Origin: a virus
Virus record (IMG/VR): IMGVR_UViG_3300032323_003899
Span: 1-64,000 of that record
Reading direction: 5' to 3' (one strand)
Length of the DNA stretch: 64,000 nucleotides
Shown here: one piece after another, positions 1 through 64,000 of the stretch
Layout: each line of letters begins with the position of its first letter
Position numbering within the stretch: the first letter of the stretch is position 1
Notes under the pieces: model-generated
Database searches by the model: none
What the model saw: only the letters and a program-made list of their open reading frames with translations
What the model was told of the DNA's origin: nothing
Program-made: the position numbers and the translations under genes

Positions 1-363
1 TCAGGAACCGATGGTTCTTCAGGAAGTTCAGGTACAAGTGGTTCTTCAGGAAGTTCTGGTACGAGTGGAAGTTCTGGTTCATCAGGAACTGATGGTTCTT
101 CAGGAAGTTCAGGTACAAGTGGTTCTTCAGGAAGCTCAGGAACAAGTGGAAGTTCTGGTTCATCAGGAACTGATGGTTCTTCAGGAAGCTCAGGAACAAG
201 TGGAAGTTCTGGTTCATCAGGAACTGATGGTTCTTCAGGAAGCTCAGGTACAAGTGGTAGTTCTGGTTCATCAGGTACAAGTGGAAGTTCTGGTTCATCA
301 GGAACCGATGGTTCTTCAGGAAGTTCAGGTACATCAGGTTCTAGTGGAACATCAGGAACATCC
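1..363 (+). repeat. Tandem Gly-X-Y coding repeat (9-residue, 27-base superperiod)
   Basis: Triplets follow the order GTx-GSS-GSS, giving a 9-residue (27-base) period. Aspartate replaces the Ser of GTS at visible residues 4, 31, 58, 76 and 103, i.e. every 18 or 27 residues. Near-identical DNA copies, differing mainly at third bases (gga/ggt, agt/agc), point to expansion by unequal recombination or slippage. Confidence 0.9.
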
Positions 364-834
364 GCAACCGGAACAACAAGATATTATGGTTCATTTACAA
401 GTAATGCAACACAAACAAATCCTGTTGCAAATGTTGCCCGAGCAATGAGTGCAGATACCACTGAACTTAGTAGTGGTGTTGTATTATCGGCAAATACAAG
501 GTTTGTGGTTCAAAATGAGGGTGTTTACAATATCCAATTCTCGGCACAATTACAACAATTAAATAATGTTGATAGTGCAATATCAATATGGTTTAGAAAA
601 AATGGTACGGACATCCCAAGAACAAACACAGAACTTGCCATAGATAAAAATCAAGGAGGAACTTCAAAATTGGTTGCTGCTTGGAATGTTGTGGAGAGTT
701 TGACTGCAAATCAATACATTGAAATTATGTGGTCGTCTCCTGATACAAGTATGGAAATATTATGGGAAGCCGCAAAAACAGGTCCAACCAGACCTGTTAC
801 ACCTTCAATAATTGTTACAGTAACTCAAGTATAG
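1..834 (+). CDS. Collagen-like tail fibre protein with C1q-like C-terminal domain (5' end outside window)
   Basis: The open frame starts before base 1 and runs to the TAG at 832-834. The first ~121 visible residues are about forty uninterrupted Gly-X-Y triplets, almost all GSS, GTS or GTD, with no proline or lysine. A Ser/Ala/Thr-Gly linker follows, then about 150 residues of beta-rich sequence resembling a C1q/TNF-like trimeric head (Phe-Val-Val-x-Asn-Glu-Gly-Val-Tyr, an aromatic core, and an Ile-Ile-Val-Thr-Val-Thr end). Collagen-like stalks with globular trimer ends are common in phage fibres, so a host-binding or surface fibre is the natural reading. It is the last gene before a terminator and the glycan cassette. 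Ser and Thr in every triplet offer dense O-glycosylation sites (inference). The collagen repeat is directly visible; the C1q assignment is by pattern only. Confidence 0.8.
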   Translation, partial: SGTDGSSGSSGTSGSSGSSGTSGSSGSSGTDGSSGSSGTSGSSGSSGTSGSSGSSGTDGSSGSSGTSGSSGSSGTDGSSGSSGTSGSSGSSGTSGSSGSSGTDGSSGSSGTSGSSGTSGTSATGTTRYYGSFTSNATQTNPVANVARAMSADTTELSSGVVLSANTRFVVQNEGVYNIQFSAQLQQLNNVDSAISIWFRKNGTDIPRTNTELAIDKNQGGTSKLVAAWNVVESLTANQYIEIMWSSPDTSMEILWEAAKTGPTRPVTPSIIVTVTQV

Positions 835-864
835 AATATTATTAAATAAAAACAATTTAGAAAG

Positions 865-897
865 AACCCTCTACTTTTTGTGGAGGGTTTTTATTTT
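865..897 (+). terminator. Rho-independent terminator after fibre gene
   Basis: Inverted repeat aaccctc (865-871) / gagggtt (883-889) with an 11-base loop, followed by a T-rich run. It separates the fibre gene from the glycan cassette. Confidence 0.75.
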
Positions 898-912
898 TCT
901 ACAAAAAATAGC

Positions 913-2187
913 ATGGCAAATAATAAAATATTCATTCAAATCGCGTCTTACAGAGACCCACAACTTGTTCCAACAATAAATGATATGTTGGCAAATGCAA
1001 AAAATCCAAAAAATTTAGTGATAGGTATTGCAAGACAATATTCTGAAACAGACGGGTTTGATAATTTAGATGAATGGAGAGATGATAAAAGATTCAGAAT
1101 TCTTGACATACCATACCAAGAAGCTAAAGGTGTGTGTTGGGCAAGACATTTAGTACAACAATTGTATAAAGATGAAAAATATACAATGCAAATAGACTCC
1201 CACATGAGATTCGAAAAGAATTGGGACGAAACTTTAATTAACATGATTAAGGGTCTACAAAAAGATGGATATAAGAAACCTCTACTTACGGGTTATGTAC
1301 CATCTTTTGACCCTGATAATGAACCTGCAGGAAGAGCAAAAGACCCATGGAGAATGGTGTTTGACAGATTTATTCCTGAAGGTGCAATCTTCTTTTTGCC
1401 TGAGACAATTCCAGGGTGGAGAGAGTTGAAAAAACCAGTAACTGCGAGATTCTATTCTGCTCACTTCTGTTTTACACTCGGTGAGTTTTCAAAAGAAGTC
1501 CAACACAATCCTGAATACTATTTCCACGGAGAAGAAATTTCAATTGCAGCGAGAGCTTATACTTGGGGTTATGACTTATTCCATCCACATGTTCCTGTTG
1601 TATATCATGAGTACACAAGAAAGGGTAGAACCAAACAGTGGGATGATGACAAAGAATGGGTTAAGAAAAACCAACATTCACATCTTTTGAATAGAAAGTT
1701 GTTTGGTATGGATGGTTTAACTCAAGAAGGTCACGATGGTGAGTTCGGTTTTGGCTCTGTTAGAACTTTGAAAGATTTTGAAAAATATTCAGGAATCTTA
1801 TTCGAAAGACGTTCTATTCAAAAATATACATTGGATAAAAACTATCCACCAAACCCGTACAACTACGAAACAGAAGAGGAATGGAAATCGGATTTCACAA
1901 AAATATTCAAACACTGTATTGATGTTTCATACAGTCAAGTACCTGAAAAAGATTATGATTTTTGGGTTGTTGCTTTCCATGATGATAAAGATGAAACTAT
2001 CTTTAGAAAAGATGCCGACAAAAATGAGATTGCAGGATTTATGAGAGACCCTGATGGATACTGCAAAGTATGGAGAGAGTTCCCAACACAAGAATTGCCA
2101 AAGTATTGGGTTGTATGGCCTCACTCAGAATCTAAAGGTTGGTGTGATAGATTGACAGGTCAATTAAATCATAACGTAGTAAGTTAA
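913..2187 (+). CDS. GlcNAc-transferase-like glycosyltransferase (Skp1-type family)
   Basis: 424 residues. The N-terminus (IFIQIASYRDPQL) and the core with a Asp-Ser-His (DSHMRF) metal-binding motif near residue 98 match the GlcNAc glycosyltransferase family that contains the Skp1 hydroxyproline GlcNAc transferase (GT60-type, GT-A fold). Further typical elements are a G-E-E-I block and several conserved His/Trp clusters. I chose the ATG at 913; the in-frame GTG at 880 lies inside the terminator hairpin. It is the first gene of the cassette, and its stop overlaps the next ATG by one base (TAATG), so translation is coupled. Its base composition is closer to the structural genes than to the very AT-rich genes that follow. 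A role in priming a glycan on the upstream fibre is inference. Confidence 0.75.
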   Translation: MANNKIFIQIASYRDPQLVPTINDMLANAKNPKNLVIGIARQYSETDGFDNLDEWRDDKRFRILDIPYQEAKGVCWARHLVQQLYKDEKYTMQIDSHMRFEKNWDETLINMIKGLQKDGYKKPLLTGYVPSFDPDNEPAGRAKDPWRMVFDRFIPEGAIFFLPETIPGWRELKKPVTARFYSAHFCFTLGEFSKEVQHNPEYYFHGEEISIAARAYTWGYDLFHPHVPVVYHEYTRKGRTKQWDDDKEWVKKNQHSHLLNRKLFGMDGLTQEGHDGEFGFGSVRTLKDFEKYSGILFERRSIQKYTLDKNYPPNPYNYETEEEWKSDFTKIFKHCIDVSYSQVPEKDYDFWVVAFHDDKDETIFRKDADKNEIAGFMRDPDGYCKVWREFPTQELPKYWVVWPHSESKGWCDRLTGQLNHNVVS

Positions 2188-2900
2188 TGATTTCCTATAA
2201 AGGAAAAAAAATTGCAGATAAGGGATTTGTAATAAATTTACCTTATAGGATGGATAGAAAATACCATACAGAACTTGTATTGAAGAAATACGGTTTTGAG
2301 GGATATGAGTATATTGATGGTGTAGTTCATGATGAACCTGAATGGAAAATTTATGGTTGTACTAAAGCTCTTTTGAATTGTGCAAAAATTGCACTTGACG
2401 AAGGGTTAGAATCAATATTAGTATTCGAAGATGACATCAAAGTTATGAACGGTACACAAGAGTCTGACTTCGATAGAGTTTTCGAAAAGTGGGATAAGTT
2501 TTATGAATACTTTGATTTAATTGCTTTGGGCTCAAGACCTATAGAGGGTTCAAGAATAGAAAAAGTGGATGAACATTTCGGTAAAGTTTCTAATGCGTTA
2601 TGCACTCAAGCTTTTTTATATAAAAGAAGTTTTTTAGAATATTTTTATGAAAATTTAAAAGATTATAAAGACCCAAATGACGCATACTACAAAGTTTTCT
2701 GTGATGAATTTATAAGTGATTGTTGTTCTCACGAAATACTCTGTAAACAAAAAAATAAACTATTTAATGTAGGGATAACAATACCGATGTTGTTCACCCA
2801 ACGAGATGGATATTCGGATAATTTACAATGTTATGAAAAATATGATGAATATCTCGAAAGATGTTATTGGGACGCATTAAGACTAGGCGAAAAAAAATAA
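2187..2900 (+). CDS. Glycosyltransferase family 25 protein (first copy)
   Basis: 237 residues. GT25 signatures are clear: FVINLPYRMDRK near residue 16, a Gly-Cys-Thr followed by an Ala-Leu helix around residues 60-70, and the acidic LVFEDDI motif near residue 85, which binds the metal-nucleotide sugar in this family. GT25 includes LPS galactosyltransferases and the procollagen galactosyltransferases. The start overlaps the previous stop. It shares its opening (KIADKGF) and layout with the next gene, so the two arose by duplication. Acceptor and sugar cannot be told from sequence. Confidence 0.8.
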   Translation: MISYKGKKIADKGFVINLPYRMDRKYHTELVLKKYGFEGYEYIDGVVHDEPEWKIYGCTKALLNCAKIALDEGLESILVFEDDIKVMNGTQESDFDRVFEKWDKFYEYFDLIALGSRPIEGSRIEKVDEHFGKVSNALCTQAFLYKRSFLEYFYENLKDYKDPNDAYYKVFCDEFISDCCSHEILCKQKNKLFNVGITIPMLFTQRDGYSDNLQCYEKYDEYLERCYWDALRLGEKK

Positions 2901-2929
2901 TTTTCAGGGTTATTATTCTGAATTAATAC

Positions 2930-3658
2930 ATGGTCACTTGGAATGATATAAAGATTGCAGATAAAGGATTTTTAATTAATCTTAAGGAAAGGACTGATAG
3001 ACTCGAAGACTCTCTGTTGGAATTGAACAAGATTAAAATTTCAGGTGTTAATCGATTTGAAGCAATTAGAATAGAAGAAGACTCTGATAAAGGATGGAAA
3101 ATCAGAGGTTGTACTCATAGTCACATCGAATTACTAAAATTACAAGTAACTAATAGATGGGATAAAATTTTAATTTTGGAAGATGATTTCGAATTGGACA
3201 TCTGTTCTCCAAATTCATTCGAAATAACTAATACTACAATAAATAAAATATCGAATGCAGATTTTGATTTATTATTCTTAGGAGCAACACTATTAGAAGA
3301 ATCAGAAAAATTCAATGAGTTTTTAATAAAACCTAAATCATTCGTTCAGACAACCGCATATATTTCTTCATTGAAGATGTCAGAGTTTGTTGTTAACAAT
3401 TTTAATTATTTGGACAAAGAATCTATGGTTAGCGGGGAACAAATCGATACTTTTTATAGTACTTTATCCTCAAAAAAACATTGGAGGATGTCTAATGTTT
3501 ATAAGGATTCAAATGTACTTTTGAATCATGATTTAAAAATATTTTTCCATTTTCCTATAATTTTTAATCAGAGACGTTCTTTTTCAGATATCTTGAATAT
3601 GGATACTTATTATGGAAATAATAATAAAACTAAAAATTTGAATTTTTACCCAAAGTAA
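2930..3658 (+). CDS. Glycosyltransferase family 25 protein (second copy)
   Basis: 242 residues, a paralogue of the gene before it. It has the same KIADKGFLINL opening, an RTDR basic motif, the Gly-Cys-Thr-His turn, and the LILEDDF acidic motif near residue 80. The middle and C-terminal part diverges, which suggests a different acceptor or sugar. Sequence from here to about 12100 is notably richer in A/T homopolymers than the flanking phage genes. Confidence 0.72.
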   Translation: MVTWNDIKIADKGFLINLKERTDRLEDSLLELNKIKISGVNRFEAIRIEEDSDKGWKIRGCTHSHIELLKLQVTNRWDKILILEDDFELDICSPNSFEITNTTINKISNADFDLLFLGATLLEESEKFNEFLIKPKSFVQTTAYISSLKMSEFVVNNFNYLDKESMVSGEQIDTFYSTLSSKKHWRMSNVYKDSNVLLNHDLKIFFHFPIIFNQRRSFSDILNMDTYYGNNNKTKNLNFYPK

Positions 3659-3675
3659 CAACAAAAAAAACTAAG

Positions 3676-4281
3676 ATGGAACAATATAATACGGATAAAT
3701 ATGCTCACGGATTTATAGATGTTTATGAGCCATATTTCAATGATATGATTGATAGTAAAAATATTTTAGAGATTGGCATATATTATGGAGGTAGTCTCAA
3801 ATACCTATCAGATAAATTCAAGAATGGTAAAATATATGGGATTGACATTGAAGACAAAACCAAATATGAAGAAGATAGGGTCAAAACATATATTGTTAAT
3901 CAAGAAGATAGAGACTCTCTGAATAGATTTTTGAAGGAAAATGATGTTGAGTTTGATATCATTATCGATGATGGTGGTCATACAATGAAACAACAACAAA
4001 TATCATTTGGAATATTGTTTAGACATCTAAAGAAGGGGGGAATCTATATTTTAGAAGATTTACATACCTCAAGATTAGAAAACTTTGGCACCATTTTTCC
4101 TGATGATTTGATAACCACTTTGGATATGTTACAGTCATTTAAATATACCAAAAACATAGCATCCAATTATATTTTGGATGAAGAAAAAGAATATATAAAA
4201 AATAACGTTGACACGATTAGAATATGGTCTAAAACTCCTGATTATAATCAAAGCGTCACTTCAATAATAAAGAAGAAATAA
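3676..4281 (+). CDS. Class I SAM-dependent methyltransferase (TylF/MycE-like sugar O-methyltransferase type)
   Basis: 201 residues. Motif I is ILEIGIYYGGS near residue 31, an acidic residue ending beta-2 follows (GIDIED), and IIIDDGGHTM near residue 95 matches the double-Asp/His signature of macrolide-sugar O-methyltransferases, where these residues bind the metal. A late ILEDLH motif is also typical. Family members methylate sugar hydroxyls, which fits a glycan cassette. The next gene begins with a related domain. Substrate unknown. Confidence 0.72.
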   Translation: MEQYNTDKYAHGFIDVYEPYFNDMIDSKNILEIGIYYGGSLKYLSDKFKNGKIYGIDIEDKTKYEEDRVKTYIVNQEDRDSLNRFLKENDVEFDIIIDDGGHTMKQQQISFGILFRHLKKGGIYILEDLHTSRLENFGTIFPDDLITTLDMLQSFKYTKNIASNYILDEEKEYIKNNVDTIRIWSKTPDYNQSVTSIIKKK

Positions 4282-4295
4282 ATACTAATTAATTT

Positions 4296-5690
4296 ATGAC
4301 ACTAACAGAAATAGCAAATAGATTGGGTACTGATAAAGGTACTAAACATTTTGAATATCATTCTTATACCGAAACATATCAAGAATTATTTCATCAATTG
4401 ATAGACAAAAAAATTAAAATGTTAGAAATAGGCGTTGCTGACCCAAGATTTCCTGGTGCTTCAATCCAAATGTGGACTGAATTTTTTTCAAAAATAGATT
4501 TTATTGGTTTTGACATTAATCCAAGTTGTAAAAATTTTGAAAAAGAAAATGTTCGAATATTCATTGGTGACCAAAGCGTAAGTGAAGACTTAGAACGATG
4601 TGTGGTTGAGTATGGTGGTGATTACGACATCATAATTGATGATGGACTTCATACCCATCTTCACCAAACCAAAAGTTTCGAGTCACTATATCCCCATTTA
4701 AAAGTGAACGGATTATATATTATAGAAGATTTACATGCATATGATTGCTCGAAAACAATAGAATGGTTCGAAGAAAGAAACATTCCGTTTGAACTACATA
4801 ATAACAATAAACTTTTAATACATAGAAAAGAAATGAACCCCCTTAATTTGATTTGGCAAACATTCAATGGTGACCAAACAACCTTTGAGTTTCAATATAC
4901 GACTGAAGTGCTATTCAAAGACTTCGAGCAAAATAGAATATTTGATGACGGTCAACTAACTACAGTTTTAGATAACTCGGTTATTATTTATTCAAATAAT
5001 TCGAATACAATTTCGGAACAATTCAATGAATATTTAAATAAGTTTGTTGAGAACGGATATAAATTTTATCTATTACATTTTTCAAATGAAAATTTAGGTC
5101 ATAACTGTGAGTATTATTCGAAAGCAAATCACGTTTTCAGAAATTATTATGATTCGAATATAACCAATGAAAATGTTACATTTATTCCTTTAGGTGTCAA
5201 AACAGGGTTTATTGATAAAACCAATGACAAAACTTTGAAATCAAAAGAGTATGAGTTTTCTTTTATAGGTCAACCGAAATCGGACAGACAAGACCTATTA
5301 TCTGTAATAGAAAATATGGAAAATGTTTTTATTCATAAAACAAATTCTTGGAATTGTTCAACATCATTGACTCAAGATGAATGTATTTCAATCTACAATA
5401 AAACAAAATTTGTACCCTGTCCGATGGGGTGGGTTCATCCCGATTCATTCAGATTGATGGAATGTTTAGAATCAGGGTCTGTACCAATTCTAAAAAATTA
5501 TAATAACTTAGAATATTTTACTAAAATTTGGGGGGAGTCCCCAATACCTGTAATTAATTCTTGGGACGAAATTGTAAATTATTATAATATGGAAAATGAC
5601 AAATATAATGAATTATATAAGGATGTATTTGATTGGTACTCTACTTTCAAAAGTAATTTATCTACGAAAATAAAAAATAATTTAAAGTAA
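4296..5690 (+). CDS. Bifunctional methyltransferase-glycosyltransferase fusion
   Basis: 464 residues in two parts. Residues 1 to ~175 form a class I methyltransferase related to the preceding gene: RLGTDKGTKHF opening, MLEIGVADP motif I, IIIDDGLHTH metal site and IIEDLHAYD. Residues ~215-450 look like the C-terminal half of a GT-B glycosyltransferase of exostosin/RXYLT1 type: FIPLGVKTGF, EYEFSFIGQP, then KFVPCPMGWVHPDSFRLMECLESGSVPI, the donor-binding Pro-x-Gly...Arg...Glu pattern (given here as residues ~375-405). Fusing a methylase to a transferase suggests that a sugar is added and capped in turn (inference). The fusion is continuous with no internal stop. Confidence 0.68.
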   Translation: MTLTEIANRLGTDKGTKHFEYHSYTETYQELFHQLIDKKIKMLEIGVADPRFPGASIQMWTEFFSKIDFIGFDINPSCKNFEKENVRIFIGDQSVSEDLERCVVEYGGDYDIIIDDGLHTHLHQTKSFESLYPHLKVNGLYIIEDLHAYDCSKTIEWFEERNIPFELHNNNKLLIHRKEMNPLNLIWQTFNGDQTTFEFQYTTEVLFKDFEQNRIFDDGQLTTVLDNSVIIYSNNSNTISEQFNEYLNKFVENGYKFYLLHFSNENLGHNCEYYSKANHVFRNYYDSNITNENVTFIPLGVKTGFIDKTNDKTLKSKEYEFSFIGQPKSDRQDLLSVIENMENVFIHKTNSWNCSTSLTQDECISIYNKTKFVPCPMGWVHPDSFRLMECLESGSVPILKNYNNLEYFTKIWGESPIPVINSWDEIVNYYNMENDKYNELYKDVFDWYSTFKSNLSTKIKNNLK

Positions 5691-5692
5691 AA

Positions 5693-6439
5693 ATGAATAA
5701 TTTTGATATTGGGATAACCACTTTTTCACTACGATATGATTTTGTTGAATCATTAGTAAAAAGTATAAGAACTTTAGGTATTGATAATAATATTTTTCTA
5801 TGCATTAATGGAGAAAAAGACTCAAATTTTTCTGAAGAATACAGACAAAAGATACTATCATTATGCCTCGAATACAAAAATGTATTTCCAATATTTTTTG
5901 TTGAGACTAGAGGACTATCTAAAATGTGGAATACATTAATAATACATTCAACCAAAGACGACCTTTTAATATTGAATGATGATATCAATGTAATTTCTGA
6001 TAATGTATTTGAAGTTGTTTCTAGTCACATTAAAACTCCCGAATATTTTGGATTGAGTATTATTAATAACACATTTTCATTTTTTGTTGTTAACAAAAAA
6101 TTTATAGATGAATTAGGATATTTTGATGAACGATTAATAGGCTTCGGTGAAGAAGATGGAGATATTGTGTATAGATTAAACAAACAAACGGGTAATAAAA
6201 TTTTTCGTTTGAGTGCTTCTGGTTTAGAAAATATTGTATCCCATATTAGACATGAACACATAAAAAGTGGGATAGGAAAATATTCTCTTTTCAATAGGGA
6301 TTACATCTTTAATAAAAAATATAGATGTCATGGAGACATATATTATTTTCCTGAGGGAATAGAATGTGAACAATTATTGGAAAACATACAACTCTATCCA
6401 TACGAAAAATTTTTTATGGAAAATAAGAAAAATTTATGA
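5693..6439 (+). CDS. GT-A glycosyltransferase (GT2-like)
   Basis: 248 residues. It begins DIGITTFSLR, a typical beta-1 of GT2 enzymes, has LLILNDDINVI (acidic metal motif) near residue 88 and FGEEDGDIVYRL near residue 150, the acceptor-side ED motif seen in GT2/GT7 enzymes. The ATG follows the previous stop by two bases, and its own TGA overlaps the next ATG. Very AT-rich. Sugar specificity unknown. Confidence 0.65.
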   Translation: MNNFDIGITTFSLRYDFVESLVKSIRTLGIDNNIFLCINGEKDSNFSEEYRQKILSLCLEYKNVFPIFFVETRGLSKMWNTLIIHSTKDDLLILNDDINVISDNVFEVVSSHIKTPEYFGLSIINNTFSFFVVNKKFIDELGYFDERLIGFGEEDGDIVYRLNKQTGNKIFRLSASGLENIVSHIRHEHIKSGIGKYSLFNRDYIFNKKYRCHGDIYYFPEGIECEQLLENIQLYPYEKFFMENKKNL

Positions 6440-7290
6440 TTGTAAGTAAAACAGTTAATAAAAGTGAATTATTTTATGAAACCAAATATGATAATTCAAA
6501 TTTGAATGAATATTATCAACACATTCTAAATGGAATTATTTCATTCCTGACAAAAAACAATGTCCCTTATTCAATAAATTTTGGTTGTAATGATTTATCG
6601 AAAGATATTAATTTAGATTTTCAGTATGAACATACAATTACTAACGATGGAAAAGGTGGGTATTATTGTCAAGTACATAGGTTTGAAGAATTAATCAAAT
6701 TAGATTCAGTTTTCGAATATTCTAATGCAAATGTTCATAATATACAAACTTCGAATTACTTTAAAGACTTCTCACAAGTTTTTCGATATTATCCTCCGTT
6801 AATTTATGATATCGAAGATATTGATAATAGTACTGTTAGATTAAAAAATTGTCTAACAATTCATAATTCAAATACGAGAAGAAATAATATACATCAAAAG
6901 GTTAATATGGACTATTTTCATAATGTTTGTAGTGGTAGTGATGTATATTGCAAAAATAATATTAAAAATACTATGAATGAGTATAAAATATTGGTCAACA
7001 TACACCAAACGGATAAATTTTGTACTTTGGAAGAATTAAGAGTTTTACCCGCTTTAATGACAGGTATATTAGTTATTAGTGAAGAATCGCCATATAAAGA
7101 ATATATTCCATATCATGAACAAATCATATGGTCATCTTATGATAAGATTGTTGAGACAATAAATGATGTTTTAGACAATTACGATTTTTTTAGACAAAAA
7201 TATTTGACTGGTTTGAACTTAATAATAAAAAATATGAAATTTACTGCTGACAATCAGATGAATTCAATTTTCGAAAAATATATAGTATGA
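6436..7290 (+). CDS. Probable GT-B glycosyltransferase (family 1/4-like C-terminal domain)
   Basis: 284 residues. The N-terminal half is not recognised. The C-terminal half carries a GT4-like donor domain: KILVNIHQTDKF, an E-E-L-R-V-L-P-A-L-x-x-G motif near residue 200, and ISEESPYKEYIPY, where the nucleotide-sugar-binding glutamate would sit. Starts with a 4-base ATGA overlap with the preceding gene and ends in another, so it is embedded in the coupled cassette. Confidence 0.5.
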   Translation: MIVSKTVNKSELFYETKYDNSNLNEYYQHILNGIISFLTKNNVPYSINFGCNDLSKDINLDFQYEHTITNDGKGGYYCQVHRFEELIKLDSVFEYSNANVHNIQTSNYFKDFSQVFRYYPPLIYDIEDIDNSTVRLKNCLTIHNSNTRRNNIHQKVNMDYFHNVCSGSDVYCKNNIKNTMNEYKILVNIHQTDKFCTLEELRVLPALMTGILVISEESPYKEYIPYHEQIIWSSYDKIVETINDVLDNYDFFRQKYLTGLNLIIKNMKFTADNQMNSIFEKYIV

Positions 7291-7886
7291 TACATTTCAT
7301 CACTCCCCTTTATCGATTTAATAATCTAAAAATAATATATTCAACAATTAAAAATCAAGTCGATGATTTTAATTGGCATTTGATTGAAGGGTCTAATAAA
7401 ATTGGTGACGATGATATTGGTTTTTTAGAAGATGACGAAAGAGTTAAATTTTATAAAATTGAAACTTCACAAATTTGGGGGCATGAACAAAGGAACTTTT
7501 TTATAACTGATATAAAATGTGAAGATGAAGATTGGTGTTATTTTTTAGATGATGATAATATTATTACTTGGGATTTAATTTCGGAATATAAACAAGAAAA
7601 AAACTCAGAGATTGATTTTATTTTATTTTCTCAAAAATGTGGATTGACTGAAAAAATTAGACTCTATGGGAATAATGAGGATAGATTAAATTTAGGTCTT
7701 TGCGATATTGCCTCATTTATGATGAGATATCGAATGATTAAAAAAACATTTATACATAATATCTCTTATAGAAATGCGGATGGTCATTACGCCTTAGATA
7801 TTAGACGACTTAAAAATGAACATAAGTTCAAATATTGTCCTGATAAATTTGTAAGATACAATAGTTTGTCTTTGGACATAGTGTAA
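7287..7886 (+). CDS. Small GT-A glycosyltransferase
   Basis: 199 residues. MIHFITPLYRFNN at the start and the WCYFLDDDNII acidic motif near residue 87 fit a compact GT2-like nucleotide-diphospho-sugar transferase. It is short for the family (usually 230 residues or more) but has no visible frameshift. Translationally coupled to the previous gene by an ATGATA overlap. Confidence 0.55.
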   Translation: MIHFITPLYRFNNLKIIYSTIKNQVDDFNWHLIEGSNKIGDDDIGFLEDDERVKFYKIETSQIWGHEQRNFFITDIKCEDEDWCYFLDDDNIITWDLISEYKQEKNSEIDFILFSQKCGLTEKIRLYGNNEDRLNLGLCDIASFMMRYRMIKKTFIHNISYRNADGHYALDIRRLKNEHKFKYCPDKFVRYNSLSLDIV

Positions 7887-7902
7887 CTTAAAAAGAATAG
7901 AT

Positions 7903-8838
7903 ATGATTAAAATAAAATTAGAATGTTGGTGGACAGATACTTTATCATTAAACTCGAGGATGATTAAACAATTTGTACCGAATACAGATTTAACAAATTA
8001 TTCGTTTGTTACTGAGAATCCAGATTACACAATTGTATTTGGTAGAACCGAATGGGGCAAAATTGAGACTTCGAAAGATAAAACTTTTTATATCTCACAA
8101 GAACCTTTATGGTCTCCAAATCAACCGAAAGACGGAATTCACGATTACAGTTCAAAAATATTAATATCTGATAAATTAGAGTATCCAGATAGAGAAGAAT
8201 ACATAGAAACGTTATTACCAATGTTTTATGCAGGCCGAGGAGAAAAAGACCACAGAGAAGAATGGGATTGGTCTTCTAAATTAAAAGATAAAGACTATTC
8301 AAAAAACAAGTCAGTTTCAATCATAGTTAGAAAAGACACTTATAGTCATTACAATCATTTACAAAATTTGCAAACCAATAAAATAAATTATGAACAAAGA
8401 ACAAATTTAGGTATTGAATTATCCAAAGATAATAGAATTGATGTTTATGGAACTTACTGGGTGTCTAATGGTGAAAATATCAAAGGGGAAGTGTGGAATA
8501 AACATGTTGGTCTCGATGATTATAAATTTTCGGTGGCTTGTGAAAACACTATTCAGAAAAATTACATTAGTGAAAAATTTTGGGATGTTATTTTATCGGA
8601 TACCGTTCCAATTTATTTAGGATGTTCTAATATTAATGAATTGATACCTGATAATTGTTATATCTCTTTGAATAATATGACTATGGATGAAATGGTTACT
8701 AAAGTAAAATCCATAGTAGATAATGAATCAGAAATCTACGAACAATATTTAGATAACATAAGAAATTTAAAAAAAGAATTTTTCATAAATCCTCAATACA
8801 ATATTTGGGAAAGAATTAAATTATTAATTAATGAATAG
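7903..8838 (+). CDS. GT10 (alpha-1,3-fucosyltransferase-like) glycosyltransferase
   Basis: 311 residues. The C-terminal half has the GT10 hallmark: YKFSVACENT, then NYISEKFWDVIL, then DTVPIYLGC (residues ~205-245), corresponding to the fucosyltransferase motif that binds GDP-fucose. The N-terminal half (acceptor domain) includes FYISQEPLWSP. Known members transfer fucose from GDP-fucose to GlcNAc-containing acceptors. No GDP-fucose synthesis genes are in the window, so host supply would be needed. Its 3' end overlaps the next start by eight bases. Confidence 0.8.
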   Translation: MIKIKLECWWTDTLSLNSRMIKQFVPNTDLTNYSFVTENPDYTIVFGRTEWGKIETSKDKTFYISQEPLWSPNQPKDGIHDYSSKILISDKLEYPDREEYIETLLPMFYAGRGEKDHREEWDWSSKLKDKDYSKNKSVSIIVRKDTYSHYNHLQNLQTNKINYEQRTNLGIELSKDNRIDVYGTYWVSNGENIKGEVWNKHVGLDDYKFSVACENTIQKNYISEKFWDVILSDTVPIYLGCSNINELIPDNCYISLNNMTMDEMVTKVKSIVDNESEIYEQYLDNIRNLKKEFFINPQYNIWERIKLLINE

Positions 8839-9550
8839 TATTTCCTTAAACATGAAATTTTGGGACGATGGTCAACCTAACTCTACTAGAATTAGAAATG
8901 TTTCTTTTTCTTGGAAAGAACTAAAAAAATTGACTGATTACCTTAATAGTAATGGTGTTGTTGCCATTTCATCGTTATATGATTTTTCCCCCACACAAAT
9001 AATTCCGGATGCAATTCACATACCATATCCTTTGGGGGTTTACAAAAAATCTGAAAAAACAAACATAATTTTAAAAGACAAAAAAAATTATGATTTTTTT
9101 ATGGTTATTGATTGTGATGCATTTTTTCATGAACAAGATTACGAAAAACTATTAGAGTTGATAAAGAGTTTAGAAAAAGGGGATGTCTGTACTTTTGATT
9201 TATCAAAATTGAATGACAACGTTTCTCTTTACATAATCAATGATAATTTTATTATCGAAAATGCGGATTGGTCCTATGCATATTCAGGTGCGAAAGAAAA
9301 TGGTCCCTTAAAACATCATATTGGTGGATTGGGGGGAGTTTATATTACGGATACTAATTTATTACTTTCTTTGGGGGGTTTTGATGAAAAGTATGTTGGG
9401 TGGGGTGCTGAGGACGGAGATATGATGGGTAGAATTTACTATTCAGAAATCCCTCATAAAATTAAACCAACAAATAATTTTGCACCATTTCATTTACCTC
9501 ATTTTTCGGATTGGGGAAATGAATTATATTCACAAAGATTCAATAATTGA
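8831..9550 (+). CDS. GT-A glycosyltransferase with galactosyltransferase-type C-terminal motif
   Basis: 239 residues. FFMVIDCDAFF near residue 92 is the DxD metal motif. GGVYITDTNLLLSLGGFDE and VGWGAEDGDMMGRI (residues ~168-200) match the C-terminal galactosyltransferase/GalNAc-transferase module (GT7/GT27 type) with its GWGxED acceptor motif. The gene overlaps the previous one by eight bases. Sugar (Gal, GalNAc or other) is not certain. Confidence 0.75.
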   Translation: MNSISLNMKFWDDGQPNSTRIRNVSFSWKELKKLTDYLNSNGVVAISSLYDFSPTQIIPDAIHIPYPLGVYKKSEKTNIILKDKKNYDFFMVIDCDAFFHEQDYEKLLELIKSLEKGDVCTFDLSKLNDNVSLYIINDNFIIENADWSYAYSGAKENGPLKHHIGGLGGVYITDTNLLLSLGGFDEKYVGWGAEDGDMMGRIYYSEIPHKIKPTNNFAPFHLPHFSDWGNELYSQRFNN

Positions 9551-9553
9551 AAT

Positions 9554-10441
9554 ATGAAAGTTAAATTTATAACCGCAATTTATAGCGATTTACACGGAAC
9601 ATCTTTCGGTGGAAGACCAAGCAGAGGTGGTCATTATAAATACAGTTTATTGTCTCTATTGAAGATAACTGACGCTGACTTTTTATGTTATACATCGGAA
9701 AGGGAAATTGAAGATTTAAAAAATTTTTTTTACGAGCAGAACAATATTTCCACAGAAAAACTATCTTTCAAGTCATTTGATTTATCAAATACAAAATTTA
9801 AAGATTTGATTAATGAAATAAAACAAGATGACATTGAAAATGTTAAAAGGTCTGATAGATGTGTTGAGATACAATACAGTAAATTTCATTGGTGGTGGGA
9901 AGAAGATAAATCTTACGATTATTATTATTGGATTGATGCTGGTTTGTCTCATTGTGGATTGGTTCCTGATGAATATTTAATAAGTAATCATTCTTACGGA
10001 AGGTATTTTGAAAGTAGTTTATTTAATAACTTTTTTCTGAAGAATTTAATAGAAGATACCAAAGATAAATTTTTATTGGTTGGTAAGGAAAATAATAGAA
10101 ACTATTGGTCGGGAACAGTTGATTCAAGATGGTACAAAGAATACGATACGAGTATTCATATTGTAGGCGGATTGTTTGGTGGGCATAAAGATAACTGGAA
10201 TAATGTTGTTAGTATTTTCGAAGATTATTTAGAAAAAATATTAAAAGAGGATAAAAAATTATATCATGAAGAAGTAATTTTGAGTCTAATGAATGTAAAC
10301 CATAAAGAGTTATTTGTGAGAAAAGATTTTGATATATGGTGGCATAAATCGAATGCCCCTCAAGGGGTTGCAGATGACCTTTTCGAAAAAAATAAAAGTT
10401 TTTATAAAATTTTAGAAGATTTGAATCGAATTTATGAATAA
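9554..10441 (+). CDS. HtrL/YibB-like protein (putative glycosyltransferase)
   Basis: 295 residues. It has YYYWIDAGLSH near residue 133 and GGLFGG near residue 208, with an ITAIYSDLHG opening. These match the HtrL/YibB family, found in polysaccharide loci and thought to be GT-A-type transferases, although most members are uncharacterised. It is homologous to the N-terminal half of the next gene. Three bases separate it from the previous stop, and its end overlaps the next start by eight bases. Confidence 0.55.
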   Translation: MKVKFITAIYSDLHGTSFGGRPSRGGHYKYSLLSLLKITDADFLCYTSEREIEDLKNFFYEQNNISTEKLSFKSFDLSNTKFKDLINEIKQDDIENVKRSDRCVEIQYSKFHWWWEEDKSYDYYYWIDAGLSHCGLVPDEYLISNHSYGRYFESSLFNNFFLKNLIEDTKDKFLLVGKENNRNYWSGTVDSRWYKEYDTSIHIVGGLFGGHKDNWNNVVSIFEDYLEKILKEDKKLYHEEVILSLMNVNHKELFVRKDFDIWWHKSNAPQGVADDLFEKNKSFYKILEDLNRIYE

Positions 10442-12107
10442 TATAACTTTAGTAACGGGTCTTTGGGATATCGGTAGAGGTAATTTGAATGAAGGTTGGT
10501 CTAGGTCTTATGAGCATTATATAAATAATTTCAAAAAATTGTTAGATTTTGATGTTAATTTAATTGTTTTTGGTGATGAAGAACTTCGTAAAATTGTTCA
10601 AGACCACCGTAAAGATGAAAACACACAGTTTATCTTGAGACCATTATCTTGGTTCAAGACATCTGAGTTTTTTGAAAAAATTCAATCAATTAGAAATGAC
10701 GAAAAATGGAAAAATATTTCTGGTTGGTTACCTGAATCGACTCAATCGAGGTTAGAACTTTATAACCCATTAGTCATGTCCAAAGTATTTTTACTACATG
10801 ATGCAAAAATCATGGATAAGTTCAATTCGGATTATATGTTCTGGATTGATGGTGGCATAACAAACACAGTTCATCCAGGATACTTTACCCATGATAAAGT
10901 TTTAGATTTATTAGCAAAATATATCTCGAAGTTTAGTTTTATTTGTTTTCCATATAGTGCGGAAAAAGAAATTCATGGTTTCGAATACACTAAATTAAAT
11001 TCGATTGCTGGCGGTGAAGTTAATAAAGTTGCGAGAGGAGGATTTTTTGGAGGCCCCAAAAAAACTATTAGTGACATCAACTCAATTTATTATGGATTGT
11101 TAAAATCCACTTTGGATGAAGGATATATGGGTACTGAAGAGTCCATATTTACTATAATGTGTTATAAACACTCAGATTTGATAAATTACTTCGAAATCGA
11201 ATCTAACGGATTGATTAGTAAATTTTTTGAAGACTTAAAAAATGATAGTTTGGTTGTCAAATCAGAATCTAATATTTCACACGTTGATGTCTTGGATGTT
11301 AATAAAGTTGGTCTTTATGTCATAACATTCAACAGTCCTAAACAGTTCTCTACTTTGTTAAAATCTTTCGAATTATATGATAAAGATTTTATTGTAAAAC
11401 CAAAAAAATATCTATTAAATAATTCTAGTGATGAATCAACTTTTGATGAATATGAAAAATTATGTAAAGAATTTGGTTTTGAACACATTAAAAAAGATAA
11501 TTTAGGTATTTGTGGAGGAAGACAATTCATTTCAGAACATTTTGAAGAAAGTGAACTTGATTTTATGTTTTTTTTCGAAGATGATATGTTTTTTTATAAC
11601 GGAAAGGATACAACTTGTAGAAACGGATTCAATCGATATGTAAAAAATTTGTATTCAAGTTCGTTACAAATTTGTAAAATGGAAAACTTTGACTTTCTGA
11701 AACTAAACTATACTGAATTCTTTGGTGACAATGGGACACAATGGTCTTGGTATAACGTACCACAAAACATAAGAGAAAAATATTGGCCATTAAAAAATAA
11801 ATTACCTCAAATAGGATTAGACCCAAATGCGCCGAAAGCCGAGTATAAAAATGTTCTTTCCCACCAAGGAATACCTTACACAAAGGGAGATGTTTACTAC
11901 TGTAATTGGCCTCAAGTTGTGAGTAAATCAGGTAATAAAAAAATGTTTTTAGATACAACTTGGGCACATCCTTTTGAACAAACTTGGATGAGTCATATGT
12001 ATCAGTTAACTAAAAAGGGTGAACTTAATCCAGGATTACTCCTTATTACACCGACTGAACACGATAGGTTTGAACATTACGATAGAAATTTGCGTAAAGA
12101 ATCCTAA
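10434..12107 (+). CDS. Two-domain protein: HtrL/YibB-like N-terminus and GT-A glycosyltransferase C-terminus
   Basis: 557 residues. Residues 1 to ~265 repeat the HtrL/YibB pattern: LVTGLWDIGRG, MFWIDGGITN near residue 140 and GGFFGGPKK near residue 202. Residues ~292-557 form a separate GT2-like domain beginning VGLYVITFNSP, with a FFFEDDMFF acidic motif near residue 383 and several Trp-rich acceptor-site stretches. This is the last gene of the cassette; the next gene has its own promoter-like box overlapping this stop region. Confidence 0.55.
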   Translation: MNNITLVTGLWDIGRGNLNEGWSRSYEHYINNFKKLLDFDVNLIVFGDEELRKIVQDHRKDENTQFILRPLSWFKTSEFFEKIQSIRNDEKWKNISGWLPESTQSRLELYNPLVMSKVFLLHDAKIMDKFNSDYMFWIDGGITNTVHPGYFTHDKVLDLLAKYISKFSFICFPYSAEKEIHGFEYTKLNSIAGGEVNKVARGGFFGGPKKTISDINSIYYGLLKSTLDEGYMGTEESIFTIMCYKHSDLINYFEIESNGLISKFFEDLKNDSLVVKSESNISHVDVLDVNKVGLYVITFNSPKQFSTLLKSFELYDKDFIVKPKKYLLNNSSDESTFDEYEKLCKEFGFEHIKKDNLGICGGRQFISEHFEESELDFMFFFEDDMFFYNGKDTTCRNGFNRYVKNLYSSSLQICKMENFDFLKLNYTEFFGDNGTQWSWYNVPQNIREKYWPLKNKLPQIGLDPNAPKAEYKNVLSHQGIPYTKGDVYYCNWPQVVSKSGNKKMFLDTTWAHPFEQTWMSHMYQLTKKGELNPGLLLITPTEHDRFEHYDRNLRKES

Positions 12108-12110
12108 CAA

Positions 12111-12120
12111 TATATTTATT
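12111..12120 (+). promoter_or_regulatory. TATATTTATT box, 3 bases before a start codon
   Basis: TATATTTATTGTT lies directly before the ATG at 12124. The core TATTTATTGTTATG is repeated exactly on the minus strand before the gene starting at 17544. If it is a promoter, the mRNA would be leaderless or nearly so. Confidence 0.5.
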
Positions 12121-12123
12121 GTT

Positions 12124-12501
12124 ATGGAATTTTTTATCAAAAAAAATGCAACCCTACCTGTTCTTAAAATGCAAGTTGTTAAGGACGGTAGGAGTGGGTA
12201 TCTTGAAATAATGGAAAGCTTGGAGGTATCTACAATTTATTTCTCAATGGTTAACACCTCTACAGGTATTGCAAAAATTGTATCTGCACCTTGTAGTATA
12301 GTACCTTTAACTTTACCTGCGGGAGCGACACCTGAGTATTATATCTATTATCAGTTCAGTGCGAGAGATACAAATCAGGTTGGAAGATATCAGTGTCAAT
12401 TTTTGTTAAAGAATGATGAAGGAAATTTAATGTTACCTCTCAGGGAAGAGCTCTACATTAATGTTCAGGACAGTTTTATTTCAACCGAACCTTGTTGTTA
12501 A
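12124..12501 (+). CDS. Small beta-rich structural protein (BppU N-terminal-like)
   Basis: 125 residues. Upstream in-frame codons exist back to 12019 but overlap the glycosyltransferase end; the ATG at 12124 sits right after a TATTTATT box and is preferred. The sequence (FFIKKNATLPVLKMQV, YYIYYQFSARDT, VGRYQCQFLLKND, LREELYINVQDSF) resembles the beta-sandwich N-terminal domain of phage baseplate upper proteins or fibre adaptors, which attach fibres to the tail. The protein ends in Glu-Pro-Cys-Cys. Function by resemblance only. Confidence 0.45.
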   Translation: MEFFIKKNATLPVLKMQVVKDGRSGYLEIMESLEVSTIYFSMVNTSTGIAKIVSAPCSIVPLTLPAGATPEYYIYYQFSARDTNQVGRYQCQFLLKNDEGNLMLPLREELYINVQDSFISTEPCC

Positions 12502-12534
12502 TTTACTTTTTATGATGTCCTATTAGTTTTTTTC

Positions 12535-13197
12535 ATGATTCAAGATTTTTTGGGGGTTGATATAACCTACCCTAATAATATTACAACGGAACAAGAACTA
12601 TTTTTTTTGTACGGATTAATTTCTTCAATGAATCCAAAAACCATTGTCGAGTTAGGGGGCGGTTCCTCTGGCATATTTTCTCAACTTTTTATAAGGGCTC
12701 AAAAAAATAATCTTGAAGCTAAGTTATTTTCGGTAGATATTTTGGAAATGAAAAAAAAATCAGATAATCATTTTCCAATAAAGAAGAATGTAGATGATGT
12801 AACATTGGGTGATTTACATAATCGAAAAATAGATATTCTTATTTTTGATTGTCATGTAGTAATACCCCAACTGAATTTCTATAACAAAATGCTCGAAAAT
12901 AAATTGATAGACGACAACACAGTTCTTATTTTACACGATACAAATCTATATTATGAACCATATTGTACGTTCTTTAAACAAAATGGTGGTACTTATGGTT
13001 TGGACTATAAAGATGCGTATGCCCCCCAATGGGTTGAAAGAAATTTAACCAACTATTTTAAGTTGAAGGGGTATGATGTTTTCAACTTACATACGAAAGC
13101 AGAAAATCACAATGATAATTATCCCTTTTTGAATGGGTTTTCTGTATGTCAAAAATTTTCCCCTTTACCCCCGTTCTATGTAGATTACCCCGAATAA
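12535..13197 (+). CDS. Class I SAM-dependent methyltransferase
   Basis: 220 residues. IVELGGGSSGIFS near residue 37 is motif I, LFSVDIL the acidic beta-2 end, DILIFDCHVV the motif II region and LILHDTN a late strand, all as in small-molecule or sugar methyltransferases of the Methyltransf_24 type. It lies outside the coupled cassette but could belong to the same glycan pathway. The gene has no T-tract terminator after it; a TATATTTA element follows at 13204. Confidence 0.6.
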   Translation: MIQDFLGVDITYPNNITTEQELFFLYGLISSMNPKTIVELGGGSSGIFSQLFIRAQKNNLEAKLFSVDILEMKKKSDNHFPIKKNVDDVTLGDLHNRKIDILIFDCHVVIPQLNFYNKMLENKLIDDNTVLILHDTNLYYEPYCTFFKQNGGTYGLDYKDAYAPQWVERNLTNYFKLKGYDVFNLHTKAENHNDNYPFLNGFSVCQKFSPLPPFYVDYPE

Positions 13198-13203
13198 TTT
13201 TTT

Positions 13204-13261
13204 TATATTTACAAAGAAGACAAATTTCACTTAAAAGTGGAAGCTAATATGTCACTTAAAA
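13204..13261 (+). promoter_or_regulatory. Leader of the DNA polymerase gene: TATATTTA element and inverted repeat
   Basis: TATATTTAC (13204-13212) resembles the Bacteroidota -7 element TAnnTTTG, without a clear -33 TTG. The leader contains an inverted repeat CACTT-AA-AAGTG (13228-13239), and CACTTAAAA recurs at 13253. T4 polymerase represses its own translation by binding a leader hairpin; a similar role here is speculation. Confidence 0.4.
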
Positions 13262-13269
13262 TATAAATT

Positions 13270-16044
13270 ATGATATCTAACGAAGTTATTGAGTCGTTCC
13301 TACATGGAAATGACCCCGAAGAATTCATCGTTGCAATAGAATTCGATTATGTTTCTAACTCCATTTACAAAATAAAAGAAATACCTGGTAAGGGTAAAGA
13401 AATTAGAAAAGATACCTTTATCCCGTTTGCTTGGGTCGGTGACCTCAGAGGTTTAAAGTTCTATAATGATTCCAAAATGGCACAAAAAGAGGCCATGACA
13501 AAATATGGAATTATGATTGAAAAATTAGAAACCCAAGATAATGAAAGACTCAAAAATGGTTTAACTTTTATGGTTAAGTCTTTGAAAGGGTATAGAGAGT
13601 TAGTCCAATTCTTTAGAGATGGTGGTGTTGACCCATGGGGTGAAAAAACAAAAGACAAGTTGTTGATTTTACCACCTGTAGAGCAATATTTGATTTCCAA
13701 AGAAAAAAGACTTTTCAAAGGGTTTGAAGATTATGAACAAGTTACCCGATTAGTATTTGACTTGGAAACTGATGCTTTGGACCCTAAGGACGGTAGGATA
13801 TTCATGATTGGAATTAAAACTAATAAAGGATATCATAAGGTAATTGAGTGTTTGGACGAGTCTCAAGAGAAGGGGGCCATAATAGAATTCTTTAATATTA
13901 TTAATGAAATAAAACCAAGTATCATTGGTGGTTATAACTCAGCAAACTTCGATTGGCATTGGATTTTTGAGAGGTGTAGAATCCTCGGAATTAATGCTAA
14001 AAATGTTTGTAAGTCTTTGCATCCTGAACATTCGTATACGAGAAAGGATAATATGTTGAAATTGGCAAATGAAGTAGAAACTTATACTCAAACTTCAATA
14101 TGGGGATACAACGTTATTGATATTATCCATGCGGTTCGTAGAGCACAAGCAATTAATTCAAGTATTAAATCCGCAGGTCTTAAATATATAACAACGTTTA
14201 TTAATGCCGAAGCTCCTGACCGTGTATATATTGACCATACAAACATTGGTAAAATGTACCATGAGAAAGAAGAATATTGGTTGAATGTTCAAAACGGAAA
14301 ATATAAAAAGGCTGCCGATTACAAGGATTTAGATATTAAATTTCCTGGCGTTTATATCAAAACAACAGGTGATGATATTGTCGAAAGATATCTTGACGAT
14401 GACTTGGAAGAAACTTTATCGGTTGATAAAGAGTTTAACCAAGGTTCTTTTTTACTTGCTGCAATGATTCCAACAACTTACGAAAGAGTCTCAACGATGG
14501 GAACTGCAACTTTGTGGAAAATGTTGATGTTGGCTTGGTCATATAAAAACAATTTAGCAATACCTGCAAAACAAGGTAAAACAGACTTCGTAGGAGGTCT
14601 TTCCCGACTACTTAAGGTTGGATACAGTAAGAATGTTCTCAAGTTGGACTTCTCGTCTCTATACCCCTCAATTCAGCTTGTACACGATGTTTTTCCTGAC
14701 TGTGATGTGACGGGTGCAATGAAAGGAATGTTAAAGTATTTCAGAGACACTCGTATCAAGTACAAACAACTGGCAGAGGAGTTTTACGAGACAGACAAGA
14801 AAAAGTCTGAATCGTATTCCAATAAACAATTACCAATCAAAATATTCATCAACTCCATGTTCGGTGCGTTGTCGGCACCACAGGTATTTGCTTGGGGTGA
14901 CATGTATATGGGAGAACAAATTACTTGTACGGGTAGACAATATCTTCGACAGATGATTAAGTTTTTCATGACGAAGGGGTATGTTCCACTTGTGATGGAT
15001 ACGGATGGTGTGAACTTTTCAAGTCCTGATGATGCAAATGAAAGAGAATATGTTGGTCGTGGATTGAATTGGAAAGTTAAGAAGGGAAAAGTCTACAAGG
15101 GTCCTGAGGCGGACGTTGCAGAATATAATGATATATTCATGAGAGGTGAAATGGCATTAGACACTGATGGTGTTTGGCCGTCTTGTATCAATCTAGCTCG
15201 AAAGAATTATGCTGTAATGGATGGTAAAGGAAAAATAAAGTTGACGGGTAATAGCATCAAATCAAAGAAACTTCCTCTCTATATCGAAGAGTTTTTGGAT
15301 AAAGGAATTAAGATGTTGTTACATGGTGAGGGTAAAGAATTTATAGAATATTATTATGAATATCTGACTAAGATATATGAGAAAAAAATCCCTTTGTCTA
15401 AAATTGCTCAAAGAGCTAAGGTAAAACTTACTGTTGATGATTACGTCAAAAGGTTAACGACAAAGACTAAGGCAGGAAACTCAATGTCAAGGATGGCTCA
15501 CATGGAGTTGGCAATTCAGAATAATCTTACCGTAAACTTAGGTGACGTTATTATGTATGTTAATAACGGAACTAAGGCTTCTCAAGGTGATGTACAGAAA
15601 ATGACAGCAAAACAAATTAAAGATACCAATGCAATTAACTTACACAATAACCCAAAATCGAAACCTATAACAGAGGGTGTGATGGTCAATTGTTATATGT
15701 TGGATAAAGATATATTGGATAAAGACCCTGAATTGACTGGAGATTATAACGTACCGAGAGCAATTACTACTTTCAATAAAAGAATCGAACCTCTGTTGGT
15801 CGTTTTCAAAGATGAAGTTAGAAATGGATTGATTGTTTCTGAACCACATGAAAGAGGTATCTTTACAACCTCACAATGTGAACTTATCAACGGTCACCCA
15901 TTAGGTGAAGGGGACCAAGATGATTTACAAAAAGATGTGTTAGATGTTACTGAACAGGAGTTGAATTATTGGGAAAGACGTGGTCTCAAACCTGATTACA
16001 TGTACGAACTTGCTGAAAAAGGGTGGGAGTCCATACTAACTTAA
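13270..16044 (+). CDS. gp43: Family B replicative DNA polymerase with 3'-5' exonuclease
   Basis: 924 residues, close to T4 gp43 (898). Exonuclease motif I is FDLETDALDP (D164, E166), and Exo II is GGYNSANFDW near residue 218. Polymerase motif A is LDFSSLYPSI (D460), motif B KIFINSMFGAL (K524, N528, G532) and motif C MDTDGVNF (D577, D579). A lysine-rich KKLP stretch near residue 676 fits the thumb-side motif. All catalytic acids are present, so the enzyme should be active, and there is no intron or intein. It copies the phage genome together with the single-strand binding protein and helicase encoded at 43530-48341. A terminator follows the stop. Confidence 0.95.
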   Translation: MISNEVIESFLHGNDPEEFIVAIEFDYVSNSIYKIKEIPGKGKEIRKDTFIPFAWVGDLRGLKFYNDSKMAQKEAMTKYGIMIEKLETQDNERLKNGLTFMVKSLKGYRELVQFFRDGGVDPWGEKTKDKLLILPPVEQYLISKEKRLFKGFEDYEQVTRLVFDLETDALDPKDGRIFMIGIKTNKGYHKVIECLDESQEKGAIIEFFNIINEIKPSIIGGYNSANFDWHWIFERCRILGINAKNVCKSLHPEHSYTRKDNMLKLANEVETYTQTSIWGYNVIDIIHAVRRAQAINSSIKSAGLKYITTFINAEAPDRVYIDHTNIGKMYHEKEEYWLNVQNGKYKKAADYKDLDIKFPGVYIKTTGDDIVERYLDDDLEETLSVDKEFNQGSFLLAAMIPTTYERVSTMGTATLWKMLMLAWSYKNNLAIPAKQGKTDFVGGLSRLLKVGYSKNVLKLDFSSLYPSIQLVHDVFPDCDVTGAMKGMLKYFRDTRIKYKQLAEEFYETDKKKSESYSNKQLPIKIFINSMFGALSAPQVFAWGDMYMGEQITCTGRQYLRQMIKFFMTKGYVPLVMDTDGVNFSSPDDANEREYVGRGLNWKVKKGKVYKGPEADVAEYNDIFMRGEMALDTDGVWPSCINLARKNYAVMDGKGKIKLTGNSIKSKKLPLYIEEFLDKGIKMLLHGEGKEFIEYYYEYLTKIYEKKIPLSKIAQRAKVKLTVDDYVKRLTTKTKAGNSMSRMAHMELAIQNNLTVNLGDVIMYVNNGTKASQGDVQKMTAKQIKDTNAINLHNNPKSKPITEGVMVNCYMLDKDILDKDPELTGDYNVPRAITTFNKRIEPLLVVFKDEVRNGLIVSEPHERGIFTTSQCELINGHPLGEGDQDDLQKDVLDVTEQELNYWERRGLKPDYMYELAEKGWESILT

Positions 16045-16048
16045 ATTA

Positions 16049-16077
16049 AAAAGGAATATGTTTTTCATATTCCTTTT
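16049..16077. terminator. Bidirectional terminator between polymerase and minus-strand block
   Basis: Perfect stem aaaaggaatatg (16049-16060) / catattcctttt (from 16066) with a five-T loop and A- and T-tracts on the two sides. It can end both convergent transcripts. Confidence 0.9.
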
Positions 16078-16080
16078 TCT

Positions 16081-16416
16081 TTATGATTGTTTTAAACCGT
16101 CTGAGGATAAAATATACCATGAATTACCACAAAATCTAAATTCAACACACGCACCTCTACCCATTTCTATTTCATCAAATTCTTCATCAATTTTATTGAC
16201 ATCTGGTTTTATGATAATGTTCGTTAGTGCTTTTACCACCGTGTGGTCAGTTGTACGAGAATTTAAAGTTATCGTAGAAAATGGTATTGCTTTAACAATA
16301 ATACAATCTTCTCCTTGTGTTGAATAATCACTTTCTGAAACAATTGAAACTTCTGAAGTTTTTAATAACTTACCATGGATAAGTTTCTGTGAGGGAATAC
16401 TTTTAATAATAGCCAT
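16081..16416 (-). CDS. Unknown beta-rich protein, last gene of the minus-strand block
   Basis: 111 residues, not recognised. It begins MAIIKSIPSQ and is rich in Ile/Val/Thr strands, with an RGACVEFRFCGNSWYIL stretch near the end resembling a small beta-barrel. No signal peptide or membrane segment. Six bases separate it from the stop of the neck-like gene upstream, so the two are cotranscribed. A small virion or decoration protein is one guess from position, with no direct support. Confidence 0.6.
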   Translation of the reverse strand: MAIIKSIPSQKLIHGKLLKTSEVSIVSESDYSTQGEDCIIVKAIPFSTITLNSRTTDHTVVKALTNIIIKPDVNKIDEEFDEIEMGRGACVEFRFCGNSWYILSSDGLKQS

Positions 16417-16422
16417 ACTAAA

Positions 16423-17544
16423 TTATATTACATAAATTTGTCGAGGGAAAGCATGAAACTTAAGTTGTTTGTTTAAATTTTCTGCAATTAATGCTTCTTT
16501 CTCCATTTGTTTCTCAGGTCTAAGTCTTTCTAGTCTTAGTTTTAATTCTTCTTCTAATTTGACCTTTTCGTCTTTTGCCTCTGTTAGTAAACTTTGGTAG
16601 TCCATTACTATTTCGGAATCTGGTGTTTTTAGGTTCCCACTATATTTTCCTCTAACTCTTGCTAATGTTTCCTTCACGTAAGCGGTGAACCATCTACGGA
16701 CCCATTGTCTTGCGGGGTCATTCAAGTCTCCCCACTCTAAAGCCCCGATGGGTACATCAGAAGGTAATTTGATAATATCGGGGTTCGATTTTAAACAATC
16801 GTTCCTATCTTTCCCTGTAGTGTCGTAGTACCAATACCACACATTTTTTCCAACGTATTGACTATAACTTGTCCAATTGAATCTACCATTAGGTGTATTC
16901 ATTAAATGAACTAATTTTTTTCCATCAGGTAATGCAGTAATTCTATATGTTAAACTACCACCTAAAATTCTATTCAAGATATTTGCTTCTTGAGCTCTAA
17001 TTAGGTAGTCAAATCCTGACATCATAAAATAAGAACCCTGATAACCAAACTGTGCATATCCTGATTGGTTTGCACCCAAACCAGCACCATCATATCCAAA
17101 ACCCAATCCCATACCGGCTAATCCAAAAAGACCCCACGGTTGATTACTATACCATAGTAATTCATTTACTTCACGACCTGCAGGTATTTCATATGTTTGT
17201 GTGTTCGCACTTAAAGTGAAGTAATCTTTTTTCAAAACCCACGGACCATTAGTCTGTAGACCAACAATTTTAGAATATGAATATTGAAACTGTTGTTCAA
17301 AGTTCATAGTTCTTGTAATTAATGCGTTGGCGACTGATTGGTTGTTCATATCTAAATTAACAAGGTTAACCCATTGTGATTCAATTAACCAATCCAATAT
17401 ATATTGTTCGTAATCTCCAATTGCTAATTCAAGCAATGAATCCATCATTTCATCTTCTACTTCTACACTTCTTATCGGTGCACCTAAAAGATGTTTGATT
17501 CTTGTATAAAGTTTACTTCTTTCTGGTTCTGCAATTACTGACAT
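16423..17544 (-). CDS. Probable neck (head completion) protein, T4 gp13-like
   Basis: 373 residues. The N-terminal helical region (SKLYTRIKHLLGAP) and the C-terminal block (FTAYVKETLARVRGKYSG, IVMDYQSLLTEA, then a charged helix KVKLEEELKLRLERLRP near residues 315-340) match the arrangement of neck proteins in T4-like and marine myoviruses. The middle contains a Gly/Tyr/Phe-rich insert (residues ~140-185). Neck proteins close the portal after packaging and join head to tail. It starts directly after a TATTTATTGTT box. The call rests on motif order and not on an alignment. Confidence 0.55.
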   Translation of the reverse strand: MSVIAEPERSKLYTRIKHLLGAPIRSVEVEDEMMDSLLELAIGDYEQYILDWLIESQWVNLVNLDMNNQSVANALITRTMNFEQQFQYSYSKIVGLQTNGPWVLKKDYFTLSANTQTYEIPAGREVNELLWYSNQPWGLFGLAGMGLGFGYDGAGLGANQSGYAQFGYQGSYFMMSGFDYLIRAQEANILNRILGGSLTYRITALPDGKKLVHLMNTPNGRFNWTSYSQYVGKNVWYWYYDTTGKDRNDCLKSNPDIIKLPSDVPIGALEWGDLNDPARQWVRRWFTAYVKETLARVRGKYSGNLKTPDSEIVMDYQSLLTEAKDEKVKLEEELKLRLERLRPEKQMEKEALIAENLNKQLKFHAFPRQIYVI

Positions 17545-17564
17545 AACAATAAATATCTATATAG
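17545..17564 (-). promoter_or_regulatory. TATTTATT box directly before the neck-like gene
   Basis: Read on the minus strand this is ctatatagatatttattgtt followed by ATG at 17544. TATTTATTGTTATG is identical to the sequence before the gene at 12124. Confidence 0.5.
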
Positions 17565-17576
17565 ATAATATTGTTA

Positions 17577-19331
17577 TTACGCCTCTTTGTTGATTCTGTT
17601 CATAATTTCTTCCACAAAGTCTGCGCTGTTGATATTGTCACCCATGACTGTAGCGATAACTTGTTTTTTTGCCATCAAAATATCGTAAATCAAACCTTCT
17701 ATTGTATTTTCAAAAAGAGGGTAATAAACAAGAACATTGTTCTTTTGTCCAATACGATAAGCTCTATCTTCTGCTTGAGAGTGGTCAGAGGGTAAGAAAG
17801 ATAAATCATTCATAATAACGGCTTCAGCGGCTGTCAAGGTTATACCAACACCAGCCGCTTTGATGTTACCCACAAAAACTTTGACCTTATCATCTTCTTG
17901 AAATCTGTCTACACTGTTTTGTCTTTCAATTTTGGACATAGAACCGTTAACCTTGACCGCAGACTTTCCGAAGTGTTGAACTATTGCATCTAAGGATTCT
18001 GTGAAGTTACAAAAAATTATAACTTTTTTTCCCTGTTCAATTATGTTCTCAGCCAATTCTATAGTTTGTAAAGTTTTTTCATTAGCAATGACTTGTCTAA
18101 CTTTTGTAAGTTTTGTGAACTGAACGGTGAGAGAATTGGATTCATCGGGTTTACTTCTATACCATTCGTAATACTCACCCATCAAGTTTTCATATTCTTT
18201 GGATTTTAATCTCAAATAGATTGGTGTTATTATTTTTTCAGGTAAGTCGAGTACGTCTTCTTTGAGTCTTCTTAATATAGTGTTCGTTGTTCTATCTCTT
18301 AGCTCTTCTAAGTTTGAGGCTCCCATAACATTCCACACCTTTCTAGGACCAACTTTGAATTGATATCCTGCACAGTATCTTACAACATAAGCCATCCAAT
18401 TTTTTGCAACGGGGGAATCAACCAAACTTAACAAGTTGAAGTAATCTATTGGTCTTGATGTCATCGGTGTTCCCGTCAATAACCAAACCCTTTCGATATC
18501 TTTTACGATATCATTTATTAACTTCGTCCTTTGTGCTTGAGCGTTTTTGATATAATGGGCTTCATCTACAATAACCAAATCAAACTTACCTTCTAATATT
18601 TTGGACTCTCCTTTTTTCTTAGGGTCATGGAAGTTTTTAATTATGTCATAATTAATAATCACAAAATCGTGATTTGGTTCAAAATTTTTACCTTCAGCAA
18701 TAAAAACACTTTTCTTGGAATAGTTTTCGATTTCTCTCTTCCAGTTTATTTTCAAAGTAGCAGGACAAATAATTAAAATTTTCTTTGCACCGGTTTCTAA
18801 TGCTGCAATTATAGTTGAGGTTGTTTTACCCAATCCCATATCATCTGCCAATATAAACCTTTTATTTTCTGCAAGTTTTTGTATTGCCTCCTTTTGGTGT
18901 TCCATTGGAGGCCTTTTTTTATATTTTGTATAATCAATTACAACATCTTTTACGGTGTTGTCTTTAATAATAGACGCCTTAGGTAACCAATAATCACGAA
19001 GTTCATTGTCCTCTTCAATCTTACCCCACACATGAAACGCTTTTTCTGTTTCAGTTAAAAGTTTTTCAATCCAAAACTTATCAGGTATTCTTATTAAATT
19101 CCAATCGTTTGCAAATTTTAAAGCAAAATAAGAATCTAATACAACCCACTTTTTTGCAACCTTTGGTTGTTTTGTATGATTGTTGATTATGTAATCAGAT
19201 TGACTTCTTGTGGGATAAAATCTTCTATTTATCTCAGATTTCCTTTTTAGTTCTAAAATAAAATTATTTGAACCTTCATATTCTGAAAGTATTGCGAGTG
19301 CTCTGTTCTCTAAAGTATCCTCATTCATCAT
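17577..19331 (-). CDS. SNF2-family DNA helicase/translocase (UvsW/SMARCAL1-like)
   Basis: 584 residues. Walker A is DDMGLGKTT (K169), motif II is DEAH (256-259), motif III is LTGTPM, and the C-terminal RecA domain has FVGNIKAAGVGITL and the SNF2 motif VI SQAEDRAYRIGQ. The core is compact, like annealing helicases that remodel forks. In T4, UvsW does this job, regressing forks and unwinding R-loops. Its ATG overlaps the SET-domain stop (ATGATGA context at 19328-19331), so the two are coupled. Probable role: recombination-dependent replication and repair together with the UvsX-like protein. Confidence 0.88.
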   Translation of the reverse strand: MMNEDTLENRALAILSEYEGSNNFILELKRKSEINRRFYPTRSQSDYIINNHTKQPKVAKKWVVLDSYFALKFANDWNLIRIPDKFWIEKLLTETEKAFHVWGKIEEDNELRDYWLPKASIIKDNTVKDVVIDYTKYKKRPPMEHQKEAIQKLAENKRFILADDMGLGKTTSTIIAALETGAKKILIICPATLKINWKREIENYSKKSVFIAEGKNFEPNHDFVIINYDIIKNFHDPKKKGESKILEGKFDLVIVDEAHYIKNAQAQRTKLINDIVKDIERVWLLTGTPMTSRPIDYFNLLSLVDSPVAKNWMAYVVRYCAGYQFKVGPRKVWNVMGASNLEELRDRTTNTILRRLKEDVLDLPEKIITPIYLRLKSKEYENLMGEYYEWYRSKPDESNSLTVQFTKLTKVRQVIANEKTLQTIELAENIIEQGKKVIIFCNFTESLDAIVQHFGKSAVKVNGSMSKIERQNSVDRFQEDDKVKVFVGNIKAAGVGITLTAAEAVIMNDLSFLPSDHSQAEDRAYRIGQKNNVLVYYPLFENTIEGLIYDILMAKKQVIATVMGDNINSADFVEEIMNRINKEA

Positions 19332-19726
19332 ATAACATTAACGTGTGTTCTCCCATCCAACCAATAGTCAGTTCCTCCGTAAAATATGAATATTTCTTCA
19401 AATGGTTTTATTTCAGTCAGAGCATAAAACTCGAAAGTATTTCTTTCATGATTTGACCTCCATGATGCGTTTGGGGTTTCTGAATGATTATACAACGAAC
19501 CCCATCCCCAAGCAACTACTTGTTTTTCCCAATCGGAAGTTCCGTAAGGCCAATTAAATCTATAGTCAGATAGTATATCACATCTTTCACCTTTAGGAAC
19601 TTTCAAATCTAAAATAGGACACTCTTCGATTATTTCATCTTTTTTTATAAAAGAGTTTGCAAATATTCCATACCCATGAATAGGACTCTTCGCTAGAAAA
19701 ATTTTCGTAGGAGGAAATATTCTCAT
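19328..19726 (-). CDS. SET-domain protein (putative protein-lysine methyltransferase)
   Basis: 132 residues, a minimal SET domain. The opening SPIHGYGIFA (residues ~14-23), the central WGSLYNHSETPNASW containing the conserved Asn-His-Ser (~residue 77), and the late ALTEIKPFEEIFIFYGG are the three SET signatures for SAM binding and the active-site tyrosine. There are no pre- or post-SET zinc clusters. SET enzymes methylate lysine on proteins; the target is unknown and could be viral or host. Divergent promoters lie at 19727-19775. Confidence 0.82.
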   Translation of the reverse strand: MRIFPPTKIFLAKSPIHGYGIFANSFIKKDEIIEECPILDLKVPKGERCDILSDYRFNWPYGTSDWEKQVVAWGWGSLYNHSETPNASWRSNHERNTFEFYALTEIKPFEEIFIFYGGTDYWLDGRTHVNVI

Positions 19727-19775
19727 TAATTTTTGTATTAAATATAAACAACAATTAAGTATTTATCAAATAACT
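19727..19775. promoter_or_regulatory. Divergent regulatory region between SET gene and neck operon
   Basis: On the minus strand TATATTTAATAC lies before the SET start; on the plus strand TATTTATC (19760-19767) lies nine bases before the ATG at 19776. Forty-nine bases therefore hold both start signals. Confidence 0.45.
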
Positions 19776-20291
19776 ATGGAACAAAAATTAGTCCCTATAA
19801 CAAGACTTGGTAAGTTTTTCGGTGCTGAGGATTATGCCTTGGACATTGAGATGGGTCAAGAGTGGCTTGAAGGGGACATGAACTTTACCGTAGTTTTATA
19901 TAGAATTGATAGGTACAAAACCAAAACGGATGATGTTTATGGTGAAGCTCCTGAAGATGGAATTCAATTCTTACCTCCTATTGAACTCAAAGGGTTTGTT
20001 CAAATTGTTCAACCTACAAATCAAAGAATTGGTCAAAGTAAAGTTGAGTTGGAAGAACCTGGTAATATGAGATTTTCTATCTATCAAAATTATTTGGATT
20101 CTCTCCAAGTTGAAATTGCCTTCGGTGATTACTTTGCATATTATGAAACTGAAAGAAAAGTGAGATATTATGTTGTTGCAGATGACGGTAGGGTAGTTTC
20201 GGATAACAAACACACCTATGGTGGTTATAAACCATTTTACAGGACAATTACAGCAACTCCTGTAAATGAAAATGAATTTAAAGGAATATAA
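19776..20291 (+). CDS. Probable neck/head-closure protein (T4 gp14-like)
   Basis: 171 residues. It has FGAEDYALDIEMGQEW, then a TKTDDVYGEAPED segment near residue 52 followed by FLPPIELKGFVQI, and GDYFAYYETERKVRYYVV near residue 115. This order (D-D-x-Y-x-E followed by a beta-barrel and a G-D-Y/F strand) is that of head-closure proteins in T4-like phages. It is the first gene of the plus-strand tail operon, five bases before the next gene. Assigned by motif order and position. Confidence 0.5.
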   Translation: MEQKLVPITRLGKFFGAEDYALDIEMGQEWLEGDMNFTVVLYRIDRYKTKTDDVYGEAPEDGIQFLPPIELKGFVQIVQPTNQRIGQSKVELEEPGNMRFSIYQNYLDSLQVEIAFGDYFAYYETERKVRYYVVADDGRVVSDNKHTYGGYKPFYRTITATPVNENEFKGI

Positions 20292-20296
20292 AAGTT

Positions 20297-20824
20297 ATGT
20301 CACAGTTAGGATATAGAACCAAAAAAGTTGGTCAAATGATTGTAACAGTTCCCGATAGTTTTAATTCGGAACCAGGAGCGTTAGTTTTCGGAGGGCTTCA
20401 TTATGCAACACCTTCTTGGATGATGGAACAAGTACCATTATCTTTATTGAGGAGTAAACCTTTTTGTTTTATTCCTTGGCAATACACGATTGATGAGGTC
20501 AAAAGAAGAATCCAAGGGATTAAAATAAGTTCCGTTTCGGGATTCTCCAAGGGAGGTCTCAGAGCGTATCCTGCTATAGACCAAGGTTATAATTTTGTGG
20601 GACTGATAGACCCTTCCATTGAAGGTTCATATACATCAGTTCAAATTCCTCAAAATTCAGATGTCGTTTTGGTTTATCAAAAAGGAAGACAGTGGGGAGC
20701 GTCTTCATTAAAGTATTCGATAAATAAATTGAAAGAGTCAGGTGTTAGTGATGTATATGCGGTGTCTTTAGGTCATTCCGAAATTCCTAAGTTCTTCTTT
20801 AATAAATTTGGCGATAAATTATAA
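20297..20824 (+). CDS. Alpha/beta-hydrolase-like protein within the neck operon
   Basis: 175 residues. VSGFSKGGLRAYPA (residues ~77-90) is a nucleophile elbow of the Gly-x-Ser-x-Gly type. An acid (GLIDPSIEG) and a histidine (SLGHSEIP) follow in the correct order for a Ser-Asp-His triad. It is short for the fold, with only a minimal core. A hydrolase between two virion-joint genes is unusual; it might be a structural protein reusing the fold, a processing enzyme, or a host-envelope hydrolase. No signal peptide. Catalytic activity is inferred from the motif order. Confidence 0.55.
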   Translation: MSQLGYRTKKVGQMIVTVPDSFNSEPGALVFGGLHYATPSWMMEQVPLSLLRSKPFCFIPWQYTIDEVKRRIQGIKISSVSGFSKGGLRAYPAIDQGYNFVGLIDPSIEGSYTSVQIPQNSDVVLVYQKGRQWGASSLKYSINKLKESGVSDVYAVSLGHSEIPKFFFNKFGDKL

Positions 20825-20825
20825 T

Positions 20826-21869
20826 ATGGGTTATCCGAAAAAAGTCATAAAATCTTTACCTTTAGAACCAAAAAAAACCTTGTATGCGAGAAGGCAACAA
20901 CTTCTTGAGTATATAAACAAGGATGGTACTTACTTACCTAAATCAGTTCTACACTCTGATTTAGACAGAGGTATGTTAGACTTCGTTAAAGAAGATTTAC
21001 GTTTAGTTACTGCAGGAAAATTGGTACCGTTAATCGATATTATCATAACAACTCAAAACTGGACTCAGTTTACAGAAACATGGAACTTTGTTGACCAAGA
21101 CTTCAACGTAAAACCTCCGTTCATTACTGTTGTAAGAAATCCAGACGTTAAATACGGAAGTAATCCATCTTTACAATATACGATTCCAAATAGGAAAGAA
21201 TTCTATTATGCATCAGTTCCAACATGGAATGGAAATCAGGAGGGTATGGACATATATAAAATACCACAACCTGTTCCTGTAGACATGACTTTCAATGTTA
21301 GAATTGTTTGTAATAGGATGAGAGAACTTAATGAGTTTAATAAAATTGTATTACAAAAATTTTCTTCTCGTCAGGCTTATACTTTTATCAAAGGTCAATA
21401 TGTACCAATCATAATGAATAATGTGAGTGATGAAAGTATAAGTGACTTAGATAAAAGAAAGTATTATGTTCAAAACTATGACTTCACAATGTTAGGATAT
21501 CTTATCGATGAAGATGAGTTTGAAGTAAAGCCCGCAATTTCAAGAGTGCTTACTATGATGGAAGTTTCTGATGGTCCTTCTCTTGGTAGGAAAAGAAAAT
21601 TGGAACCACCCAACACCAATACATTTGTCAATGAATTTTTATTTGTTTCAGGTACCACAGTTTTAAGTGAAATAATTGATAACCGTGTTAATGTTACAAT
21701 AACTAACACAACAAACATTTCATCTTTCGATATTTTTATCAATAACCAATATTTCGGTTCTGATGTTTGGGAAATATTCTTAGATACAAATGACATTTTG
21801 AGAGTAGAGGTCGTTAAAGACGATAACTCACAAAATTCAATTATGCAAATAGCTAACAGATTGGTTTAA
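20826..21869 (+). CDS. Tail sheath stabiliser/terminator (T4 gp15-like)
   Basis: 347 residues from the ATG at 20826, one base after the previous stop; an upstream in-frame TTG at 20808 would overlap the previous gene and is less likely. The middle region (YKIPQPVPVDMTFNVRIV, then NEFNKIVLQKFSSRQAY, then NYDFTMLGYLIDEDEFEV) fits gp15-like proteins that cap the tail tube and sheath and bind the neck. The C-terminal ~90 residues form an extra beta domain (INNQYFGSDVW). The position just before the sheath supports it. Confidence 0.6.
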   Translation: MGYPKKVIKSLPLEPKKTLYARRQQLLEYINKDGTYLPKSVLHSDLDRGMLDFVKEDLRLVTAGKLVPLIDIIITTQNWTQFTETWNFVDQDFNVKPPFITVVRNPDVKYGSNPSLQYTIPNRKEFYYASVPTWNGNQEGMDIYKIPQPVPVDMTFNVRIVCNRMRELNEFNKIVLQKFSSRQAYTFIKGQYVPIIMNNVSDESISDLDKRKYYVQNYDFTMLGYLIDEDEFEVKPAISRVLTMMEVSDGPSLGRKRKLEPPNTNTFVNEFLFVSGTTVLSEIIDNRVNVTITNTTNISSFDIFINNQYFGSDVWEIFLDTNDILRVEVVKDDNSQNSIMQIANRLV

Positions 21870-22033
21870 TCCTCTCCGTAGATATCTTTTTTCTCTTTAC
21901 ACTTTTCTAATATCAAGGTCTCCAAGAATTTGTATATTTTAATTCCTTTCTTGTCACAATACTTTTTTAGAATATTGTGTACTTCTTTTGATATTTTAAT
22001 GTTTTTTATTTCGTTATCGTATAATCCTCCCAT
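21866..22033 (-). CDS. Small basic protein, putative ribbon-helix-helix regulator
   Basis: 55 residues on the minus strand, from ATG at 22031-22033 to TAA at 21866-21868; the last codons overlap the end of the gp15-like gene by four bases. The protein begins MGGLYDNEIKNIKISKEVHN and continues with two predicted helices (ILKKYCDKKG, then KFLETLILEKC). A short IKIS strand followed by helix-turn-helix resembles ribbon-helix-helix DNA-binding proteins. It has its own upstream CTATTTATAAAC box. Convergent with the gp15-like gene and divergent from the sheath gene. A role in switching the tail operon is speculation. Confidence 0.6.
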   Translation of the reverse strand: MGGLYDNEIKNIKISKEVHNILKKYCDKKGIKIYKFLETLILEKCKEKKDIYGED

Positions 22034-22060
22034 AAAGATAAAAAAGGTAGAATAGTTTCT

Positions 22061-22076
22061 GCCTGTTTATAAATAG
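22061..22076 (-). promoter_or_regulatory. CTATTTATAAAC box for the small minus-strand gene
   Basis: Read on the minus strand: CTATTTATAAACAGGC, about 28 bases before the ATG at 22033. On the plus strand the same bases contain TATAAATAG, the T4 late-promoter sequence in T4 orientation toward the sheath gene, so direction is uncertain. Confidence 0.45.
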
Positions 22077-22111
22077 ATTTGAAAAAGTAAAGTTTTTTCA
22101 TTCTTACTTGA

Positions 22112-22120
22112 ATATTTATG
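22112..22120 (+). promoter_or_regulatory. ATATTTATG box before the tail sheath gene
   Basis: ATATTTATG lies 33 bases before the ATG at 22154 in an A-rich leader. It is a member of the recurrent CTATTTATA-like set. Confidence 0.4.
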
Positions 22121-22153
22121 AATAAAAATAAATCTAAATAGAAACCGTAAATA

Positions 22154-25100
22154 ATGGCAACAGCTCAAGTAAATCAGAAAGTGTTCGTTTCTCCAGGTGT
22201 TTATACCTCAGAAACTGACTTGTCTTTTGTGGCGCAGAGTGTAGGTGTTACGACATTAGGTTTGGTTGGTGAGACTATTAAAGGTCCTGCTTTCGAACCT
22301 ATTTTCATAACAAACTACGATGAATTTCAATCTTTTTTTGGAGGGACAGAACCTACCAAATTTCAGGGTACACAAATCCCGAAATATGAGGCATCCTACA
22401 TTGCCAAATCATATCTTCAACAATCAAACCAACTTTTTGTAACAAGAATTTTGGGTCTTTCAGGTTATGATGCTGGACCTTCTTGGACTATATTAGCTAA
22501 GGCGAACGTAAACACTGCAACAATTGGTTTGTCTGCTGTTTCAGGTACTCCTTGGACTTGTAACTTCTCAGGTAATTCAACAGGTAATACAATTACTTTA
22601 ACAGGTTCACTACCTGCTACTGTAAATTCATTGTTGAATTCTCAGTACAGACTATCTGATGGTTCAACTTCAACATTTAATGATGATTTTGAAGTTTACT
22701 TAGGGGAAATTTTAGACACACCATCTTCTTCCGCTTCAACGGCAATTGTATATGGTTCGATTATTGGCTCAGATTATACTGGCCTTTCGGCATCTTACTC
22801 AGCAATCACAAACGTATTTGGTGTAAATTCTTTGAATTTTTCGTCAAATGTTTTGAGCGATGGAGATAACTACCCTTGGTACTATTCAAATTTCTCAAAT
22901 TATTCTGGTAATGATTATTCAGGATTTTCATTTGATTACGTGGTTAGTTCCTTGACTAATAACGGTGGTGGGAATTATAGTGGTACGGTTTCAGGTAATG
23001 TATATTCTTATTCAGGTACAGCATACTCTGAATACAATAATCTTGTTTTAGCTACTTTACGTTCAAGAGGTATAAGTAGTTATTCTACAACACTTCATGG
23101 CCCTCAATATCAGGTTACTGGTACAACAGATTTGACCATGGATTGTACAGGTTCTTACTCAGGAGTTAGTGAAAATCCTTTCGGAACTTTCTTGTTATCA
23201 GGTGTGACTGCAGATGGTGACAACTTCAGTTTCCAATCTTCATTCTCCTTAAGTGATAGTAGATACCTAACTAAGGTTTTAGGTGTATCAAACTTTGACA
23301 AAAACAGGAATGAAGTTCCTATATTTGTTGAAGAAATCTATCCTGTAGAACTTAATGAACTTTATGATAAAGGTTATATTAGAGGTTTAGATTGTGACTT
23401 GGTTGCATTACCTGCAGCAGTTTCTTATAATTCAGATTCTATTGCATGGAATTTAGAAAAATATCAAACTCCTCTTACTCCATTCTTGGTTTCTGAACTT
23501 AGAGGTAATAAAGTTTATAAGTTATTTAGATTCCATTCTATTTCAGATGGTTCTGACGCAAACACACAAATAAAGGTTTCTATTGCGAACATTTCTTTCT
23601 CAAATCTATCTTTTGATGTTTTGGTGAGAGACTTCTTTGATACTGACCAAAATCCAGTAGTGATTGAAAAATTCACCAATTGTACAATGGACCCAGCTTC
23701 TAACAGCTTCATCGGTAAAAAGATAGGTTCTTTCGATGGTGAGTATCCATTGGTTTCAACAAACATAATGGTGGAACTTTCTAACGAAGCTCCAATAGAC
23801 GCATTACCTTGTGGATTCTATGGTTACGACCAAAGAGTTTATGATACAATTGCAAACCCTTCTCCTGTTCCAATTTACAAAACACAATATAATTTCCCTG
23901 GCGAAGTGATTTATAATCCTCCATTCGGTATTTCTGCAGCGGGTGCATCAATAGATGAATCTGCTGGTGATAATGTTAGAAGAACTTACTTAGGTTTCTC
24001 AACAAGAATAGGAACTGATTTATCTTTCTTACAATATAAAGGTAAAAGAAATCCTTCGGCGGCAACTTGGGGTATAGCAACAGACTCTGAACCTTGGAAC
24101 TACCTTACTAAAGGTTTCCACATGGACTCAGGTGCTACTGTTGTAACTATTGGTTCTGAATATGTGACAAGTGGTGAAACTGCATTCGATTGTGGAGATG
24201 CTGAATTCAGAGCGGAAATTGAAACTCAAGAAAACCCATACTATTATATCTACTCAAGGAAGTTCACAGTATGTTTTGCTGGTGGATTCGATGGTTGGGA
24301 TATCTACAGAGAGTTTAGAACAAATGAAGATAGATTCAGATTAGGTGCTTCAGGTTACTTAGCAGGAGCCGCTCCTTCAACAAGATACCCAACAGCATCA
24401 GGTGAAGGTATGTTCAAGAGAATCATTGTGGATAAAAATTCACAAGACTTTGCGAATACTGACTACTACGCTTACTTACTTGGTATCTTATCATTCCAAA
24501 ACCCTGAATCAACTAACATTAATGTATTTGCAACTTCAAGTATTGATTATGTAAACAATCCTAAACTTGTTGAAGCAGCAATTAACATGGTCCAATTCTC
24601 AAGAGCGGATTCTGTATACATCGCAACAACACCGGATTATCCGATGTATACTACAGATTCTAACAACTCTGACTTGATAATCTATCCACAAGAGGCTGTA
24701 GATAACTTAGATAACTCAGCGATTGATTCTAATTATACGGCAACTTACTACCCATGGATTTTGGTTAGAGATACTGTAAATAATACACAGTTATATCTTC
24801 CTCCTACAGGTGAAGTTTGTAGAAACTTAGCATTGACTGATAATATCGCATTCCCTTGGTTCGCGTCAGCGGGTTATACGAGAGGTCTTGTAAATTCAGT
24901 TAAAGCTAGATTGAAACTAACACAAGAAGATAGAGATACGTTGTATCAAGGTAGAATAAACCCAATTGCAACCTTCTCTGACGTTGGTACTGTAATTTGG
25001 GGTAACAAAACTTTACAAGTTGCGGATTCTGCACTCAACAGATTGAATGTTAGAAGATTACTTTTACAAGCTCGTAAGTTGATTTCAGCTGTAGCTGTAA

Positions 25101-25348
25101 GGTTATTGTTTGAACAAAACGACCAAATTGTGAGACAACAGTTCCTTGACAGTGTAAACCCAATTCTCGATGGTATCAGAAGAGACAGAGGTCTTTATGA
25201 TTTCCGTGTAACAGTATTGTCTACACCTGAGGATTTGGATAGAAATACACTTACAGGTAAAATTTATCTAAAACCGACGAAAGCACTTGAATTCATTGAT
25301 ATAGAGTTCTTTATCACACCTACAGGTGCCTCGTTTGAGAATATCTAA
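22154..25348 (+). CDS. gp18: Tail sheath protein (T4 gp18-like), with large insertion
   Basis: 1064 residues; T4 gp18 has 659. The N-terminus (VFVSPGVYTSETDLSF) and residues 30-105 (LVGETIKGPAFEPIFI, SYIAKSYLQQSNQLFVTRIL) are canonical. The C-terminal ~260 residues (INPIATFSDVGTVIWGNKTL, LNVRRLLLQARKLISA, FEQND) are the conserved inner domain that binds the tube and neighbouring sheath subunits. Residues ~110-380 are an inserted Ser/Gly/Tyr/Asn-rich beta region, likely an outer domain. It is the contractile element that drives the tube through the host envelope. A strong terminator follows. Confidence 0.92.
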   Translation: MATAQVNQKVFVSPGVYTSETDLSFVAQSVGVTTLGLVGETIKGPAFEPIFITNYDEFQSFFGGTEPTKFQGTQIPKYEASYIAKSYLQQSNQLFVTRILGLSGYDAGPSWTILAKANVNTATIGLSAVSGTPWTCNFSGNSTGNTITLTGSLPATVNSLLNSQYRLSDGSTSTFNDDFEVYLGEILDTPSSSASTAIVYGSIIGSDYTGLSASYSAITNVFGVNSLNFSSNVLSDGDNYPWYYSNFSNYSGNDYSGFSFDYVVSSLTNNGGGNYSGTVSGNVYSYSGTAYSEYNNLVLATLRSRGISSYSTTLHGPQYQVTGTTDLTMDCTGSYSGVSENPFGTFLLSGVTADGDNFSFQSSFSLSDSRYLTKVLGVSNFDKNRNEVPIFVEEIYPVELNELYDKGYIRGLDCDLVALPAAVSYNSDSIAWNLEKYQTPLTPFLVSELRGNKVYKLFRFHSISDGSDANTQIKVSIANISFSNLSFDVLVRDFFDTDQNPVVIEKFTNCTMDPASNSFIGKKIGSFDGEYPLVSTNIMVELSNEAPIDALPCGFYGYDQRVYDTIANPSPVPIYKTQYNFPGEVIYNPPFGISAAGASIDESAGDNVRRTYLGFSTRIGTDLSFLQYKGKRNPSAATWGIATDSEPWNYLTKGFHMDSGATVVTIGSEYVTSGETAFDCGDAEFRAEIETQENPYYYIYSRKFTVCFAGGFDGWDIYREFRTNEDRFRLGASGYLAGAAPSTRYPTASGEGMFKRIIVDKNSQDFANTDYYAYLLGILSFQNPESTNINVFATSSIDYVNNPKLVEAAINMVQFSRADSVYIATTPDYPMYTTDSNNSDLIIYPQEAVDNLDNSAIDSNYTATYYPWILVRDTVNNTQLYLPPTGEVCRNLALTDNIAFPWFASAGYTRGLVNSVKARLKLTQEDRDTLYQGRINPIATFSDVGTVIWGNKTLQVADSALNRLNVRRLLLQARKLISAVAVRLLFEQNDQIVRQQFLDSVNPILDGIRRDRGLYDFRVTVLSTPEDLDRNTLTGKIYLKPTKALEFIDIEFFITPTGASFENI

Positions 25349-25370
25349 TAAATTTTAACAATTAAAAATA

Positions 25371-25399
25371 AACCCCCACACTTAAAGTGGGGGTTTTAT
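25371..25399 (+). terminator. Terminator after tail sheath gene
   Basis: Stem aacccccac (25371-25379) / gtgggggtt (25387-25395), 7-base loop, then TTTATATTTAT. The T-tract merges directly into a TATATTTATAG box. Confidence 0.9.
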
Positions 25400-25433
25400 A
25401 TTTATAGAAATAAAATATAAAGCTATTTATTAG
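25397..25433 (+). promoter_or_regulatory. Two CTATTTATA-like boxes before the HAD-like gene
   Basis: TATATTTATAG at 25397-25407 overlaps the terminator tail, and CTATTTATTAG at 25423-25433 ends one base before the ATG at 25435. Confidence 0.45.
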
Positions 25434-25434
25434 A

Positions 25435-26262
25435 ATGATTTATTTAATCGAGAATTTTAGTGAGAGACTTGTTCCTAATATGAAGTATTATGCTTTTGAT
25501 TGGGACGACAACATAGTTCACATGCCTACCGAAATTATTCTATCAACTGACGATGGTGAAGAAGTGGGAATGTCCACGAAAGACTTTGCGGAATATAGAC
25601 ATGAAATAGGAAAAAATAATTTTGAATACAAAGGTAAAACCATCACTGGTTATGGAAAAGAACCTTTTAGAAACTTCAGAGTAGAAGGTGACAAACAATT
25701 TTTGATAGATGCTATGAGGGCAGAACAAGGACCCGCGTTTGATGATTTCAAAGAGGCAATTAATAACGGTTCGATTTTCGCAATCATTACAGCCAGAGGA
25801 CACAAACCTGAGACATTAAAGAAAGCGGTTTACAATTACATCGTAAGTGGTTTCAACGGAATCGACAAAGATATGTTACTGAAAAATTTAAGAAAATATA
25901 GAACCTTTGTGGATGAAGACGATATGAGTGATTCTGAATTAATTAAATCCTATTTAGAATTAAACAAGTATCATCCTGTAAGTTTTGGTGAAGAGAAAGG
26001 GGCGGCTAGTCCTGAAGAATTAAAAGTGATGGCTATGGATGATTTTGTGTCTTATATAAAAGGAATGGCAGCTGTATTAAATAAGAAAGCTTATATAAAA
26101 AGTGATATAGGAAATAAATTTGTACCAGCTAAAACATTTATAGGTTTTTCTGATGATGACCCTAAGAATGTAGAAGTAATGAAGAAACATTTTGAAAATA
26201 AACCAGGTAAAGAGGTTAAGACATTTTCTACTGCATCTGGAACTAAAAAGGAAGTTAAATAA
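25435..26262 (+). CDS. HAD-superfamily phosphatase-like protein
   Basis: 275 residues from the ATG at 25435; an in-frame ATG at 25480 begins MKYYAFDWDDNIV and may be the true start, because the HAD core begins there. Motif I is FDWDDNIV (Asp-x-Asp), motif II AIITARG near residue 119, and the late acidic motif FSDDDPKNVEVM near residue 240. These are the nucleophile, phosphate-binding and metal residues of HAD phosphatases. The residues between are charged and do not match a known subfamily. Its place between sheath and tube genes is odd for an enzyme; it may act on nucleotides, RNA ends or a virion protein. Confidence 0.65.
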   Translation: MIYLIENFSERLVPNMKYYAFDWDDNIVHMPTEIILSTDDGEEVGMSTKDFAEYRHEIGKNNFEYKGKTITGYGKEPFRNFRVEGDKQFLIDAMRAEQGPAFDDFKEAINNGSIFAIITARGHKPETLKKAVYNYIVSGFNGIDKDMLLKNLRKYRTFVDEDDMSDSELIKSYLELNKYHPVSFGEEKGAASPEELKVMAMDDFVSYIKGMAAVLNKKAYIKSDIGNKFVPAKTFIGFSDDDPKNVEVMKKHFENKPGKEVKTFSTASGTKKEVK

Positions 26263-26311
26263 GTATATTTTTTTTAAAACAGGAAGTAAATAGAAAAATT
26301 TTACCTGTGAG

Positions 26312-26323
26312 TATATTTATAAC
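26312..26323 (+). promoter_or_regulatory. TATATTTATAAC box before the tail tube gene
   Basis: The box is 35 bases before the ATG at 26359, with a poly-A/T leader between. Same form as the box at 48410. Confidence 0.5.
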
Positions 26324-26358
26324 ATATAAACAAAAAAAAATTTTAAATTTATAATAAC

Positions 26359-26847
26359 ATGGCTGATTTATTAATGAAAATGCCGATACCTTACGAACCG
26401 AAACGTCAGAATCGATTCATCCTAAGGTTTCCCTCAAGTTTGGGTATCAACGAATGGTTTGTGGAGAGTACGGCTAGACCACATATTCAAATCGGTTCTA
26501 CAGAAATACCTTTCTTAAACACATCTACATACGTAGCTGGTAGATTCAACTGGCAACCCCTTAACGTAACATTTAGAGACCCAATTGGTCCTTCTGCAGC
26601 ACAAGCTCTTATGGAGTGGGTTCGTTTACATGCTGAGTCTGTAACAGGTCGTATGGGTTATGCTGCGGGTTATAAAAAAGATATTGACCTCGAGATGTTG
26701 GACCCAACAGGTGTTGTTGTTGAGAAGTGGATTCTTTATGGAACATTCTTGACTGATGTGAACTTTAATACTTTAGCTTATAACCAAGATGGTTTGGCAA
26801 CAATTACGGCTTCTATGAGAATGGACCGTTGTGTATTGGTTTACTAA
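26359..26847 (+). CDS. gp19: Tail tube protein (T4 gp19-like)
   Basis: 162 residues, the same size as T4 gp19 (163). Typical features are the start KMPIPYEPKRQNRFILRF, WFVESTARPHIQ, FNWQPLNVTFRDPIGPSA, and the C-terminal WILYGTFLTDVNF. The protein polymerises as hexameric rings inside the sheath. Own box upstream and a hairpin downstream allow the high expression expected for it. Confidence 0.92.
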   Translation: MADLLMKMPIPYEPKRQNRFILRFPSSLGINEWFVESTARPHIQIGSTEIPFLNTSTYVAGRFNWQPLNVTFRDPIGPSAAQALMEWVRLHAESVTGRMGYAAGYKKDIDLEMLDPTGVVVEKWILYGTFLTDVNFNTLAYNQDGLATITASMRMDRCVLVY

Positions 26848-26850
26848 TAT

Positions 26851-26862
26851 TATTTATAAAAT
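26851..26862 (+). promoter_or_regulatory. TATTTATAAAAT box before hairpin and chaperone gene
   Basis: The box lies four bases after the tube stop and before the hairpin at 26882. Transcripts started here for the downstream gene would have to read through that hairpin. Confidence 0.4.
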
Positions 26863-26881
26863 AAATACTTTTTTTATATTT

Positions 26882-26916
26882 AACCCTGAAGAACATAAAC
26901 TTCAGGGTTAATTTTT
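26882..26916 (+). terminator. Terminator after tail tube gene
   Basis: Stem aaccctgaa (26882-26890) / ttcagggtt (26901-26909), 10-base loop, then ATTTTTTAT. It ends about 10 bases before the next start codon, so it may also attenuate the chaperone gene. Confidence 0.8.
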
Positions 26917-26922
26917 TATATT

Positions 26923-27666
26923 ATGGATGAACAATCAAGAATGTATGGTCAAGAGAACATTTCTTTACCACACGACGTAGTACCTCTACCATCAGAGGGA
27001 GTTTTTTATAAAAACAAGAAAAAGTCAATTAAGGTCGGATATCTAACCGCATATGATGAAAACATTATTATGGCAGGAGGAGATAATCTCGCAATCAACC
27101 TTCTTAGGAACAAGATTTATGAACCTGATTTGAAAGTTGAAGACATGTTGGAGGGTGATGTTGAATCTGTATTAATATTTTTGAGGAATACAGCTTTTGG
27201 TCCCGATATGATGATTACAACTACTGACCCAAAAACAGGTAAACCATTTCAAGTTAATGTGACTTTGGACCAAATGTCAATTACAAAAGGTCAGGAACCA
27301 ACATCTGATGGTCACTTTGTAACTACTCTACCGAAGACAGGTTCAACCGTCAAGTTGAAACCTTTGACTTACGGTGAAATCAGAGAAATAAGTAAAACTA
27401 TAGACTCCTATCCCCAAGGAAGAGTCGCTCCTTATGTAACTTTAAAACTACAAAGACAAATAGTTGAAGTTAATGGTACACAAGACAAAGGAGAAATTGC
27501 TAAATTTGTGGAACAATTACCAATCGCAGATTCAAAATATATTAAGAAATTTATGAATGACAACGAGCCAAAACTTGACATGTCTAAAATAGTAACAACC
27601 CCATCAGGAGAAAAACTTACAGTCAATGTTGGTTTTGGGGTTGATTTCTTTCGCCCTTTCTTCTGA
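26923..27666 (+). CDS. Tail assembly chaperone / baseplate hub assembly protein (T4 gp26-like), short form
   Basis: 247 residues. It has LPSEGVFYKNKKKSIKVGYL, then YDENIIMAGG and a basic/hydrophobic core, then LKPLTYGEIREI near residue 145, ending GVDFFRPFF before TGA. The N-terminal pattern (LPS.G..Y......v....l...de..i) is that of gp26-like proteins of T4-type phages. Its position between tube and tape measure is that of tail assembly chaperones, which coat the tape measure before tube polymerisation. The next frame continues as a clear protein without a start codon (27662-27805), so a longer frameshift product is likely. Confidence 0.65.
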   Translation: MDEQSRMYGQENISLPHDVVPLPSEGVFYKNKKKSIKVGYLTAYDENIIMAGGDNLAINLLRNKIYEPDLKVEDMLEGDVESVLIFLRNTAFGPDMMITTTDPKTGKPFQVNVTLDQMSITKGQEPTSDGHFVTTLPKTGSTVKLKPLTYGEIREISKTIDSYPQGRVAPYVTLKLQRQIVEVNGTQDKGEIAKFVEQLPIADSKYIKKFMNDNEPKLDMSKIVTTPSGEKLTVNVGFGVDFFRPFF

Positions 27667-27805
27667 TTATAGGAAGGGACAACTTGATGAGTTCTATTAC
27701 TTATCAACATTGTTGAAAGTAAGTTGGACTGATTTTGAGAAAATGCCAATTTTTGTAAGAAAATATCTACTTGATAAATGGATTCAAGAAAATCAGAAGG
27801 GTTAA
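27662..27805 (+). CDS. +1-frame extension of the tail chaperone (probable programmed frameshift product)
   Basis: The +1 frame is open across the TGA at 27664 and encodes about 46 residues to the TAA at 27803-27805: DYRKGQLDEFYYLSTLL, then WTDFEKMPIFVRKYLLDKW. It is rich in charged and aromatic residues and has no ATG until a late Met. It looks like the T part of G/GT tail chaperones, which ends with a D-Y-R start and a mP...R..l helix. The switch would occur in the stretch cgc cct ttc ttc tga. A single-base assembly error fusing one long gene is the main alternative. Confidence 0.6.
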   Translation, partial: SDYRKGQLDEFYYLSTLLKVSWTDFEKMPIFVRKYLLDKWIQENQKG

Positions 27806-27820
27806 ATTATAACCCTTCTT
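27796..27820 (+). terminator. Hairpin after chaperone extension
   Basis: Stem gaagggtt (27796-27803) / aacccttc (27811-27818), 7-base loop. The T-tract is short, and a CTATTTATATAG box starts at 27821. Confidence 0.65.
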
Positions 27821-27832
27821 CTATTTATATAG
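27821..27832 (+). promoter_or_regulatory. CTATTTATATAG box before tape measure gene
   Basis: The box is 13 bases before the ATG at 27846, immediately after a hairpin. Confidence 0.5.
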
Positions 27833-27845
27833 AAACCAATCACAC

Positions 27846-29789
27846 ATGAACGAAGAGGATAAAGTCAAAAGTCTTACCGAAGCTCTCAAACAGTTATATG
27901 AGGAAGCAAAAATTGGCAGTGATGATATTACTGCAGGTTTTGCTAACATGGTTGGTGGTGCTGAAGAGTTGATTAAACAATTCGGGATTGGTAGACAGAG
28001 AATGCAAGAACTCATGGGAGCGGTTACTGATGCCACTCCTGCAGTTGATAGATTGGGTGGTAACCTTAAAGATGCTGTCGAAACTATCGAAGCCGTTGGT
28101 AAAGCGACAAGAAGAAATGTAGTAGCTGGGGAAGAACAAGTATCCAAATTATTTGCTAGTAGTCAAGTTTTGAGTCAAGAAGTTGGAACTATTGTAGAAA
28201 GTTTCTCGGAAATAGGTGTTGAATTCACTCAAGTAGGTGGAAAGATTGAAGAATCAATTCAATACATACAAAGTGTTGGAGGGAACACAAGACAGATAAT
28301 GAGTAACGTTCTTAGTGACATGTCGGCTATGAACAGGTTTAATTTTCAAGATGGTGTTGTGGGTTTAACAAGGATGGCGGCACAAGCAGCAATGTTAAAA
28401 ACAGACATGAGAACTACTATGGAATTGGCGGAAAAAGCATTAGACCCAGAAGGAGCTATAGAGCTAGCATCAGCTTTCCAAAGGTTAGGTGTTTCAGCGG
28501 GAGATTTGACAGACCCATTCCAATTGATGAACAAATCATTGAATGACCCCGAAGGTTTACAAAATAGTATTGTGAACATGTCCAAACAATTTGCTTACTT
28601 CGATGAAAAAGCAGGACAGTTTAAAATTAATCCTCAGGGTATGTTGATGATGAGGGAATTACAAAAACAAACGGGTTTAAGTAGTCAAGAACTTTCTAAA
28701 ATGGCATTGAATGCGGCAGATTTAGATAAGAAGCTTTCACAAATTAGACCTGACATACAATTTGAAAACGAAGAGGATAAGAAATATTTGGCAAATATTG
28801 CTAAGATGGGTAAGGGAGGTAAATATGAAATCACTATCGACGACAAACAAGTGGAATTGGAGAAATTAACCCAACAACAAATGGATAAGTTAATAGATGA
28901 ACAAAAAAAAGGTCCGAAAACCGTCGAAGATTTGCAGAGAGCTCAATTGGATGCTTTCACACTAGTCAAAAGTGATGTTAGGTCAATCAAGGATAAAGTA
29001 GTTTTGGGAATTGTTTCTGCACCAACTGTGAGAGAAGGAGCAGAGGGTGCTCGAGGAGTACTTGCTGCAGGTTCAAACGCGTTTGCAACTAGTGTTGATT
29101 TGAAATTGTTCAGAGATGGAGCTGAAAAATCTATGGACCTTGTCAGAAACTTTGTAAGTGCAATGAGTAAAGGGGAGGGTTTGAGTAAAGATGGTATGAA
29201 AGAAGTTGAAAATGCAATCAAAGAACTGCAACACTTACAAGGCAAAGGAGACGAGGGATTAAGGTCTGGAATAGAAAAGTTCCTACAGGAAAACGCAAAC
29301 AACAATACTGAGATTGGCAGAACGGTCCAAAAATTTATTCAGAAAGAATACGACGAAAGTAAATTGAAAAAAGGGTCTGTTAAAGATGTAGATAAAATGG
29401 CGAACGCAAATCCTTATAATTCGGGTGAAATTATGGGTGAGATTAAAACAACAACCTCGAGTATTAATACAAAAATAGATAACTTAGATTCCAAGGTGGG
29501 AAAAATTGCAACACCAGTTGCAAACAACATGGGAAACACCACGGTAACTGAAATTGTAAGAGAGATAAAAACAACAATGGTTGACAGTGATAAACAGGTT
29601 GTTGTTAGTTTTGACCCTTCAAAACCGGCAATTTTCGAATTAAATATTAAAGGGGACGGAGGAATGGATTACGCAAAAATAGAGGACAACTTAGTCAATA
29701 GTGAAAGACTTAAAGAAACATTCACAACAAATGTTGTAGAAAAAATGAAAACCATGAATTTCGGTTCTATGAAGAATACCACCGCCTAA
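27846..29789 (+). CDS. Tape measure protein
   Basis: 647 residues. Long amphipathic helices dominate, with Gly/Ala-rich stretches (residues ~20-70 and 380-410) and charged coiled-coil segments (residues 425-490). The C-terminal ~120 residues are a mixed domain (VVVSFDPSKPAIFELNIKG) that may contact the hub. Position directly after the chaperone supports the call. By the usual ~1.5 angstrom per residue, a tail of roughly 95 nm would follow, close to T4. No peptidase or lysozyme motif was seen. Confidence 0.65.
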   Translation: MNEEDKVKSLTEALKQLYEEAKIGSDDITAGFANMVGGAEELIKQFGIGRQRMQELMGAVTDATPAVDRLGGNLKDAVETIEAVGKATRRNVVAGEEQVSKLFASSQVLSQEVGTIVESFSEIGVEFTQVGGKIEESIQYIQSVGGNTRQIMSNVLSDMSAMNRFNFQDGVVGLTRMAAQAAMLKTDMRTTMELAEKALDPEGAIELASAFQRLGVSAGDLTDPFQLMNKSLNDPEGLQNSIVNMSKQFAYFDEKAGQFKINPQGMLMMRELQKQTGLSSQELSKMALNAADLDKKLSQIRPDIQFENEEDKKYLANIAKMGKGGKYEITIDDKQVELEKLTQQQMDKLIDEQKKGPKTVEDLQRAQLDAFTLVKSDVRSIKDKVVLGIVSAPTVREGAEGARGVLAAGSNAFATSVDLKLFRDGAEKSMDLVRNFVSAMSKGEGLSKDGMKEVENAIKELQHLQGKGDEGLRSGIEKFLQENANNNTEIGRTVQKFIQKEYDESKLKKGSVKDVDKMANANPYNSGEIMGEIKTTTSSINTKIDNLDSKVGKIATPVANNMGNTTVTEIVREIKTTMVDSDKQVVVSFDPSKPAIFELNIKGDGGMDYAKIEDNLVNSERLKETFTTNVVEKMKTMNFGSMKNTTA

Positions 29790-29807
29790 TAAAAAGTTTC
29801 AAAGAAT

Positions 29808-29820
29808 CTATTTATTATAA
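29808..29820 (+). promoter_or_regulatory. CTATTTATTATAA box before hub gene
   Basis: The box is nine bases before the ATG at 29830. Confidence 0.5.
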
Positions 29821-29829
29821 AAGAAATAA

Positions 29830-32800
29830 ATGGCAAGTCCATTACTCGTAAACTCTGAATCGTTCAGAAAAAAGATTATCGTAAAGAACCTTGTGCCTTA
29901 TCCAAAGTCACCAAGTAGAATTACGCCACCAATAGACTACGATACAACTCTATCAGATTCTGCGGTAATAGACTCACCTGATGTTCTCATAGACGAACCG
30001 AGGTTCGCTCAACAACTTTACAAAAACAATCAATACGGAGCGGAGGGAGGGTACAAACAAGTTCCCGACCCAGGTTCTCTCAACGGTACGAAATCAAACG
30101 AGGGAGAATATGGTTATCAAGATGCTAATATCTTAGACCAAGCACCAATAGAAGCTAAAAGATGGAAAAGTGTCAACGCTTACTCATTCCCAAATGACGT
30201 TACAGATGCGGGAGAATATATTGCAACACTCGAGACAGTTCAACTAAATAACAACCGAACAACTAATGGACAACCATATCCCTCAACTTTTAACCCATCA
30301 TCATACAATCCAGTATCCATACTTTTGTCTCCAGACCCTTTGGGTAGTAATGGACTACTAAGTTCTGACTCATACATTGCTAGACTTGGAGCAACAATTC
30401 TAAGGAAGGAGTTTGAAACAAGAATTGGTAGGGAAATAATACAAAGGACCACAGGAAGAATTAACATTTTCAATGTTAGGAGTGGAACAGATGTTCTTAG
30501 TTTATTAACAGGTAGAATACCTGTGATTGAACCCAACTATCAAATTACAGTTCCGGCCGGTCCAATTTTAGCTGCGACAGATTTTGCATTAAGACTAGCC
30601 GGTTCAATCATACCACTTTCACCCATACCTGGTTCATATTTCGACCCGTCTATACAGATAGGACAACCAACAACAATACAACAATTAGGTAATGCTTTCA
30701 GAAGAAGTACTACAGGAAAATTTTTCAATAGATTATTAGGAGGAACCAAAACAGGTTCTCAAATATTTTTAGAAAATACGGGTGGTGGTCAGAAATCGAG
30801 GTTATTTGGTAACTTAGATTATAACAGATTTAAACCTGGATATAACAGGTCTATTTTCGATAGACTTGGTGGTGCCATAGTTGGAACAAATACAAATAAT
30901 AGTAACTACTATATTGGTTCTATAACATCGGAGCCATCAAGAGTTTTCTCACCGGGAGGTGATTTACCCGTTGATAACTTTGCGAGAGAAGTACAATCAC
31001 CAGTATATGGGCCTCAAGAACTCGCCCAACTATACGAAGGACCTTCGAGAGAAGTCAAGTTAGGTGCAAACGGACCAACCTATAGTGATGGTGGTGGTAT
31101 TGAAGGAGGATTCACTTGGGTATCACCTAAGTATAGAGCAAATGCTGGTAAGAAAGTTGGTATCGGAGGAGAGATTTTAGACATAGACGAAAACTTCAGA
31201 CCATCATCATATGTAAATACAGAATCGAATAACCTTCAATTTAGGGAAGGTTCAATCTTAGATGACACACAGAAGCTGATTGATAGTCAGCCTGCAGGAG
31301 GAAGAAGACTACAACACGTTGGAAATGCTATAGACCAGGTAAGCAAAGTATTCAATGATGGATATAAAGAATTGACTAAAGGTTCTAGGGTTATCAAATA
31401 TACCGGTGCAATTGGACAGGAGAGAGGAGTAGAGTATTGTAGAGTGTTTGCTAAAGATATACCATATCTCAACTATACTAACTTACAGAAAACAGAAGGC
31501 ATAACCACACAAAACAGAAAGATTTCGTATTCTGTTTTAGATAGTACATACAATTTAAACATTTATCCGAACAAAAAAGATGGTACCGCTGATTCGACGA
31601 ATTTAGTTGGAAATCCTGACACAGATGGACATGTAAAGAAATATATGTTCTCTTTGGAAAATTTGGCGTGGAGAAGTTCTTCCAAACCTGGGTTTACTTA
31701 TTCTGACTTGCCAGTCTGTGAAAGAGGACCTAATGGAGGTAGAATTATGTGGTTTCCACCATATGGACTAACTTTCAGTGAAAGCACAAATGCTTCATGG
31801 AAAGATTCAAGTTTTATCGGAAGACCTGAACCAATATACACTTATAGCAACACAAGTAGGGGTGGTAGTCTTTCATGGAAAATAGTTGTTGACCACCCAT
31901 CAGTTTTAAATTTAGTTGTCAACAAAGTATTAAATAATGAAACAAATAGAGATAAAATTAATAGTTTATTGGAATCTTTCTTTGCTGGGTGCGTGAAATA
32001 CGACTTGTATGAGTTGGCCAAAAGATATCCTTTGGCAAATCCGAATGATTTATATGTCATACAAACTGAGTTAGATTCAAAACAACTTACAAAAGAACAG
32101 GTAGATTGGATTAAGAGAGATGTTCAAACGGGAGTTAATACAAGTACAAATCAAAATAATCCAAAAAAAGCAAACCCATCCCTTTCAGTTGAACCGATAC
32201 AAGATGCTTTGAAAAGTAGAGGATTTTATTTTGATAATGATATTCCAAAAGGGACTGTAAGTGCTTATACGGAGTATTATACTATCTATGAAAAACAGGA
32301 ACCAACATATATAAAAGAAGCTCCAAATCAGACTACACCATATGTATCAAACTCAAACGCGGTTCAAACTTTTTTTACTGAAGTAATAAAAAATAATTAT
32401 AGTGAAATCACGAAGCAGTTAGATAAAATTTATGAAGTGGCGGACCAAATTGACTCTATTAATTTTACCTTATCAGGAACAGCTTCTGCACCGGCAAGTG
32501 TGGCGTACAATAAAAGTCTTTCTGAGAGAAGAAATGAATCAGTTAGGAAGTTCATTTTGGGATATCCATTTGTTACTGGTAAGAAACCTTTGGGGGAATT
32601 AATTGGGCCAAATAAAATAACTTTTACTGAGTCTGCGAAAGGAGAGCAATCGGAAGTGACCGCCAAAATGATATCTAGAAATTCTGAAACCTACGATTGT
32701 ACAAAAGATACTAAGGATAGTCAGGCGGCAACAAAAAAAATATACACAGTAAACGCTATGGCTTGTAGGAGAGTTGCGATTACAGATGTAAAAATAACAC

Positions 32801-34818
32801 CGAAACAACAGGGAATTACAGACCCACAACCTGAAAACACACAACCACAGGTTACCACAACTACACAATCGGTACAACAAATAACACAACAAACTACAAC
32901 AGAAACTGTTGAGGTTCAAAGAACAAGGCTTGCGGATAATTTGTCGAAAAGAGTTTTAAGACTGTTACTCACAGAATGTGATTATTTTGAAAGTATCAAA
33001 GAAGACACTCCCATGGTTTACGACAATTTGAAAGACAAATTAAAGTTCTTCCACCCCGCTTTCCACTCAACAACACCCGAAGGATTGAATTCGAGACTAA
33101 CATTCTTGAATCAATGCATGAGACCTGGTGACACAATACCGACAATAAAATCAGTAAATGGGAAACAGGTTTTAGATTATAGCAATGCGGTGAATACCGC
33201 TTTTGGTACACCACCTGTACTTGTCCTAAGAGTAGGAGATTTTTATAATACTAAAATTATACCTGAGTCATTACAATTACAGTATGAAAATTTAGACTTG
33301 AATCCTGAAGGTATTGGTGTTCAACCAATGATTGCGAATGTTACATTAGGATTCAAGTTTGTCGGAGGAAGTGGAATTAAAGATGCGGTAGATAAAATAC
33401 AGAATGCGCTTACATTCAACTACTATGCTAACACCGAAGTTTATGATGATAGGGCGGAAGCAACTGATACAGAAAGTTTAGCAAGTCTTGATGCTGAGTT
33501 TGCTTCACTCTACGGACAACAAGCACCACCAACACAGAACCAAGTTCAAAATAACCCTGGTCAAAGTAATTCAACGACAATTGGAAATATTGTTCAAAGT
33601 GTTTCTACTCCAAATGGAGTAAGCGGAGTTACCTCATATACAAAATTCATGTCTGATTTTGTTGAAGGTACTCAGAATTATTTCAGAGATATAATGAATA
33701 AGAACAAAGAAATTTTAGCACAATACAACGAGTCAATTAGACAACAAGCTACTTTAGGTAGAAATTATACTAAAGGAGAAATAATAATAGGTTCAGGTGT
33801 TGATACTTTCCTATACGGAAAACCTTCCGTGATTCAGAAAAGAGTTGATACTATTTTCCAAAAATACTTAGCAGATATTGAATCAGACCAAGATGAATTC
33901 TTGAAATATATGGACGTGAAAAACTTTTCAAAAAAAGTATTACGAACTTTAAAAAATAATTATAAGGACACGGTAAATAGGAAAAAAAATACGTTCACAA
34001 ATTCAGTATTCACAGTAATACAGGGATTAACAAACCAACAAACAAGTTACAATAATCTTATCGCGAGATACAATATTATAACCTATGGCACACCAACCCA
34101 AACGGGCTCAGACGGGTATCAACCAAACGGTAAAGACCCAATAGTTTATTATACATCAGGAAGTACAACACTAAATGGTCTCACAACGGACGGTGTAAAA
34201 ATTAAAACAAGTCTGAATCAATATCTTGCAAAATTGAATAATAAATATACTTTTACCTTCGAGGGTAAATCATATGACAATTTGGTAATTCTCCCTGAAA
34301 CTGGAGAGAATTCGGCTTCAGAAAATGAAACATTCAGGGCAATTGGAACAGGTTCAGAATTTAATAGTCAAAGTTTTAGGAGAGAATATACAATACTGAG
34401 TACAGATGTCACTGACAGTAAAAAATATGAGACATTCAAAAATGAAATGATTGGTAATATTTTGAGTAATGCAAAACTTTTGGAAGACGTTGATAAAGAT
34501 TTGCAAAAAGAATTCGATGCTTACTGGTTAGGAAAGGCAAAACCTGCCTTTGAAAAACAAAACAAAGCGGCATTAGAATTTTTAAATTATATGGAAACAA
34601 GTCAACTTCAAAACTTTATAAACTTCGTCGAAGTTGATAAAAAACAAGTTAGAGATATGACTTTCACTAACGAACCAGGAAATACGACAGAAGATATTTT
34701 AATGAGTAATAGAAAAACACTTATTAATTCACTTATACTACCAGCAACAAATACTAATAATCAAACCTTCAACGATAGCCAAGGACAAATCGTGATAACA
34801 AAAACAAAATTTAACTAA
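29830..34818 (+). CDS. Large baseplate hub/tube-initiator protein with OmpA-like domain
   Basis: 1662 residues. An internal OmpA-like peptidoglycan-binding domain spans about residues 865-985: NFTLSGTASAPAS, then NKSLSERRNESV (894-905), which fits the NxxLSxxRxxxV signature, and a closing ACRRVAITDV. The usual Asp of the loop is replaced (Gly-Thr-Ala-Ser). Residues ~1130-1200 (VLRVGDFYNTKIIPESL, then NPEGIGVQPMIANVTL) resemble hub or tube-initiator proteins of contractile tails. A Gln/Thr-rich linker (residues ~995-1035) separates the two. The stop overlaps the next ATG. Likely part of the central spike/hub, possibly touching the peptidoglycan on injection. Confidence 0.6.
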   Translation: MASPLLVNSESFRKKIIVKNLVPYPKSPSRITPPIDYDTTLSDSAVIDSPDVLIDEPRFAQQLYKNNQYGAEGGYKQVPDPGSLNGTKSNEGEYGYQDANILDQAPIEAKRWKSVNAYSFPNDVTDAGEYIATLETVQLNNNRTTNGQPYPSTFNPSSYNPVSILLSPDPLGSNGLLSSDSYIARLGATILRKEFETRIGREIIQRTTGRINIFNVRSGTDVLSLLTGRIPVIEPNYQITVPAGPILAATDFALRLAGSIIPLSPIPGSYFDPSIQIGQPTTIQQLGNAFRRSTTGKFFNRLLGGTKTGSQIFLENTGGGQKSRLFGNLDYNRFKPGYNRSIFDRLGGAIVGTNTNNSNYYIGSITSEPSRVFSPGGDLPVDNFAREVQSPVYGPQELAQLYEGPSREVKLGANGPTYSDGGGIEGGFTWVSPKYRANAGKKVGIGGEILDIDENFRPSSYVNTESNNLQFREGSILDDTQKLIDSQPAGGRRLQHVGNAIDQVSKVFNDGYKELTKGSRVIKYTGAIGQERGVEYCRVFAKDIPYLNYTNLQKTEGITTQNRKISYSVLDSTYNLNIYPNKKDGTADSTNLVGNPDTDGHVKKYMFSLENLAWRSSSKPGFTYSDLPVCERGPNGGRIMWFPPYGLTFSESTNASWKDSSFIGRPEPIYTYSNTSRGGSLSWKIVVDHPSVLNLVVNKVLNNETNRDKINSLLESFFAGCVKYDLYELAKRYPLANPNDLYVIQTELDSKQLTKEQVDWIKRDVQTGVNTSTNQNNPKKANPSLSVEPIQDALKSRGFYFDNDIPKGTVSAYTEYYTIYEKQEPTYIKEAPNQTTPYVSNSNAVQTFFTEVIKNNYSEITKQLDKIYEVADQIDSINFTLSGTASAPASVAYNKSLSERRNESVRKFILGYPFVTGKKPLGELIGPNKITFTESAKGEQSEVTAKMISRNSETYDCTKDTKDSQAATKKIYTVNAMACRRVAITDVKITPKQQGITDPQPENTQPQVTTTTQSVQQITQQTTTETVEVQRTRLADNLSKRVLRLLLTECDYFESIKEDTPMVYDNLKDKLKFFHPAFHSTTPEGLNSRLTFLNQCMRPGDTIPTIKSVNGKQVLDYSNAVNTAFGTPPVLVLRVGDFYNTKIIPESLQLQYENLDLNPEGIGVQPMIANVTLGFKFVGGSGIKDAVDKIQNALTFNYYANTEVYDDRAEATDTESLASLDAEFASLYGQQAPPTQNQVQNNPGQSNSTTIGNIVQSVSTPNGVSGVTSYTKFMSDFVEGTQNYFRDIMNKNKEILAQYNESIRQQATLGRNYTKGEIIIGSGVDTFLYGKPSVIQKRVDTIFQKYLADIESDQDEFLKYMDVKNFSKKVLRTLKNNYKDTVNRKKNTFTNSVFTVIQGLTNQQTSYNNLIARYNIITYGTPTQTGSDGYQPNGKDPIVYYTSGSTTLNGLTTDGVKIKTSLNQYLAKLNNKYTFTFEGKSYDNLVILPETGENSASENETFRAIGTGSEFNSQSFRREYTILSTDVTDSKKYETFKNEMIGNILSNAKLLEDVDKDLQKEFDAYWLGKAKPAFEKQNKAALEFLNYMETSQLQNFINFVEVDKKQVRDMTFTNEPGNTTEDILMSNRKTLINSLILPATNTNNQTFNDSQGQIVITKTKFN

Positions 34819-35141
34819 TGCCATTTGCATATTATAATAGATATACGGATTTTCTAATCAACGGACAACAGACCGTTGTACCATTTGTTTATCTACCAAA
34901 TAAACCATCAGACAAGACTTTTATTTATAAGGTCGGTAGAAGCAGACTTGATAAGGTTTCTCAAGATTTTTATGGTAGTCCTTACTTTGGTTGGCTTATT
35001 TTACAAGCAAATCCACAGTTTGGAGGTTTGGAGAACTATATACCTGACGGTGCAATATTGACAATTCCTTTTCCTCTTCTACCATCATTACAAGACTATA
35101 AAGGTGCATTAGAAAATTATTTTTATTATTATGGTAGGTAA
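34818..35141 (+). CDS. LysM-like baseplate protein (T4 gp53-like)
   Basis: 107 residues. KVSQDFYGSPYFGWLILQANPQF followed by IPDGAILTIP is the LysM-like pattern of small baseplate proteins (gp53 of T4, gpX of P2), which hold wedges or hub together. The motif spans residues ~46-85. The start overlaps the previous stop (TAATG), and the end overlaps the next gene by 11 bases. Confidence 0.7.
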   Translation: MPFAYYNRYTDFLINGQQTVVPFVYLPNKPSDKTFIYKVGRSRLDKVSQDFYGSPYFGWLILQANPQFGGLENYIPDGAILTIPFPLLPSLQDYKGALENYFYYYGR

Positions 35142-38100
35142 CTTACTTCCAGATAACGCGGGTGGTATTTTGGTTGAGTTCGATTACAACAACATCATTG
35201 TAGTTGACCCCAACAAAACTATTGATGCGAATGGTAACATACAGGAAAGACTTGTTGACCACGAGAATCTTGTAATGTTTTGTAATTTGGAAGCGGAAGT
35301 ATTACCAAGAACAAAATTGGCTGTAGGTGGAAGTCCTCAAAACGCGGCAACCACAGTTTCGATAGCCAAGATAAATTTTTTGGCACCCAACGAAAAAGAT
35401 TATTTTTCTACTTCATACTACGACGAATTGACAGGTTTGAATACGACAGGTAAGTCGCCAAAAACAGGTTTGAATGGTATGGGGGTAAATCAACCTACAG
35501 AAACAATACAAGGTAATCCAAGAGAAAAAACAGCATCTTACAAAGCTGGTGTTGTTACCAATGGGGTTGACGGTGCTGTTGATAATGGGCTTTTGGGTAT
35601 AACAAGTATAAATGTTAGGGTTGGACTTAGTTTCATACCAAGTGTTACTGTAGAACTTGAAGACGTACAAGGACGAGCATTATTTCAATTGGGTGATAAT
35701 TCACCTTATGCGGCATTTTTCAATTTACCTTATCCACCTTTCTATTTAACACTTAAAGGTTACTATGGACAGGCAATCAGGTATCAACTTAATTTAGAAA
35801 AGTTTAATGCAAGGTTTAACTCTTTCAGTGGTAACTACCAAGTGAGCTTGGAGTTCAAAGGATATAAATTTAATATATTAAATGAAATCTTAGTTGGCCA
35901 TTTGTTGGCAACACCACACATGTACTCCAAAAGATATGATTTAACAGTGAACTCAAACCCAACTGTTGGTCAAGTCAAACAAGATTCTGTAAACGGAAAG
36001 GGGGCGTCTGCACCAACAAATAACCAACAAAATATTGTCACTTCTGTGGTAAGTGAGAGGGGGTATGAAAAGATATCACAAGTATACAGTGAATACAAGG
36101 CAAAAGCATTAATAGAGCCTGACTTTCCCGAAATTACATTTTATCAGTTAATTCAGAAAATAGACACATTTGAGAAAAACATCATGTCTCAATATACTCA
36201 AGCTGATGTTCAACCATTGACGGATTGTAGAAGTTACAAGGCTAACTTAACAAAATATTACGAAAAAATATATCAATCAAATGATTCATGGTTTAATACA
36301 TATCTAAACCCGAATCCGATAGTAATGAAGGATGGTAAGAAAAGATTTACTTATAAGCAAGGTCTTTCACAACAAGCCAAAACAGATGCTATTGGTGACT
36401 TAGAAAAATACATCAAAGAGTACAATAAAGCTTTATCGGAAAATGGAACTTTAGGTACAGTGAGCTCCAAGTCTGTTATTAATAATACAATTAGTAAAGA
36501 TGACTTCACAAACCCAAAGTTGAATAGAGCGGAAATAAATTGGTTAGAAACTCTCAAGGAGAGAGGGGTTTTCTTCGAAAATGATACCTCTAAGGAGTAT
36601 AACGATGCGGTAGACCTTATCACCACTTTATTTCTACCTAAGTTAGTTAAAGAGGAAAATTCAGAAAAAAGCCAGTTATTGCCAGACGATACTTTCAACT
36701 TACAAACCTTCATAGATAAAATTAGGTCGATGGAAGCTGAAGCAAACAAAAAATTGACTGATTACGAATCTGAAATTACTGCAACACTTGCAAAAAAATT
36801 AGAGGATGATAAGATAGGTTTAGGATTCAGACCAACGGTAAGAAATATTTCGGCAATTATTATGGCTTCCACGGAAGGTTTTATTAGACTTATGGACGAA
36901 GTTCATACAAAGTCTTGGAGTTTGAGAAACGACCCTGTCAGAAGAAGTGCAATTTTGAACAATCAGTCTGCAGCAATAAGTTCTGATGGAAAACAAAATG
37001 TAGAATCATCATCTACAAACTCAACTTTGAACAGTTCTAACATACCAATATACCCTTGGCCACAATTTTTTGTTGAAACAAATGAAGATAAGAAAGGTAA
37101 GTTTCAGTTGAAATATCTTGCTGACCCATCTGTTGTTGATGTTACCAAAGGTAATAGATATGACGTTTGGCCTGAAGTGGAATTTGTTGAAGAATACTTG
37201 AAAGGACTAACTCAAAAGTTTCAATCACCGATTGCACCTCCACCATTAGAAAATTCTTCAACAACAAACTTATTGAATATAAATTCTTTAGAATTTCCTC
37301 AAAACAATATTGCGTATAGAAATAAGGATGAGATTAAATTTTTCTATGAAATTTGGGAAAGACAATATTTGACATCTTTTTATACGGGTTTAGGGAGAGT
37401 TCAAGGACCAATGACAACTAAATTGGTTGAATTAGTAAGGGACTATGAAAGCGAAAACATTATCACAAGTTTGGGAAATAGTTCTCCTTACTTAAAGTAC
37501 AAACTCAAAAATTATCAAATAACAGCTCAAAATTACCAAAATACCTTATACAGTTTTTCTAACCAAGGTACGGGTAGATTATATCAACAATACAGTAGAG
37601 ATTTTTTTGTAACACCATATATCAACGGATATCTGAGAAACTCTTTTGAAATTAGAGAGTTGAACGATATAGGACCAACTTTGGAAAATAATTTAGCCAA
37701 GTATTCGGTCCTTTTAGAAAATATTATTGATACAACACCAAACGTATTATCAATCATAGATACATATCCATTTACAGATAACACATGGTGTGCCACCAAC
37801 TTAGTTGGAAACGATACGAATATTTTCCCAAAAAGGTATCAGACAACGGAAAGTTTAAGAATTTATGAACCTCAGAACGTAATTTCAAATTTTACTGACT
37901 TAGAAAACTACAATGTAAATAGACCCGTAACAAATTTTACATTTCAAAAACCGCAAAACCCAACGACGAGTGTTCAAAACAATTTTCAATTGAGTAATTT
38001 TTATAATTTAGCAATCCCAAATACACTGCCGATGACAGTTGGTAAAACGTTTACCGACTCACCTGCGGTTTTCTATTGGGGTAGAGGATTACCCTTTGTG

Positions 38101-41100
38101 ACAACAACATCAATGTTGAACACTCCCTTCTTTGTTAATTCAATCTTACAAGGGGTTGATAATTGGAGAAGAGGAAATAAAACACCATATAAAGTTGCTG
38201 CATATCTTTTTTTAAATTCTTTACCGCTTATTTCACTTAGAGAGAAGTTAAAATCTGTAGCTAAAGTTGGAAATGTGAACAACGTAGTTATTTCTACAAA
38301 CTTAGGTTTAGATGATATGAATTATATGTTTGCAGTGCTGAAGAAATTTGGTGCAATTCACAAATTACCATATGCGTGGATTCTCAAGTTTGGTTCTATT
38401 TGGCACAGGTATAAAACCTACAAACAGACAGGTGTAGATATTATTTCAGAAGTTTGGAAAGACTTTGATTATGTCTCGGCTTACGACCCAATTACCAAAA
38501 ATGTCGGGAAAAAATATACTTTTACTAACACAAGTGGTAATAAGGATAAATCACAGATAATAGACATTCAACTCCAAGCAAACAATAATTTAACATATAA
38601 AATACAACCAGGGTTTTATCCCAAAGTTTTAAACGACTTCAACGTTTTTTATAATGGATACGACTTATTTAAGGATTATACAAACGAAGAATTACAAAGT
38701 CTTGTGAATAGAGGGTTACAGATTGCCAATTTGCCAGGAGGAAATATAGAAAACGTAACAGGACTCAACGACACGACTTTCAATGTTTATCCTTGGAGCG
38801 TATTGCTTCCGGCAAATATCGAGTTCAGTGCAAAAACACAAGAATGTCAACCACCGATAATTAGTGACATACAAAGGTTGTATGTTGTACCGTCTTTCGG
38901 TGCAAACATAAATGAAGCGAATGAAGCTTTGGTAACTCCCGAGGGAATCGCGAATGGTTATACTTTCGTAGGGAACAAGGCGGTATTCAATGGTTCGGCC
39001 AGACTATTTTGGTCAACGTCCAACTTCGGGTATTTTGATACTTCAAAGATAAAACAACCTAAATACGACGAATATTTAAACACATATCAACCAAATGCAT
39101 CGGAAATGGTCCCATTCAGGTTTTCTGAGTTAGAGAATTATATGAAAATTGATGATGTGTTTGGTGTTTTTGAAAAAAATATTTTAGATAGGTTTGAAGA
39201 AGAGTTTTTAAACTTTAGTAAACCTATTTCAGATATTACCGATACAAGTGTTTCATCCTACAACAATTTTGCCTCAGAGGCGAATGATGTTTTCAGAAAC
39301 TTTCAACTACTTTTCAAAAATATGATGTTGGTCAAACCTAATACATCAAATATACCACAAGAAACCTTTTTCACAAAAACAATTGGAGAACAGTTTGATG
39401 TTGTGAATAATCAACTTACTACTTTCATGGAATATGATATTGTATTCAAATATGGTAATCCTTCCGAATACAATAGGAGAATTTTTGCATCTTTTCTTTC
39501 ACATAACACAACACCACAACTTGTCGACCCGATAAACTTCGAACCTTATGTGAAAGGTTCACTTCCTACAACAGGAGGAATAACCCTCGAATTGTCGAAA
39601 CAACAATACCCGAAAGAATGGCTAGAGTTAGAATTACAGGTTGGTTTTTCGACAATTGAGGCTTTGAGGTACAAAGACCAAGGGTCTTACATTACAGATT
39701 TTTTCATAGACAATAATATTAAATTTTCAGTTCCAAATATTCAGATACTTGCACCACTTATAAAGATGTATGCAACTCAGAAATTACAGTTAATTACCGT
39801 TGGAGGATTTAAAGTCAGACTCCAACAATATATCGACCAATGTCAAAGTCTACAAGATTTATTCTTAAATAAGATACTCGATGAACTTAGGCTAAAACTA
39901 GATGGACAAAGTCAAGTTCAAGAAACAACAAAACAGTCGGTTGTTGACGGACAACAATCAAAGGTTACAATATATGAAACATTCAAAGCATTGAATGACA
40001 AGTGGATTGCAGGAGGAGATTATGAAAGTAAAACAATATTCGAAGACATTCTTTTTTTAGATAGAGCTTCGAGGAATATAGGTGATGATTTACTAATTGA
40101 CGTTTTCAGACTCAAAAGCATGTTATCGACAAGCTCCATGAACGAAGTTATGAGTGTTTATACACTTTTAGCAGGTATACTAATTGACAATAATTTTTCA
40201 ATCATGAATCTACCTGCATATGTTAACTTTTATAACGTTCAAGATGTTGATGGAATCTCGAATAGGAAACCTGAAGGTACTTTAAATTTTGCTAACAACT
40301 TATGGGGAACTTTCTTAAGTGTTGACTATAGAGATTCAGGTCCAAAAATGGTTTGTTTCTTTACAGGTAAACCATCTAATTATTTGGAATTACCCGACAA
40401 CAACTATTATAGATTTAAAACAGATGCATTCGATTTAAGGAGGGCTTCAGACAACCCATTAGTTGAAAATCAACAGGGGAAAACAGATTGGGGATTATCT
40501 AATAGATGTGTTGGGTTCAATGTTGATATTGGAGTAAGGAATCAAAATATATTTTATTCGTTCCAAGTAGGACAAGATTCAGGTAAAGCAACTGCTGAGT
40601 CTATAGCACAAGTATACAACATGGCAACACTTGCAAGTGGTCTTGGAAATGCAACACAAAACGTAGGATTATATAATTTATATAACCAAAGAAGTTATCC
40701 TTGTACTGTTATATCATTAGGTAATGCAATGATTCAACCTACAATGTATTTTAACCTTAGACATGTTCCTATGTTTAACGGACCATATATGATTCAGGAG
40801 GTTGTCCACACAATAACTCCAGGTTCATTCCAAACACAATTTAATGGAATAAGGCAGGCAGTATTCGATTATCCACAAATTGACAAATACCTCCAAAGTA
40901 TAAATCAAAACTTACTAACGAAGGTAGAAGCACTTATAAAAAATAGTTCGGAAAAACCATCGGTACCACCAACTACAGACCAAGGAAAGGCGGATAAAAA
41001 AGCTTCAGATGCTAAACAGTCACCAAGTCCGGAAAATTCATGTGTTAATAACGTAAATTTAGAATATCAAAATAATCAGTTTGTTAGTACGAAATTTGTT

Positions 41101-42546
41101 AAAACAAGTGTAACTCCAGAACAAATGATATCTTCGATAAATGATGTCCTAATTAAGAAAAATGCTACGGACATGACTATGAAGGCTATTATATATTCTA
41201 TTTGTTATGTAACAACTTATCAAGAAAATAAGTTTATGGGTTATGGAAATAACTATAGTGCTGCAATAAATCTGATAATTAATTTTTCTCCCACATATAA
41301 AGATTATTTTGAAAAAACATATATGTGTGTTAAAAATAAAACAACAGATTATCCTTGGGCTGTTTTTAGTTCTACCGATAAGTTTGTAGAGTTTTTATAT
41401 GAAAGATTAAGACAGAGAAGAAATTTAATCGAAAAAGAAGGTTTATGGTTATTTTATAATTGTTACTACCCGAACACTGAAAGTTCAATAAGTGAATCTT
41501 CATTCTATTCGGGAAGAACTACTAATTCTACAATAAAACAAATAAATGAAAAATTAACAGCTGGTTTGAACTCATTCAATCAACTTGCAACAAACACAAC
41601 GTTAGGTATACAACAAATCGACGCTGTAAAATTGTTGAAAGGAACAGTTGGAACAAATGACCCTGAAAGACAAAGTAATCCTACAAACAATCAGGGTACA
41701 AGTACTTCAGGTAAACCAAAATGTTTACCACCAACGATTATATCATTTTCACCTTCTGGTCAAACAACTTCAGGAGCTATACAACCAATTAGTTTGTCAG
41801 GAACAAATCTTCTTGGTAACACACAAGTATTTTTAAATGGAGCTAAAGCTACAGTTCAGTTAATAAGTGCAACTGGTATTACCTTTACACCAATTACGAA
41901 AGCCTCAAGTAAAATTAAAATCATAACTAGCGGCGGCACAGTTGAAAGTACAGAACCTTTCGTTTTCGTTGATAATTCTAGTGCTGTCACCCAACAACCA
42001 CCACCTCCAAATACTGTAGAGTCTGACAAAGTATTACTTACAAATGCTTTCGTTTTTGATGAAATTTTATTCTCAGTAAATTACAGGGATGGTTCGAAAC
42101 TTGGTGGTAGATTGGCATTACTTAATGGAACTTTAAGTAAAAATTATGATGTAAAACTATTCTTAAATTCGAATGGAGTTAGAACAGAAATAAGTTCGTT
42201 TACTTTGAGTGGAGGTACTTTGGATAAACCTACAAGTTATGGTAATTATATCAGTGCTAAAGGCGGATGGAAAGAAGCCTTATCATTTGCGTCAGACAGT
42301 AGTCCTAGAAAAATTGTGGTTTTTGAAATCTATGTACCTGCCTTCGGGTTAACAAAAAATCAATTTAGAAGCATAATGCCATTCAGTTGTCCTGACGAAG
42401 ACTTAATTCTTAATGACATTGTTACGGTTAGTCAGTTTGAATTTATATCCGAGAACCCTTGTTGTAATTGTTATAGTAAAGGAACTGATGGAAAAACAAT
42501 TATAATTAATGGCGTTACTTGTAATCCAACTGGCGCAGGATGTTAA
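35131..42546 (+). CDS. Giant multidomain baseplate hub protein with IPT/TIG domain
   Basis: 2471 residues in one open frame. Residues ~155-265 (SFIPSVTVELEDVQGRALFQ, YLTLKGYYGQAIRY) form a hub-like beta domain. Residues ~1800-1920 (SLGNAMIQPTMYFNLRHVPMFNGPYMI) match the second gp27-like hub domain with its return VVHTITPGSFQT. Residues ~1960-2160 are helical and linker-rich. An IPT/TIG immunoglobulin-like domain follows (CLPPTIISFSPSGQ to PFVFV, residues ~2198-2285), then a C-terminal beta domain ending in a Cys-rich tail (NPCCNCYSKG). No catalytic lysozyme or protease signature was identified. T4 needs gp27, gp5 and others for this job. Confidence 0.6.
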   Translation: MVGNLLPDNAGGILVEFDYNNIIVVDPNKTIDANGNIQERLVDHENLVMFCNLEAEVLPRTKLAVGGSPQNAATTVSIAKINFLAPNEKDYFSTSYYDELTGLNTTGKSPKTGLNGMGVNQPTETIQGNPREKTASYKAGVVTNGVDGAVDNGLLGITSINVRVGLSFIPSVTVELEDVQGRALFQLGDNSPYAAFFNLPYPPFYLTLKGYYGQAIRYQLNLEKFNARFNSFSGNYQVSLEFKGYKFNILNEILVGHLLATPHMYSKRYDLTVNSNPTVGQVKQDSVNGKGASAPTNNQQNIVTSVVSERGYEKISQVYSEYKAKALIEPDFPEITFYQLIQKIDTFEKNIMSQYTQADVQPLTDCRSYKANLTKYYEKIYQSNDSWFNTYLNPNPIVMKDGKKRFTYKQGLSQQAKTDAIGDLEKYIKEYNKALSENGTLGTVSSKSVINNTISKDDFTNPKLNRAEINWLETLKERGVFFENDTSKEYNDAVDLITTLFLPKLVKEENSEKSQLLPDDTFNLQTFIDKIRSMEAEANKKLTDYESEITATLAKKLEDDKIGLGFRPTVRNISAIIMASTEGFIRLMDEVHTKSWSLRNDPVRRSAILNNQSAAISSDGKQNVESSSTNSTLNSSNIPIYPWPQFFVETNEDKKGKFQLKYLADPSVVDVTKGNRYDVWPEVEFVEEYLKGLTQKFQSPIAPPPLENSSTTNLLNINSLEFPQNNIAYRNKDEIKFFYEIWERQYLTSFYTGLGRVQGPMTTKLVELVRDYESENIITSLGNSSPYLKYKLKNYQITAQNYQNTLYSFSNQGTGRLYQQYSRDFFVTPYINGYLRNSFEIRELNDIGPTLENNLAKYSVLLENIIDTTPNVLSIIDTYPFTDNTWCATNLVGNDTNIFPKRYQTTESLRIYEPQNVISNFTDLENYNVNRPVTNFTFQKPQNPTTSVQNNFQLSNFYNLAIPNTLPMTVGKTFTDSPAVFYWGRGLPFVTTTSMLNTPFFVNSILQGVDNWRRGNKTPYKVAAYLFLNSLPLISLREKLKSVAKVGNVNNVVISTNLGLDDMNYMFAVLKKFGAIHKLPYAWILKFGSIWHRYKTYKQTGVDIISEVWKDFDYVSAYDPITKNVGKKYTFTNTSGNKDKSQIIDIQLQANNNLTYKIQPGFYPKVLNDFNVFYNGYDLFKDYTNEELQSLVNRGLQIANLPGGNIENVTGLNDTTFNVYPWSVLLPANIEFSAKTQECQPPIISDIQRLYVVPSFGANINEANEALVTPEGIANGYTFVGNKAVFNGSARLFWSTSNFGYFDTSKIKQPKYDEYLNTYQPNASEMVPFRFSELENYMKIDDVFGVFEKNILDRFEEEFLNFSKPISDITDTSVSSYNNFASEANDVFRNFQLLFKNMMLVKPNTSNIPQETFFTKTIGEQFDVVNNQLTTFMEYDIVFKYGNPSEYNRRIFASFLSHNTTPQLVDPINFEPYVKGSLPTTGGITLELSKQQYPKEWLELELQVGFSTIEALRYKDQGSYITDFFIDNNIKFSVPNIQILAPLIKMYATQKLQLITVGGFKVRLQQYIDQCQSLQDLFLNKILDELRLKLDGQSQVQETTKQSVVDGQQSKVTIYETFKALNDKWIAGGDYESKTIFEDILFLDRASRNIGDDLLIDVFRLKSMLSTSSMNEVMSVYTLLAGILIDNNFSIMNLPAYVNFYNVQDVDGISNRKPEGTLNFANNLWGTFLSVDYRDSGPKMVCFFTGKPSNYLELPDNNYYRFKTDAFDLRRASDNPLVENQQGKTDWGLSNRCVGFNVDIGVRNQNIFYSFQVGQDSGKATAESIAQVYNMATLASGLGNATQNVGLYNLYNQRSYPCTVISLGNAMIQPTMYFNLRHVPMFNGPYMIQEVVHTITPGSFQTQFNGIRQAVFDYPQIDKYLQSINQNLLTKVEALIKNSSEKPSVPPTTDQGKADKKASDAKQSPSPENSCVNNVNLEYQNNQFVSTKFVKTSVTPEQMISSINDVLIKKNATDMTMKAIIYSICYVTTYQENKFMGYGNNYSAAINLIINFSPTYKDYFEKTYMCVKNKTTDYPWAVFSSTDKFVEFLYERLRQRRNLIEKEGLWLFYNCYYPNTESSISESSFYSGRTTNSTIKQINEKLTAGLNSFNQLATNTTLGIQQIDAVKLLKGTVGTNDPERQSNPTNNQGTSTSGKPKCLPPTIISFSPSGQTTSGAIQPISLSGTNLLGNTQVFLNGAKATVQLISATGITFTPITKASSKIKIITSGGTVESTEPFVFVDNSSAVTQQPPPPNTVESDKVLLTNAFVFDEILFSVNYRDGSKLGGRLALLNGTLSKNYDVKLFLNSNGVRTEISSFTLSGGTLDKPTSYGNYISAKGGWKEALSFASDSSPRKIVVFEIYVPAFGLTKNQFRSIMPFSCPDEDLILNDIVTVSQFEFISENPCCNCYSKGTDGKTIIINGVTCNPTGAGC

Positions 42547-42562
42547 TATTTGTTATTTCACA

Positions 42563-42573
42563 TATATTTATAG
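42563..42573 (+). promoter_or_regulatory. TATATTTATAG box
   Basis: The box is 12 bases before the ATG at 42586. Confidence 0.5.
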
Positions 42574-42585
42574 GAAACAAATTTT

Positions 42586-42810
42586 ATGAATTTAAATAAC
42601 GTTTTGAACAATTATTTGGGTAAACAAGTTAGGTTTAGTGAGGAGGATATGGGTAATGGAACCAAAGAAGTTTGTGATTTAGATACTGGTGATTGTTACA
42701 TAGTAAGAGAAAAAGATGGATTGATTGAGAGAGCAGGACACCAAGTTTACACCAATAGAAAAGTTAAGGTAGAAACCGCAAGAGGTATTAAACAATTATT
42801 AAACGGATAA
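42586..42810 (+). CDS. Unknown small protein
   Basis: 74 residues, not recognised. Acidic first half with VCDLDTGDCYIVREKDG in the middle (a beta-hairpin with two cysteines) and a basic C-terminus (RKVKVETARGIKQLL). Possibly a small structural or regulatory protein. Two bases separate it from the next gene, and its own box lies upstream. Confidence 0.6.
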   Translation: MNLNNVLNNYLGKQVRFSEEDMGNGTKEVCDLDTGDCYIVREKDGLIERAGHQVYTNRKVKVETARGIKQLLNG

Positions 42811-42812
42811 AA

Positions 42813-43448
42813 ATGGGAATCGATAAGAAAATATTAAGTGAAATAGAAAGGTATCATTTCATAAATAGTTATGTGAATGAACAAGTTGCTCCTGAAACAG
42901 CGGGTGCAGCACCTCCCCCACCAGCACCAGGTACAGAGGTAGCACCACCAGCAGCAGGAGAAGCACCACAACCTGATGTACCACCGACACCAATAGATGT
43001 AGAAGCAGACCCTGAAGTTGAAAAAATTGATGACAAGGGTGAGTCTGAAGAAACAGGTGGAGGTACTGAAGAATTGGATGTAACGGATTTAGTTAAGTCA
43101 CAAGAGACAATAGAAAAGAAACAAGAAGATTACTTCAATAATTTATTCAGTCAAATAGAAAATTTAGAAAAGAAACTTTCTGAAATGGATTCTATCGTTA
43201 GTAAATTAAATTCTCTCGAAAGTAAGATTGAAAAGTATAGAGAAAAAACTCCACAAGAAAAGTTGGAACTAAGAACATACGATTCATATCCATTCACACA
43301 GAAACTTTCTGACTTCTTTGAAGATAAAAAAGAAGAAATGGAAAAAACCGGCAAAAAAGATTACGTTTTAACTTCCGACCAAGTCACTGATATTGTTGAT
43401 AAACAGGTCAAAGACAGTTTTCTACCATCAGCGGAAAACGAATATTAA
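42813..43448 (+). CDS. Unknown Pro/Ala-rich and coiled-coil protein
   Basis: 211 residues. A short helical start (MGIDKKILSEIERYHF) leads into a Pro/Ala/Glu-rich disordered region (residues ~25-90), a coiled coil (NLFSQIENLEKKLSEM, residues ~110-150) and an acidic C-terminal part. This layout suits a scaffold, adaptor or chaperone-like factor rather than an enzyme. Cotranscribed with the preceding small gene and ended by a strong terminator. Confidence 0.6.
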   Translation: MGIDKKILSEIERYHFINSYVNEQVAPETAGAAPPPPAPGTEVAPPAAGEAPQPDVPPTPIDVEADPEVEKIDDKGESEETGGGTEELDVTDLVKSQETIEKKQEDYFNNLFSQIENLEKKLSEMDSIVSKLNSLESKIEKYREKTPQEKLELRTYDSYPFTQKLSDFFEDKKEEMEKTGKKDYVLTSDQVTDIVDKQVKDSFLPSAENEY

Positions 43449-43451
43449 TTC

Positions 43452-43478
43452 AAAAAGGTCACTTAGGTGACCTTTTTT
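43452..43478 (+). terminator. Terminator before the replication module
   Basis: Eleven-base stem aaaaaggtcac (43452-43462) / gtgacctttttt (43467-43478) with TTAG loop and T-run. Separates late-type genes from the replication module. Confidence 0.9.
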
Positions 43479-43480
43479 AT

Positions 43481-43511
43481 TTGACAGATATTGAAATAGT
43501 GATTATATTTG
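43481..43511 (+). promoter_or_regulatory. Bacteroidota-type promoter for the replication/recombination module
   Basis: TTGACAG at 43481 and TATATTTG at 43504-43511, with 20 bases between TTG and the TA of the -7 element. This fits the Bacteroidota primary-sigma consensus (TTG at -33, TAnnTTTG at -7). Start codon at 43530. Confidence 0.75.
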
Positions 43512-43529
43512 CAGTATAAATTTTAAAAT

Positions 43530-44372
43530 ATGAATACATTAGACGCCGTATTGGCACAGTACGAAAAATCAAAACAATCGGGCGGGGCCCAATCTAACAT
43601 GTCTCAAGAGGAAAGAATGAAAAAATACTTTGCTCTTATTTTGGGAGACAAAGAAAACTCAGGACAAAGAAGAATTCGAATCCTACCAACTAAAGACGGT
43701 TCTTCACCATTTGTTGAAGCTTGGTATCACGAAATTCAAGTGGGTGGTAAATGGCAGAAGTTCTACGACCCAGGAAAAAATGATAACGAACGTTCTCCTT
43801 TGAATGAAGTTTACGAAGAACTTATTTCAACAGGTAAAGATTCAGACAAAGAATTGGCTAAACAATACAAGTCACGTAAGTTTTACATTGTAAAAGTGAT
43901 TGATAGAGATAAGGAAGAAGAAGGACCAAAGTTTTGGAGGTTCAAACACAACTATAAAAACGATGGTATCTTGGATAAGATTATTCCTATTTGGAGAAAC
44001 AAGGGTGATATCACTGACCCTGAAAAAGGTCGTGACCTCATCATCGAATTGACTAAGTCTAAAACTCCAAAAGGAAAAGAGTATACAACTGTATCAACAA
44101 TCATGTATGATGACCCATCACCCGTTCACGAAGACAAAAAACAAGGTAAAGTATGGGTTGATGATGAGTTGACTTGGTTAGATGTTTATAGTAAAAAGCC
44201 TGTGGAGTATTTAGAGGCTATTGCAAGAGGTGAAACTCCAAGATGGGATAGTGAGAGAGGTGGATACGTTTACGGTGATTCTACGGACTCTGAGACATCA
44301 ATGGGTGGAAGTAAGAAAAGCTATGTAGACCCACAAGCGGATGCGGATGTTGATGGTGACTTACCATTCTAA
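43530..44372 (+). CDS. gp32: Single-stranded DNA-binding protein (T4 gp32-like)
   Basis: 280 residues; T4 gp32 has 301. An N-terminal basic helical arm (LDAVLAQYEKSKQ), then the OB-fold core: RRIRILPTKDGSSPFVEAWYHEI (near residue 50), KFYIVKVIDRDKEEEGPKFWRF near residue 115, LIIELTKSK. The protein ends in a flexible Gly/Ser linker and the acidic tail DADVDGDLPF, which recruits partners in gp32. The Cys residues of the T4 zinc site are absent: no Cys is visible in the core. Binds ssDNA at the replication fork with the polymerase and UvsX-like protein. Own host-type promoter. Confidence 0.85.
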   Translation: MNTLDAVLAQYEKSKQSGGAQSNMSQEERMKKYFALILGDKENSGQRRIRILPTKDGSSPFVEAWYHEIQVGGKWQKFYDPGKNDNERSPLNEVYEELISTGKDSDKELAKQYKSRKFYIVKVIDRDKEEEGPKFWRFKHNYKNDGILDKIIPIWRNKGDITDPEKGRDLIIELTKSKTPKGKEYTTVSTIMYDDPSPVHEDKKQGKVWVDDELTWLDVYSKKPVEYLEAIARGETPRWDSERGGYVYGDSTDSETSMGGSKKSYVDPQADADVDGDLPF

Positions 44373-44381
44373 TTAAAATAC

Positions 44382-44428
44382 AAAGGACATAAGTACCGAA
44401 ATCAATCGAGTATTTATGTCCTTTTTTC
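44382..44428 (+). terminator. Terminator between SSB and recombinase genes
   Basis: Long stem aaaggacataagtac (44382-44396) / gtatttatgtccttt (44410-44424) with one mismatch, then a T-run. The right arm contains TATTTATG, and an in-frame ATG at 44416 lies inside the stem. Partial read-through would feed the downstream genes. Confidence 0.75.
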
Positions 44429-44439
44429 AACTACAATTT

Positions 44440-45444
44440 ATGGCAATTAAAAAAACTGAATTTAGCAGTCTTAAGAAAAAGTTTTCAACTTCGGCAAAAT
44501 ATAAACCACAAAGATTTTTAGATTTAGGTCAAGATTTCTTGGATGCTGTTGGCATACCTGGTCCTGCTATTGGACACATAAATATGTTTTTAGGACACTC
44601 TGATACAGGAAAAACTACTGCGGCAGTCAAATCTGCGGTCGATGCTCAAAAAAAAGGGATACTACCTGTCTTTATAATCACAGAACAAAAATGGAGTTTT
44701 GACCATGCGAGACTAATGGGTTTCGATTGTGAAGAAGTTCCTGATAAGGAAACAGGTGAAATGGATTGGGATGGATTTTTCCTTTTCAATAACAACTTTA
44801 GTTATATTGAACAAATTACTGATTATATAAATCAGTTGTTGGATGCTCAAGAAAAAGGGGAACTAAACTATAGTCTATGTTTTATTTGGGATTCGGTTGG
44901 TTCGGTTCCATGTAAGATGACTTATGAAGGTAAGGGAGGAAAGCAACATAATGCTTCTGTTCTTTCTGATAAAATTGGAATGGGCATCAACCAAAGAATT
45001 TCAGGTTCAAGAAAGGCAGACACTGAATATGAAAATACTCTCATCATTATTAACCAACCTTGGGTTGAACTTCCAGATAATCCTTTCGGTCAACCAAAAA
45101 TCAAAGCTAAAGGTGGTGAATCAGTTTGGTTAAACTCATCATTAGTATTTTTATTTGGAAACCAAAAAGGTGCTGGTACAACTAAAATTACTGCGACTAA
45201 AGATAAGAGGAGCGTTAAATTTGCAATCAGGTCCAAAGTATCGGTAATGAAAAACCATATAAATGGATTAGGTTTTGATGACGGTAAGATTATTGTAACA
45301 CCACATGGATTTTTAGCTGGTAAGGATTCTACAGAAGAGAAAGCTTCAATTGAGTCATACAAAAAAGAATATGCTGACTATTGGAAAGATATTATAGGGA
45401 GTGAAGGTGATTTTGACTTGAAAGAAGAAAAAGAAGATGTTTAA
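44440..45444 (+). CDS. uvsX: UvsX/RecA-like recombinase
   Basis: 334 residues from the ATG at 44440; the in-frame ATG at 44416 lies inside the terminator stem. Walker A GHSDTGKTT is at residues 52-60 and the Walker B strand is SLCFIWDSVGS, followed by a conserved Gly/Lys-rich loop region (GKQHNASVLSDKIG), the RecA L1-side segment. IIINQPWVE and SSLVFLFGNQKG complete the RecA core. It forms filaments on ssDNA for strand exchange, with the gp32-like protein as partner. The next gene is nine bases downstream. Confidence 0.88.
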   Translation: MAIKKTEFSSLKKKFSTSAKYKPQRFLDLGQDFLDAVGIPGPAIGHINMFLGHSDTGKTTAAVKSAVDAQKKGILPVFIITEQKWSFDHARLMGFDCEEVPDKETGEMDWDGFFLFNNNFSYIEQITDYINQLLDAQEKGELNYSLCFIWDSVGSVPCKMTYEGKGGKQHNASVLSDKIGMGINQRISGSRKADTEYENTLIIINQPWVELPDNPFGQPKIKAKGGESVWLNSSLVFLFGNQKGAGTTKITATKDKRSVKFAIRSKVSVMKNHINGLGFDDGKIIVTPHGFLAGKDSTEEKASIESYKKEYADYWKDIIGSEGDFDLKEEKEDV

Positions 45445-45453
45445 TAATATAGA

Positions 45454-46452
45454 ATGATTATGACTAAAACCCTTTTGGTAGACGGTGATAATTTATTCAA
45501 AATAGGATTCCACGGTGTTAAAGACTTATTCAATGAGTCTGAACATGTTGGTGGAATCTTTCATTTTATAAACACCCTAAGAAAATTTTTGGAAGAACAT
45601 AACCATGATAAGGTTGTAGTCTTTTGGGATGCCGAATCTAATTCAAGTGCAAGGAAATTACTGTATGCTGAATACAAGGCAAACCGTAGACAATCTATGA
45701 TGGATTTCAAGTATGAATCCTACCTCCAACAAAAACAAAGAGTAAAAGAATATCTTGAAGAAGTTTTTGTTAGACAAGTTGAAATGTTTGGTAATGAGGC
45801 AGACGATTTAATTGCTTACTACACACAAATATGTAAGGAAGAACAAGTTATTATATTTTCTGCAGATAAAGACTTAACGCAACTCATATCTAAGAAAGTT
45901 ACTATTTATTCGCCAGTCCAAAAAAGATATTATAAGTACGGTGATAAAATAAAGATGGGGTCAATAGATATACCACATCAAAATGTTATGGTATATAAAG
46001 TACTAACTGGCGACAAATCAGACAACATAGACGGAATAAAACTTTTTGGTGAAAAAAGTATGATGAAATTTTTTCCTCAGATGTTTGATAAACCATGCAC
46101 TATAGATGAAATAATCAATAATGCACGAGAAATCGAGCAAAAGTCCAAGGTGAAATTGATTAGCAACCTATTGACGGGAACAACAAAAAGAGGTATACTT
46201 GGAGAAGAATACTTTATTACTAACCAAAAACTTGTTGATTTACAACAACCTTTAATTTCCGATGAAGGAAAACAAATTGTCGAACAGATTTATAGTGATG
46301 TTTTTGACCCCGAAAACAGGGGATATAAAAACTTGATGAAAATGATGGTCTCTGACGGTCTATTTAAGTTTCTACCAAAAAATGATGAGGCTTGGGTCAA
46401 CTTTGTTAAACCATTCATGAAATTGATTAGAAAAGAAAAACGAAAAATTTAA
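45454..46452 (+). CDS. 5'-3' exonuclease / flap endonuclease (T4 RNase H-like)
   Basis: 332 residues, near T4 RNase H (305). LLVDGDNLFKIGF at the start is the first metal-binding Asp block, FWDAESNSSARK the second (residues ~58-70), and NEADDLIAYY near residue 113 the third. FSADKDLTQLI near residue 132 and TGDKSDNIDGIKLFGEKSM near residue 190 form the helix-hairpin-helix DNA-binding region. It removes RNA primers and flaps on the lagging strand. ATG at 45454 or 45460 are both possible starts. Confidence 0.85.
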   Translation: MIMTKTLLVDGDNLFKIGFHGVKDLFNESEHVGGIFHFINTLRKFLEEHNHDKVVVFWDAESNSSARKLLYAEYKANRRQSMMDFKYESYLQQKQRVKEYLEEVFVRQVEMFGNEADDLIAYYTQICKEEQVIIFSADKDLTQLISKKVTIYSPVQKRYYKYGDKIKMGSIDIPHQNVMVYKVLTGDKSDNIDGIKLFGEKSMMKFFPQMFDKPCTIDEIINNAREIEQKSKVKLISNLLTGTTKRGILGEEYFITNQKLVDLQQPLISDEGKQIVEQIYSDVFDPENRGYKNLMKMMVSDGLFKFLPKNDEAWVNFVKPFMKLIRKEKRKI

Positions 46453-46470
46453 TAACCAAAAAAACAAAAA

Positions 46471-46926
46471 ATGAACAGAGAACAGGAAATTACTAAATTA
46501 GAATTCCTATTAACCTTGAATGACAACATTGTTGTCCAAAGATTTTTTAACGTCAAAGGATTTAATCCGAAGGCAAAAAATTCATTAGAGTTGTATGACT
46601 TTATGAAGAGAACTGCGGATACACTGAAGTATGACTTAAAAATGAAGACAGTTATCTACATGATGGATAACAAAGAGTCAATCATCCATGACCCATCAGT
46701 TATGGAAACATCTTTCACAGACGGACCTGAGTATTTTAACCTTTATGTAAAATTCAATGACCAGACAATTTGTCATAGAATTTTTGACGGAAAAATGTTC
46801 CCACCAAAAGTTCGTTATACCGTGGATGTTAGACCATACTTGAAAGAAATTTTGAAAACTCTAACTGACATTTTTTCAGAAACCAAATTATCTTTCAAAT
46901 ATCTAGAATACGACTTATCAAAGTAA
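46471..46926 (+). CDS. Unknown protein in the replication module
   Basis: 151 residues, not recognised. The sequence is alpha/beta with FFNVKGFNPKAKNSLELYDF and a two-strand region (YFNLYVKFNDQTICHRIFDG). It lies between the flap nuclease and the helicase, so a helicase loader or replication accessory is possible, but no motif supports it. An A-rich leader without Shine-Dalgarno precedes it. Confidence 0.6.
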   Translation: MNREQEITKLEFLLTLNDNIVVQRFFNVKGFNPKAKNSLELYDFMKRTADTLKYDLKMKTVIYMMDNKESIIHDPSVMETSFTDGPEYFNLYVKFNDQTICHRIFDGKMFPPKVRYTVDVRPYLKEILKTLTDIFSETKLSFKYLEYDLSK

Positions 46927-46958
46927 GTATTTAATTAATAGAGGGGCTCAGTTCTACT

Positions 46959-48341
46959 ATGAAAAATTTCGATTACCTCGGTAATACATTTCAGTTACAA
47001 CTTATCAATCAGATTATCCTTGATAAGACATTCTCATCCACCATTATGGATGTTTTAGAAAGTTCTTACTTTGATAACAAATACTTCAAAATCATTGTAC
47101 AGATGATTAAAGAGTATTATGCAAAATATGAGTCCACACCTGCCTTTGAGACAATAGAACAAATTGTCAAATCAGAAATTCAACAAGAGTTAGTTGCTAA
47201 AATTGTTTTGGATACACTAAAACAAATAAAATCGGCACCTTTCGAGGGAGTAACCTTTGTTCAAGAAAAAGGATTAAAGTTCTGTAAACAACAGGAATTA
47301 CAGAAGGCGATGGAGAAGGCTCAAAAAATCATCAACGAAGGTGATTTCGAATCTTATGATAAAGTTGAAACTTTGGTAAGAGACGCTCTTCAAGTTGGAC
47401 AAACCTCTGATGGAATGTCTGATGTGTTCTCCGATTTGGAAACCGTACTTGATGAAGACTTTAGACATCCGATACCGATGGGTATACCAGGTATCGACCG
47501 ACTCCTGAAAGGTGGACTAGCTAAAGGTGAGATTGGTGTCATATTGGCTCCTACAGGTGTCGGTAAAACAACAATTCTAACCAAGATAGCAAATACTGCA
47601 TTCAATCACGGATACAACGTACTTCAAGTATTTTTCGAAGACAATCCCAAAATTATCCAAAGGAAACATTTCACACTTTGGACGGGTATAGAACCAGATA
47701 ACTTAGTTTTACATAAGGATAAAGTAATGGATAAAATCCATGAAATAAAAGAAACAATGCAGAACAGACTTGTTCTTAGAAAGTTACCATCAGATACTAT
47801 GACGATGTTACAAATTAAGAATCAGGTTAGGAAGATGATTGCAGATGGAATCAAAATCGATTTGATTATGTTAGATTATATTGATTGTGTTCTCCCTGAA
47901 AATCCAAACAAAGATGAATGGAAAAGTGAAGGTTCGGTAATGAGACAGTTTGAGGCAATGTGTCACGAACTAAGTTTAGTAGGGTGGACTGCAACACAAG
48001 GTAACAGGTCTTCGATTTCATCTGAGGTTGTAACTACCGACCAAATGGGAGGGTCAATCAAAAAAGCTCAAGTAGGTCACGTAATTATTTCTATTGCTAA
48101 AACTCTACAACAAAAAGAGATGAACTTAGCAACAATAGCAATTACTAAATCAAGGTTGGGTAAAGACGGAGTTGTATTCGAAAATTGTAAATTTAATAAT
48201 GAATTATTAGAGATTGATACTGAGTCATCTGTAACTTTCTTAGGATTCGAAGAACAACAAGAAGAAAAGAAAAGAGATAGGGTTAGAGAGTTACTTGATA
48301 AGAGAAAACAAAAAGAACAATCAAAAAACACTTCAAACTAA
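46959..48341 (+). CDS. gp41: Replicative DNA helicase (DnaB/T4 gp41-like)
   Basis: 460 residues. An N-terminal helical domain is followed by a linker and the RecA-type core with Walker A APTGVGKTT (K203) and Walker B LIMLDYIDCV (near residue 310). TATQGNRSSI and IISIAKT are the motif H4-like loop and arginine-finger region. MGGSIKKAQVGHVI matches DnaB-family motifs. It unwinds the lagging-strand template as a hexamer. A GTATTTAATTAATAG element precedes the gene at 46925. Confidence 0.9.
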   Translation: MKNFDYLGNTFQLQLINQIILDKTFSSTIMDVLESSYFDNKYFKIIVQMIKEYYAKYESTPAFETIEQIVKSEIQQELVAKIVLDTLKQIKSAPFEGVTFVQEKGLKFCKQQELQKAMEKAQKIINEGDFESYDKVETLVRDALQVGQTSDGMSDVFSDLETVLDEDFRHPIPMGIPGIDRLLKGGLAKGEIGVILAPTGVGKTTILTKIANTAFNHGYNVLQVFFEDNPKIIQRKHFTLWTGIEPDNLVLHKDKVMDKIHEIKETMQNRLVLRKLPSDTMTMLQIKNQVRKMIADGIKIDLIMLDYIDCVLPENPNKDEWKSEGSVMRQFEAMCHELSLVGWTATQGNRSSISSEVVTTDQMGGSIKKAQVGHVIISIAKTLQQKEMNLATIAITKSRLGKDGVVFENCKFNNELLEIDTESSVTFLGFEEQQEEKKRDRVRELLDKRKQKEQSKNTSN

Positions 48342-48388
48342 ATATCTACTTTTTTTAAAAAAAACTTATTTTTTTTTAATCAAAATAT

Positions 48389-48409
48389 GGGTCGTATATT
48401 GTGCGACCC
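48389..48409 (+). terminator. Hairpin between helicase and reductase genes
   Basis: Stem gggtcg (48389-48394) / cgaccc (48404-48409), 9-base loop, merged with the TATATTTATAA box. The T-tract is weak, so it may be a processing site instead. Confidence 0.5.
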
Positions 48410-48420
48410 TATATTTATAA
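48410..48420 (+). promoter_or_regulatory. TATATTTATAA box before ribonucleotide reductase
   Basis: The box is 47 bases before the ATG at 48468, at the foot of the hairpin at 48389. Confidence 0.5.
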
Positions 48421-48467
48421 CTAAAATCACCGATTTTTTATAAAAAAACAAAACAAAAAAATTTAAA

Positions 48468-50324
48468 ATGGACATTTCAAACAGGATTCTCAGTGATATT
48501 ACAGTATACATGAAGTATGCTAAGTATATTCCTGAGTTGAACAGAAGAGAAACGTGGCAAGAACTAGTCACAAGAAACATGGATATGCATATCAAGCAAT
48601 TTCCTAACTTAGAAAAAGAAATTAGAGAGAACTACATGTATGTGTTTAAAAAGCAAGTTCTCCCATCAATGAGGTCAATGCAATTTGCGGGTAAACCAAT
48701 TGAGATTTCTCCAAATAGAATATATAATTGTGCTTTTGCACCAATAGATGATTGGAGAGTTTTTTCTGAAGTAATGTTCTTGTTGCTCGGAGGTACAGGT
48801 GTTGGATACTCTGTTCAAAAACATCATGTTGAAGCATTACCTGAAATTCTAAAACCAAACAAAGAAAGAAAAAGAAGATGGTTAGTTGCTGACTCAATCG
48901 AAGGATGGGCAGATGCTGTGAAAATTTTAGTAAAATCATATTTCTACGGTGGTTCTCATATTGAGTTCGATTTCAGTGATATCAGACCTAAAGGGGCAAG
49001 ATTGGTAACATCAGGTGGAAAGGCACCTGGTCCACAACCTTTGAAAGAATGTCTCATCAAACTTGAAGGTATTTTAGATTCAAAAGAGAACGGTGAAAAA
49101 TTAAGACCAATCGAAGTCCATGATATGGTTTGTCATATTGCAGATGCGGTATTGGCCGGTGGTATCAGAAGAGCGGCACTTATTTCATTGTTCTCAGCAA
49201 CTGATGATGAAATGATTGGTTGTAAGTCAGGTGCTTGGTGGGAAACAAATCCACAAAGAGGTAGAGCTAATAACTCAGCTGTGTTGCTCCGACACAAAAT
49301 TACAAAAGATTACTTCATGGACCTTTGGAAGAGAATTGAAGCGAGCGGAGCTGGTGAACCCGGTATTTACTTAACTAACGATAAAGATTGGGGAACTAAT
49401 CCTTGTTGTGAAATCGCATTGAGACCATTCCAATTCTGTAACCTAACAGAAGTAAACGTATCAAATGTTGTATCACAAGAAGATTTTGAAGACAGAGTAA
49501 GAGCTGCGGCGTTCTGTGGAACACTTCAGGCAGGATACACTAACTTCCATTACTTAAGACCTATTTGGCAAAGAACAACCGAGAAAGACGCACTTATCGG
49601 CGTATCGATGACAGGAATTGGTTCGGGTGCAGTATTAAAACTAGATATGAAGGCGGCATCTAAAATTGTCAAAGAAGAAAATAAAAGAGTTGCGGAACTA
49701 CTTGGAATTAATCCAGCAGCAAGGACAACTACAGTAAAACCTGCAGGTACAACTTCACTTACTTTAGGTACTTCATCAGGAATTCATGCTTGGCATAACG
49801 ATTACTATATTAGAAGAGTAAGAGTTGGTAAGAATGAGGCGATTTATACTTACTTGAAGGAAAATCACCCTGAGTTAGTTGAAGATGAATATTTTAGACC
49901 ACATGACACTGCGGTTATCGGTATTCCACAAAAAGCACCTGAAGGGTCAATTTTAAGAAATGAATCACCAATTCAACTATTAGATAGAGTGAAAAAGGTT
50001 CATGTTGATTGGATTAAACCAGGGCATAGAAGTGGTAGTAACTCTCATAACGTATCTGCAACAGTTTCTATTCGTGAACACGAATGGCCGGCAGTAGGTG
50101 AGTGGATGTGGGAAAATAGAGACCACTACAATGGACTATCGGTATTACCATATGATGGAGGAACATATATTCAAGCACCTTTCGAAGATTGCACAAAAGA
50201 AAGATATGAAGAGTTAATGCAAACTTTACATGAAGTTGATTTGTCCAAGATTGTTGAAATGGAAGATGAAACAGATTTGAGTGGTGAGTTGGCTTGTGCA
50301 GGTGGAGCTTGTGTTTTAGTATAA
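48468..50324 (+). CDS. nrdJ: Adenosylcobalamin-dependent (class II) ribonucleotide reductase, monomeric type
   Basis: 618 residues. The NCAFAPIDDW block places a redox Cys at 88. GGTGVGYSV, NPCCEIALRPFQFCNLTEV (residues ~303-325) and KPAGTTSLTLGTSSGIHAWH (~428) are the active-site, radical-Cys and substrate-binding regions. The C-terminus ELACAGGAC has Cys610 and Cys615 spaced as in the Lactobacillus-type monomeric enzyme, where the pair passes electrons from thioredoxin. No small subunit is needed, and the enzyme works with or without oxygen provided B12 is available. Supplies dNTPs for replication. A Cys-rich partner gene follows six bases later. Confidence 0.92.
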   Translation: MDISNRILSDITVYMKYAKYIPELNRRETWQELVTRNMDMHIKQFPNLEKEIRENYMYVFKKQVLPSMRSMQFAGKPIEISPNRIYNCAFAPIDDWRVFSEVMFLLLGGTGVGYSVQKHHVEALPEILKPNKERKRRWLVADSIEGWADAVKILVKSYFYGGSHIEFDFSDIRPKGARLVTSGGKAPGPQPLKECLIKLEGILDSKENGEKLRPIEVHDMVCHIADAVLAGGIRRAALISLFSATDDEMIGCKSGAWWETNPQRGRANNSAVLLRHKITKDYFMDLWKRIEASGAGEPGIYLTNDKDWGTNPCCEIALRPFQFCNLTEVNVSNVVSQEDFEDRVRAAAFCGTLQAGYTNFHYLRPIWQRTTEKDALIGVSMTGIGSGAVLKLDMKAASKIVKEENKRVAELLGINPAARTTTVKPAGTTSLTLGTSSGIHAWHNDYYIRRVRVGKNEAIYTYLKENHPELVEDEYFRPHDTAVIGIPQKAPEGSILRNESPIQLLDRVKKVHVDWIKPGHRSGSNSHNVSATVSIREHEWPAVGEWMWENRDHYNGLSVLPYDGGTYIQAPFEDCTKERYEELMQTLHEVDLSKIVEMEDETDLSGELACAGGACVLV

Positions 50325-50330
50325 TAACCT

Positions 50331-50528
50331 ATGGAAAATACAAAAAAAGAAAGGGAGAATCCAAATGAGATTCTCCCTTCTGATTATTACATTGAAAATA
50401 ACAGAGTAGTCTTCACCGAAGAGTATCATATTAAGAGAGGAACTTGTTGTGGTTCTCATGGTGGATGTAGACATTGTCCATACGAACCGAAAGGTGTAAA
50501 AGGAAATACAACTTTAGTTGAAAAATAA
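50331..50528 (+). CDS. DUF5522-like small Cys-rich protein
   Basis: 65 residues. YHIKRGTCCGSHGGCRHCPY (residues ~33-52) is the signature of the DUF5522 family, with four clustered cysteines and a histidine that could bind zinc or an Fe-S cluster. The function of the family is unknown; it is common in Bacteroidota genomes. Six bases after the reductase stop, so cotranscribed. A link to reductase redox chemistry is inference. Confidence 0.7.
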   Translation: MENTKKERENPNEILPSDYYIENNRVVFTEEYHIKRGTCCGSHGGCRHCPYEPKGVKGNTTLVEK

Positions 50529-50535
50529 TCGTTGT

Positions 50536-50545
50536 ATATTTATGT
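50536..50545 (+). promoter_or_regulatory. TATATTTATG box directly before the gp25-like gene
   Basis: The box ends three bases before the ATG at 50549; likely start signal of the baseplate wedge operon. Confidence 0.5.
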
Positions 50546-50548
50546 AAT

Positions 50549-51016
50549 ATGGCAGATGGTACTACATACGGTCTTTATTTTCCGTTCCAAGATTCGAGAA
50601 GGGGTGACTACCTAGCTTTGACAGAATTTGACCAACAGGAAATAAGGTCTGACTTAATTCATTTACTTCTAACTAGGAAAGGGTCGAGGTATTTTTTACC
50701 AACTTTTGGGACAAGATTATATGAATATATTTTTGAACCATTTGACGGATTGACATTTAGTGCGATTGAATCTGATATCAGGGACTCGGTGCAACAATTT
50801 TTACCTAATTTGATATTGAATAATGTTTCAATAGAACCAATCACCGCTGAAGACCAAGTAGATGGGGATTATACAGGGACTGAGGGTAATCGACTTTGGG
50901 ATATATATAGGGTACCAGGTAAAGGAACATACGAATATACAGCTAAAGTAAGAATAGATTACTCAATAGGTAATTCGGTGTTTTCTCAGAGTGATTTTGT
51001 AATAATCAATATTTAA
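50549..51016 (+). CDS. gp25: Baseplate wedge protein (T4 gp25-like)
   Basis: 155 residues. LALTEFDQQEIRSDLIHLLLT, then KGSRYFLPTFGTRLYEYIFEP (residues ~41-65), and an AIESDIRDSVQQFLP helix are the gp25/GPW pattern. The family has a lysozyme-like fold without activity and nucleates sheath assembly on the baseplate. The next gene is five bases downstream. Confidence 0.9.
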   Translation: MADGTTYGLYFPFQDSRRGDYLALTEFDQQEIRSDLIHLLLTRKGSRYFLPTFGTRLYEYIFEPFDGLTFSAIESDIRDSVQQFLPNLILNNVSIEPITAEDQVDGDYTGTEGNRLWDIYRVPGKGTYEYTAKVRIDYSIGNSVFSQSDFVIINI

Positions 51017-51021
51017 TTAAG

Positions 51022-52860
51022 ATGGCCAATAACAAAATTTCATATACAGTCAGAGATTACCAAGGTATTCGTGCTGAGTTAGTTAATTATGTCAAACAAT
51101 ATTATCCTGACTTAATACAAGATTTCAATGACGCATCTGTATTTTCAGTATTCTTAGATTTAAATGCAGCTGTTGCTGACAACCTACATTATCATATTGA
51201 TAGAAGTATTCAAGAAACAGTTCTCCAATATGCTCAACAAAGGTCTTCTATATATAATATAGCAAGAACATATGGATTAAAAATACCAAACTTGAAACCG
51301 AGTGTTTCTTTGGTTGATTTTTCTATTACTGTACCCGTTTTTGGGGATAAAGAAGACGAAAGGTATTTAGGAACTTTAGTAAGAGGTTCACAAGTTTCAG
51401 GTGCGGGGATTGTATTTGAAAATGTTTATGATATTAACTTCGCTTCTCCTTACAATGCACAAGGTTTCCCAAATAGATTAAAAATACCAAATTTTAATTC
51501 TAATGGAATATTAATAAATTATACAATAACAAAGAGAGAGTTAGTTGTTAATGGTATAACTAAAGTTTTCAAAAGAGTTATTTCAGCTAATGATGTTAGA
51601 CCTTTCTTTGAGTTATTCTTACCTGAAAAAAATGTTTTAGGTATAACAAGCGTGTTATTGAAAAATGGTACAGATTTTACAAATGTACCGACAGCTGCTG
51701 AGTTTTTAGGTTTGGAAAATAAATGGTATGAGGTTGATGCTTTAGCCGAGGACAGAGTCTTCATTGAAGACCCAACAAAAGTATCAGACCAACCCGGTAT
51801 TAAAGTTGGAAAATACATTCAGACAAGTAACAGATTTATTTCTGAATTTACACCAGAAGGTTTTAAAAAAATGACATTTGGTGGAGGAAGTACTTCCGCA
51901 CAAGAACAATTAAACGCTTTTACTAACTTAGGTGTTCCATTAACGATAAATAATTATTTCAATAACTTTGCGTTAGGGTCAACATTGACACCAAATTCAA
52001 CGTTATTCGTTCAATATAGAATCGGTGGTGGACTTGCAACTAACTTAGGTACAAATGTAATTAATCAAGTAGGTACAGTAAATTTCTATGTTAACGGACC
52101 TTCGGAGATTACAAACTCTTCAGTTATCAACTCATTAAGGTGTGTGAATATCACCGCAGCAATCGGAGGTGCAAATGCGCCAAATGTTGAAGAAGTTAGA
52201 AATTATGTATCATTCAATTTTGCCGCACAAAAAAGAGCTGTTACAGTACAAGACTATGAGGCAATAATTAGGAATATGCCACCTGAGTTTGGTTCGCCAG
52301 CTAAGGTTTCAATAACAGAGAATAACAATAAAATTATTGTTCAAATTTTATCATATGATAGTTCAGGTAAATTGACAAATATTGTTTCTAATACTTTGAG
52401 GCAAAATATAGCAGACTATCTTTCTAATTACAGAATGATGAATGATTATATTTCTATAACAACTGCACAGGTAATTGATTTGAGTATCGAAGTTTCAGTC
52501 GTTTTAGAAGCAACACAAAATTCGGGTCAAATCATAACTGATGTTGTAAACAAGGTTTCGGCATACCTTAACCCACAGATTAGAGAACTGGGTCAAAATG
52601 TTTATCTTTCGGAACTCAAAAGTATCATACAAAACCAAGAAGGTGTAATTACTGTTACAGGATTAGACGTTTATAATCTTGTAGGTGGACAGTATTCATC
52701 TGCAGAAACTTCTATGGCTTATGAAAATGCAGAAACAAGAAAGATACAACCCGTAGATGACACGTTGTTTGCAGAACCGAGCCAAGTATACCAAGTTAGA
52801 TATCCGACCAGAGATATCAAAGTTAGTGTCAAGAACTTCCAATCTTCAACCTTCTCTTAA
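51022..52860 (+). CDS. gp6: Baseplate wedge protein (T4 gp6/baseplate J-like)
   Basis: 612 residues. The start region (YTVRDYQGIRAELVNYVKQYYP, then ASVFSVFLDLNAAVADNLHYHIDR) and the central EVRNYVSFNFAAQKRAVTVQDYEAIIRN block are the gp6/J signature. C-terminal beta domains (VVLEATQNSGQIITDV) follow. In T4, gp6 forms the inner ring of the baseplate with gp53 and gp25, all of which have counterparts nearby. Confidence 0.9.
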   Translation: MANNKISYTVRDYQGIRAELVNYVKQYYPDLIQDFNDASVFSVFLDLNAAVADNLHYHIDRSIQETVLQYAQQRSSIYNIARTYGLKIPNLKPSVSLVDFSITVPVFGDKEDERYLGTLVRGSQVSGAGIVFENVYDINFASPYNAQGFPNRLKIPNFNSNGILINYTITKRELVVNGITKVFKRVISANDVRPFFELFLPEKNVLGITSVLLKNGTDFTNVPTAAEFLGLENKWYEVDALAEDRVFIEDPTKVSDQPGIKVGKYIQTSNRFISEFTPEGFKKMTFGGGSTSAQEQLNAFTNLGVPLTINNYFNNFALGSTLTPNSTLFVQYRIGGGLATNLGTNVINQVGTVNFYVNGPSEITNSSVINSLRCVNITAAIGGANAPNVEEVRNYVSFNFAAQKRAVTVQDYEAIIRNMPPEFGSPAKVSITENNNKIIVQILSYDSSGKLTNIVSNTLRQNIADYLSNYRMMNDYISITTAQVIDLSIEVSVVLEATQNSGQIITDVVNKVSAYLNPQIRELGQNVYLSELKSIIQNQEGVITVTGLDVYNLVGGQYSSAETSMAYENAETRKIQPVDDTLFAEPSQVYQVRYPTRDIKVSVKNFQSSTFS

Positions 52861-52925
52861 TAGGTTTATTTATTTTCTATCCCATTTAGATTTAAGTTGG
52901 TAAGTTTTTAAAAATTTGCCCTAAA

Positions 52926-52935
52926 CTATTTATAG
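52926..52935 (+). promoter_or_regulatory. CTATTTATAG box
   Basis: The box is 12 bases before the ATG at 52948; the preceding 65 bases are AT-rich with no gene. Confidence 0.5.
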
Positions 52936-52947
52936 ATTAAAGGTCTA

Positions 52948-55900
52948 ATGGGTCAAAGCTATCGTATACGAACTGAGCTTGGGATAAATAAATCCATCAA
53001 TGTTGAACTTAACCAAGATTTCGAATTTTTAGAAATACTTTCACTTAAGATACAACAAGCGGATGTTTATACACGTTCGTGTGCTGATTATGGTGTTGTT
53101 GTAGGAAGAGTAACAGCAAATAACGGTTTGGGTATCCCAAATGCGAAGGTTTCTGTTTTTATTCCTGTAGAGGAAGAAGATTTATTAGACAACACAATTA
53201 ATACAATTTATCCCTACAGAACAATTGATGAAAAAAATGAAGATGGGTATAGATACAATCTTCTTCCATATGAAAAGTCATATAGTAAACATGCGGCGAC
53301 AGGGACCTTTCCAAGTTCGAGAGATGTTCTAACAAACTCGGTTGCTTCAAAGATATACGAAAAATATTTCAAATTTACTGTCAAGACCAATGAGAGTGGA
53401 GACTACATGATATTCGGAGTTCCTTTAGGATTCCAAAGACTTGTTATGGATGTTGATTTGTCGGACATGGGTGAATTCTCACTTACACCACAAGACCTAA
53501 TAAGAATTGGAAGAGCAACAGAAAATCAAGTTAGTGGAAACGAATTTAGGACTTCGACCGATTTGAATTCTTTACCCCAAATCGTTAGATTAACAAAAAT
53601 AGCCGAAATATCTCCTTTATGGGGAGAACCTGAAATTTGTCAAATTGCAGTAAACAGAATTGACTTTGATTTGAGAGACGATGCAAATATAGATATTCAG
53701 CCCACATCGGTTTTTATGGGGTCTATGTTTTCGACTGCAGATAAATTTAGGTTGAGAAAAAATTGCAAACCAAGAGATAATATGGGTAATCTTTGTGACT
53801 TGGTGTCAGGACCGGGACAAATTTTAGCTATTAGGCAAACAATCAGACAAGATACAAACGGAAACCCTATATTAGAACAATATCAGTTAGAACAATCTGG
53901 AAATGTAATCGATGAAGATGGAACATGGTTGACTGAATTACCGATGAACTTGGATTATATCATTACTAATGAGTTTGGTGAAAGAGTTATATCATTTGAC
54001 CCGAATGTGGGAGTTCCAACAAAGGCTAAGTATAGATTTAAAATTAAGTGGCAACAATCGAGAGAACTCACTGCTCAAGTTAGAAGACCTTATTATTTAG
54101 TTCCCAATATTAAAGAATATGGATGGACTCAAAATCCAAACGATGACCCTTCAGATGACCCAATAAATAGTGACAGATACAAACAACAACGTAGTTCTTA
54201 TTATTTTGGGTTGGATTGGACTGGTTATACTGAAGGACTATCAACAACAGAATCAAATAATAAAATAGATTCAATTGTTAATTGTGAAGATACTTTCTAT
54301 GAATTTAATTTCAATAGAGTTTATACTGTTGCAAGTTTAATAGACCAGTATAAACAAGGAGGTAGAGCTAGATTCATAGGTATTAAAGAAATTGATGACG
54401 ATAGTTGTTCGAGTACTGTAAATAAATTTCCCGTTAATGAGGGATTTAAAAATTTTGATTTTTTATACTTTTTATTCTCGTTAATTTTTCAGAACCTCCA
54501 ATTTATTGGGTTAGCCTTTTTATTAGTTGCACATTTTACCGTAGGATTGATTTATCAGATAATAAATGGTATCAGGATATTAACTTTTCGAAAACCCAAG
54601 AAAGGGGGATTACCAATAAGATTACCTATGGTAACTTATCCAAATTGTGATGCTTGTGAGTGTAGACCCGCAAGTACAGATGGATTAGGCGTTGTAATAT
54701 CTTCAGAAGGGCAATTATCACCTCTCTCGGACCCGAATAGATATTATGAGATTTGGTTCAATAAATTAGTTGCTGCTGGTAGCGACTCAACAAACGCAAC
54801 GGCAATTGCAAGTATATACTCACAAGCAACTGGAGGTAATATTGATGGCACTGACCCAACAGTTTACAAGATACTTTACTCTAACGTTCAAGAGGGTGAG
54901 GATGATAAATTTAGGGCATATAGTCTTGATTTACCCTTCGGAGAAAGAATAAATATTTTCAATAGTAGAGTATCGTATTTTTCAAACCTCAATAGGGTGA
55001 AAGTCAGTTTTGCTGTTGACCATTCAAACAACACATCGACATTTCACTTAGATAATACTGTAACAGTTTTAGCAACGAATCCATATGAAGCTGGTACAGT
55101 TCTTACAACAGTAAATCCACAAACCTCTTTAGACCCCAACTTCAATTTTACAGGAGTTACTGGTGATTTTGGTATAACAGGTAATACCGTCGTAGGACCG
55201 AATACAATAAACGTTCGATACGCAAACCCTTCGAATCAACTACAAGAGATAACGACAAGTTATAATTTACCATCAGGGTCAACAATAGACAACTATTCTT
55301 ATCCAAGTGACAGGGAATATTTTCAGGTTATTACGGCAATTACTGTGAGTGAATATTTTAAATTAACAGGACAGACACAAATACCTCAAGTTCAAACATT
55401 ACCGAAAGTTTTAGATTCTACAATAACTATATTTCCCGAAATCAAAGGGGGATTGGGGTGGAGAACATTCCAAACAGCGTCATTTGCAAGACAGCCAATA
55501 AAATTGAGAGAACTTTATGAGGATTTTGATAACCAATACGTAGTAATCTTACAAAGAGGGGTAGACCCTTATTCACCAAGATATACAAATCGTTATAATT
55601 TGGGTGTTCTATTCGGTTCTACAATTGATGACCCGAAATATGTTGTTACAGCATCTACCAAATTAAATATACCGATACAGAAATTGAACTCACCGAATTC
55701 AAGTTTGCAATCGTTCACACAAAACGACATGTTTTATAATTCTTATTTCTTCACACCTGGCTCACAATATTCTGCATTTACTTCCAATACGGTTTATTAT
55801 TATGGTTTTGCATATTCTGATGGTGGTGCATTTGTTAGTAATCAAAATTACTATGGCGCTTTAGGAGTTAGCCCTTCAACTAGTTATCAATATTCTATTA

Positions 55901-57594
55901 CACAAACACCAACAAAATATGATTCGGCTGAAGATATAAACGCTAATGCTTCCTACACTAGTAATGGTATTGGGGGAAATTCGTTCAGTCGATATTATTC
56001 GTATGTCACATATTACTTTCCAGCTATACCACCTTTTCAATTCTCAGACAAAACGAAAAATGTAATGAGAACTGATAGATTACCGTCTTCAGACCAATTA
56101 GATGGAGTAGGTACAAATAGCACCGCATTTTTACTTCAACAGAATAGAGCATTTGCTTTCTACGAGGTTCCCGATGAAGGAGAGGGTACTTTAGTTCCTA
56201 TATACAGTACGGGTTTCCAAGAAGTACCACCAGATGTCGAAGGTTTACCGGACGTGAATGTTCTGAGTAGTTTCGATTGTGATAACATGGTTCAATTCAA
56301 CTGTTACACGGGGTACAGTAATAATTTTGGTATATCTTCAAATTGTGTTCAAAACGATAATGTTGAAAAAGGTTGTTATGTATTTTTTACACGACCATTA
56401 TTTGGTGTCGGTAGAGATATAAGACTTTTCTCAGAGTGGGGATATAGATTCAGATTTTTCTATGCCTTGTGTCGTGGAGTTCTTTCACAAACTTTCACAA
56501 ACAATTGGGTCAATGGTGCGTTGTATGCTTTCCCAATCCAAGTTGACACATTTTATAATAGCCAAAACAAAGTTGGTGATGTAAAATATTGTGCGGATGT
56601 TGTCTATTATGAAAAAGTGAGTAATAATTTTTACTTTAGGAGTAGTCCTTATAACGGACAAAAGTTCATTGGTAAGCCAAATCCTGTTGGGGACGCAACA
56701 ATGGTCAACCAAACAAATCTCCTTTTTCCTACGACTATTGTAGATTTAGGTTATAAAGATTCATTCTATGGAGAAATAAGTTTTGACCCTTCATCTGATG
56801 CGTATATCATGACAGAGTTGAACCCAACCAGTTATTCGGACACATCAGATATTATAAACTTTTTTGTAATATCTAGAATCATAAATAGTAGTTTCTTATC
56901 GAGATTGATAGGTAACTCGGCTATAAATGAACTTTTTACTAGAAATGAAAATTTCTTGGGGAATAAAAGAAGGGTTGATGGGGACTTAGCACAACTCCTT
57001 TCTATAAATTCGGAGGAAGGAGTTATTAAGTTTTCACCTGAATATTATAGTGTTGATGCCGGACAAGAAAGTCCATTAGGTTATTATGGTACTCCTTCTC
57101 GACCTACGGTGGGAATATTCTTTTCATCAACTACAGAAAACCTACAATTCAAAGACTTTATAACACCAGGAAGAATTAATTTCAGACCGACACCAACCCA
57201 TACTTCGGCACCATTTTCTTACGGAATTAAATCACAAATGGTACCATTCTACAGATGGAGTTTAACTCGTAATGACCAAATATTCGGAACAGAGATTAAC
57301 AATTGGGCAACTTCGAGAAACGATTTAGTTCAATACCAATATCAATCTTTAGATAGAACAAATCCTGAACATTACTTTTTAGCTAGAGGTTTACAAAATG
57401 ATTTGAGTGAGAGAGGTTATATTTTCAATGTTAATGGTGACACAATCGACCAGTATAGTCAAGACTATAGGCCTGAGGGTCCTTATTATAGTAATAGATT
57501 TATTGTGGGGGCACCTTTTCATTTTTACTTTGGAACAACAGTAGGTGCAACTGCATTGGATAAGTTTAAAACAAAATACTCTGTAGATGAATAG
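52948..57594 (+). CDS. Giant baseplate protein with internal membrane-like segment and Cys cluster
   Basis: 1548 residues. Residues ~45-75 (YGVVVGRVTANNGLGIPNAKVSVFIP) resemble a carboxypeptidase-regulatory-like beta-sandwich, followed by mixed structural domains to ~490. Residues 503-549 are strongly hydrophobic (FDFLYFLFSLIFQNLQFIG, LAFLLVAHFTVGLIYQII), enough for one or two membrane helices, then basic RKPKKGG and a CDACEC cluster near residue 570. The rest is beta-rich with Asn/Ser/Tyr. No close T4 counterpart; position suggests the gp7/gp8 or outer wedge role. The stop overlaps the next ATG by eight bases. Confidence 0.55.
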   Translation: MGQSYRIRTELGINKSINVELNQDFEFLEILSLKIQQADVYTRSCADYGVVVGRVTANNGLGIPNAKVSVFIPVEEEDLLDNTINTIYPYRTIDEKNEDGYRYNLLPYEKSYSKHAATGTFPSSRDVLTNSVASKIYEKYFKFTVKTNESGDYMIFGVPLGFQRLVMDVDLSDMGEFSLTPQDLIRIGRATENQVSGNEFRTSTDLNSLPQIVRLTKIAEISPLWGEPEICQIAVNRIDFDLRDDANIDIQPTSVFMGSMFSTADKFRLRKNCKPRDNMGNLCDLVSGPGQILAIRQTIRQDTNGNPILEQYQLEQSGNVIDEDGTWLTELPMNLDYIITNEFGERVISFDPNVGVPTKAKYRFKIKWQQSRELTAQVRRPYYLVPNIKEYGWTQNPNDDPSDDPINSDRYKQQRSSYYFGLDWTGYTEGLSTTESNNKIDSIVNCEDTFYEFNFNRVYTVASLIDQYKQGGRARFIGIKEIDDDSCSSTVNKFPVNEGFKNFDFLYFLFSLIFQNLQFIGLAFLLVAHFTVGLIYQIINGIRILTFRKPKKGGLPIRLPMVTYPNCDACECRPASTDGLGVVISSEGQLSPLSDPNRYYEIWFNKLVAAGSDSTNATAIASIYSQATGGNIDGTDPTVYKILYSNVQEGEDDKFRAYSLDLPFGERINIFNSRVSYFSNLNRVKVSFAVDHSNNTSTFHLDNTVTVLATNPYEAGTVLTTVNPQTSLDPNFNFTGVTGDFGITGNTVVGPNTINVRYANPSNQLQEITTSYNLPSGSTIDNYSYPSDREYFQVITAITVSEYFKLTGQTQIPQVQTLPKVLDSTITIFPEIKGGLGWRTFQTASFARQPIKLRELYEDFDNQYVVILQRGVDPYSPRYTNRYNLGVLFGSTIDDPKYVVTASTKLNIPIQKLNSPNSSLQSFTQNDMFYNSYFFTPGSQYSAFTSNTVYYYGFAYSDGGAFVSNQNYYGALGVSPSTSYQYSITQTPTKYDSAEDINANASYTSNGIGGNSFSRYYSYVTYYFPAIPPFQFSDKTKNVMRTDRLPSSDQLDGVGTNSTAFLLQQNRAFAFYEVPDEGEGTLVPIYSTGFQEVPPDVEGLPDVNVLSSFDCDNMVQFNCYTGYSNNFGISSNCVQNDNVEKGCYVFFTRPLFGVGRDIRLFSEWGYRFRFFYALCRGVLSQTFTNNWVNGALYAFPIQVDTFYNSQNKVGDVKYCADVVYYEKVSNNFYFRSSPYNGQKFIGKPNPVGDATMVNQTNLLFPTTIVDLGYKDSFYGEISFDPSSDAYIMTELNPTSYSDTSDIINFFVISRIINSSFLSRLIGNSAINELFTRNENFLGNKRRVDGDLAQLLSINSEEGVIKFSPEYYSVDAGQESPLGYYGTPSRPTVGIFFSSTTENLQFKDFITPGRINFRPTPTHTSAPFSYGIKSQMVPFYRWSLTRNDQIFGTEINNWATSRNDLVQYQYQSLDRTNPEHYFLARGLQNDLSERGYIFNVNGDTIDQYSQDYRPEGPYYSNRFIVGAPFHFYFGTTVGATALDKFKTKYSVDE

Positions 57595-59302
57595 ATATCG
57601 AATTATACCAAGCGGGTTGTCTTATGAATCTGCACCACTGATAGACCAGCAGGTTCAGTTATCACTTGAACAACAAGCACAATCTATGGTTGAGTTCGAT
57701 AGGACTACAAACGTAAGTCTGGCAGAAGTCTATGACCAAGAACGTCAGAGTTGCACGGTTTTTAGACCCACATTCAAAATGACTTACGTTTATGATAACG
57801 TACTTACCGGTACTACAGAATATTCAAAATTCAGAAATGAATTGTATTATGTTAATCCACAAGTTTCGATATTCAGTAAAGTTTGGTATGGTTACCCACA
57901 GTATTACGAATTTGATTTTTACAGAGACGACATTAATAACACACATATCAATTACAAGGCGGTTAGTGCGTATTCATATAATTGGGATTACTATATAACA
58001 TATCCATCACAAAATATTTCAGACAAAAGAATAACTGCAAGTTTGAATGGTAGTTTTTTTGATTGGAATGTTTCTGATGGAATACCATTTAAAATAAGAA
58101 GAACTTCAGAAAATGGTGCAGGATTAATTTCTTTCGAATGTATTTGTCCTCATGGATTATCTGCTGGAGAATCGGTGGAAATATTTGTAAACGGAAAACC
58201 TTATTTATATAGAACCCAAGCTCTTTTTGATGTTTTTTCATTAGGGAACGAAAAATTTGATAGTGAATCTCACGTATTCAACATTTATAATATAGGTTAT
58301 ACGGGGAATACGTTTTTCGATGGTATGATTGGTACTTTTAGAAGAGTGGTAAATGCGTCAATACCTAACGAAACTAAATCAAAGTATTATGTAAGACAAC
58401 AAAAAGTTATTTTGGATACCAATGGAATTATTCTAACTAAATCGGGATTTGAAAAAAATCCATTTAAAGATGATTTCAAATTAGAATTAAGTTCAATTAC
58501 TCCAAATAAAATCACAAGGATATCTCAAAAGACTAGCTCAAGTTCATATACTTTTACAGGTAAAATAGATATTAACATAGGGGGACTATTGGACAATCAA
58601 TTGAGACCTGTAACAGAATTACATTTGACAATAATTAATAAAGGATATTCAGGTTATTTCAATAAACCCTTTTTCGATTCAGGATTGAAACAAGGTTGGG
58701 GTTTTAATATAACGAATACAAATAATTCTTGGTGGGATGATAATAATACATTGTCCAAAACAAATATAACAACCTCCTCATATCAAAATACTGATGGAGT
58801 GACAAGAACTTTCTATTACAACAACTCACTTAAAGTTGGTGATATTATAGATGGTGACTTATGTGAATGGAACGATTACTTACAAGTTGAAAGAGTATAC
58901 TCGAATTATTATCAAAAAATAAAATATAATCAAACCATCTTCAAGACTACTGAAAGTCAGACAACCAACTCACCTGGTTACTACTACAAACCACATAACC
59001 CTATTACCTTAAGAACCTTCTCTGATTATGTAGAAACAGGTTCTGTGAACGAAGTAGAGGGGATTCCAAATTACGCATATTATTCAAACGCAGACCAAGA
59101 GTTCAGATGGAGAGACTCATACCAATATGGTTTCATAGACTCCGAAGGTGTTGGTGTAGATTATCCATTTATGAATAATGCTCAATACCCGTTTAAGGAT
59201 TTTGTTTTTAAATTAATTCCTGATAATGAAGGATATAATATAAATGATGGTTTATTCGGACTGAATGTACCATTTGACCCAATAATAGATAAGTGTGAAT
59301 AA
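57587..59302 (+). CDS. Structural protein, probable baseplate periphery
   Basis: 571 residues, not recognised. The N-terminus (LIDQQVQLSLEQQAQSMVEF) is helical; the rest is beta-rich with many Tyr/Asn/Phe. Context in the wedge operon and overlap with both neighbours suggest a baseplate or short-fibre part. No enzyme motif. Confidence 0.55.
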   Translation: MNRYRIIPSGLSYESAPLIDQQVQLSLEQQAQSMVEFDRTTNVSLAEVYDQERQSCTVFRPTFKMTYVYDNVLTGTTEYSKFRNELYYVNPQVSIFSKVWYGYPQYYEFDFYRDDINNTHINYKAVSAYSYNWDYYITYPSQNISDKRITASLNGSFFDWNVSDGIPFKIRRTSENGAGLISFECICPHGLSAGESVEIFVNGKPYLYRTQALFDVFSLGNEKFDSESHVFNIYNIGYTGNTFFDGMIGTFRRVVNASIPNETKSKYYVRQQKVILDTNGIILTKSGFEKNPFKDDFKLELSSITPNKITRISQKTSSSSYTFTGKIDINIGGLLDNQLRPVTELHLTIINKGYSGYFNKPFFDSGLKQGWGFNITNTNNSWWDDNNTLSKTNITTSSYQNTDGVTRTFYYNNSLKVGDIIDGDLCEWNDYLQVERVYSNYYQKIKYNQTIFKTTESQTTNSPGYYYKPHNPITLRTFSDYVETGSVNEVEGIPNYAYYSNADQEFRWRDSYQYGFIDSEGVGVDYPFMNNAQYPFKDFVFKLIPDNEGYNINDGLFGLNVPFDPIIDKCE

Positions 59303-60104
59303 TTTTATAATAAAGCAAATAAATGGTCTGAATAAGCAGATTAATATTCCGATAGAACTCACTTGGGACTTGGAGGGAATTGATGATGCTATAGACCAAT
59401 ATGAAACTAAAGCGGTCGAACAAGTTTTAGGGAGAGGTTATGATTTTGAAGTTGAAAGGTTTCCACATGATAAGCATGAAAACAGCGAGAATACTTTCGT
59501 CGATTATGAATTTTACTTTTACTCAGGAGGTTCATTAGAGGACCGAACAAATTGGAAAAATAGTTATTTAGGAGAAGGATTCACGGTACAAGATATTTTT
59601 TATTATTCTAATAGTTTTACAAAGTCATTTTTCAAATTGGATTTTTATGACACAGTTGATGACAAAAGACAAAAGAATTATTTCACCGTAATTATTCCAA
59701 CTACACAAGGGAGTGAGATGGTTTCGGGAATGGCAAGGGATACTGTTACGATTAAAAAACCAAAGTTCATTTTGGACTATATTGGAGACAAAGAAGGTTT
59801 TTTTCTGTATTGGCTTAAAAGTTTGAAGTTTATACCAATCAACACATTCTACATGACTGCAAAGTTTTACAATGCGGAAACAGGTTCTTTCACTAAGCTT
59901 TCTAATCAACCACAATCTATTTTTACAAACACAACTTTAGGGAGTAATCTTTATGATTTTGATTATACTACCTTCTTTTACTACAGAGTAGTTTTAGATT
60001 ATATAGATAAAGTTTATCGTATATATGATATCAAAACAAATGAAAGAGTTGGTACTACAACACCAATAAGATGGTATGAATATCTAAACCCACCTTTATC
60101 ATGA
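59295..60104 (+). CDS. Structural protein, probable baseplate/fibre component
   Basis: 269 residues from a GTG at 59295 that overlaps the previous stop by eight bases; no nearby in-frame ATG. Opening INIPIELTWDLEGIDDAIDQYE and beta-rich later part (FYFYSGGSLEDRTNW). No known family recognised. Ends four bases into the next ATG. Confidence 0.5.
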   Translation: MNNFIIKQINGLNKQINIPIELTWDLEGIDDAIDQYETKAVEQVLGRGYDFEVERFPHDKHENSENTFVDYEFYFYSGGSLEDRTNWKNSYLGEGFTVQDIFYYSNSFTKSFFKLDFYDTVDDKRQKNYFTVIIPTTQGSEMVSGMARDTVTIKKPKFILDYIGDKEGFFLYWLKSLKFIPINTFYMTAKFYNAETGSFTKLSNQPQSIFTNTTLGSNLYDFDYTTFFYYRVVLDYIDKVYRIYDIKTNERVGTTTPIRWYEYLNPPLS

Positions 60105-61219
60105 GTGATTCTTATAGAATAATAATTTCACCTGAAACAATACTTGGAGACATTAGCCAAGTCACATATAGTGGAGAAACCTTTGGTGTTTATTCAGGAA
60201 TGTCACAGGTTATTTCATCAGGCCCTAATGGAACGTCTACTCTTACAGGGTTGACTGTACCTATCTTACTAAATCAAAGTACGGTAGATATCGGATATTA
60301 TAGCCCATTTGACGGAGAGATTTCTCAAAAAGATGTAGTGACAAATTTTATTTTTTCTTCAACCACGACTTCACCATACACATATCAAGTTTATAACACT
60401 TCAAGTGAATATCAAAAATTTATTGACCTTTCATCTTATTCTATAAATTGGGGTGATGGTAGTCCAATAGAAACTGTAACAGGTTATACACCTAATTTTA
60501 CGTCTCATAACTATCCAATTGCAAACAAAAAATATCAGATATCTTTAAGACAAGTTAATCCTTGGGGTATTGTAGAAGTATTCAAGACAATTATAACACC
60601 ATTCAAAAATGCTATTATATATAATCCTAAGGGTAGAGCGTTCTTCACTTCGAATATCGGGTCATGGTCAGCAACACCAATTAGCTATGATTATATTTTT
60701 AGTGGTGATGCGGTCAATACTGTGCAAGCTCAGGTAAGTAGTGGATACACATCAATACCATTTGTTGTTTCTTCACAAACAACCTCACGATTGACAGAAC
60801 TAGAACCATATGGTAAATTCACGCCACAACAAAGGGTTGGTTTACCAATCATAAAGAATGGGGAAATATACGGTACCATTACAAATATAAACCCTGTTTA
60901 CACTGCATACACTATACAAAACGTTGATTATTACGACTATTCAAATGGACTCACTTTATTTTTTACAAGTTCGTCAGGATTTACTCAAGATAATATAGAA
61001 GCAAGACCTATTACAAAAGATGAATCATTGATGAAAATTATTGACCAAGGACAAATTCAAACAGATGTTTTTGTTGAACGAGGTAAAAACAGTGGGTATG
61101 AAAGAATCCAAAGGTTGGGAGAAGTGAGTAGTTTAGGAGCTTTGGAAAATTATGGATACGGATTCTTCAATATAGTTGAAAAAGATGGTGGAGAAACCGC
61201 AGAGGGTTTTGAGACATAA
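60101..61219 (+). CDS. Structural protein with PKD-like domain
   Basis: 372 residues. INWGDGSPIETVTG (residues ~117-130) and HNYPIANKKYQISLRQVNPWG (~138-158) match the PKD beta-sandwich, with the WGDG turn and the closing H-x-Y. PKD domains occur in carbohydrate- and cell-surface-binding proteins. The remainder is beta-rich, ending in a short helix. Virion surface or fibre attachment is inferred from context. Confidence 0.6.
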   Translation: MSDSYRIIISPETILGDISQVTYSGETFGVYSGMSQVISSGPNGTSTLTGLTVPILLNQSTVDIGYYSPFDGEISQKDVVTNFIFSSTTTSPYTYQVYNTSSEYQKFIDLSSYSINWGDGSPIETVTGYTPNFTSHNYPIANKKYQISLRQVNPWGIVEVFKTIITPFKNAIIYNPKGRAFFTSNIGSWSATPISYDYIFSGDAVNTVQAQVSSGYTSIPFVVSSQTTSRLTELEPYGKFTPQQRVGLPIIKNGEIYGTITNINPVYTAYTIQNVDYYDYSNGLTLFFTSSSGFTQDNIEARPITKDESLMKIIDQGQIQTDVFVERGKNSGYERIQRLGEVSSLGALENYGYGFFNIVEKDGGETAEGFET

Positions 61220-61220
61220 A

Positions 61221-61231
61221 CTATTTATTAA
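61221..61231 (+). promoter_or_regulatory. CTATTTATTAA box
   Basis: The box is 15 bases before the ATG at 61247, directly after the stop of the PKD-like gene. Confidence 0.5.
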
Positions 61232-61246
61232 ATATAATTTTTAGAT

Positions 61247-62155
61247 ATGGCAATCGGTACATACGGAACACTAAGGCCAAGTGACGTTTCACCTGAAGAT
61301 GTTCAGATAATAATGAACTATACACCTTCAAGAGACGTGACAGATAATTTCGTTTTAAAAACCTTGGACGCTCCAACAGTTTTAAGACCTTACTTCAACA
61401 ATGATGCAACAGGAGGGAATGATGGAGTAGAAGTTTTAGGTGGTTTATATAATTTAACATTACCTGCAAATGAGTTTACTCAACTCGGAATATACACACT
61501 TTATTTGAGACCAGCTCAAATAAGAACCGTAATTACGGATTGTGGTGTGTTAAGTGCATTACCTAATGTTAAAGGTCTTGTTATTGATTTATCAAATGTC
61601 CCGCCAGCGTCTTTAAATAAATTTGTACCACAAGGACTTGTAGGATTTAGAATTGAATATCTAAATAATGACGGTTCAAAAATACCGAACTTCTTCAGAA
61701 TAATTACATCTTCGTTTTATTGTGAACCTGTGGTAACAAATCAAGTTAATACTACACAAAAAGCTATAAGGTATAGATATGTTGATGGTCAATCAAATCT
61801 TTTATTTCTGACTGTATCACCTTCATCTTCACCAACCAACAAACCTAACGCAACTCCGTTTATTGGACAACCCGACCAAGAAATTATTATAACAAATACC
61901 TTTTTCAATCCTGTAACATTAGAGATTGAAATGGTTGAATACGATATATCTTCTCTTGCAATTGCTCTTTACGGTAATCAGACCAAAGCGATTGATGATG
62001 GTATCTATACAATTTACGACTCTCAAAATAACATCTACAGACAATACAACCTTTATGAAATTAGAGACCAATTTAATGCTCTTCTTTATGAGGTTAGACA
62101 AAGTAGAGGTAATAATATTGATTTTAGTAAAAACTTTAACACCATCACAAGTTAA
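61247..62155 (+). CDS. Structural protein, unknown role
   Basis: 302 residues. Begins GTYGTLRPSDVSPEDVQIIM and has NFVLKTLDAPTVLRPYF and a beta-rich core (LYNLTLPANEFTQLGIYTLY), then a helical C-terminal part. Resembles phage tail-associated beta proteins but no family is certain. Stop overlaps the next ATG (TAATG). Confidence 0.5.
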   Translation: MAIGTYGTLRPSDVSPEDVQIIMNYTPSRDVTDNFVLKTLDAPTVLRPYFNNDATGGNDGVEVLGGLYNLTLPANEFTQLGIYTLYLRPAQIRTVITDCGVLSALPNVKGLVIDLSNVPPASLNKFVPQGLVGFRIEYLNNDGSKIPNFFRIITSSFYCEPVVTNQVNTTQKAIRYRYVDGQSNLLFLTVSPSSSPTNKPNATPFIGQPDQEIIITNTFFNPVTLEIEMVEYDISSLAIALYGNQTKAIDDGIYTIYDSQNNIYRQYNLYEIRDQFNALLYEVRQSRGNNIDFSKNFNTITS

Positions 62156-64000
62156 TGGCGGTTATCAGAGACAAATATTTTTATCCCCCGAGACCTGGTA
62201 ATGGTGCAGGAACATTCTCGGATGATATCGTTGGTTTACAAACGGTAACGGGAGGAGGTTTGACCCAAGGTAACTTTGAATTTACAACATCAGTTGTTGA
62301 AAAAGTTAATAGAACTTTTAATATTGGTGCTTTTTCTTCACCAATTTCTTTGAGTGATATTGATGTCAACACATTATTTGATAGTAGAATCATACAACAG
62401 ACACAATTCAGGGTTGTACCTAACTATGATGTTTCTGAAGTTCTGAACTTCACCATGTATGGTTCATTATCAAAAAGGTTTGCAGTATCAGCTTCAAGAA
62501 TTATTAATTTCTTTCCAGCAGCTTTAGATATTTTATTTACACAAATAAATTTCACTACAGGGGCGACTGCTGTAAATATAGATTATGACCCTGTAGAAAA
62601 TGAGACATATCTTGAGGTTAACGTTGACAGGATACATAACCCTTTTGATATTGATTTTAGTGTAAGTGCTACAACAAACTTACAAGTAAGAGAACTTGAA
62701 ACTTCAATATATAGAAATCTAAATAACACTTATTTGAGTTATTGTATATCTCTAAATGAAGTGGAATATAATTTAGTTTCTTTTCAACCATCAATTTCAT
62801 TATCAAGTGGTTATATAGGATTGTATGTTTCCGGTGCACCATTTGGACTCACGGCAACAACGTGGTATGAGGATTTTGAAATAAGACCTAATACGGTAAC
62901 GGTAGATAAAGTGTTTGAAGAAGATTTCGATGAAGTTGAAAAGTTTTTACTTAATAGACTTGTAACTCCTGAGTACACGGCAATGTTTAAGGTACCCCAA
63001 CAGGACGCTTCAGGTCAATTTTATATTGCAGAACAAATTGTGACATGGCCTAAAGATGGTGTTTGGAATTTGGATATTAGGTCATCAAGTTTTGATAATT
63101 ACTTATCACAATTGGATGCAATTGCGGTTAACTTAGATGAGTTTAAAACGAATTTAATTTCTCGTTTTTTAGTTTCAGGTTCTTTGAAAGACTTCGATAC
63201 CTTAGGACAGAAAGTAGAAAAAATATTTCAAATATACGGAAGGTCTTTCGACCAAGTCAAACAATTTATTGATGCTTTGGCATACATGAATTCTGTCAAC
63301 TACTTACCGCAAGATGATATACCATCACAGTTATTATATAACTTATCACAAACCTTGGGATGGTCCTCGAACTTTTCACCGATAACAACTGAAAACTTTT
63401 TACAAAGTGTTTTCGGTGGAGGAGCGTTAAATGAATATGAAGGTCTATCGAGACCATACACACCTACCGAGTTGAATTATCAATTTTATAGAAATCTGAT
63501 TTTGAATTCCGCATACCTTTTTAAATCAAAAGGGACGAGAAGGTCAATTGAATTTTTATTAAGATTAATCGGTGCTCCAGACGCGTTGATAGAATTCAAC
63601 GAAAACATATACCTTGCCGACCAAAGAGTGAATATGGAAACTTTCCGTACAGAATTCGCTCAAATATCGGGAGGAACTTATCAACAAGAGGTTCCAAGTT
63701 TATTACCTGGAGAAACATATAGTATAAAAGGACAATTATATACTGCATTTACAACAACTGACATCTACCAAGACGTTGTGGTGGATAGATTAGACTATCC
63801 AGTTGACGAGTTTGGGTTTCCAAGGGCACCACGACCGACTGAAGATATGTTTTTTCAAAAAGGTGCTGGTTGGTATGAGAGTACTCCTCAACACAGAAGT
63901 CCGGACCAAGTTACAATAACGGGTCAGGTTTATACGGGTCAGAATTTTGACATTCAAACTCAGTTAGAGCCTTTTACTTATGGACAACTTTACCTTGATG
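62155..64000 (+). CDS. Tail protein with P2 gpI-like region (3' end outside window)
   Basis: Open to the window end: at least 615 residues with no stop. Start MAVIRDKYFYPPRPGN. The segment FLLNRLVTPEYTAMFKVPQ, a helical part (SFDQVKQFIDALAYMN) and AYLFKSKGTRRSIEFLLRLIG (residues ~455-480) match the tail protein I pattern, where a KGT turn before a helix is conserved. P2 gpI joins the wedge to the fibre network. Later beta-rich parts are unlike P2. C-terminus unknown. Confidence 0.6.
   Translation, partial: MAVIRDKYFYPPRPGNGAGTFSDDIVGLQTVTGGGLTQGNFEFTTSVVEKVNRTFNIGAFSSPISLSDIDVNTLFDSRIIQQTQFRVVPNYDVSEVLNFTMYGSLSKRFAVSASRIINFFPAALDILFTQINFTTGATAVNIDYDPVENETYLEVNVDRIHNPFDIDFSVSATTNLQVRELETSIYRNLNNTYLSYCISLNEVEYNLVSFQPSISLSSGYIGLYVSGAPFGLTATTWYEDFEIRPNTVTVDKVFEEDFDEVEKFLLNRLVTPEYTAMFKVPQQDASGQFYIAEQIVTWPKDGVWNLDIRSSSFDNYLSQLDAIAVNLDEFKTNLISRFLVSGSLKDFDTLGQKVEKIFQIYGRSFDQVKQFIDALAYMNSVNYLPQDDIPSQLLYNLSQTLGWSSNFSPITTENFLQSVFGGGALNEYEGLSRPYTPTELNYQFYRNLILNSAYLFKSKGTRRSIEFLLRLIGAPDALIEFNENIYLADQRVNMETFRTEFAQISGGTYQQEVPSLLPGETYSIKGQLYTAFTTTDIYQDVVVDRLDYPVDEFGFPRAPRPTEDMFFQKGAGWYESTPQHRSPDQVTITGQVYTGQNFDIQTQLEPFTYGQLYLD

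Follow-up and report, generated by a model that had tools for sequence, protein, structure and literature searches.

What does a phage do with 12 to 14 mostly glycan-related genes, lying on one strand between a collagen-like fibre gene and the DNA polymerase gene that comes next, and what do their products modify? The question is raised by the window, a stretch of 64,000 nucleotides at the start of a 70,817-base virus record (IMGVR_UViG_3300032323_003899). We suggest, with a probability of about two in three, that the phage uses these genes for mucin-type O-glycosylation of its own fibre stalks. Phages of this kind probably put a sugar coat on their own fibres, those rich in Thr/Pro and perhaps the collagen-like ones too, since the lead enzyme resembles the initiators of mucin glycosylation in animals and protists and is encoded beside tail-fibre genes.

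The fibre and the genes that follow it

The fibre frame (1–834) is open at its 5′ end, with no start within the record. Its first ~124 residues comprise 40 Gly-X-X triplets (25 GSS, 10 GTS and 5 GTD) in a repeat without proline, and the collagen repeat pattern matches the stalk 29 times, compared with 0 for a reversed-pattern control. The 153 residues that follow form a head whose AF2 model (pLDDT 95.6) retrieved BclA, BxpB and the TNF ligand 4-1BBL in Foldseek at E ~1e-10. A Gly-X-X stalk followed by a TNF/C1q-like trimer head is the architecture of BclA, and from its sequence the fibre is predicted to work like a BclA protein; it is not filed as one because the head scores 22.0 bits (E 1.6e-4) against a BclA_C cut-off of 38 in Pfam. 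Bacillus BclA, whose glycan is built by enzymes other than those of the cassette, has the same collagen-like stalk and TNF-like head, but it sits on the spore and the phage fibre on the virion. Both ends of the record fall inside collagen repeats. A circular genome cut within one fibre gene was considered and ruled out, as in a 98%-identical relative the two end sequences belong to different genes about 64 kb apart, and the fibre in the window is therefore a C-terminal piece only. The same phage encodes a Thr/Pro-rich protein at ~67.25–69.1 kb of the record, just beyond the window.

Table 1. Features at the start of the window, with the match or other basis for each.
Feature	Position	Strand	Basis
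Collagen-like (GSS/GTS/GTD)n stalk, C-terminal part only	1..372	+	gene open at record start
Fibre head, TNF/C1q-like (BclA-type)	373..834	+	BclA_C below cut-off; AF2 and Foldseek
Intrinsic terminator between fibre and cassette	862..892	+	
GT60-type (PF11397) glycosyltransferase, proposed initiating polypeptide HexNAc-transferase; core	913..2187	+	PF11397 E 2.4e-68
GT25-like glycosyltransferase	2187..2900	+	PF01755 E 3e-4, below cut-off
GT25 glycosyltransferase	2930..3658	+	PF01755 E 3e-8
Methyltransferase, possibly sugar O-methyltransferase; variable insert	3676..4281	+	PF13578 E 4.8e-7; phrog_21658
Methyltransferase-like N-terminus fused to RXYLT1_C-like transferase; variable insert	4296..5690	+	PF24785 E 1.4e-9; phrog_21658
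GT2/GT7-like glycosyltransferase; variable insert	5693..6439	+	PF10111 E 4.9e-6, just below cut-off
Cassette gene; variable insert	6436..7290	+	no match in Pfam or PHROG
Cassette gene; variable insert	7287..7886	+	no credible match in Pfam or PHROG
GT10 family, fucosyltransferase-like; variable insert	7903..8838	+	PF00852 E 2.7e-17
GT7C/GT2-like, galactosyltransferase-like; variable insert	8831..9550	+	PF02709 E 4.1e-8
cl6, remote HtrL_YibB homologue; core	9554..10441	+	hhalign
cl1, HtrL_YibB domain with GT-like C-terminal domain; core	10434..12107	+	PF09612 E 4.6e-18
cl2, conserved small protein	12124..12501	+	in 79/81 loci
Methyltransferase-like gene	12535..13197	+	PF13578 E 0.0011, below cut-off

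The genes from 913 to 13197 lie on a single strand and are tightly packed, often overlapping by 4–8 bases. Of 80 related loci, 73 have a terminator-like site at the equivalent point between fibre and cassette (0 of 400 shuffles), and because it is kept, fibre and cassette probably form separate transcription units; their co-expression is therefore not required. Among about 80 related phage loci the conserved core consists of GT60, usually a GT25-like gene, the remote HtrL_YibB gene cl6 and the HtrL_YibB-GT fusion cl1, and 64 of 81 loci hold only these four in that order. Of all the loci, the one in the window carries the longest insert, 10 genes lying between its first and last core genes, and across public viral contigs at least 558 stretches match the conserved locus. 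GT60 is accompanied most constantly by cl1, found in 81/81 close loci, in most clade-2 loci and in a minority of bacterial GT60 loci; cl1 also matches TIGR02192 (E 2.5e-20, under that model's cut-off). On its own cl6 has no match in Pfam, and hhalign aligns it with the HtrL_YibB domain of cl1 (98.7%, E 1.6e-16).

A sequence-only reading of this DNA had described a Ser/Thr-rich, proline-free collagen-like fibre ending at 834, which the triplet count bears out, directly followed by about twelve coupled glycan genes on the same strand. Strand and packing are as described, but the terminator intervenes, and the genes, although mostly glycan-related, are no fixed unit, eight of them being variable insert. 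The glycan-family matches are real (PF11397, GT25, Methyltransf_24 and GT10); of the methyltransferases, one lies above the cut-off (Methyltransf_24) and two further methyltransferase-like matches lie below. Candidate genes for a methylated, perhaps fucosylated glycan are present, yet they belong to a variant insert and not to the system as a whole.

The GT60 enzyme and its relatives

The lead enzyme matches PF11397 with 231.6 bits (curated cut-off 21) and phrog_24687 at E 1.8e-162; a sequence search of the PDB found no solved relative at E 1. Across 52 homologues with ~31–98% identity to it, the motif DxH never varies and GEE hardly ever, and the enzyme has both the catalytic motifs and, in its model, the GT-A fold of polypeptide HexNAc-transferases. 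The modelled fold (AF2, pLDDT 92.7) is closest to polypeptide GalNAc-transferases: the best 34 Foldseek matches are all ppGalNAc-transferases, which also occupy ranks 1–29 of the VIA ranking (Z 22.4–19.5, rmsd 3.2–3.8, 258–284 residues aligned), with the next other enzyme at Z 18.0. These animal enzymes (GT27) are the closest solved fold and share the DxH motif, but identity is 12–15% and the C-terminal part of the phage protein lies outside the matched region. GT-A folds are common to enzymes with many different acceptors, a point against the proposal.

Among the members of CAZy family GT60 are the cytosolic Skp1 enzyme and Trypanosoma cruzi OGNT1, by which GlcNAc-alpha-O-Thr is formed on mucins (PMC9472816, PMC8724618, PMC6939170). 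TcOGNT1/2 belong to the same family as the phage enzyme, and in both systems the acceptors are likely Thr-rich, mucin-like repeat proteins; unlike TcOGNT1/2, the putative phage and bacterial transferases are soluble, linked to fibre genes and partnered by HtrL_YibB proteins. Skp1 Gnt1 of Dictyostelium and Toxoplasma is likewise a soluble cytosolic member of the family, but it requires hydroxyproline, and the phage cassette is without any sign of a prolyl hydroxylase. The earlier analogy to the Skp1 enzyme had picked the wrong branch of GT60, and the mucin (Thr) branch is the better fit.

Repeat proteins beside the GT60 gene

Ser/Thr-rich repeats are encoded just upstream of GT60 and on the same strand in 77 of 77 loci with enough upstream sequence, an adjacency that largely reflects a single inheritance of gene order within the phage group, and in 0 of 933 other ORFs of the same loci. 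They are Thr/Pro-rich and mucin-like in 75 of the 77 loci and collagen-like in 13. Within 10 kb, Thr/Pro repeats occur at 75/80 close and 15/35 clade-2 GT60 genes and at 0/80 random viral sites; at that distance they are absent from clade-2 loci L516–L533 and from 67 of 79 bacterial GT60 loci. When contigs were selected by their repeats, GT60 was present on 13 of 28 with Thr/Pro repeats, on 2 of 25 with collagen repeats and on none of 28 random viral contigs, which were drawn by 14-mer; the 15 Thr/Pro contigs lacking it may be fragments, or may carry repeats with other roles. Collagen contigs were selected by a direct DNA pattern because selection by the head domain was a poor proxy, with S/T collagen repeats nearby in only 2 of 80 loci.

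The pairing extends to phages of further clades and to jumbo phages in culture, and beyond phages to bacterial chromosomes and T6SS loci. In Xanthomonas phage XacN1 and Stenotrophomonas phage RAS14, GT60, cl6 and cl1 adjoin a structural protein bearing a Thr/Pro tail; the cultured phage CM1 has the locus as well. At the XacN1 locus (ORF334) GT60 is 46% identical to the window enzyme over 97% coverage, and cl6 and cl1 homologues follow in the same order; this phage differs in its Proteobacterial host, in a carbamoyltransferase that fills the variable slot and in the lack of a collagen gene in the stretch examined. According to a published study, its virions contain at least two glycoproteins (PMC5852040). 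GT60 is also paired with Thr/Pro repeats on Jiulongibacter and Saprospiraceae chromosomes and with a T6SS VgrG carrying (TP)n. In bacteria, Thr/Pro ORFs make up 9 of 265 within two genes of GT60 versus 3 of 608 further off (p 0.0017), and on the GT60 tree the presence of a Thr/Pro neighbour switches at least seven times. Thr/Ser/Pro-rich repeat proteins linked to a putative initiating enzyme, as in a mucin-type system, are what these loci contain; the genes present and their conserved order are established, as are family, fold and the genomic Thr/Pro association.

In the light of these counts it is unlikely that, as the sequence-only reading had it, the collagen-like fibre is the cassette's dedicated substrate, its proline-free helix stabilised by a methylated and perhaps fucosylated glycan on the Gly-X-X triplets. 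The fibre adjoins the cassette in the window and in loci L010 and L066, GSS/GTS repeats lie somewhere on 25 of 36 GT60 contigs against 0 of 28 random ones, and the fibre head is of the type of BclA, which is glycosylated in Bacillus (PMC8968730). However, these three are the only loci where the immediate neighbour of GT60 is collagen-like, GT60 is rare on collagen-selected contigs, and the GT10 and methyltransferase genes sit in the insert that 64 loci lack. Cassette homologues are flanked mainly by Thr/Pro-rich and not by collagen-like genes, an outcome of the kind that the sequence-only reading had set as its own refutation. Neither collagen triplets as the specific target nor the helix-stabilising purpose is supported; the triplets may still serve as a second acceptor, because so many GT60 contigs carry them.

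Competing substrates and the proposed pathway

Glycosyltransferases in the host-recognition clusters of pelagimyophages have been proposed to alter host surface polysaccharide (PMC7029224), and the same role here, for instance to block superinfection, deserves consideration. The window cassette has none of the membrane-bound steps of an LPS or O-antigen locus: its 14 proteins contain no membrane segments, and its profile matches include no flippase, polymerase or lipid-carrier enzyme. The GT25 and HtrL_YibB families do occur in LPS gene clusters, but with a putative initiating enzyme nearest to polypeptide transferases we consider this role improbable. Glycosylation of modified bases in phage DNA, to which a weak match of the cl1 C-terminus to the HMC glucosyltransferase phrog_842 (E 6.9e-5) and the DNA polymerase gene next door might point, earns the least credence. 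The neighbours are fibre genes, in more distant loci the partners are secreted or T6SS proteins, and thymidylate synthase, taken up as a sign of modified bases, is absent from 3 of 8 contigs and of the ordinary type, with the GLPFNIASY asparagine retained, in both relatives whose enzymes were examined. It is also very improbable that the stalks, Thr/Pro and collagen alike, simply serve as flexible linkers of an ordinary kind while the glycosyltransferase genes are unrelated cargo at a conserved structural/replication junction; inheritance of gene order inside one phage group and the Thr/Pro contigs without GT60 would fit this, but the same association reappears on bacterial chromosomes, at T6SS loci and in distant phages, and it changes repeatedly on the tree. 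O-glycosylation of fibre protein, which the sequence-only reading had preferred to DNA or host polysaccharide, remains the best reading, because GT60 enzymes modify polypeptides, the fold is nearest to ppGalNAc-transferases, the cassette has no membrane segments, and the thymidylate synthases examined give no sign of a modified-base pathway.

For such O-glycosylation of the fibres we infer a donor sugar, acceptors, an order of steps and a benefit as follows. In the cytoplasm of the infected cell, the GT60 enzyme would start the glycan on Thr/Ser of low-complexity tail-fibre stalks by adding one sugar, for which alpha-GlcNAc from host UDP-GlcNAc is the likeliest candidate. The HtrL_YibB-type enzymes (cl6 and cl1) may then extend the glycan together with the GT25-like gene products, and the genes of the variable slot, here GT10, GT7C/GT2-like, RXYLT1_C-like and methyltransferase genes, may cap and diversify it. 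The Thr/Pro-rich stalks encoded next to the locus across the group are the likely main acceptors, and GSS/GTS collagen-like stalks a plausible second one; PTPTNTPTQTPT and GSSGTSGSSGTS represent the proposed acceptor repeats as model peptides. Likely benefits would be a stiff, protease-resistant stalk and a surface coat that varies quickly.

Phage virion glycoproteins are seldom reported and their enzymes hardly known. In our literature search no publication dealt with GT60 in phages or bacteria, or with mucin-type glycosylation in phages; this is weak evidence, since subscription papers lay outside the scope of the search. A wider idea, which we hold tentatively and at somewhat less than even odds, is that GT60-initiated mucin-type O-glycosylation is general in prokaryotes and phages, on fibre stalks, secreted Bacteroidota proteins and T6SS VgrG spikes, with an exchangeable decorating slot in phage loci that would vary the virion glycan coat as O-antigen loci vary the bacterial surface. 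The proposal for the phage locus is directly testable on cultured phages. If it is true, phages possess coat glycans of their own, made through a conserved locus of mucin-type initiator and Thr/Pro-rich fibre stalk, many unexplained phage glycosyltransferases would be accounted for, and mucin-type initiation, eukaryotic in the reviews consulted, would extend to bacteria and viruses, with relevance to host recognition and to the immune visibility of phages.

The GT60 enzyme and its cassette

Between 913 and 13197 the window carries 14 genes, all on the same strand, with DNA polymerase B next; hydropathy gave no membrane segments among the 14 proteins. The lead gene belongs to GT60. Members of this family are the cytosolic Skp1-modifying enzyme found in Dictyostelium and Toxoplasma and, in T. 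cruzi, OGNT1, whose product on mucins is GlcNAc-alpha-O-Thr (PMC9472816, PMC8724618, PMC6939170). A sequence search with the window's enzyme gave no solved structure. In the AF2 model (pLDDT 92.7) ppGalNAc-transferases are closest in both fold comparisons, and over 52 homologues D95 and H97 of the DxH motif are invariant and G206-E207-E208 nearly so. Fold alone proves no function; from family, modelled fold and neighbours together, transfer to a polypeptide is likely, and we take protein glycosylation as the best reading of the cassette. By hhalign (98.7%, E 1.6e-16) the eleventh gene product, cl6, is remotely homologous to the HtrL_YibB domain at the N-terminus of cl1.

At least 558 viral stretches code for a GT60 enzyme. 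When the window is set beside 80 close loci (82–98% identity), 64 of the 81 consist of exactly GT60, a GT25-like gene, cl6 and cl1, then the small conserved protein and the polymerase; in the remaining loci the interior is swapped for 2–10 variable genes, with the maximum in the window. The sequence-only reading had proposed a methylated, perhaps fucosylated glycan. Candidate genes for it are present in the window, but as most loci carry the bare core, fucosyl and methyl transfer are local elaborations, not a trait of the system.

Features of the window and of related loci (window positions unless a locus is named)
Feature	Position	Description
Collagen-like gene, C-terminal part	ends 834	record starts within gene; 40 Gly-X-X triplets (25 GSS, 10 GTS, 5 GTD)
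Collagen repeats at record ends	1-372; L009:14900-15818	
Gene 1, GT60	913-2187	PF11397, E 2.4e-68
Genes 2-3		two GT25-like
Gene 4		methyltransferase
Gene 5		methyltransferase/RXYLT1_C fusion
Gene 6		GT2/GT7-like
Genes 7-8		no family assignment
Gene 9		GT10
Gene 10		GT7C
Gene 11, cl6	9554-10441	no Pfam match
Gene 12, cl1	10434-12107	HtrL_YibB/GT fusion
Gene 13	12124-12501	conserved small protein, encoded after cl1 and before DNA polymerase in 79/81 loci; in L433 and L435 fused to, or trailed by, copies with Thr/Pro-rich stretches
Gene 14		methyltransferase-like
Thr/Pro-rich protein, window's phage	L009:12253-14121	~67.25-69.1 kb of record
Giant collagen-like fibre genes	L174:2353-11568; L174:14088-19556	3,072 and 1,823 residues; towards the end of the close relative's contig
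Two GT60 genes, second phage clade	L534:2131-10001	flanked and separated by long Thr/Pro-rich genes
Adjacent GT60 pair, second phage clade	L545:5451-11257	long Thr/Pro-rich genes upstream
Carbamoyltransferase in variable slot	L177:13418-15715; L178:13515-15815	Xanthomonas/Stenotrophomonas jumbo phages
Bacteroidota Thr/Pro-rich protein	L442:8950-9735; L436:8507-9649	divergent from GT60 and HtrL_YibB; Por secretion tail in L436
VgrG spikes with (TP)n or (TPEPS)n	L480:15081-17567; L462:16628-18973; L484:15117-17489	Burkholderiales

The collagen-like fibre and the phage

The collagen-like fibre and gene set described from the sequence are real. The 153-residue head after the triplets gives an AF2 model (pLDDT 95.6) whose PDB fold matches are TNF ligands, BxpB and BclA heads, in agreement with a weak BclA_C profile match. 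A strong terminator separates fibre and GT60, and one is found at this junction in 73/80 loci versus 0/400 shuffled controls.

The record (70,817 bases, the window covering the first 64,000) ends inside collagen repeats on both sides. A 98%-identical relative of 145,698 bases has them in two separate genes, some 64 kb from each other, of which the right-hand one codes for 1,823 residues. The assembly breaks within both of these collagen repeat genes; many related contigs begin shortly upstream of GT60, probably from the same cause. With a tail sheath, a UvsX-like recombinase and a DnaB helicase among its proteins, the phage belongs to the contractile-tailed viruses. Its host is likely to belong to the Bacteroidota, as we infer from the SprB-repeat protein that it encodes, helped by the nearest cellular GT60 copies sitting on Bacteroidota MAG contigs.

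Repeat-rich neighbours of GT60

Ser/Thr-rich repeats were found in same-strand genes immediately upstream in 77/77 loci with sufficient upstream sequence (PTPTNTPTQTPT-type in 75, GSS/GTS collagen in 13), and in 0/933 other ORFs of these loci. A close relative encodes a 1,843-residue Thr/Pro-rich protein two genes upstream of GT60. Because gene order is mostly inherited, independence was tested by further selections. GT60 was present in 13/28 contigs picked solely by a Thr/Pro repeat, 2/25 picked solely by a GSS/GTS repeat, 2/35 picked by the head domain and 0/28 picked by a random 14-mer, where the smaller contigs in the random and, slightly, the collagen set lower the chance of GT60. It was not found on the large Thr/Pro-rich viral contigs G073, G081, G089 and G093 (125–234 kb; L187, L212, L235, L244). 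Ser/Thr repeats lay within 10 kb in 75/80 close GT60 loci, 15/35 loci of a second phage clade (GT60 42–50% identical, in tandem) and 12/79 bacterial loci; the figures for head-domain and random viral loci were 6/80 and 0/80.

In Xanthomonas phage XacN1 and Stenotrophomonas phage RAS14, GT60 (44–46% identical) is followed by a carbamoyltransferase and cl6 and cl1 homologues, with one extra gene in XacN1, and the locus adjoins the gene of a large structural protein whose tail is of the PTPTPTTTP type. Proteomics of XacN1 revealed at least two glycoproteins, and its authors proposed two glycosyltransferases of the phage itself, ORF328 and ORF334, as the enzymes responsible (PMC5852040); ORF334 is the homologue of the window's GT60. 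On the Jiulongibacter sediminis chromosome and a Saprospiraceae contig, GT60 and cl1 adjoin a divergent Thr/Pro-rich protein, which in the latter bears a secretion-tail domain, and in Burkholderiales a T6SS VgrG whose C-terminus carries long repeats of (TP)n or TPEPS type lies three genes from GT60. Across bacterial loci, Thr/Pro ORFs are commoner within two genes of GT60 than farther away (9/265 vs 3/608, p 0.0017). On a tree of 52 GT60 proteins, having such a repeat neighbour is a trait that changes at least seven times.

Proposed substrates

We suggest that cytosolic GT60 would start the glycan late in infection by adding a HexNAc to Thr/Ser residues in the stalk repeats, that the two HtrL_YibB-type enzymes and the GT25-like enzymes would lengthen the glycan, and that variable-slot enzymes would cap it. 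Related enzymes usually act on Thr within Pro-rich sequence, which favours Thr/Pro stalks over proline-free collagen. Collagen repeats may be a second substrate, since they are frequent in these phages (25/36 GT60 contigs vs 0/28 random contigs). A cassette dedicated to the collagen fibre, as originally envisaged, is too narrow a reading. The conserved unit pairs a predicted enzyme of mucin-type initiation with HtrL_YibB partners, and it lies next to fibre stalks that are rich in Ser/Thr and mostly of the Thr/Pro kind.
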